From Plicaturopsis crispa FD-325 SS-3 (taxonomy: Eukaryota; Basidiomycota; Agaricomycetes; Amylocorticiales; Amylocorticiaceae): 35,921 nt of DNA. The notes beneath the pieces are model-generated. The model was not told the origin of the DNA and did no database searches. It saw only the letters and a program-made list of their open reading frames with translations. Location: NCBI GenBank assembly GCA_000827205.1, contig KN832568.1:743924-779844 (forward strand), given 5' to 3'. The translations under genes and the position numbers were made by a program. This document shows, piece by piece, positions 1 to 35,921 of this stretch (positions within the stretch are counted from its first letter, which is position 1; each line of letters begins with the position of its first letter).

Positions 1-1130
1 TCATCCTTGCTGCTTGCATTTCGGCTTGAAGTAATGAGGACGAGCAATCGCCTCACGGTCCTCTGTTGCAAGTGGCGCCGCTTGTCACAGACGCGTCGCC
101 ACAGAGTAGTACACGCTGAGTACGCGATATACTCTGGATATTGGAGACAGCCCTTGCCACCGATGTTATCAGAGTTGTATGCACCACAGCAAAAGCAGAT
201 ACAGAGCTGTTGGAAAGAGCACAGAAAGCGAGAAGAAAGCAACCTTTAGTTCGCTCTGGGACACGCATTCCGGAGATAGCCGGACATTTACATAACGGCA
301 AGATATTCACCTCGACGCTCGTATCGCTCTAGGGAGAGCGTACGGTGCTCGTTTGACACCGTAAAAAATATGATAATTGTCTAACCATGTACATAGACCC
401 CTCCGATTTTTTTCAACGGCGGGGGTGGCCCTAAAACTGAGCGCGGGACGAATTCGCGCTTTCCCCCGCGGAAATGCCTCGATTTTCGCGTCTTCTGAGC
501 GTACCTCGGTGTTCCCCGCGTGTCCCATGAAAAAAACTCGACTTAGATCTTCATGGGACACGCATAATATGGCAGGCGTGCCCTGCGACATCGTGTCCCA
601 TGAAGAAATAAGTTTTTGAGGCTCCTGGGACACGCACCGGCGTTTAGACAGGTTTAGGCGCGTCGAGCGCGCTTCTTCGGTGCTCGGCACCGTCAATTGG
701 GTCCCCGGCGACGTAAACATTGCACGGCTATCTAAGTACACTGTTCTCGACGTCTTCGGAGCCCGTCCGACGCCGTTAGCGCCCCTCCCTCGTCGTACAC
801 GACCTCGAGCACACCGTTTCACGAGGCGCGCTCATCACGTGATTTATCGTGTCCCGGGACACGCTGTTTGTCAGCAATAACCGCGCGCCACCGTGTCCCA
901 TGAAAGGAAAGCGTTCCGCGGCAGCGTGAAATCTCATGCCACCAAGTCGGAGACACCGGCCCTAAACAAACGTCCTCGGAGCTGTCAATGTTGTCCTCGA
1001 AACACAAGGTGCGTACGTGCCGCCGCAGCTTCACAATTCAATGCGCAGCAGCTGCCAGCGAGCATACCCCAAAGTGCGTACACGACTTGTCCAGCTGCCA
1101 ACAAGCTGCCAACACCCTTGAAATCTATAT
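1..1130. other. No supported gene; motif-rich DNA
   Basis: Short open frames occur on both strands, but none has a recognisable domain, a plausible splice pattern or a paralogue elsewhere in the window. The distinctive content is the cluster of CGTGTCCC/GGGACACG half-sites listed separately. Confidence 0.5.
518..904. repeat. Cluster of inverted CGTGTCCC motifs
   Basis: The sequence CGTGTCCC or its complement occurs at 519-526, 556-563, 592-599, 628-635, 848-855, 856-863 and 892-899, with a further isolated half-site at about 258-266. Three copies extend to CGTGTCCCATGAA. Copies at 518-531 and 550-563 form a perfect 14-bp inverted repeat with an 18-bp spacer. The pair at 848-863 is a perfect 16-bp palindrome. 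Several orientations alternate, so this is not a simple tandem array. It could be a set of protein-binding sites or debris of a small inverted-repeat element; the sequence does not decide. Confidence 0.75.
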
Positions 1131-1290
1131 CTGTAGGCCATGTCACACCTACTCTTCGCCCAAGTTTGGATCCGTACCCGTCTTGTGCTTCACCGCCTGT
1201 GCCTCGTCATGACAGACTCCGCCCACCAACACCTTCCCCTCTTTTCCAAAAATCCCCACCCCTGCTCCTTCGACATGTTGATTCACTACC

Positions 1291-1800
1291 TGCCGAGACT
1301 CACTGACCATACGGACATCCAGGTGACCTGCCTGGAGCATTACAAGGAGTATAGCAACCCTGCCCAGCACGAATTTGTGCTCGCGCACGTGCGCTACAAG
1401 CTTTCGGGGAAAGACGCTCAGGGCGCCCTCATCCTCGAGCGGGGCATCCAGCCACCGACTTCCCATGAGCGGTCGATGTCCGACTCGGACCTCGGCACCA
1501 TACCATCCCGATCCTCCCAGTCTGTCCGATCTGTGTCACACGCCTCCTCTGTTTTGGAGCTGGCGTGCAATGCAGATTGGACAGACTGGATGGTGCCGAG
1601 ATCAGAGTCGGACAGCGACCGCTCATGGGAAGTTGGTGGCTGGATGCTCCGCTCAAGGATGAGGGCGCCCTGAGCGTCTTTCCCCGAAAGCTTGTAGCGC
1701 ACGCGCACGAGCACAAATTTGTGCTGGGCAGGGTTGCTATACTCCTTGTACTGCTCCAGGCAGGTCGCCTGAATGTCCGTATGGTCGGTGAGTCTTGGCA
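1291..1800. repeat. 510-bp imperfect palindrome of a coding fragment
   Basis: The left arm (from 1,291, plus strand) and the right arm (from 1,800, minus strand) translate to nearly the same peptide. Both contain the shared pieces LTDHTDIQ, KEYSNPAQH, YKLSGKDAQGALILER and QPPTSHERS. The arms meet near 1,545-1,560, where a smaller hairpin is formed by CAGTCTGTCC and GGACAGACTG (about 1,520-1,592); an insertion of about 20 bp breaks symmetry near 1,500. Each arm reads inward, so two copies of one 5' coding fragment face each other. The fragment resembles small uncharacterised proteins common in polypores (an impression from memory, not searched). Synonymous-looking differences between arms suggest both once evolved as coding sequence. 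Confidence 0.85.
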
Positions 1801-1803
1801 TGG

Positions 1804-2180
1804 ATGCACTCCTCTGCCCGGGTGCACTCATTCATGAGGTCCTGCCTGAGGAGTATGAGGGGTTTGAGGGTACGATGGTGATGTGCACAGTGGAGGAGGT
1901 GGCACACTGATATGGACGAGACAAGATGGAGTATACGGGCGTGAAGGAGGCGTGCTGTTGTGTGTCTGCCTTGGTGCGGGTAAGGTCGAAGTGTATGCAA
2001 GCATGTTCACTTGCCATAGATGCACCTTATGGTCTCTTGCAATGTGTGCCACGTACTGTTGATTATGGCACGATTCTACTTGTTTGGTGCAGTACCTTTA
2101 GCGATGTGTGTGGAATGGTTTTAGACAGAGGGAGAAAGACCGCACCGCAAGCCGTGCCCAAGCTCCACGACAAATAGTCC
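1804..2180 (+). other. Possible decayed coding sequence beside the palindrome
   Basis: The plus-strand frame just right of the palindrome reads EVLPEEYEGFEGTMVMCTVE and, after a stop, continues with a Cys-rich stretch. It may be the remainder of the same gene whose first part makes up the palindrome arms. No start, splice signals or family could be fixed, so this is only a pointer. Confidence 0.25.
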
Positions 2181-2190
2181 CCTCAAAAGG

Positions 2191-2990
2191 AGCACAGTAC
2201 ACGCCGCCGGGGTGTATCCGCGCATCTGAGCGGTGCAGTCCTGTCCTGGGCATGCGGAATTGCTAAAGCTGAAGCCAAAGCCTCACGCGAAGGAGCGACA
2301 TAAGTATTCTCACAATGATCAAAGAGAGGGAAGATCATGCATTGCGAGCCCTAGCACCGACTCTGACTGAGAAGGACAACCCTGGCAAGAAGCACGAAGC
2401 GAGTGATGAATGTGCGTCGGCGTGGGGCTATTGTATTCTGGAGGTGGTGACATTGCACCGGACAGCTAGAGTTAAGCAAGAACACTTGAATATCGAGTCT
2501 GTAAGTACAACGAGATAAAAGGAAGAAGGACAGTGAGCTAACCTTGGCATCAACCTAGCTCCAAAACACTGCCCACTGGCAGAATCAAGAAGCACAGTAC
2601 ACGCCGTGCGCGGGAGTTTACGTGCATCGACACTGGGGTATCATATTCTGGAGGTGGTGACGCTGAACGGAGCTCACGCGCTAGTATGATCAAAGTAGGT
2701 CTATACCGCAGGACGAGAGAAAGAAAATAAAAACGGCAAGCCAAGCCCTGACATCGAACCGGCTCCAAAAAATCCATGGTGGCTTGCAAGCACAATTCAC
2801 ACAGCGGGTGGTAATTGTGCGTCAATGGAGGAAGGAAATGGGCGGAGGGGGGTGCAGTTCGCACAGAATGAACTAGCGTGCTACACGGAATGAGCTCGGA
2901 TGTCATAGCACTACAGGTGCGAGCGTGGATGCATAGAGCTGAGGACAGTGACCATGCAGATAATCGGTTCTAGCCGGCCTGCTCCAATGA
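2191..2990. repeat. Worn tandem repeat, unit about 205 bp
   Basis: AGCACAGTACACGCCG occurs at 2,191-2,206 and again exactly 400 bp later at 2,591-2,606. TATTCTGGAGGTGGTGAC recurs about 210 bp apart (2,434 and 2,644). Matching GCTCCAAAA segments lie near 2,558 and 2,762, with a weaker echo near 2,980. The spacings fit three or four diverged units of about 205 bp. No coding function is visible. Confidence 0.55.
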
Positions 2991-2999
2991 AACACACTA

Positions 3000-5446
3000 C
3001 TGGTGCAGAGGCACAAAGCACCCGGCGAGGAGATTCGGGGTACGTGGCTCGTCGGTACAAGGTGACAGTGCGCTGGAGGAGGGAAGAATAGCCAACAGTC
3101 CAGCACGGAGGGTGGCAATGATCGAATATGGTGAGCGCAGAGCGCATCAGGAATCAAGAAATCGGACAGGAGAAGCTTCAGAAAGAGTGGATCCTCAAGC
3201 TGCAGGCTTTAACGGCAGCAATGTGCTGGTGTTGCTCGAGACGGGCGACGATGAAGCAAGGATGAGACAGAGAAAAAACCAAAGCTTTTGACCCTACGAA
3301 GCCGTAGGTTGCCAGCTCCAGCTCCAGAGTTACAAATACCACTGAGCAGAGCACCTGCCTAAAGTTGACGTTCGAGCAATGTTTCTGCAAAGCATTCGAA
3401 ATGCTGGAGGCGGGCGGAAGAGGATCTACAAGATGCAGCAGAAAGCAATGATGAGACACTGTCGCTCGACGGGCAACGTACCGTTGTGGTCGTGCTAGAA
3501 TATAGAGTGGAGATACACCATCCATCATGGATGAGATCAATAGCGAGGGACTGTAGAACGAAGCGAGGACGACAAGAAAATAGATGGGGAGTAGAGGAAA
3601 TGATCGACAAAGAGGGTACATGCACTGAGCGACCGTGCATCGGCGAAACCAGCTCATGCCATAGTTAACAGCATACCACCAGCGCCAAACATAAGCAGTC
3701 TGTTGCGCAGTGGTTATGCGTCGGCGGGGTATCTCTGACATGTTCAGGAGCTGGTCGACATCGCACGGGCTGGTATAGGCAGCCATAAAGCTGCAAAAGA
3801 AAATATGGAAAAGACGCACTTCTGACGTCGAGGCGAAGCGTGAGATCGTGCCGCAAGATCGGGCCATGAGAGACACTGCAGACCGTCGCAAGTCATGTCA
3901 GCGATAGACGGCCAGAGAATGGGAAGGGAACTGTAATGAGCGGCGGAAGAGGACACATTGAGAAATTGACGATGAAGACGAGGAGGAGAACGACGGAGGA
4001 CGAGGAAACGACGATGAGGAGAGTGTTTAGGGCCGGCGCCGTACCTTTAGCAGCTGAAAGGCCGCCCGCGGCTTGCTTGCGTTCTTCATCGTACACTGCT
4101 AATACTTATGGTCTGCGTCGAATAAACCGTGAATATACGCGTTTGTGTGGTCCCAAGCGTCCGAGATATGCATGCACATGCCCAAAGACGCGCCAACGGA
4201 CTAGATTTTGGCGCCATGCTCATTTATCTAGGCAACATTTCCGCAGAGTTCGTCGCCATTGCTCTGGGGTAGTTATCAGAGGGGGACCTTCGTGAGTGCT
4301 CGGGAGTATGATATAACGCACAGTATGATAACGAGGGATTCTTCAGATAGTCATTGCACTTTGTGTCTAGAAACACGTTTCCGCTTCATTACTGCAAGTT
4401 TTCGCGTCTCGAGCCTGGACGGAGCATGGGAAGGTAGGACAGATGGGATTGATCATTGGTGTTGCAGGTAAGCTCTCGAATGTCTGGGTACAACACCTTG
4501 AAAGGCCAATGCATGACAAGGGCGTACTATGGATTCGGACGCTGCGAGGTGCAGTAGAATATACGCCCCGAGGACTCCTCTCCGTTGCTCGCACACACGT
4601 ACCCCCATCGCTTCCCGATGTCAATGCACGATGATCCTTACCCTCTGCCCATCTCCATTCCATGATTCGAGGCAAGACACGCATCATGCAAACCCCTCAG
4701 ACTCAGATCAAGGAACGGCTACTGTAGATATCTATAGTGAGAAGCATCCCCTCCCGTCCTCGTCTCTTCTCATCATCATTCTCCTGTTTGGGTGCTCCAA
4801 GGTCTCGAGGCGAGTATGGCGCTCAGCGTGGAAAAGAAAAGCGTATACCGGTTGTGACCGCAACGCGGACATGATATCTACCCTCAGCTCGTCTCCGCGA
4901 CGCGAGACGAACGTAGCAAAGAACATCTTTCTTCTAAACTTGGTGCGTAGGGCCAGCATCTCCCCGTTCTGTGAATGACGAGATCACATTAACAATCATA
5001 TCTCGTTCAGATACGAAGGCGAGCACCGTGACGGCGATGTAAACTTGAAACCTGCGCACATCGCACCGTGCAAACCATATCGAGACAAAACAGTCCTCGT
5101 ATCTTTCTCCCACTCGCCCAGCGCTTCAGAAGCTCGAGGAGAGCTGCATCATGCATGTCCATCGCCATACTCCTGCGGTGGGAAGCCGGCAGCGGTAGCA
5201 ATCCCGATGCAGTTACATTGCGCGCCTAATATGTCGTGGGACTACACGATGGCTCGAGTATCTGCTTCCCGAGAAGAGAACGCCCTCTGCGGCAAGATGC
5301 GCACAACATGTCTTGAGCCTACGGTTCGTCGTAATGCGCGCACTTTGCCCACTGGCCTCGTATAAATGACAGAGCAGCTACGATGGCTTGCTCTACCTTC
5401 CCGACCCTAGCTTCAATCGACGTTCAATTTACTTCCGGCAGTAAAT
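3000..5446. other. No supported gene
   Basis: The longest open frame here is 237 codons on the minus strand (3,178-3,891). It has no recognisable domain, amphipathic pattern or paralogue, and its base composition is like the surrounding non-coding DNA. The last few hundred bases are presumably the promoter region of the downstream membrane-protein gene, but no clear TATA element was seen. Confidence 0.45.
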
Positions 5447-7114
5447 ATGTCAGACCCCATTGGTCTCACGCGCACAGACTTGGCATTGTTGTGCGTTCCA
5501 TAGCTGCTATCGACGGCTCGCCATTAACACTCCTTGGCGTCTAGACTTGCTCCATACGTGAGTGCCGATCATATTACGCAGGACACACACTGAGAATCTT
5601 TTGCAGCTGCTGGGGGTGCTGTTCAATTGGGCGCTCCTAGGATGCCTTAGGTATGCTCGCAGTTATCTTAGTACGCAGGAGCGGGGCTGACCGCTGCTCT
5701 GAAGTGTACAGATGTGTACGTGCAACCTCTTACTCGCGATCTAGAGACGCATCACTGTGCATCTCTGAACTGTCCGACCGATTCGATAGATCTGTACTCG
5801 CTCTCCAACGTCGACGACGGGTGGGGGCTGAAGAGTCTCGGTGAGCACCATCAGCACATGCCAACGGATATCCACTGAAACATTCTTTTGGTCCTGCCCC
5901 AGTCTACGGGGTGTATGCGTTGGACATCCTCCAGACCGCGTTCGCGACGTACAATGCGTGGATGCAGCTTGTCTGGTCCCCGGGAGGATTCGAAACCGCC
6001 TTTGAATTCGCGTGGTCTATCGGCGGAGTGGAGATTATAGCAGGCATTAGTACGGCTGTCTTCTTCGGCGAGATTTGGTGTGGTCCCGCATCTGACTTGT
6101 TTAGTATCATGCACGGTTCAGTGTTTCTTCGCGCGGTGAGCCTGCTAGCATTCTCTTTTGATTTCCCAAGCTGATGTCTTGCTTCAATGCGCCGTCAGGA
6201 GGATCTGGATCCTCAAGCGCACTCGAATCATGCACGGGATCGTTCTCTGCATCACCGTGGTATTAATCTCCCACTATCATTTTTTTATGTCGTAAAATTG
6301 ACTGGTCGAACTCTTAGCTTGCGTTTCTGCAGTGCAGCTCGTCGATTGCATATCCAACGTTCGATGTCGATTCCCATAAGAAGGTGAATCATAAGATTGC
6401 ATCTCCCGTCTCCAAGAGGGCTCACCCACAAACCGTGAATTACAGGTGGTGACCCTCACGGTACGTGGCCATGAGAAATTCTCTGCACCCATCTCTGAAA
6501 TTTTCGTGTCTAGATATGGCTCGGAGGAAGTTTTCTTTGTGACATCCTTATAGCAGGATCGATGCTGCACATTGTAAGCCTTTCACCGTTTGGACTCTCG
6601 CAGCGTACTTACTCGGACGCACATCCAGCTCAGAGAAGCACGCTCCCGAACCGCGATCAGAGCCACCGAATCGACGCTCACCAAGCTCATTGTCCTAACA
6701 GTGCAAACAGGCTTCATCACCGCATTTATGGCTGCCATCCAACTCATAATCTACGTCCTGCGCACCAACGGCCCGCTCCCGGCGAACCAGTACGACTATG
6801 TGTCCATGTTCATGCTCGGGGAGCTGTACGCGAACGTGCTCATGGCGACGCTCAACGCGCGCACGGCTGTCGTGCGGAGCGGTAGCGGCGACGAGGTGAA
6901 CACGTTTGGGGCGAAGTCGAGCCAGGGTATCGCGTTCAGGGTCGAGCTAGGGGATGTCGGCCGCACAGTGGGATCTAGCGTTGTGGGGCATGGTGTCGTC
7001 GGCGATGAACGTGTCGCGGTTTGTTATTCATTGACCAAACTTTTGACGGGGACTGTGCTGATTGTCGTGCCTATCTAGATATCGAAACATTCCAATTCCG
7101 GCCATTCTGTATGA
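5447..7114 (+). CDS. DUF6534-type seven-helix membrane protein, copy 1
   Basis: Thirteen exons join in frame to 322 residues: 5447-5490, 5545-5557, 5607-5650, 5705-5715, 5790-5840, 5903-6049, 6105-6135, 6199-6259, 6318-6383, 6446-6460, 6514-6573, 6629-7018 and 7079-7114. All introns are GT-AG and mostly 50-75 bp. The protein starts MSDPIGLTRTDLALLLAPYL and carries family hallmarks in order: LLGVLFNWALLGCLSVQMY (helix 1), LKSLVYGVYALDILQTAF, ISCTVQCFFARRIWILK, then the DUF6534 part (about residues 162-262) with LTKLIVLTVQTG and the closing LGELYANVLMATLNAR. Several hydrophobic helices are evident, so it is an integral membrane protein, with a Ser/Gly-rich, probably cytosolic tail. DUF6534 proteins are expanded in Agaricomycetes and have no established biochemical role. 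The start was chosen because it gives a frame-consistent first exon matching copy 2. Exons of 13, 11 and 15 nt are unusual, but the first two are supported by identical lengths in copy 2. Confidence 0.85.
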
Positions 7115-8084
7115 GACCGTTCTCAGCGCGATGAGATATCTGATGTGCTATGGGCATGTTCGAAGCTGGTATACATGCAGCAGATTCAGAACGTTCTTCC
7201 GTTCCTTCCTTTGCTTCAAATCGCCGCTCTCGCGTTCACAAGTACGTTATCATATTGGGCAGTAGCAGTGCATCTCCGTAAAAACCTGAATAAATTTCCA
7301 GAAATGAAAACACTTTGAAGCTGTGCTCCACATCATTCTATTACGGCAGATTATCTGCTGTCTTTCCGAGCCAACTGGATGTCGATACACAGCACGTAGG
7401 TCCTTGTACATGTGTGTCCGAGCTATCTTGGCGCATCTATACATACAACACGAACATTAACTCAATTGCAGTGTCTCGATTGACAACCGACGCCAAAGTT
7501 CCGTGCAGGCCTATAGATGCATCCTTTGGACGGCGATCATCGATTCGGTTTTCGTGTTCCTTCAGGTCCCATAGACTGAACTTCATGCACTCTGCTACCG
7601 GGGTGTTGATCCTGATGCGGTCCTACGGATATCATACAAATCGTGTCTGTATGGGTAAGAGACGCAATCGGTATTCCATATCTGGCCCGTGTTGCGGTGC
7701 CGCTGTTCTCCGTGCATCCTTGGGGAACTTGAGGTGAGCTGTGTGTCCAAGTCTTTCCGTGACTGGGAAACGGCAGCAGTAACGTATACCGATTCCCATG
7801 CAGGTATATGCCGTACCCAACTTATTCTAGCAGCGGCACTCCGAGGCTGAGCACTCATTGGCACGGTTCTGCCCTGATCTCCAAGTCCGCTAGCATCGGG
7901 TTCTCGACAAGATCTTTGATATGGTAAGATGCGTGCTTTTCTCCGAGTAACCCTTCCATTAACTTCGCGCATAATTTCGTATAAGTAAATGGCATGCATC
8001 GTGCGCTGGACTCGCTCCCGTCATCTCTGTACCATCTAGTAGGGCTCCCGTCAACGTTCGATCTATTCAAGACGACCCGTATAC
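7115..8084. other. Intergenic DNA between the two DUF6534 genes
   Basis: A 140-codon open frame (7,315-7,737, plus) and shorter frames are present. The stretch LILMRSYGYHTNRV vaguely resembles a helix end in fungal seven-helix families, and hydrophobic LPFLPLLQIAALAF can be read near 7,195-7,240. No continuous exon chain could be built. It may contain decayed remains of a third membrane-protein gene, or nothing. Confidence 0.3.
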
Positions 8085-9782
8085 ATGGCAGCTGGCTATG
8101 ACTCTAATGTTTCGCGTGAATCGCTGGCTCTAACGTGCGTAAGATGACTTAAAGTGTGCTACCAAATCCCTGCTGACATTGTGATACAAGTCTCGCTCCA
8201 TACGTGAGCCCTATAAAATACTCTATGCGTCACCTTCCTCAACGTTTTTGTAGCTGTTAGGGGCTCTCTTGAACTGGGCGCTCTTGGGATGTCTGAGGTA
8301 CGTTTGTATGGTTCTCCGTCGCGAACGGACGGGGCTAATGATTGGTACGAAGCGTCCAAGTGTGTGCGTATAGATCGTTCCTACCCAATTACTGCTTCCC
8401 GACTCTTGTTCAATAGATATATACTCGCTGTCAAGCAGCAGTGACGGGCGAGGGCTGAAAACTCTCGGTGAGCGTACTCGGTGGTCCTACGCATATACAC
8501 AAGTTCTCTAATCAATTCACAATCTCTTTTCCAGTCTACGGCGTGTACACCCTGGACGTTTTCCAAACTGCATTCGCGACGTACAATGCGTGGATGCAGC
8601 TCATATGGGCGCTAGGCAACTTCGAGACTCTCTTAGACTACATATGGTCTCTCAGCGCTGTGCAAATCTTAGCAGGCATCTGTGAGACCCTATTCTCGAC
8701 ATAATGTCTACGGATTTTCTAGCTGACTGTTTTCACAGTATCTTGTACGGTCCAATGCTTCTTCGCACGGTGAGCATGTCCTCTTTTCTAAATGCGTTGT
8801 ACGCATCTTCAGTGCACTAACACGGACTTCCAGGAGAATCTGGATTCTCAAGCACACGGCAATGATGCGTCGCATCGTCGTTTGCATTGTCGTGGTACTA
8901 CTCTCGTATATTCTCGCGTAAAGATGTTTTGCTCATACACATCATAGCTTGCATTCCTGCAATGTTTTGGGGTGATCGCATTCACGGCACTCAGGGTTGA
9001 CACTGATATCAAGGTGCGTTGTTCAATATCGTTGGGCTTATTCGCACGGGACGTGCGCCCTCTCATACTACGCACCGCGATCTCTAGCCTGTTTTCGCGC
9101 AACAAATGGTAGCTCCCATGGTACGCCGACGCACGAATAATCTTCGTGTGTATGCGTCTAACATTCCTCATTTCAGATTTGGCTCGCGGGGAGTTTCATC
9201 TGTGACGTGCTGATTGTCGGATCCATGTTGTCCATTGTAGGCACCTATCATACCGGGCCTACGAGACGTACTAACGAGCACCATCCGTCCAGCTGAAGGA
9301 AGCTCGGTCCCAAACAACGATCAAATCCACCGAGTCCATCCTCACAAAACTCATCATCCTGACTATGCAGACCGGGCTCATCACAGCCCTCACCGCGGGC
9401 ATACAGCTCATCATCTACCTCCTCCGGACGAGCGCGGCTATGCCCCAGAACCAATACGACCTGGTGCCCATGTTCATGCTCGGGAAGCTCTACTCGAACG
9501 TGCTTATGGCGACGTTGAATGCGCGCACGACTGTCGGCGGCGGCGAGGTGACCACGGTGGCGAACAAGTCGAGCATTGCATTCAGGACTGATTTGACGGA
9601 CACCTCCCGGACGACGGAGGGGAGTACGGTGAATGGCGGGGAAGACGGTGTCGGCGCTAATGATGAGCCCATCGCGGTTGGTTTTCCAAGCTCGTGTATG
9701 TATTCGGAGAAACGATACTGATGCGCAATCTGTTTCTCTTCAGGCCTCGAAAGAGCGGCGCGATGTCAGCTACTGTGCATAA
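8085..9782 (+). CDS. DUF6534-type seven-helix membrane protein, copy 2
   Basis: A tandem paralogue of the gene at 5,447. Exons: 8085-8134, 8191-8203, 8254-8297, 8353-8363, 8417-8467, 8535-8681, 8739-8769, 8834-8894, 8948-9013, 9177-9236, 9293-9676 and 9744-9782, giving 318 residues in frame. Exons 2 to 9 have exactly the same lengths as in copy 1 (13, 44, 11, 51, 147, 31, 61, 66 nt). Key stretches are LAPYLLGALLNWALLGCLS, LKTLVYGVYTLDVFQTAF, LSCTVQCFFARRIWILK, LTKLIILTMQTGLITALTAG and LGKLYSNVLMATLNAR. The 15-nt exon of copy 1 has no obvious counterpart; the 163-bp gap 9014-9176 could hide a micro-exon (9088-9120 is an AG/GT-bounded in-frame candidate that would add 11 residues). The tail is Thr/Ser-rich and ends RRDVSYCA. 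No damage is visible, so it is probably functional. The role is unknown, as for the family. Confidence 0.82.
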
Positions 9783-10194
9783 GGGCTATCCTCGTCTAGT
9801 CTCATCCTCGACAGTAACATCTTCCGACACCGCACCAGCGTGTAGCAATTGCGTCCCGTCACTCTGTTCTCGTGCACCGTCGATGGTCACGGTTCTTTAA
9901 CGAAAGCTCGGCGCTAGAAATGGCAGTCAATGACACCAAAACGCAACAAAACGCTTGTAATCGTTGTGTAATCGTACTGTATTCTTCGAACGATCTAATT
10001 AGCCTTACGCATTTCACTATCACTTATGTTGGATGTGCAGTTCAAGTCTGTACAAATTCAATGCAGTTCTCGCATTCGTTGGCCGGTACGAGAAGGGTTT
10101 AACATGCTGCTGTACCCAAATGCGGGTGAATAGAACGACCGCACAGGAAACTCCTCGCACTATCTCTCAACGCCCCCGTCGCTCTCCCCGCACC
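9783..10194. other. Convergent intergenic spacer
   Basis: This 412-bp stretch lies between the 3' ends of the second DUF6534 gene (plus) and the first secreted-protein gene (minus). It should hold both transcript ends. Open frames crossing it are short and unsupported. Confidence 0.5.
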
Positions 10195-11098
10195 TTAATC
10201 GGGGCAGAAGCCAATCTGGACACCGTATATAACAGCGATCTCCGGAGCTGCAACAAGAAAAAAAAAATCAGCCTTCCCCCACACGATCATCAAAAGCAGC
10301 AAAACGCACCAGCTCCAGAGCCAAATGCTGCAGTAAAAGGTTCCGCACTGTTGATCGAAGCCGTCAGCCCACCCGCCTCGTGCCCGGCGACGTTGACGGT
10401 GACATTCGCGGGGCGCGTGACGCTGAGCTCCACACCATCCGTGCCGGTGCTCGTCTGCGTCGTGCCGTCCGCGTTTGTGACGATCACCGTGAAGTTCAGG
10501 TCGTCCGCGCACATGATGTTCACCACCGACACGGGGACGGTGGGGAACGCGACCGGGCTGTAGTTCGATAAGCCGTCCTGCACCGCATGCAAATCGTCAG
10601 CGTTGAATACGGAGATGATGATGAACAGGCTATGGAGGACGCACCCAGGAATCGCGCTTGCTCGCGCTCGCGCCGAACGTCGCGTTCACCTGCACGGCAA
10701 CAGAGACGGTGCCCTGAATGTCTGGGTTATCCGAGTTGTACGTGACGTTCACGATGTTCGCGCCCGCGCCGTCGTACTTCACGATCGCCGCGGTGTCGTC
10801 CTGCCCCTTGAGCCGGTACCCGAACTCGTCCGCACCGCTGTCGGCAAAGTCCCACGAGGACCGCCACGTCTCGAACGTCGCCCAGTTGGCGTCCTTCGTG
10901 TGCACCTCGTACGTGTCGGTCGAGGTCTGCGTCGGCCGGGATTAGCATGCGTGAAGAGAAGGGACGGGGGAGAATGCGAAGAATGCTCACTTCGGTTGGG
11001 CTGGGTGCGTTCCACGAGCCTGTGATGGAGGGGGTAGGACCAAACGGCGTGGCTGACGCGGCGACGGCCAAGGATGCTAGAAGAATCGCGGCTAGCAT
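10195..11098 (-). CDS. Small secreted protein with dibasic site, copy 1
   Basis: Four exons on the minus strand: 11098-10991, 10926-10645, 10577-10310 and 10247-10195, giving 236 residues. The start MLAAILLASLAVAASA is a clear signal peptide. The mature chain has a first half (about residues 20-130) containing SITGSWNAPSPTE, FADSGADEFGYRLKGQDD and AAIVKYDGAGANIVNVTYN. It ends in SKRDSW exactly at the exon 2/3 junction, where KR (126-127) is a potential Kex2-type site. The second half (131-236) has one early Cys in NIMCADDL and a last one in FCPD, plausibly a disulfide, with TRPANVTVNVAGHEAGG between. The composition suggests a beta-rich, N-glycosylated fold (several N-x-T sites). I do not recognise the family. 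The last exon is chosen over an in-frame stop in the third intron because the paralogue splices identically to a matching C-P-D end. Confidence 0.82.
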
Positions 11099-11158
11099 GA
11101 CGGATATCGACGAACGAGGGATCACTGTAAGGAAAAGCTAAAGGTGGATGTCCCCGCA

Positions 11159-11166
11159 TTCTTAAG
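11159..11166 (-). promoter_or_regulatory. CTTAAGAA box before secreted-protein copy 1
   Basis: TTCTTAAG on the plus strand (CTTAAGAA in gene sense) lies 60 nt upstream of the ATG. The paralogue has the identical octamer at the same distance. It may be the TATA-like core promoter element; this is inferred from conservation and position only. Confidence 0.5.
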
Positions 11167-11676
11167 TATACAAATGTCCGAGGCGGGGCCCAGGGGCGTG
11201 GCATGCTGCTGGTTTCCAAGAGCATGTGTACGATTAGGCTGCGAGTTGTTTAGAATATTCGACCGACCACTGACCGACCCTGCTGTATGCCTTCAAATCC
11301 AAATCGATGCAGGGACTGGCGATTGCGTGGCACACGCTGAGGTCTCCTTGTAGCGGAGCCCCGGAAGCTAGCATATGATGCATCACTTTCTGTCGCGAGC
11401 TCAAGACTCTCATCCCCGGAAAGAAACCTGAGCAAGGGTCAGTGGATTCACGAAAAAGTTCGCGATGCTGGCCTCGGACATACCCAATTACGTTCTACGC
11501 GCACATATCGCAAGTCGTCTCGCATTTCCTGGAGTTTTCAAGGTCTCAGTGGACAATGGCATCGCTAGCAGTGCTCAAGAGTCAAGACATCCACTCTAAA
11601 CTCCGTAACCAGGATCGGAGGAGGAGCACATTGCCCACGCGACGCGGACGCGCGGACGTGCCACATGGCTGCAGTC

Positions 11677-12562
11677 CGAAAATAACCCGCAGATCTCGTC
11701 TTTATCTCGTTCGTCTTCCAGCTGCAGTCAACATGTCTTCAAATCCCTTTCGCGCCAGGTTACTGCAGAGCCTACGACGCGCTCTCGATGGCGGTAGCGA
11801 CGCTGAGCCCGCAGCTGAAGCTCGTCCGAGTTTCGCGGAGAGTGCCCATGTCAGCATTGTTGAACGCTTACATCCAGCAACTATCCAGGACCGTGCGTCG
11901 ACATCCCAGCTTTCCTATAGCTCATGGATGCCTGCCTCCTTCGTAGAACGAGCCATCGAAGTGCTGGAACACTGTGAGTGGCACATTCTGCTCATTTTCG
12001 GTCCAGCCTTTGGATGTACCTCGCTCGCTGCCGCCCGGCGCCTCTGGCATCGGATGCCTTGTTCATGACGCATAGTCGCTGTCCCGGGGTCTCCTCCGGG
12101 GACGAGTAGCATGCGTCTCAACTATCGATATAAACGGCAACGACAAGCTCCTGGCCATGCGCTTCCGCGTTGAAACGGGGCGTGTCCACCGCGTCAGCGT
12201 GCTCTTCTCCTCGTCGCCGTTTGTCCCCAAATCCTTGCTTTAGTTTCTCGTTCTACTCATATCCGGTCACCCGCACGCCAGCTGCACTTGATGTCTCCCC
12301 GGCTCCATCGCGAGACTCGCCTCAAAATCCGAAGCACGGTCGCTACCAGGCCATTCCCTGTGTGGCCTATGTGCTTCGGATACCTAGAGTCAACGTTGAA
12401 TGGCGCCGGTTTGATATGAAGCACTAGCTGTACTTACAACCGCACCACGAGTCCACGATATATCCTTTATATGTTCCTTTACTCCGTTTGCACTTTTCTC
12501 CACCTACCGGTGTGTGTGCTAATCCCCTTGCACCTGCATCGGTATCGCTATTTCATATGCAT
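11677..12562 (+). repeat. Unclassified dispersed repeat, copy A
   Basis: About 890 bp matching 30,042-30,955 in opposite orientation along its whole length, with many substitutions and small indels. Shared landmarks are an ATG at 11,733 followed by codons for MSSNP, the peptides TIQDRA, SSWMP/SSRMP and SFVER, GACGCATAGT, and a late stretch ending TGGCGCCGG then GATATGAAGCAC. A 208-codon open frame (11,442-12,068) overlaps the first half, but in copy B the corresponding frame is only partly open, so it may be a decayed gene or part of a transposable element. No terminal repeats, reverse transcriptase or transposase were seen. It sits between the two secreted-protein genes. Confidence 0.75.
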
Positions 12563-13211
12563 TTACAACCATCGGTTCAACGAGATACTGTCCGAGGCAT
12601 AGATGTCCTCTAGCTTCACTCGGTTGCGGCGGTATGCCTGTGACCCCGTAGCTGGCTCGACTCGTCCACGACGCATTTGAATGCGTGTGTGCATATTCAT
12701 CTCTCGTGGTCGATACGCCATGTTCCTACCTCATCCCCCCCTCTCGATGATGCGTCTGTCGAGATTGAAGTGGGAACGCCGCTCAATATCTCTCTGCATC
12801 CGGTCATTGACGAAGCGTGTCTTCCCTCGATACTCTCCAGACTTTTACACCGTCGTCCTCGACAGTTGAACGCTATTTACGAGCAGTGCGCCGTGCTTGA
12901 ATGACCGACGAGCGAAAATGACTACTCTCTGATCCTTGCTTTTTTCGCGCACTGGCACTCACTCGGTTTTCGTATCTGTCGTACGACCGGTGCCGGCGAG
13001 CACTCAGCACTTTCCTCGAGAAGGGGACCGTATTCAGTGCGTGTGGTGGTCGTGCGTAATCACATACCCACCGTGTATCACCTTTCAAGCTTCAAGTCAT
13101 ACTTATGCTCTGCGCAGTGCCATGCTCTTCACAATCAGGTTGATTTCACCGATGTCCGCATATCAGAGCATCATCTACACATAGCAGAGCATTCCTGCTC
13201 CTCCCCATCCT
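12563..13211. other. Spacer between repeat A and secreted-protein copy 2
   Basis: Contains a 75-codon plus-strand frame at 12,677-12,904 (pieces DDASVEIEVGTPLNISLHP, SRLLHRRPRQLNAIYEQC) with no recognised family and no supporting splice structure. Otherwise only the 3' flank of the minus-strand gene that follows. Confidence 0.35.
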
Positions 13212-14186
13212 TCAGTCCGGGCAGTACTGCAACTCAGCCGAGTACGAAATGCTGGTGGTTGGGGCTGTAAAGCACAGTATAAGCCATCGCATCCACGCCC
13301 TCCCTCTCGTGAATAATGCAAGCGGTACGCACCATTTCCCGACCCAACGGCCGCGCTGAACGGCTCCGCATCATTGATGTATATCGTCATGCCTGACGCG
13401 TCGTGCCCGGCGACGCTCACGGTGATGTTCGCGGGCCGCGTGACTGTGAGCCCGACGCTGTTCGTCCCGTTCTTCGTCGTCGTCGTGCCGTTCGCGAGCG
13501 TCGCCTCGATCGAGAACGAGAGGTCGCCGTCACACTCCGAGTTCAGTACCGAAAAGGAGACGCTGTCGATCGGGATGGGGTTGTAGTCCGTGAAGTTGCT
13601 CTGCGCGTGCATCGTCAGCTTCCGAAGAAATCGCAGACGAGGATGATGTGTAGGGAGAGTGCAGGGGGGACTTACCCAGGAGTCGCGTTTACTCTTCTTG
13701 CCGCTGCTGAGCGCGCTCGCGTTGAACGTCGTGGAGATCGTCACCGAGGTGTCCACGCCGCCGGTTACGTCGCCGGCGTCGCCCTCGTTGTACTGGACCT
13801 GCACGATCTTCGCGCCCGTCCCGTCGTACTTGACGATCGAGGCCGAGGAGTCGTCGCCCGCGAGCCGGAAGCCCGCCTTGTCTGCGCCGCTCAGGGGGAG
13901 CTCCCACCCGTTCAGGTCGGTGTCGTACGTCGTCCACCCCGACGCGCCGTTCTCGTAGATCTCGTACGCGCCGCTGGCGTTCTAAGGACCGGGTATTCGT
14001 GTTAGTAGGCACGGGTGGCTGGTGAGATTGGCTGCTTACCTCTCTGGGGCTGGGCACATTCCACTGACCCGTGAGGAAGGGCGTGATGATGGACCGTTTG
14101 GCAGGAGGAGCTTGCACCGTGGGGGATGGCCCCGGAACGGCGGCGGCGGACGCGACGAAGGCCAAGGAGGCTAGAATGACTAGCAT
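13212..14186 (-). CDS. Small secreted protein with dibasic sites, copy 2
   Basis: Paralogue of the gene at 10,195-11,098. Exons: 14186-14040, 13981-13676, 13600-13333 and 13264-13212, giving 257 residues. Exons 3 and 4 (268 and 53 nt) have exactly the same lengths and phases as in copy 1. The signal peptide is MLVILASLAFVASAAA. A Pro-rich stretch ending APPAKR (a second possible Kex2 site) follows before FLTGQWNVPSPRE. Conserved pieces are LSGADKAGFRLAGDD, ASIVKYDGTGAKIVQVQYNE, SKRDSW (146-151, KR at the exon 2/3 junction), NSECDGDL, TRPANITVSVAGHDASG, INDAEPFSA and a terminal YCPD. Two cysteines remain in the mature second half. The function is unknown; an extracellular or wall-associated role is inferred from the signal peptide and glycosylation sites. 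An alternative reading through the last intron gives a longer tail without the conserved C-P-D and is rejected. Confidence 0.84.
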
Positions 14187-14245
14187 GATGGACAAGCGAA
14201 GGGGTTGATCACGGTGGGGGGAAAAACAGATGGAGGTAATTCGCT

Positions 14246-14253
14246 TTCTTAAG
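14246..14253 (-). promoter_or_regulatory. CTTAAGAA box before secreted-protein copy 2
   Basis: TTCTTAAG (plus strand) begins 60 nt upstream of the ATG, the same octamer at the same distance as in copy 1. The leader between box and ATG is also alike in the two genes (a GATCAC followed by a purine-rich AAAA stretch). Confidence 0.5.
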
Positions 14254-15041
14254 TGCGTGTACGCTGGGGGCGCATGCGGGCACTATCGAGTAGCATATGC
14301 GCAATCCTGCTACGAACTCGTGCGCTGCTCACCGTCGGCAGCCGTCCACAGCTGAGAGCACACGATAAAAGCTCTCATGCAGATGCCGCGGACTTGTAGG
14401 CCCATTGAATCGCATCAATTATCATCGCGCAGTATATGCCGGGGCTGTGCAGGCCTACGTAGTCTTCGTCGCCCGAAAGCATCGAAGAACGTTGAAAGTT
14501 GAGACGTTGAAGGCTGGCAGACGAGAATGCAGGATCGGAGGCCCACCGACCGGACGTCAATGAGACTGGCCGTGCCCGTGAACGTTGCTCAGCTATAGCT
14601 GAGTTGTCGTAAACATTTCGAGGCAGGGCGAGTCGAATGGATCGCTTTCGCGTTCTTTCTCGACGAAGGATGCCGTGGACTCTTTGCACATGGTTCTTCC
14701 GACTTCGAGCTCCACAACCAGGGAAAATCGAGCAGATGAACGGGCAGGCCATGAAGCCAGCCGGCCGTCGAGACAAAAGGGCTGGCTGCCAGGGGTCGAA
14801 AAGCGAACGATAGACTGAGGATACACTTTATTATTTGTATATGCGAGAAAAAATACATATGGTGATTACGGGCATACCTAATGCTTCGACACGATACACT
14901 GAGTAAGCTGAACAACAGAAAAAGACACTAAACAGCGGAAGGAAAGATGCAAAACGAGCAAGCGAACAGTGACAACAAATTTTGAGAACGAAAACAGGAC
15001 CCACGAAACGTTGCTGATACTCCAGGTATCATCCTGCTAGG
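14254..15041. other. Intergenic DNA, no supported gene
   Basis: Upstream flank of secreted-protein copy 2 and downstream flank of the GATA-like gene. AT-rich sequence near 14,820-14,990 is suitable for the latter's 3' end. A 133-codon minus-strand frame (14,375-14,776) shows no domain. Confidence 0.45.
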
Positions 15042-17333
15042 CTAAGCGGTAGCAGCGTCGACGGCTTCCAGCAGCGCGGCATCTTCGCCATCCCCGGATT
15101 TGTCAGAATCCTTTCCGTTCCTTACCTCGCTCTCAGCCTCAGCATCGGCATCGGCGTCACCGTCGGCGTCGGCGTCAGCGTCTGCATCAGCGTCTTGCTC
15201 GCTATCGACAGGGACGACCTCTCGATGCGCTGGGGAGGCCTTATGTCGAGCTGGGGGCGCGTCCATTTCTACATCTAACGTTGCGATGGCTGGTGGCGGT
15301 GACGAGTTGATGAGCTGGGTTCCACCGGGACCGATACGAGGACTGTGATGGACGGGCATTGTGTCCGTGCGATGGATGGATCGGTCAGGGGGTTGTCGGG
15401 ACACATGTGAGATAAGTTGAGAAGACGACATTTGGCCAGGAATGAGCTGTTGCATGCTACCGTCCAACGTGCCGCGACGTTCAACGCGCTTCATTTTTTT
15501 GCGGCACCTGAGATAAACGAGGATGTTAGCTGGCGCCCTATAATGGCAACGAGAAACGTGTAGAGGAAGATGACGGCACGATGCAGTGATGGAGAGGAGG
15601 CACGGACGAACGGTTCGACTTACCGATCACACACTGTACCAGGGCCCAGCGGTCCTGGACCCCACTTCTCGACGCATTTACCTTCCTTATAACGCCCAGC
15701 GAGCCCGCACTGTCGACAGAGGCGTTGCCCGGCTTCATTAGTCGCTGGGTATGTTTTTTGTGGCTGCGAGGGAACCTGCGGCGGTACAACGGCGGCACGC
15801 GGCGCGCTCGAGCTCGATGTTACCGGGATCGACGTTGTCGAAGACGGAGCGGCTATATCATCATGGTAAGCCAGCGTTGTTACGATAGTATGGTAGAACT
15901 ATGCTTACCGAGAGACGAGGAGCTCCCGCCGCCAGGGTTATACTTGCTTTTTTTGATGGGTGCGCCGGTCACAGGCGGAGCGAAGACGTGTGTCTGGTAG
16001 GTCACTATCCCACCACCAACATCGCCTTGCTGCGAGCGTCTGTCCGTCGCGGCTTCGAGGATGACATCGTCGATATTACTCGATCCGACGCTTCTAGAGC
16101 TCGACACGGAACGACTCCTGCTGCGACTCCCAGCACGGCGCTTTCGACCTCTTCCCCTCGGCACTTCATGTCGGATGCTTCCTTGCGACTGACGGAGAGG
16201 CGATTGTCTAGAATGTGGGTGTTGATGAAGAAGCGATGCGGACGAGGACGAAGATGGTGGGCGGGTGAATGCTGACTGATAGGGCTGAGGTTGCGATGCG
16301 TGGTGTGAGAGTGGACGATGCTGATACTGATGCTGGTAATCTACCTCGGAATCGTGTTCCCGAGCATAGATCTGCGCACGATCGTCCTGAATACGATATT
16401 TATGAACGAGATCCTATGAAAGCAGGATAGACAGGGCTCACCGGATCGTGTCGAGAGCTCCTGGCTTTCTTGGCCGGAGGGAGTTCTTCATTGCCACGTA
16501 ACCGCGAGTGCTCGTCGCCAGAGCCTCTGATGATTATTTGCGAAGATTCATCGCTGCTCCTTCGAATACGTGGGGGTGGCGGCAGTGGTAACGTGTTCAG
16601 TGTACGCGGAGGAGGCGGCATCACGCGTTGCGTGGCATGTTGCGCATGTGTAGGTGCGGACGCAGGAAACGAGGAATAGGTCGCAGAAGGTTGCAAGGTA
16701 GTAGTGGTGAAGCTCGCATTAGATGGAGCGGGAGGGTGGGGAGAAGGGATGAGGGGGATAGGGGAGAGTACAAGGTGCCCACCACCTTCCTGTACAATGC
16801 GACCAAAGTTCGTACGCGCATCCGCGGCGCGGATATCAATAACCTAGCAAAGGAAATGCATTGTTAGCAAGACCGATCTCGGTGGGTAGAACCGCGTAAA
16901 CAGGCTATATGTTCGCAGGAAAGGGAAAGCGATGCAGCGGGTATTGTCCCGCCGAATGGGTAAATATGCGGGAGTAGAAAGAGCACGATTTTCTCGGAGA
17001 GCTCACCTGAAGATAGCGCTCTAGCTCAGCCCAGCTCTCCATTATAATCCTCCTCCTCCCATTAGCTTCGTCCCGGGCGCGATCGGCCATCTCCACCCTA
17101 GTCTCTGCTTCCATCGCGAGCCTAGCCGATTCTTCTGCGCTGTGGTTGTTAGCGGTGAGGGCAGCGACGAGACGTTCAGCCTTTTCTGCGCGGCGGTGAG
17201 CTCCCGCGAGCTCGTTTTTGATCGTTTCCAGGTCCGTGTACGCCGTGCTCAACATCGCCGCGAGCTCCGCGTTCGATTTCGGGGAGCGCGCGTCCCCATT
17301 CGAGATTCGATGAGGACGAGGGGATGCAGACAT
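15042..17333 (-). CDS. GATA-like zinc-finger protein with coiled coil
   Basis: Five minus-strand exons, 17333-17007, 16843-16442, 16413-15909, 15852-15624 and 15507-15042, join to 642 residues. Residues 20-109 are Ala/Glu/Lys/Arg-rich and heptad-like (NAELAAMLSTAYTDLETIKN onward), a likely coiled coil for dimerisation. Residues 110-450 are disordered: Pro/Ser-rich with PAKKARS, RGRGRKRRAG and PIKKSKYN basic patches that look like nuclear signals. The zinc finger spans 457-489: CRQCGLAGRYKEGKC (C457, C460) and CDRCRKKMKR (C486, C489), a C-x2-C-x25-C-x2-C pattern. The loop is longer than the 17-20 residues of classical GATA fingers and has an extra Cys at 471. Similar fingers are annotated GATA-type in basidiomycetes. 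The tail carries an Asp-Ala repeat. Probably a nuclear regulator; DNA binding is not shown by sequence alone. Confidence 0.85.
15136..15200 (-). repeat. GCGTCG-type hexanucleotide repeat coding Asp-Ala
   Basis: Imperfect six-base repeats (GCATCGGC, GCGTCGGC, GCGTCAGC variants) in the last exon of the GATA-like gene encode an acidic run of alternating Asp and Ala with a few Gly and Glu. Such tracts change length readily and could act as an acidic, activation-like region; that role is inference. Confidence 0.8.
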
Positions 17334-20300
17334 TGTGGCTGTACAAAGTGGAAGAATCGTGGTATGAAGTGCGGATGCATGGCAGTCGTGAGCGCGAGTT
17401 CATAAAGGCGGGCCTGGCGCCCTCCCGTCTTCCCCGGTCCTGCCTAACCCGGCCAATCGGTCCTCTTTCGGATTAGCTGCAGGCGGTCACGCGGAGTGCG
17501 TACGGCAGCGAGCGGACCCCGGCCGTCGTCGTGAACAACGTGTAAGCGGCGTGGGGCTTCCCGACTCAGTATACCGGTGCCTATCCACTCCCGGCGCTTG
17601 TGCCTTCGGCATCTGCGCTGCCTGTCCTTTGCCCGTAAGCGGATCTCTTGTACAGCCCATAGCCCATGTCTTACCGAGAGTTTTGCCTATAGATGTTCTG
17701 TCGCACGCATGCCGACTCGTTGCCACGAATCCATCACGACTGTACAGCCCGCCAATCCGCATCGACGGGGTGGCCGGGGTCTTCCCGCCCGCAGCGCTAT
17801 CCGGTCTCCACGCTTATTTCCGAGCGCGCCTCGTGTTCGCTGGCTCAACCAGTGGGCGTAGTATTTCGTCCGTGACATGCCTCGTTGTTGTTCAATTATG
17901 GGTTTGTTCGTGTGTGAGGGTTCACCGCGATTGCGTTGAACGGGACCGATGAACCTTGCTGCTACATGCCGTGTGCGCTCTGCACGCCATATTTCTGCAC
18001 TAAGTCCGAGGGAGACTGACTCCACCGAAGGTTACCCTGCAAACTTCAAAGTAAGCATAGTAGACTTCGTCACGCGTACAAAGACCTACCCCAGATGTGT
18101 GCGGAATGCATGTCTGACAGGTCGAAAGCCGCGCGTTTGCATCGAATCAGCAGCCCCGAATGGTGGAACCCATCACCCTCAAGATTTGGGGAACGTCTCG
18201 AAAAGTGGGCTACGGCGCATCCTGGGTGTATTCTTGGGCGTTAAGGTTCACGAAACGCGAACGCGAGGGAAACACACGCTCACCTGCGGGTCGAATGGAG
18301 ACGCACCAAGGCGCAACATTAGACATGCCCATTCGTGCTGGAGCGTTAAGCACTCGCATCAGAACGAATCCACAGAATGCACAAAGATGAGAAGAGGCAA
18401 ACGAACGACGTACACACTTCGGCCGTGGCGGTGACTTATCCCGAGAAGGGACCGGGGTCAACGGGCCTTCCGAGTGTCGGTAGCCATCGCCGGGCATGGT
18501 AAATGAGCAAACTTTCTTATTTCTTGGGCGTGACGCTGGCTCCCGCAGTTTTTTGTTTCAGAATGAGCGTGCCGAATATCAACGACACATACCCGACGCA
18601 CCTATATTAAATTCATTATTGCGAGGATGTTAAATTGTCGAAGACGAAAACGCAAATACCACGAGGCACGAATTCTCATTGAGCTCCGGTGGGGGCCGTG
18701 AGATGGTTTACATCGCTAGGGCGAAACCTCAGCTCGTGCGAAGGTGTAGGAGCGAGAATGGTGACGATTCGGGAAGCCGAGAACGTCGGTCCGACATGAG
18801 ACTCCGGAAGAGGATCATCTAAACATATGCGGCAGGGTTGGTAGGGTCTCATGAAGCGAATGGGATAGCGTTGTCGCGAAAGTACAATGCCGCTAGCGTT
18901 CGCCGTGGGTTCGAAGTATCCGGCCGCAGTGGCAAGGGTCCCTCGCTGCGGTGTACACACAGGCTGCCCGTCTACTGGCCGAGTCGAGGCAAGGGCGAAT
19001 GTCCTCGAGCTTGCGTGCACCGCTAGCCCGTCCTAGAAAAAGAAGTCGGAGAAGTTCGTCGCCACGGCGCGTGCATACAAACGCTCGGCCCTAAAAGGGA
19101 AAATGCCTCGAGGACGAGGCTCGGAAAGGATCAAACGAAGATAATTAAAAGGGACGCACTTTTCGTCGTACACGCTATCGGGCATATCGATTATATCAAT
19201 CACGGAGGCTGCCCGAACGCGTCGCTAGCATCTGCACGAATGCGCAGAACGCAGATTGAGCGGAAGATGGGTTCCACGTAATCCAACTTCTTGCTGAGCA
19301 GTGAGAGGGGTTCATGTGATCGATACGTGGATTCATTTTTTTGAGACGGTCAGTTCACGCTGAGCTGCAGGAATTGAACGCCTCATACCTGAATTAGACA
19401 CGTAACCGACGTGTATCGAATTTAAGACGTACGTGCGTGACACTAGTTCAGAAATATTGTGGTCGCAAGGATCTCCGTAATCGTCCGTGAGCGTCATTCA
19501 GAAAGGATACAGTGTACACGCTTTCGTCGAGGAAAGTAGAGCGGGAAAGCCTCCATGATGGGGTGCGACATGTGGGCCGCATCCGTGGGATCAGCGTGCA
19601 CAAGTCGAGAGGCAAGCTGACCTGGACGAGAAAAGTCTCAAGCGTACGGTCTCCGTCGGATATCGATCAGATGGTCAGCAGACATGCTAACGGCGAGCAG
19701 GTGAGGCGCTGTGAAGCTGACGAATATTGCCGCGCAGAGAAGCAATGTCCAGACAACATCTTGCGAACGACACAAATATTGGGTCGCCTCGCTGTAAACG
19801 CACAAAGGATGGTCGTTCAATGTGCTAAGGGACTACACAATGCGTATGCCCGTGCTCCCCTGACAGAACGATCGCAGTCAGGAAACTTCGGAAAATCTCG
19901 GATAAGAAAGGATTGCACTGCCGACTCACATTATCTATCTATGTCCACCATCATCTCGAAAAGCAGAAAAATTAGGAAGATTGAGGCCACGCACGGCCCA
20001 ATTGCAGCACGACTGTGCGTCTCTGTCTTCAGGTTGCCGTCGAAGAAAGAGCGAGTCGGCTGGTCCGTCATCTTGGAAGTCACGGCGATATGCTCATCAC
20101 GCTCGAGAGCAAGGTACGGAGGCTCATCAAGCATGGTCAGGAATCCCCGTGTGCGCATTGGCACATCGTTTTTGCCAGGCACATTCCTCAGAGACGGCTA
20201 GCTGACATAGCGGCACAATGACACGCAATCCACGCGCGGAAGGCAGTCAATCTATCTATAAAGGGGTACAGAATCAATAGACGCGCCGAAAAGCCGCAGT

Positions 20301-21479
20301 TTGTTAAAAACGCACCGTTGGAACGTTTCCTGAGTCCCTCGCGCGTTCGCTGGCCCCTCCGCGCGGATTCGCGCGCAGTCCTGCCCCGACAAGCGAGCCC
20401 TCGACATCAGGGCCTTGAGATCGTCTTCAGGTACGCATCTCTGTTTCTTGGGTCATGGGTCGTTCTCCGTTTGAGGACTCGCGCGTTAACGAACGGCATG
20501 GGCGAGCGCGTGCACGATGCATGTTGAAGTCGACGTGTTTTCCTTTTCATTCGAACCGAGGTCCAGCATTCGAGATGTGACGATACAGAGTGAACTCGTT
20601 GCTATGGTCAAGGAAGAGCAGATAGGAAACCGTAGAGAATAGCGATGAATCGTTGACTTCGACTGCGCGAGATCACTGAATGTTTGACGTTGAGGCGGAG
20701 GAAAAGACAGCATCCAATTTCGGCGACCACTAGGGTTGCCATTTCGGGAACAACTCCGACGCGGCACCGCGGCACCGCCGCCGCTTTCAACAACATTCAC
20801 TTTACATTGAACGAGGCTTGCCAACAGTCGGGACTTTGTGTATTGACCATCTCTTCTATTCGCAGAGCTGTGAAGACAGTACGTGAGGCAAGTGGTACGC
20901 ATAGTATCGCACGCTGATTTCTTCCCCGTCCATGCACCGGTCTTGCTAGTGCATCGGAATCCAAGTTCGCCGCTATCCAGCGAGGCTGAACTCGAGGTTC
21001 GTCCGTATATGAGCTCAATTTTGCGCAGAGATCACCATGATACGAGAGGGCTGACATACATGCTGCTCAGGCAACTTAGACATGTCGTCGCAGCCCGTGC
21101 GACCATCACAACGAAGGCCGAAGCCTGAGGCACCTAATCCACGCGCTGGACGGACATTCGACAATTTCTGTATGTCACGGGGATCGAATTCATAACGATC
21201 ACAGTGCACTATGCAGGCTGCATTCATATGGGGAGAGATGAGCTCGTGAGTCCCCTTCGTCTGAATCCTCATGATCGGAGAGTCGAGCCCTTTGCATGCC
21301 TTGCATACCGAAGTTAATCCGGGCGGAGGCACAGTGACAAAGTCGGGAGGCGATCAACGGAGTCTCACACCGCGTCGAAATCAGCCTTATAAGTCTTAGC
21401 AACGGGTTCCTTTATTTCTTTTTACAGTGCGAGCGTAGTGCAGGCGGGATTGGACTTAGAGCAAAGGGCCTCATTCGTG
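17334..21479. other. Gene-poor tract, no supported gene
   Basis: Over 4 kb with only unsupported open frames. The longest are 161 codons at 17,949-18,434 (plus), 229 codons at 19,512-20,201 (plus) and 114 codons at 18,676-19,020 (minus). None has a recognisable domain, a signal peptide with a matching body, or a frame-consistent exon chain. The first few hundred bases should be the promoter of the GATA-like gene; CCAAT occurs at about 17,451. The stretch 19,980-20,220 reads as a charged, helix-like peptide (VAVEERASRLVRHL, LESKVRRLIKHGQ) that might be a lone exon. Confidence 0.4.
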
Positions 21480-22600
21480 CCGAGGCTACGCGTTCCGGAC
21501 TATGGCATACACATCACATGGCCATGTCGGGTTGAGAGCCTCTGCAAGTGACGAGACACAAATCGTATTTCTCGACCACGACACGCCTTATATATCGTGT
21601 ATGTAAGAGGCGAGTAGCGTAACTCTGCCTATGCACTTCTCGCGTTCGTCGCCAGACCGCAGTAGATTGTCCATGCATTCTGGCCCGGTGAGTCGTCTAT
21701 TCACTCACTAGATGGTGATTACCGATCCTCGATTTACAGGCTACGCGTTAGGGGCAAATACATTCATACCACACCGCCATGTCGGCGCGCAAATGGCATG
21801 TGTCTAGCCGGAATGCGCGTTCTGAATCATGCATGCAGGAGGCGAGTGCTCCGTACACTCCTCTCATGCCCATAGTTGCTCACTTGTCCGCCTGGCCTCT
21901 ACAATCGTATCCTCTTATCCTCCGCTTTCGCGCCCTGTACCTGCGTGGCGCAGGCCTGGGCTGGACACGTACTAGGCTGACTTCGCAGAACTACCGCTTC
22001 TTGTGGTTTATGCACGGCGATCTCTCGCCTGGCGACATCCTCCTCGATGGCGACTATGCTATGCCACCGGATCGTCCAAGCATCATATCCCGGTGAGTCG
22101 TCTACCACTAACTCTTATGACGTCGATTGACTTTGATCCTCAACCTAAAGGCTACGCGAAACGGGCGATGACTTACATACCTTCGCTCTGTCGGTACGAG
22201 ACCCGTCCAAAATGTAAGAGTCGATGCAAAACACCTCAGGGGATGTTCCGGGACGCAAATTGCGGCTCCCCCCACCCACGACGCGCGTTTATGGATAAGA
22301 CGAGTGCTCCTTCCACTTCCCTATACTTTCTCCCGTGTTTATATTAGCTCCCCCGCTAGGATTCACGATCGTATAGGCGTCTCCTCCGCCGTCGCACGCC
22401 GTACTTATTATCGTTGTGGAATCCGCTGTAAGTGACGGGATACATATCATAATTTTCTACCCGCAACACGCATTCGACATCATGTATGTTGGAGGCAAGT
22501 TCTCCGTACACTCCTCCAGCGTATCTAGCTCATTATTTCGTCAGAAATATACGTTCTTATAAGCGGCAATCTCTCCGCTTTCGCGCCCCGTAACTATCGG
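21480..22600 (+). repeat. Decayed array of exon/intron-like modules
   Basis: Several segments recur in order. CCCGGTGAGTCGTCT is at 21,684-21,698 and 22,089-22,103 (405 bp apart), each followed about 50-60 bp later by AG-GCTACGCG (21,739 and 22,150), so an apparent GT-AG intron is duplicated with its flanks. GGAGGCRAGTKCTCCGTACACTCCT occurs near 21,838 and 22,490, with weaker versions near 21,605 and 22,295. CAAGTGACGAGACAC near 21,546 matches GTAAGTGACGGGATAC near 22,430, and CTCCGCTTTCGCGCCC recurs near 21,919 and 22,576. This is best explained by ancient duplications of a small intron-bearing gene, now worn. The encoded pieces (for example GYALGANTFIP and GYAKRAMTYIP) are not a family I recognise. 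Confidence 0.6.
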
Positions 22601-23455
22601 ACTACCGCTAGGTAGTCTGAGTACACCTCGCCGAGCGGTGACCGAGCCCCCAATCAAAGAATATCAATTCGCATCACGTCGCGCTACTTGGCACTGGGTC
22701 GCATCACCGTCGACTCCAAAGGCATTTATATCATGATCCTTAGACCCGTTCTTGGCGTCCGAGTCAACCCTGTCGTAGAGAAAACCTGGTCGTAGAGAGC
22801 AACAAAAACTGGTGCGCCGTGAAAGTGCCATTGAAATTCAAATCTGCCGCGCCTTCACTGGCCCGCGTAGGGACGATTTCGAACACCACCCCCAGCATCG
22901 AGCGTTCGAATTGCGTGTGCGAGTGTAGCTTCAGGGCTGACCGCCACTTTCACGACACCCATATATTCGATACAACAGACGCCGCCTCCGCCGCCGCCAC
23001 ATCGCGCCCATCACGCAGGGCCGACCACTACTTTCCTCAGCAATTCAAAACTCATCAGCCCATCTACCTACTAACGCCTCCCATCCCTGATCTGCTCCAC
23101 TGAATCATAATGCCAAGACATCCCCCTCACTCACACTTCACCTACTCGGACTGAACTCACGGAACATGCACTCATCTCACAGTCCAACATCGAGCAAGAG
23201 ATTAAGCGATTATGGTATTTCCACTAAGCCAGGTATGTACTTGAACGCGCGATCCAAGAAAAATATTAGTCCGTGTTGCGCAGGTGTAGTGCAGTGGTGG
23301 GGTAGTGGGTAACTAAGTGTGTGTGTGTGCGGTGCGGGTAAACTAGCAGCGTGAGCGTCTCTACATCCAGGGTAAGGGAGGAGAGGCAGGGGGAGGGTCG
23401 TCAACGTCGTACTCAAGCAGGGAAGTAAGCGTGAGTAGGGAAGTAAGCGTTAGGC
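22601..23455. other. No supported gene; downstream flank of Mag1-like gene
   Basis: A 94-codon plus-strand frame (22,819-23,103) is Thr/Ser/Pro-rich without a domain. A short GT-rich run lies near 23,311-23,330. The last part should contain the 3' untranslated region of the minus-strand gene ending at 23,456. Confidence 0.45.
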
Positions 23456-24796
23456 TTAGTTGATGAGGAGCATGCCGGCGATGACACCGCCGAGGGCGAC
23501 GAGCGCGGAAAACCCGCCACCAACACCAGGCGCACCAGCCGCGCCGCTCGACGAGCTCGACGACGCACTAGTCGCATCCGCATTCTTCGCCGACCCCGCC
23601 TTGCTGCTGCTCGACGCGCTGGCACCCGTCGCCTTCGCCTGTGCCCCACTCGACGTCGCAGCGGCCGTAGCATACAACTGCTCCGACGAGAAAGTGACGC
23701 AGTTGCTCGACGCGGGGACGCGGGGCTGGTACGGCATGGTGGCGATCGCGCCGAGGCTCTCGGGGGGCTGGGTGTAGGTCATGACCTGGCCGTTCTCGGT
23801 GTAGATGCCCGGGAAGTCCTGGTTGTCGCCCTGGCAGGATTCGTAGACGCCCTTCTGTGCGGCGTTGGGGGCGTTGTAGGCGCACCCGATGCGGTCGTAG
23901 ATGTGCTGGCAGAAGTCCGCTGCGTTCTTGCCCGCGGGGTCGCATGCCTTGAAGCAGAAGGCGTTGCCGCCCATGAAGCTGTACGCAAGGTGGGTTAGTT
24001 ATATAATGATAGCGAGGAGGGAGGATGCGTACTTGTGCCATTCGATGACCTGCTGGAACGTCTGGTTGTTACCGTTGTTGCTCGGGAAGCCGTTAGAGTA
24101 GAGCAGACCGCCCATGGGGTTTCCACGCTATGATCGCACGTCACGTCAGTCAGTAACCACGCTCGGCATCAAATCAAATCAATTCAAAAGTACGCACGAG
24201 GTCAGCACCGTGGGGGTCGAGCTCTCCTCCGGAGTCGTCCGCCTGGAGGTTGATCTTGGTGTTGTCGATGAAGCCGACGACTTGGATGTAGTCTGGCGTG
24301 CGCATGAACTGCACGCCCTGGAGCGCGCCCGGGGGGATCACGCGGGTGCCGCGGCCGGGCTTGGTGCACCACGCGACCTCCTCGCCCTCGGTGTCGGCGA
24401 TGAGCGAGTTGGGCTTGGACGGCGCCCACAGGCAGAAGTCTATTGCGCGTCAGCCAGGTGCGCAACGACGAGCGGCGCGGGAAATGCTTACCGTCCAAAG
24501 AGTTGAGGAAACCTGTCTGGCACATGGAGTTCTCGCCCTCGGTGGTGCTGTTGCACTTGTTGTACCCGAGCTGGGGTCCACGGCGAGTACCCTGGTCGGT
24601 GTCGACCATGTAGGGCTGCGAGCAAAATGAGTTTCCCGAATTACGACGCGAGGAAAACGCCAGCACGTACGACTTGGTCAGGGTAGTTGAACCGCTTGTC
24701 TGCGAGCGGTTTAGTGACGGCAGGGTCGATCTGGGCGACGACGAAAGGAGTGGCGGCGGCGAAAGCCAGCAACATGGAAAGAGCGTGGGGCGACAT
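23456..24796 (-). CDS. Mag1-like secreted, GPI-anchored glycoprotein
   Basis: Five minus-strand exons: 24796-24671, 24615-24492, 24439-24198, 24127-24033 and 23978-23456, joining to 369 residues. Residues 1-22 form a signal peptide (MSPHALSMLLAFAAATPFVV then AQ). The body matches the fungal macrophage-activating-glycoprotein-like family as I remember it: YMVDTDQGTRRGPQLGYNKC, STTEGENSMCQTGF, DFCLWAPSKPNSLIADTEGE, GGELDPHGADLRGNPMGG, QQVIEWHNFMGGNAFCFKAC, FCQHIYDRIGCAYNAP, TYTQPPESL and PYQPRVPASSNCVTF, with many Cys. After about residue 295 comes a Ser/Ala/Thr-rich stalk and a hydrophobic C-terminus (FSALVALGGVIAGMLLIN) preceded by small residues, typical of a GPI signal. Likely at the cell wall or plasma membrane. 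No enzymatic motif is known for the family. All junctions keep frame and no damage is seen. Confidence 0.9.
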
Positions 24797-25114
24797 GGCA
24801 GTCAAGATGAGAGGTGGAAGGGAAGAGAAAAGGCGGACGAAGGAGGAGAAAAAGAGAGAGAGACGATGCCAAGCCCCTCACCTTGCTGGACTGCCTAAAT
24901 AGGCCCACGCGCCGAAACCCGACGTGCGGGCTTCGCTACACGTGGTCGCGTGCTGTCTTGGCATTTTAGCGCACGGACCACTCCTGGGCTCACGTGCAAG
25001 TCAACACACCGCGACTTGAAACCCCGCACGCGTTTATTCTACTTAAACCAGGTGCCGCCTCTCCTCCTCTATTTTCCCTTCTGCTTTTACCCCACCATCA
25101 TCCTCCCTGCAAAA
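24797..25114. promoter_or_regulatory. Shared divergent promoter region
   Basis: The 318 bp between the ATG of the Mag1-like gene (minus) and that of the small HMG-box gene (plus) must carry both promoters. CCTAAATAGG at 24,894-24,903 is about 100 bp upstream of the Mag1-like start and could be its TATA-like element. The other side has a pyrimidine-rich leader (CTCCTCCTCTATTTTCCC) directly before the plus-strand ATG, common in fungal housekeeping genes. Confidence 0.55.
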
Positions 25115-25628
25115 ATGGCCAAGACCGCTACCGGTGAGTCTTTTCTTTGACGTGTGCGCACTCGATTTCTTATGCACGCGCAGAAACTACAACCAAGACG
25201 GCGACTAAGCGTGCAAACGCAAAGACAAAGACAGGTATGTCCGCCCCGCCCGTCTCGTGCTCGTTTGTGCTGACGATTTGCTATAGCCGACGGCGAGGAC
25301 AAGCCTAAGCGTGCACCGACCGCGTACAATGCGTTCGTGAAAGAACAGATGAAAATATGGAAGGAGAAAAACCCGGAGCGGAAGCATACCGAAGCCATGG
25401 CCGATGTGCGTACCTCTCCTTCGTTCACTCACGGCGCATCTCATCGTCTCTTAGATCGGTGCCATATGGCGGGACTCGCCCGACAACCCCAACCGCGGCA
25501 AGGAGCCGAAGCCACGCAAACCCAAAGCGCCCAAGGCAGAGAAAGCACCGAAGGCGACAAAGGCGAAAAAATCCAAGGCGGCGTCGAGCGATGCGGAGGA
25601 GGTTGAGGCGAGCAGCGACGCCGAGTGA
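25115..25628 (+). CDS. Small YABBY/HMG-box-like nuclear protein
   Basis: Four exons: 25115-25133, 25184-25234, 25287-25405 and 25455-25628, giving 120 residues. A short basic N-terminus (TKTATKRANAKTKT) leads into the HMG-like segment KRAPTAYNAFVKEQMKIWKE, then HTEAMADIGAIWRDSPDNP (about residues 30-80). This is the KRxPtaYNxFvk...A...W pattern of the YABBY-like half of HMG boxes seen in small basidiomycete proteins. The C-terminal third is Lys/Pro/Ala-rich (PKAPKAEKAPKATKAKKS), like linker-histone or HMGA tails, and ends in an acidic patch. The likely role is non-specific DNA or chromatin binding in the nucleus. The first exon is only 19 nt; the start is supported by the leader and by frame through three introns. 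Confidence 0.88.
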
Positions 25629-25941
25629 TATGGTACGCGTCCGTCCCTGCTCATCGACTGAGTGTTCAACTGACAATTTTTTCACAGTTCCTTTTCGTGT
25701 TCGCGTCTGTGCTCATTTATTTTGTTGGCGACGGGGCTGTATTGTACGTGTACGCTTATGTTTAATGGTATAATTGCTAGAGCACCAAAACGCGACGAGG
25801 TGCTCGAGTTTCCGATTCCAGACTTACACGCCGATCTGCAACCGCATGCGCGTCATTCCCGCCACGGTAATTGACTCGTAGACTTTGTCCGTCGTCATCC
25901 GTCGTCAAACGCGGTCAGTGCAATGCATTTGCCTTTTCCTT

Positions 25942-25947
25942 TATATA
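25942..25947 (+). promoter_or_regulatory. TATA box of the HAM1-like gene
   Basis: TATATA lies within CTTTATATACC, 80 bp upstream of the ATG at 26,022 and preceded by a pyrimidine-rich stretch, a typical position for a fungal core promoter. Confidence 0.6.
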
Positions 25948-26021
25948 CCATGCCCTCGTCTGGCTTTACTCGACGTTGACGTTATCGTTCACTCCCCGTA
26001 ACAAACACTCACGAACCCACG

Positions 26022-28619
26022 ATGGACAAAGCAACTTCCGTGCTCGCTGCCGTCAACGCTGGGAAAATCCCAGACCACGACCAGGTGAACCACCTCATCG
26101 ACTGGTTCCTCCAGTCCATCCTCCCGCAGATCGAACCGAACAGCGGGGCAGGCGGGCTCAGCGCCCAGGGTAAAGCCCTCGCAGGCGGCGTCCGCGAGCT
26201 CCTCGAATCGTACAAACAAATCGGCTCGAACAAGAATGGTACGTCCCTTCCTCCATCGCCGCGTCCGTGCATTGCATCGCTAACACTCGCACATGTACAG
26301 ACGACAACCTACTCCAGGAAGCGATCTGGCACCTCTCGCAGGGCGACTACGACGCAACCTCCGTCGACCTCTCCGCGCCCGTCGGCAAAGACGAGGCCAA
26401 GACGGACATCAACGACGTGCGCGCGGCCCTGCGCACGCTCCTCCAGGTCGCGTGGAACACCCTCGCCGCGGAGGGCTCCTCCCTCACGCACGACTTTGCG
26501 TCCTTCGCCCGCCTCGCGCTCGCCGACGCCGCGGAGATGGTGCAGAACCAGGCCGGCCGCGCCGCGGACGGCCTGCGCAGCGTCGAGTCGGGCGTGCAGA
26601 AGGGCGAGCGCGATGATCTCGGTCGCGTGAAGAAGTCGGAGGAGGAGAAGGAGCATGATAAGGACCCGAAGGTACAGTGGGAGAAGGGCATGGACGCGGT
26701 GAAGGCGGGCGGTACTGCTGTCATTGGTGCTGGACAGACTGCTACCGCAGCCGTGGATGACGCGACCGAACAAACGACTTCGAGGCTGCAGGATGCTTAT
26801 TACAAGGTGCCGTTCTATCGTCGTTTTCATTCGCGTGTACGCTAACGAATACCCTGGTAGATCTGTGACCGCGCCCAAAAGGACCAAGAATACAAAAAGG
26901 CCATCTCCACGCTCTTCTCCACCGCCGAAAAGTGGATCACGCGCGCCCTCGACACCGCCGAGGACGCCTCCAAACAACCCACCCTCGACTCCCTCATCGA
27001 CGACCCCACGCCCGAGCAGCACGTCCCCAAAGCCCTGAACGCCCTACGCACGCTCGTCGAGCGCCTCGCGGGCGGCAAGTCCCTCGGCGACCTCTTCTCG
27101 CTCGCAGGCGCCTGCGTCGTCGACGTGCGCCGCGACCCGGACCTCACCAAGTGGGCGCGCGCGTTCTTCGCCCACGTGCGCCGCAGCCTCTCCGAGCCCG
27201 GGTACGCGCGCTCGGATGACGCGCAGGCGAAGTTTAAGGAGCTCGGGCGCGGGTGGCGCGAGCTGCTGAAGGAGGACTCGGAGAAGGGGAGGAGGTGGAA
27301 GGAGGATGTGGGGAAGTTTAGGAGGGAGCTGACGGCGTATGAGGAGGCGCTCGAAGAGGATAATGATTTGCAGAGGGTGAGAAGGGCGCATGCGGCGCTG
27401 GGTGAGCAGGTCGAGCAGAGCGTGAAGACGACCGGCACGTTCGGGCTACAGATGATCTTGGACCAGGCGTCGTGGTTCTGGCAGGACATCATTAAGGTGT
27501 ACGCCCCGCGCGTCTTTGGTTTGTTGAAGGATATGCCTATTCCGCGGTATGTACTTACCTATCTCATCGCGCGTCTTGAGCTCACGCGTACCGCGCAGCA
27601 CGGAATACGTCGCCTCGGATGTCGAGTTCGTTCTCGAGAACCTCGACATTTCCTCGTTCGCCATCCTCCCCAGCCACACCTTCATCCGCAACATCACCGA
27701 CATCGACATCAACGCGCCCGCGGAGGCCAACGCGACCACTGCCACCGCCATCAGCACGCTCACGCACGTCCGCATGCAGGCCGTGCAGTTCACGCTGCGC
27801 GACGTCTCCTTCTTCTACAAGGACAAAACCGCCGTCGTCGGCCCCAGCGAGTTCACCGGCCTCCTCGAATTCCGCCTGCCCGCGCGCGGCATCGACGTCG
27901 ACCTCAAGCTGCGGCTCATCCCAAACACGCCCGAGGGCATCAAGGAGCGCGAGCGCACCGGCGGCTTCCACGCGCTCGAGCACGTCGCGGTCACCATCGC
28001 GGAGGACATCGACGTCGACATCACGCAGTGCAACCACGCGGTCATGCTCGCCGTGTTCAAGCCCGTGTTCGTCATCCGCTTCCGCGACGCGCTCGAGAAC
28101 GCGCTCACGGAGCAGCTGCGCGCGTCCGTGCAGTGGCTCGACGGAATCGCGTTCGACGTTAGCCGCCGCGCGGAGGTGTTTGCAGACGCGGGGCTTGGGA
28201 CGGGCCCGGCGTTTGCGGGCGCGGTGTGGAGCGAGATCGGGCGCCTGGGGAAGATGGACGGCGGCGCGCTGTCGGGGTGGACGGCGACGGGCACCGGGTT
28301 CGTGAAGCGCGACGTGGGCGAGGACAAGGCGACGCTTGCCATGGGCGCCGAGCCGCAGATCCTGTCGGGCGAGAAGCGCGGCCCCAAGGGCACGTTCTCG
28401 GGCACGCTCGAGGACAAGATGGACGTGGTGGCGGACAAGGTGGGCGTGCAGGTGGACCACGACGGGCTGCGCGAGGCGGCGGGGAGCGCGAAGGAGCTCG
28501 CGGGGGATCTCGTGCAGAGCGGATACGACCAGGCGAATACGTTCAAGCATATCGTGGACAAGAAGACCAGCGAGGAGCAGAGGAAGGAGGGCTGGAAGAG
28601 CGGTGCGTTTGACTTCTGA
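26022..28619 (+). CDS. HAM1-like TULIP-fold protein
   Basis: Four exons: 26022-26238, 26301-26806, 26861-27546 and 27599-28619, joining to 809 residues. The N-terminal part (1 to about 460) is the mostly helical HAM1-like N-terminal domain, starting MDKATSVLAAVNAGKIPDHD with DWFLQSILPQIEP, the DDNLLQEAIWHLSQGDYD segment and a charged linker. From about 470 comes a BPI/TULIP-like region: DVEFVLENLDISSFAILPSH, FTLRDVSFFYKDKT and LLEFRLPARGIDVDLKLRL. The HAM1-like C-terminal domain follows, with DVDITQCNHAVMLAVFKPVF, RDALENALTEQLR, DVSRRAEVFADAGL and SGWTATGTGFVKR. TULIP folds bind lipids, so a membrane-lipid role in the cytosol or at contact sites is inferred. HAM1 proteins are named after hyphal anastomosis. 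Length is near the family norm, no damage is seen, and the gene is tandem with the HMG-like gene. Confidence 0.92.
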
Positions 28620-29002
28620 GGTTGTCGTTTCGAGGCTACGATTCTGTATATACGGCTGTGACTTGCTATGAATTGTAATTGTACTTGTAAACACTAAACA
28701 CGAGAGAGATTTTCCGGGCTCACCGCGATTGCACCGCGACGAAGATTCGTGTCGCTGTCCGTCTGCATGAACATAGAGGCGTCTCGGCAGATCGGAGTCC
28801 GCACTGAGCCATCGTACGCACACTTATCGCTACGATCATGAAAAGATCATTGTTACTCACGACTTTGTACCGTACAGGCGTGCAGTACGAGAGAGAGTGC
28901 GTAGACACCCCTGCCAAACGGTCCATCATCGCCCTCTCCTGCCGTCTCTCCTGTTCATTGCTCAACGCGAGCTTCCGTTCTTCGATGAGCCGAAGAACTC
29001 CA
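28620..29002. other. Downstream flank of HAM1-like gene
   Basis: AT-rich sequence just after the stop (about 28,640-28,700) is suitable for transcript ends. Only short, unsupported frames follow. Confidence 0.5.
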
Positions 29003-29470
29003 ACCGCCTACGAAAACGGTTGAACATATTCGAACGGCCAGGACAATGCGCAAGGGCGACGATGAGTTCGTGCAGGTCGAATATAACGACGGCGCGGTAT
29101 GCACCTCGCTAGTAGAATACACACCTTCGATGCGAGTGCGCTCCGAGTCAGCGGGGGCAAAGATAGGACACGCGATTTTTAATACCCTCACCTGTATCTG
29201 ACAATGTGTCTGCCTCCGACTCGTCTCGTCTGAGCGCCGGCCGTTTGCAATACTATATGCAGAGCAGCTGGACGACCTACAGCACAGTCTCGACCCTCGT
29301 TTCGGCGGAGAACGTGGAGTGCGACGGCGGCCTCTCGCGAACGGGACAAACGGCACCTGCAAATATTACCCGGCACGTCAGCGTTGACGGGGATGACGCT
29401 GTCCGTCTTGCATGTCAACGATGCGCAGCCGTTCAGTGCCCGGGAGCTGGTGCGGGAAATACGCAGCGCT
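29003..29470 (+). pseudogene. Relic of the small secreted-protein gene (third copy)
   Basis: Pieces collinear with the intact genes at 10,195 and 13,212 can be read on the plus strand. TAYENG then TYSNG (near 29,003-29,035) match the exon 2 start AYEIYENG and TYDTD. DDEFVQVEYNDG (about 29,055-29,095) matches KIVQVQYNEG. MQSSWTTYS and AENVECDGGLS (29,257-29,335) match AQSNFTDYN and LNSECDGDLS. PANIT, then in a shifted frame GMTL and HVNDAQPFSA, match PANITVSVAG, GMTI and INDAEPFSA. There is an in-frame stop after YENG, a large deletion in the middle of exon 2, no signal-peptide exon and at least one frameshift, so it is a dead copy. It lies next to repeat copy B, just as the intact copy 2 lies next to repeat copy A. 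Confidence 0.75.
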
Positions 29471-30041
29471 AACGGCACTAGTAAGGTGCGCTACTGCAGC
29501 ACTCTATCATAGACTCGTCGATCGGTAGCAGAGCGCTTGCGCGCCGTCCACCCGATCGAGTAGCTATGCGAGGCCCAGTCGGACGAGGTGTCGCGCACAC
29601 GATATCAAAGAGAGAGAAATGAAGCACAGAAAAAAGACGACGCGAGGGAGAACATACCTCTCGCGCCGTCGACATAGTATTGTTCTGACGCTACTTTCGT
29701 CTTCTGGCTCGTTGATCCATAGCCTGGAGTGCGTAGAACGACGCCTACATCGCTCCTATGTGAAGGGCGCGAGAGAAAGGTGACGCGAGTGGAGAACTAG
29801 GCGGGAGCGGCAGGGACCTGATAAGTACGACATCAGCAAACACGAGGGAGAACATACCGGCACTGCAGGCCAGTGTAACGGACGTCGCGAGACACGGAGG
29901 AGAACGCACCATATTGATGAAACGGACATATATATGCCACTGTACCTGTCTGCAGGGATCCGCAATGCCGCTCCTTGTGTATACGCTCTCCAAACGCTGC
30001 CCGCGCTATGTCGTTCCGCTAAGTGGCTTCCTCCTCGTTAC
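29471..30041. other. Spacer between relic gene and repeat B
   Basis: GAGGGAGAACATACC occurs twice (near 29,647 and 29,845), with a looser version near 29,895 (GGAGGAGAACGCACC), suggesting a worn repeat of about 200 bp here. No gene is supported. Confidence 0.4.
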
Positions 30042-30955
30042 CATGCATACGAGATAGCGACGCCGACACCAGTCCAAAGGATGAGCGCACACAGGTAGGG
30101 AGAGAGAAGTGCAAGCAGACTCGTAAAGGAACAGATAAAGGACATATCGTGGTGCGGTCGTACAGCCGGTGCTTCATATCGAGCCGGCGCCATTTAATGT
30201 TGACACCCGATATCCGAAGCACAAAGACCACACAGGTAACCTCCTGGTAGCGATCGTGCTTCGAATATGAAAGTGAGTCGTGCAATGGAGCCAGGGAGAT
30301 CGAATGCGGTTGGTGTGCGGATGCCAGTTATAAGTACACGAGAAATGCAAGCGAGAAATCGGGTACAAGCGGCGGAGGCGAAGAGCACGCTGCCGTGGTG
30401 GAGACGTCCTGCTTCAACGGGGGAGCGGATGACTAGAATTGTCGTCGCCGTTGACGGTGACTACCAAACCACTTGCCACCGAACCAGCTCCAGCTGGTTT
30501 TTCAAAGACTAAGACGCATGTTACATGTTACTCGTCACCAGAGGAGACCCCGAGACAGCAACTATGCGTCATAGCCAAGGCATCCGATGCTGGAGACGGA
30601 CGACGGCGAGCAAGGTACATCCACAAGCTTGAATGGAAATGAATAGAATTTGGAACGCACTACGTTTTCGAGCATTTCGACGTTCCGTTCCACGAAGGAT
30701 ATAGGCATCCGTGAGCTACAGGAAGGCCGCGATGTCAACGCGCGGTCCTGAATAGTTCCTGCAAGTGTTGGATGCTCCAGGAAACGATGCGCTACGGCTG
30801 CGGGGATCAGCGTCGCTACCACCGTCGAGAGTGCGTCGTAGTCTATGAAGTGGCCTGGCGCGACAAGGATTTGAGGACATGTTGAAGTTGTGGTGAAGAA
30901 AGCTGGAAGACGGACGAGATCATGACGCGATCTGCGAGATACAGTCCTTTCGGAA
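30042..30955 (-). repeat. Unclassified dispersed repeat, copy B
   Basis: Minus-strand counterpart of the repeat at 11,677-12,562, alignable end to end by eye. The ATG equivalent is at 30,880; peptides TIQDRA, SSRMP and SFVER lie in the 30,562-30,822 minus frame; the closing part reads GCGCCGG then GATATGAAGCAC near 30,165-30,195. Copy B has short insertions relative to A (for example near 30,480-30,510). No terminal repeats or enzyme domains are visible. Confidence 0.75.
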
Positions 30956-31389
30956 AACCTTGCCCGAGAGCCGATTCAAGACTTTGAAAATTCAAATATT
31001 CAGAAATTCACTGGCGTCTAGTTGGTAGCTCCTGGCGTTGTTTGCAGCGCGTTCTCCCTCTGATATCGACTCTGTAGACTTTTCACTTCATCTAGGCTTT
31101 CTCTGGGAGCAAGAACGGCGCGAAAAAAACGCTCTGCGCGGCATATTTGACACGAAGTAGTCACACCAACTCAAGACTCCACCATTCGATGCAGTGCATC
31201 AGGAAAAAGTATTCTAGGTAGTAGCTGCTGCAAGGCTATCGGAGACCTCTGTAGCCACCATAGATCCATAAAGTGCACCAGATGCTGTATAGTAAGCCAT
31301 AGCATACATAGTTTGCACTGCGCAGTACATCGAGTATATATATTGGATGCAATGTGGAGGACTACGAAGAGCGACAATATAAAAACAAG
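30956..31389. other. AT-rich spacer
   Basis: Includes AT-rich sequence with repeated TTCAAA/ATTC motifs near 30,975-31,010 and the downstream flank of the minus-strand gene to the right. No gene is supported. Confidence 0.45.
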
Positions 31390-32720
31390 GCAAGTGCATA
31401 TATCTTCCCAAACAGCCGCCGCTCGCGCGCGCCCGCGCCCGCAGACGGCATCGGCGAGACGTTGATGAAGTCGCCGAGGTTGAACGAGCTCCCGGGCGTC
31501 GTGGCCGTCTTCCCCGGCGAGCTGTGCGTGCGCGGGAGCGGCGACTGCTGGGATTGGGGCAGGGGCGGCGGAGGGAGCAGCTGCGCCTGCGGGGGCGTCC
31601 TAGGCGGCACGACATTCGCACTCCCGCCGCTGCCGTTCTCTTCCTTGTCGTTCGGCAGCGTCGGCGCCGCAGCGAGGCGCCACGGCTGCTTGGCATCGTT
31701 CATGCATGCCGATATCGCTGACGGCCCCACTCCCGAAGCTTCCTTCGCCGCTGTGGTTCCTCTTGTGGCCTTGTTCTTCCGCGAGCGCTGGCTCTAAGGG
31801 TGCGGAAGGCGGCTTGGTCGCGCGTCGTGCTGGGCCGGGCGGGGGAGGGTGAGGTGGCGAGGAAGAGCATGAGGTCCGCGGCTTCGTTGTCGGTCGGGGC
31901 GGGGAACTGCGGGGTTCCCTGCTGTTGTGGCTGGGATGGGGGCTGCGACTGAGATTGAGATTGGGCGGGCGGGGGTGTGGCAGACCTCGGTGTGAGCGAC
32001 GGCTGCTGCGACTGCGACTGCGGTTCGGTGTTGCTCGCACTAGCAGCGGTGGTGGTGGTGCGCGTGGAGCTCTATGCGAACTGCCGAACTGCGTCCACGA
32101 GTGCGCAGAGCCCGAGTCGCTGCCCGCGGACGGCGGCCCCTGTCCCTGCGGGCGCGAGTGGAACAGCAGCGACGTGAGCGTCGCCGCCGCCTTCATATCA
32201 TCCTCGCCCGACGGCGCCGTGCGCTGCCTCTTCTTGCCCTTCCCGGCCTTCGACGCTTTGCTGCGCGGCGTCGGCGTAGGCCTGAGCGGCGCGGCGATGG
32301 GCGGCGAGCCGCATTGTGCACTGTGCGCGCCTGCTTGGCGGGGGGCGGTGCGAGGATAGGCTCTGGTTCTCGTTCGCGCTCTTGCTCCCGCTGGCAGCGC
32401 CGTGGTCCTTTCCTCTGGTATAGTTGCAGTACGAGGCACGCGATGTGGGCGTGGCCATTGCGCCGCGGGCGTTGGGCGTCGTTGCAGCGGGTGTCCCCTG
32501 TGTCGCCGGTTTGTTGTAGTAGTTGTTGGTCCCTATGCCCGCTTTGCGCTTGCGCGGGGCGGATTGCGCGGCAAAAACAATTAGCACAAATACAGAGAAC
32601 AAAAAGGACAGTGACGACGCAAGCGCTTGGCGGCGCGATCTGCACCGGAGGTCGCCTGGCGATCAACGCCGCCAAGCAATGTGCTGGCGTCGTCGTCACA
32701 AGGAAAAGTTGAGCTCACCT
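31390..32720 (-). pseudogene. Low-complexity nuclear-type protein gene, frames disrupted
   Basis: Protein-like pieces appear in order on the minus strand but in different frames. Upstream lie DDDASTLLGGVDRQ (near 32,700) and APRKRKAGIGTNNYYNKPAT (near 32,520). Then comes KAGKGKKRQRTAPSGEDDMK followed by AAATLTSLLFHSR (about 32,160-32,255), AADLMLFLATSPSPARP (about 31,835-31,885), GEGSFGSGAVSDIGMH (about 31,700-31,750) and finally SSFNLGDFINVSPMPS (about 31,440-31,490). These resemble short conserved blocks of Pro/Ser-rich basidiomycete nuclear proteins, possibly of the Whi5/Nrm1 cell-cycle repressor kind; that likeness is weak and from memory. At least three frame changes lack GT-AG introns that would explain them, so either the gene is decaying or the sequence has small indel errors. 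Pro/Arg-rich translation in all frames makes boundaries uncertain. Confidence 0.45.
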
Positions 32721-33261
32721 TTAAACAAAGAATTGCGGGTAGGGTTGACGCTGTACAGACCAAACTTGAACAAGTATGCGCGCGCAGGGGTCGTGGTGCG
32801 TGCGACGCGGAGCCCGAGTGCGCGAGAAGAGCGCTCTCGGAGACGTTGGCGAGGGCGAGTACAGCGAAAGCAAGCAGGAGGTCAACGTCCAGAGTTTGAG
32901 TATGAGTGCTGCATGGTCATGGTTTGAGTGAGGAAGACAGCTGCGAGCGACCTCACCTTCGGCATCGACAGACTTGCGTCGGCCAAGAGTTAGCCGAGAC
33001 TTATGTCTCGATTCGGTAACAGAGCCCCTGTAGCTCAAAACTGGGCAAGCTGAGGAGCAACCGCCGGATATTTGATTTTCTATGTCTTCCGACAGCGGCT
33101 CTCTGTGTCCACGTCCTTGAACGAGAACGAACGGAGTACGAAGCGCCTGGAGTCCAAGCTTCGTTTTTGGTTTTCACATCAAACATCGGCCGGGCGCGCC
33201 GGTCCGGTCCGGCACCCGATCAATCGATTCGGCGTCCTCGACGTCTTCGTTGCTTCCCACT

Positions 33262-33315
33262 CGTCGCCCTCATCCTCATCATCGTCGTCCTCATCGTCGT
33301 CGTCGTCCTTCTCGA
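33262..33315. repeat. TCATCG/TCGTCC microsatellite
   Basis: Trinucleotide-based run of TCATCC, TCATCG and TCGTCG units, translating to poly-Ser on the plus strand or Asp/Glu on the minus strand. Confidence 0.85.
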
Positions 33316-33650
33316 TCGTCCCTTGCACTATACTCTCAAGCTTCGATCCCACACCCATATGTCCGCAGGCAAAAGGCTGCAAGGAGGTCGTCACATATAA
33401 GAAGGGCCACAGTGCGTATTTCCCAGCACCTTCATCGCAATTGTGGGAATGTCTGGCATAGCTGCTGACCCAACTCTTAAACAGACGCTTTTACTAGTTC
33501 ATATGTGACCCGAGACCCCGGTTTCCCCAGTCTCGTTATCCCGAGCACGCACCCTCGCTTCCCCGCACTGAAGTCTGACACCGATCTCTTGCGGAGCGCT
33601 CCAACGTTAACATTTCACTCGCAACAAATATACTCTCTCTGAGGTACGTG

Positions 33651-33702
33651 ATTCATGCCCTCCATTCATGCCCTCCATTCATGCCCTCCATTCATGCCCT
33701 CC
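33651..33702. repeat. 13-bp minisatellite, four perfect copies
   Basis: ATTCATGCCCTCC is repeated four times head to tail without a mismatch. No function is apparent. Perfect identity implies recent expansion. Confidence 0.95.
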
Positions 33703-34398
33703 CCCTTGGATACAGACTGACCGCGCCCTTGCAGGGCACTGTTCAGCTACGGTAATGCAGCCGTGACGCTGCCCGCGCCCAAACTCCTGTTGCCACCAAA
33801 CTACGTCTTTGATCTGTAGTACTGCCAGCGCATCAGTGAGTACAACGTGGCTCTGTTCTGCCCTATTGCTGAGAATGCTGACCATAGCCTACGCTTTTGA
33901 ACATCAATATGTATATGCTTGTGTCGAATTTGCATGCCCCGAGCCCCCACGTACACATTCAGCAAAAGGACGTCTCCAAATATCATCAAGACTGTGGTAA
34001 TGCGACTCGCACCGGTCCCATCTTGGCCTCTGCTAGCATTTCATATCTTCTGAAGGCCTGTGCAATGGGTACCATTGATCGCTCAAGCTCAATGTTGTGA
34101 CTCCCTGTCTCCTTCCTCCCTGTTCTATCTCATGTATCTGTAGTCCACCATGTAATTTGACATGAGCTCGTCCTCTAGACATCCATTGCTTAGTGTTTGT
34201 AGTGCACGTTATGAATCTTCTGTTGGGCTATTGGCATTTATCCTCGCTTCGAGTGAAACCATGTTGAAACATGTGCATTCAAGTTATAGTAATGAGAGCT
34301 ACTAAGATGGAACAATAGGCATGAACGCAAAGCAAAAATCATCAGATTCATGGTGGGTACTACTAGTAAGCCATTTTTGCAACCACCGTTGAGGTTAA

Positions 34399-35400
34399 TC
34401 ACTGGCGTGCCTCCACAATCTTTGCCACGACACCCTGGAATACATCCCAAGCCGTCGCCAACGTGATTTTTGGGTAGCCTAGTGAAACATACGCATCATC
34501 GGCTTCAGCTTGGAACTCATCGGTAACAAACTTGAAAGCCGCATTTCTGGCATCTTCCCCTCCATACGCCTGTCGTAAATCGTGTACGGTTGCAGGATTG
34601 ACATAGACAGAGCAATCGCGAGCGTCAAGTCTGACCGACTTTGGTACGGTAAGCATATGGCGAGGTGATTTCCCGGTCGGGAGAATTTTCGTCTTTGAGC
34701 GCGATAGGCGGTGATTGTTCCAGTATTCGCGGAACTCGTCGAGCCGCTCTTGCACCAGAGGAGGCCAAAGCCAGTTAAAAACCTGTCTACAATGCATTGC
34801 ATAGATCCATCAAGACCAATTATGGAGCACAAAGCGAGGAAAAAGCGTACACGTGGATCTCGTCAACTGGACAGAAGATACCAGAGTCTGTTCCGGCAAG
34901 GATAACATGCTTGAGGGTATGGCCCTCGCCATTTCGCTTCCACCGCCAGAATGATTCAATCGGCGTATTGTTCGTGCTGGATAACTGAACATATGGGGGC
35001 CATTGTACAGCAGCAAACTCGGGTGCCACTTCATTTCTAAATCTCAAATTAGCACTAAACATTAAACAAGGCTGAGCAACTTGGCGACTTACCTGAGAAA
35101 TGCATGTATTCTCAACATCTTGCCGACCTCCGTGCCTTTGTCTGTAGTCAGTTGAAGAGAGATGCGATCTTGTAGTAGACGACAGTGAAGACCCAAGGTT
35201 AGACAAGATACAAAGATAACTGCACTGCTCAGTGCGAATTCACTTACAGCCTCTGGATTCCACCAAGTCAAGGTAATAGTGCGGTATGGTGTCGTTGTTG
35301 CGCACATTTGGCAGGACGACACATGCATGGAGATAGCCCGAAAACTGATCTTTTGACGCGTAGATAGGAAGGCGGATTCCATGCCCAAGGTTCAAAGCCT
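34399..35400 (-). mobile_element. Fossil integrase-core (rva_4-type) element
   Basis: Minus-strand coding pieces match the integrase-core domain family found in many basidiomycete genomes (the rva_4-type DDE integrase, as I remember it). Landmarks are the segment around GTEVGKMLRIHAFLR, the part with STNNTPIESFWRWKR, and a long C-terminal frame (34,399-34,797) with FNWLWPPLVQERLDEFREYW, SPRHMLTVP and a closing DDAYVSLGYPKITLATAWDV. The upstream part is represented near 35,270-35,390. The pieces occupy more than one frame, about two or three interruptions in all; family members have introns, so some may be splicing rather than decay. Whether the copy is whole is not settled, but an expected N-terminal part was not identified. 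Age is probably moderate, since the motifs are still clear. The AT-rich palindromic region just upstream may belong to it. Confidence 0.75.
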
Positions 35401-35418
35401 AATATTATACTTTCTGTT

Positions 35419-35623
35419 ACCCTATATAGGGTTTCGGTGCTGCAACTGCAGCACCACTGCAGCACCAAGGCGTTTTAGCTTACGTGTAAGCTAAAATATT
35501 ATGCATGCAGCACTGAGTGTTCCTCTTTTTTTCTACATTACTTCTATTCTCTACTTTTTCACATTGTTATCTCTCCCAATTTTGTACCATTATCGAAAAT
35601 TAGCTTACATGCAAGCTAATTTT
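35419..35623. repeat. Row of short perfect palindromes upstream of the integrase element
   Basis: In order: ACCCTATATAGGGT (35,419-35,432), a 14-bp palindrome; GGTGCTGCA-AC-TGCAGCACC (35,436-35,455), followed by another TGCAGCACC at 35,459-35,467; TTTTAGCTTAC-GT-GTAAGCTAAAA (35,473-35,496); and AAAATTAGCTT-ACATGC-AAGCTAATTTT (35,596-35,623). The last two share the core TAGCTTACRTGYAAGCTA, 123 bp apart. They may be transposase sites, subterminal repeats or a promoter element of the fossil. Confidence 0.8.
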
Positions 35624-35754
35624 TCTTTCTTTCATCATATAATTTGCCCTATCTATCTAAGTCCCATAATCCAGTAGTTGATTAAAACAGCCCTCTTTTT
35701 TCCTTTTTAGGCAATCATTTTACGAATTCCCGTCTTTTTTGCTTCCCCATCATT

Positions 35755-35921
35755 TTTCTCCTCTTTTTCCGACCGTCTTTTGATCGTCTCCCCTCTGTTT
35801 CGCCCGATCTTTTGATCGTCTCCCCTCTTTTTTCGTCCGTCTTTTTGATTCTCTCCCCTCTGTTTCGCCTGATTTTTGATCCTCTCTCCTCTGTTTCGCC
35901 CGTCTTTTCATCCTGTCCCCT
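35755..35921. repeat. CT-rich minisatellite running off the window end
   Basis: Units of about 32-35 bp of the form CTCCCCTCTGTTTCGCCCG followed by a TTTTGATC stretch occur about four to five times with small variations, up to the last base. The strand is strongly pyrimidine-rich. The array continues beyond the window. Confidence 0.8.

What the first reader, a model, noticed from the sequence alone, without database searches (positions are those of the whole stretch)
10195..14186. Unrecognised secreted-protein pair with a conserved KR-DSW site at an exon junction
Seen: two paralogues share four exons with identical lengths for exons 3 and 4 (268 and 53 nt), signal peptides, the hexapeptide SKRDSW ending exactly at the exon 2/3 boundary, two cysteines bracketing the second half, and a terminal C-P-D. 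Established: Kex2-type proteases cut after KR in secreted fungal proteins. Inference: the precursor may be cut into two chains, each encoded by its own exon group, and copy 2 has an additional KR after a Pro-rich pro-segment. I do not recognise the family, so this may be an undescribed proprotein type.
Basis: partly seen in the sequence, partly recalled or inferred. Interest (0 to 1): 0.72.

Follow-up and report, generated by a model that had tools for sequence, protein, structure and literature searches.

The report
Fungal secreted two-part protein, Kex2-like linker
This is a small, unnamed family of probably secreted proteins in a fungus whose two halves are joined by a short linker that the fungus's own processing enzyme could cut in three of the four copies found; it is a modest curiosity that needs a wet-lab test.

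Summary
Both genes splice into four exons (236 and 257 aa) with signal-like N-termini, SKRDSW ending exactly at the exon 2/3 junction, exons 3 and 4 of 268 and 53 nt, two cysteines in the second half and a CPD end. Two more paralogues with the same exon layout lie elsewhere in the genome. C1 keeps the site (KKRDSW); C3 has lost the lysine (SQRDAW). R, D and W are invariant, but KR is in 3 of 4. By a published matrix the linker KR is one of only one or two acceptable Kex2 sites in each KR-bearing copy; C3 has none. Asp at P1' fits cleaved sites and the genome holds a kexin. The halves are not detectably related, and no family or PDB match is credible. Models are too poor to judge linker exposure. 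Best reading: a secreted two-domain protein, perhaps nicked by Kex2 in three copies. Cleavage is unproven. Fungal proteomes could not be searched, so 'unnamed' means only absent from these libraries.

The parts
10991..11098 (-). w1 exon 1: signal-like N-terminus and short N-terminal segment (36 codons)
   Evidence: splice model; hydrophobicity
10645..10926 (-). w1 exon 2: first half (no Cys), ends with SKRDSW
   Evidence: Cys positions
10310..10577 (-). w1 exon 3: second half, first Cys
10195..10247 (-). w1 exon 4: C-terminal piece with second Cys, CPD and stop
10645..10662 (-). w1 codons for SKRDSW (residues 125-130), last six codons of exon 2; candidate cut after R127
   Evidence: residue position; exon end; Kex2 matrix
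14040..14186 (-). w2 exon 1: signal-like N-terminus and Pro-rich segment with AKR (KR at residues 30-31)
13676..13981 (-). w2 exon 2: first half (no Cys), ends with SKRDSW
13333..13600 (-). w2 exon 3: second half, first Cys
13212..13264 (-). w2 exon 4: C-terminal piece with second Cys, CPD and stop
13676..13693 (-). w2 codons for SKRDSW (residues 146-151), last six codons of exon 2; candidate cut after R148
   Evidence: residue position; exon end; Kex2 matrix

Best explanation
A family, with four members found, of secreted two-domain proteins of what is probably a mushroom-forming fungus. Shown: a hydrophobic N-terminus; a Cys-free first half (exon 2, 94-102 codons including the linker); a second half of 109-110 aa after the Arg, with one Cys pair (exon 2 end, exons 3-4); between them a stretch of variable length that ends R-D-[S/A]-W. 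Inferred: secretion; both halves are beta-rich domains; in w1, w2 and C1 the resident kexin cuts after KR in the linker during transit through the Golgi, giving two chains with no possible disulfide between them that stay together, if at all, by non-covalent contacts. In w2 and C1 it also removes a Pro-rich N-terminal pro-segment. In C3 the linker has become a poor Kex2 site, so that copy probably stays one chain. The likely place of action is outside the cell or at the cell wall; that rests on the N-terminus and on 5 to 9 N-glycosylation sequons per protein only.
For: Gene models and shared junctions. By the matrix of PMC2515848, 5 of 21 Arg positions have an acceptable P2: linker KR in w1, w2, C1 and N-terminal KR in w2, C1. 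P1' is Asp in 4 of 4 and P4' is Asp in w1 and C1; acidic residues are over-represented at P1', P2' and P4' of cleaved sites. Second chain 109 aa in w1, w2, C1 and 110 in C3, from lengths and positions. No Cys in the first half of 4 of 4. Halves not detectably homologous to each other (hhalign probability 0.3%). A kexin gene: one P_proprotein match, on C7, PDB best row kexin 1ot5 E 9.5e-106.
Against: C3 has QR, scored zero at P2 and not among the alternative P2 residues listed in PMC8528282. D and W after the site are as conserved as R, although Kex2 does not need them, so the motif may be kept for structure. In PMC2515848 matrix scores did not sufficiently explain which predicted sites were cut: 12 tested proteins are listed as cut and 8 as fully uncut. 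No structure of useful confidence. [KR]R arises somewhere in 12-41% of shuffled mature sequences.
Confidence: 0.45

Rival explanations
1. An uncut two-domain secreted protein. The basic linker holds KR by ancestry, and R-D-[S/A]-W is a structural element (for example a salt bridge and Trp packing) that starts domain 2.
For: R, D and W are invariant in 4 of 4 while K is kept in 3 of 4. Kex2 reads mainly P1 and P2 (PMC3777899, one passage). 8 of the 20 proteins listed as cut or fully uncut in section 9 of PMC2515848 were not cut although they had predicted sites.
Against: The linker holds the only [KR]R outside the N-terminal segment in three copies, and a KK lies beside it in w2 and C1; P1' Asp fits cleaved sites.
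Confidence: 0.35
2. The first half is a long propeptide: Kex2 releases the 109-residue C-terminal part as the mature protein, and the first half is discarded or acts as a chaperone.
For: The C-terminal part has near-constant length and both Cys, and starts exactly after the KR. Precedents: K2PP proteins (PMC8528282) and the Ywp1 propeptide that stays bound to its core (PMC6258133).
Against: The first half is about as conserved as the second: identity to w2 is 45, 42 and 36% for w1, C1, C3 in the first half and 50, 48 and 31% in the second, unlike a typical disordered pro-segment.
Confidence: 0.15
3. A distant aerolysin/natterin-type pore former in which the site lies in a loop between two long strands.
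For: The whole-length profile matched a natterin-like protein (5zu4) at E 0.0059.
Against: The next row, interferon gamma at E 0.044, is plainly chance; the match is absent when the halves are searched apart; no aerolysin-type Pfam family is among the four families that any of the 4 members matches at E up to 1. The fold itself could not be tested.
Confidence: 0.03

Closest known systems
Ywp1 of Candida albicans (PMC6258133; abstract, outline and section 21 read)
   Same: Secreted protein cut by Kex2 at multibasic sites, one a KR, into two parts; the N-terminal part remains strongly associated with the core.
   Different: Wall-anchored protein with a 378-residue O-glycosylated core; its N-terminal part has two Cys. 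No sequence comparison was made.
Kex2-processed pro-domain (K2PP) secreted proteins, including the dual-domain FOLD class (PMC8528282, part 1 of 3 read; PMC10942635, search passages only)
   Same: A segment after the signal peptide ending KR or LxxR: KR in w2 and C1, an LxxR (LIAR) in C3.
   Different: The site of interest here lies between two halves, not after a disordered N-terminus. Avr1 and Avr3 of the FOLD class are described as cysteine-rich; here there are two Cys per protein.
KEX2-processed repeat proteins, KEPs (PMC9769878; abstract and outline only)
   Same: Agaricomycete precursors with Kex2 sites.
   Different: [quoted passage not shown] here there are 0 to 2 [KR]R sites and two halves of about 100 residues.
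KP6 killer toxin of Ustilago maydis (recalled; its name was a search term, no text on it read)
   Same: One precursor cut into two chains that are not disulfide-linked (recalled).
   Different: Viral dsRNA origin, small Cys-rich chains (recalled); no sequence comparison was made.

Membership tests
Kex2 substrates (biochemical class, not a homology family) | K or R at P2 and R at P1 in a secreted protein | tested here: met
   Met in the linker of 3 of 4 copies (w1, w2, C1), not in C3 (QR)
Kex2 substrates (biochemical class, not a homology family) | Observed cleavage | not testable with these tools
   No proteomics or enzyme assay available
Kex2 substrates (biochemical class, not a homology family) | A kexin encoded in the same genome | tested here: met
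K2PP secreted proteins | N-terminal pro-segment ending KR, RR or LxxR | tested here: inconclusive
   KR in w2 and C1 (2 of 4), LxxR (LIAR) in C3, none in w1; sequences, sites, definition. Disorder of the segment and its removal were not tested
[quoted passage not shown]
   0 to 2 [KR]R sites per protein; the two halves are not detectably repeats of each other
FOLD dual-domain class | Cysteine-rich dual-domain fold | tested here: inconclusive
   [not shown]
Aerolysin/natterin-like | Sequence-profile match to a family model | tested here: not met
   No such Pfam family for any of 4 members at E up to 1; the lone PDB row not reproduced with the halves
Aerolysin/natterin-like | Aerolysin fold | tested here: inconclusive
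   Models too poor

The most novel reading that the evidence does not exclude
A protein family without a named domain in which an ancestral phase-0 intron separates two unrelated beta-rich domains and a Kex2 site at that seam turns one secreted precursor into a non-covalent two-chain protein, with one paralogue (C3) that has lost the cut and so offers a natural uncut control.
Probability: 0.3. Interest if true: 0.5.

Novelty: new member of a known kind. Interest (0 to 1): 0.3.

Why it matters
If cut as proposed, it would be a case where Kex2 splits a secreted protein between two domains rather than trimming a disordered pro-segment or releasing short peptides, and the four paralogues (three with KR, one without) would let the effect of the cut be compared within one genome. 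If not cut, it is an ordinary secreted family of unknown function.

Tried and rejected
Relatives outside this genome: profile A1 gave no confirmed relative in genome contigs (48 pattern matches, 0 confirmed) or viral contigs (23 pattern matches, 0 confirmed). These are bacterial/archaeal and viral collections, so the absence says little about fungi. More paralogues: tblastn with w2, C3 and C1 as queries found the same four loci each time; only the best candidates are scored, so distant members could be missed.

Family libraries: in Pfam w1 had no row and w2 had two, Seadorna_VP8 (E 0.013) and RodZ_C (0.22), both below their cut-offs. Over all 4 members four Pfam families appear, each for one member: those two, Glyco_hydro2_C5 (0.029) and CSL4_N (0.13). 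One PHROGs row for w2 (phrog_341, tail protein, E 0.0079; the other three members were not scanned there) and two NCBIfam rows, one member each (0.026, 0.17), are likewise judged chance. PADLOC was not searched.

Kex2 matrix: it gives zero to every P2 other than K or R, although section 7 of the same paper says that there is evidence for processing with other P2 residues; so C3's QR is unlikely, not impossible.

Halves as an internal duplication: hhalign probability 0.3%, so not supported. Neighbour synteny: two DUF6534 pieces lie near w1/w2, but none of the 41 listed DUF6534 matches lies near the C1 or C3 paralogue. Of 36 long open frames listed around those two I scanned 10; 2 matched Pfam, a methyltransferase-like and a kinase frame, both beside C3. 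So no conserved neighbourhood was seen. Literature: full-text search for KRDSW found 1 unrelated paper; the listings, some capped, (11 of 12; 20 of 197; 20 of 40; 8 of 15; 0 papers; 4) showed analogues but no description of this family.

Full report
What is there. The window is the end of a contig (C15, 779,844 bases) of a 33.2 Mb genome in 49 contigs. The genome carries 41 exon-level matches to DUF6534 at E up to 0.001, a family that I recall as typical of mushroom-forming fungi, so I take it to be an agaricomycete; no tool named the organism. The two genes of the finding are on the minus strand. With GT..AG introns of 58-75 nt they give uninterrupted proteins of 236 aa (w1) and 257 aa (w2). 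Signal peptides are supported by hydrophobicity only.

Four members were found. tblastn of w2 against the whole genome found, besides w1 and w2, a copy on C1 (about 333441-334395) and one on C3 (about 384859-385796). Queries with these two found the same four loci. Their models have the same four exons (C1 150/306/268/53 nt, C3 144/294/271/53 nt). The first two junctions fall in the same alignment columns, 53 and 158, in all four, and exon 4 has the same length in all four. Identities to w2 are 51, 48 and 35% for w1, C1 and C3. Nei-Gojobori dN/dS, from the values, runs from about 0.31 to 0.64 over the six pairs; dS reaches 1.5, so the ratios are rough, but they point to purifying selection.

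The KR site. The linker reads SKRDSW in w1 and w2, KKRDSW in C1 and SQRDAW in C3. R, D and W are invariant; K is kept in 3 of 4. The stretch before it varies in length between the copies, as expected for a linker. I scored every Arg after the signal-like segment with the P4-P1 matrix of PMC2515848 (sections 7 and 9 and search passages seen). Of 21 Arg positions in the four proteins, 5 have an acceptable P2: the linker KR of w1, w2 and C1 and the N-terminal KR of w2 and C1; the QR of C3 scores zero at P2, as would any residue but K or R. That paper found acidic and small residues over-represented at P1' and P2', and moderately at P4', of cleaved sites; here P1' is Asp in all four and P4' is Asp in w1 and C1. 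It also found that matrix scores did not sufficiently explain which sites were cut: 12 proteins are listed as cut and 8 as fully uncut. [quoted passage not shown] Gln is not among them. By its expanded LxxR motif C3 does have a possible N-terminal site (LIAR), by my reading of the sequence.

The enzyme. A search for the P_proprotein family gave one match, on C7; the 454-residue open frame there is nearest to kexin among PDB sequences, E 9.5e-106. So a kexin is present.

What the protein is. The first half has no Cys in 4 of 4 and the second half has exactly two, so a cut would leave two chains with no disulfide between them. After the Arg the second chain would be 109 aa in w1, w2 and C1 and 110 in C3, from the lengths and positions. 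The halves show no detectable homology to each other. Neither single sequences nor profiles match Pfam, NCBIfam or PDB at a credible level; the best PDB row, a natterin-like protein at E 0.0059, is followed by interferon gamma and is absent when the halves are searched apart. AlphaFold2 models from two or three rows are weak: pLDDT 42 for an unspliced read over both halves and 60 for exon 3 alone, both with strands only or nearly so. No fold could be assigned, and exposure of the linker could not be judged.

How it most likely works. I favour a secreted two-domain protein that is nicked by Kex2 at the seam in three copies and stays as one chain in C3. Shown: gene structure, family, site distribution, a kexin. 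Inferred: secretion, beta domains, cleavage, non-covalent association. The main rival, an uncut protein whose R-D-[S/A]-W is structural, is nearly as likely, because residues beyond the cut are more conserved than the Lys that Kex2 reads. Which residues are kept in a wide set of fungal homologues would separate the two, and I could not get such a set: the collections searched hold prokaryotes and viruses.

Novelty. Kex2 maturation of secreted fungal proteins is well known: Ywp1 (PMC6258133; abstract, outline and section 21), KEPs (PMC9769878; abstract and outline), K2PP proteins (PMC8528282; part 1 of 3), dual-domain FOLD proteins (PMC10942635; passages). The sequence family itself has no name in the libraries used, which do not include fungal proteomes. 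I therefore rate it a new member of a known kind, of modest interest.

Noticed in passing
window 1291-1800: A fold-back: inverted arms 1291-1501 and 1590-1800, 211 nt, 93% complementary, 88 nt apart. Related, partly matching copies lie at C15:718265, C40:10200 and C1:3189143, so it looks like a MITE-like or fold-back element.
   Followed up: partly
window 6578-7078 and 9275-9721 (+): Two DUF6534 gene pieces (E 6.1e-12 and 1.1e-13) beside the pair; the genome has at least 41 matches, with groups on C20, C9 and C15.
   Followed up: partly
window 26174-28619 (+): A HAM1-like gene (HAM1_N and HAM1_C matches).
   Followed up: no
window 25274-25606 (+): Partial HMG-box-like frame (YABBY over its cut-off, HMG_box and HMG_box_2 below theirs); the rest is presumably in another exon.
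   Followed up: no
window 23456-23998 (-): Frame with a Ser/Ala-rich tail and hydrophobic end, like a GPI-anchored wall protein; no Pfam match at E up to 0.01. It recalls basidiomycete proteins annotated as macrophage-activating glycoprotein (recalled, not tested).
   Followed up: no
window 34399-34809 (-): Weak match to an integrase core model (E 0.006, below cut-off) near the contig end: perhaps a decayed mobile element; three nearby frames gave no Pfam match.
   Followed up: partly
L014 and L015: The C1 paralogue also has an N-terminal KR (VKRD); the C3 paralogue lacks both KR sites but has an LxxR (LIAR) in its N-terminal segment.
   Followed up: yes
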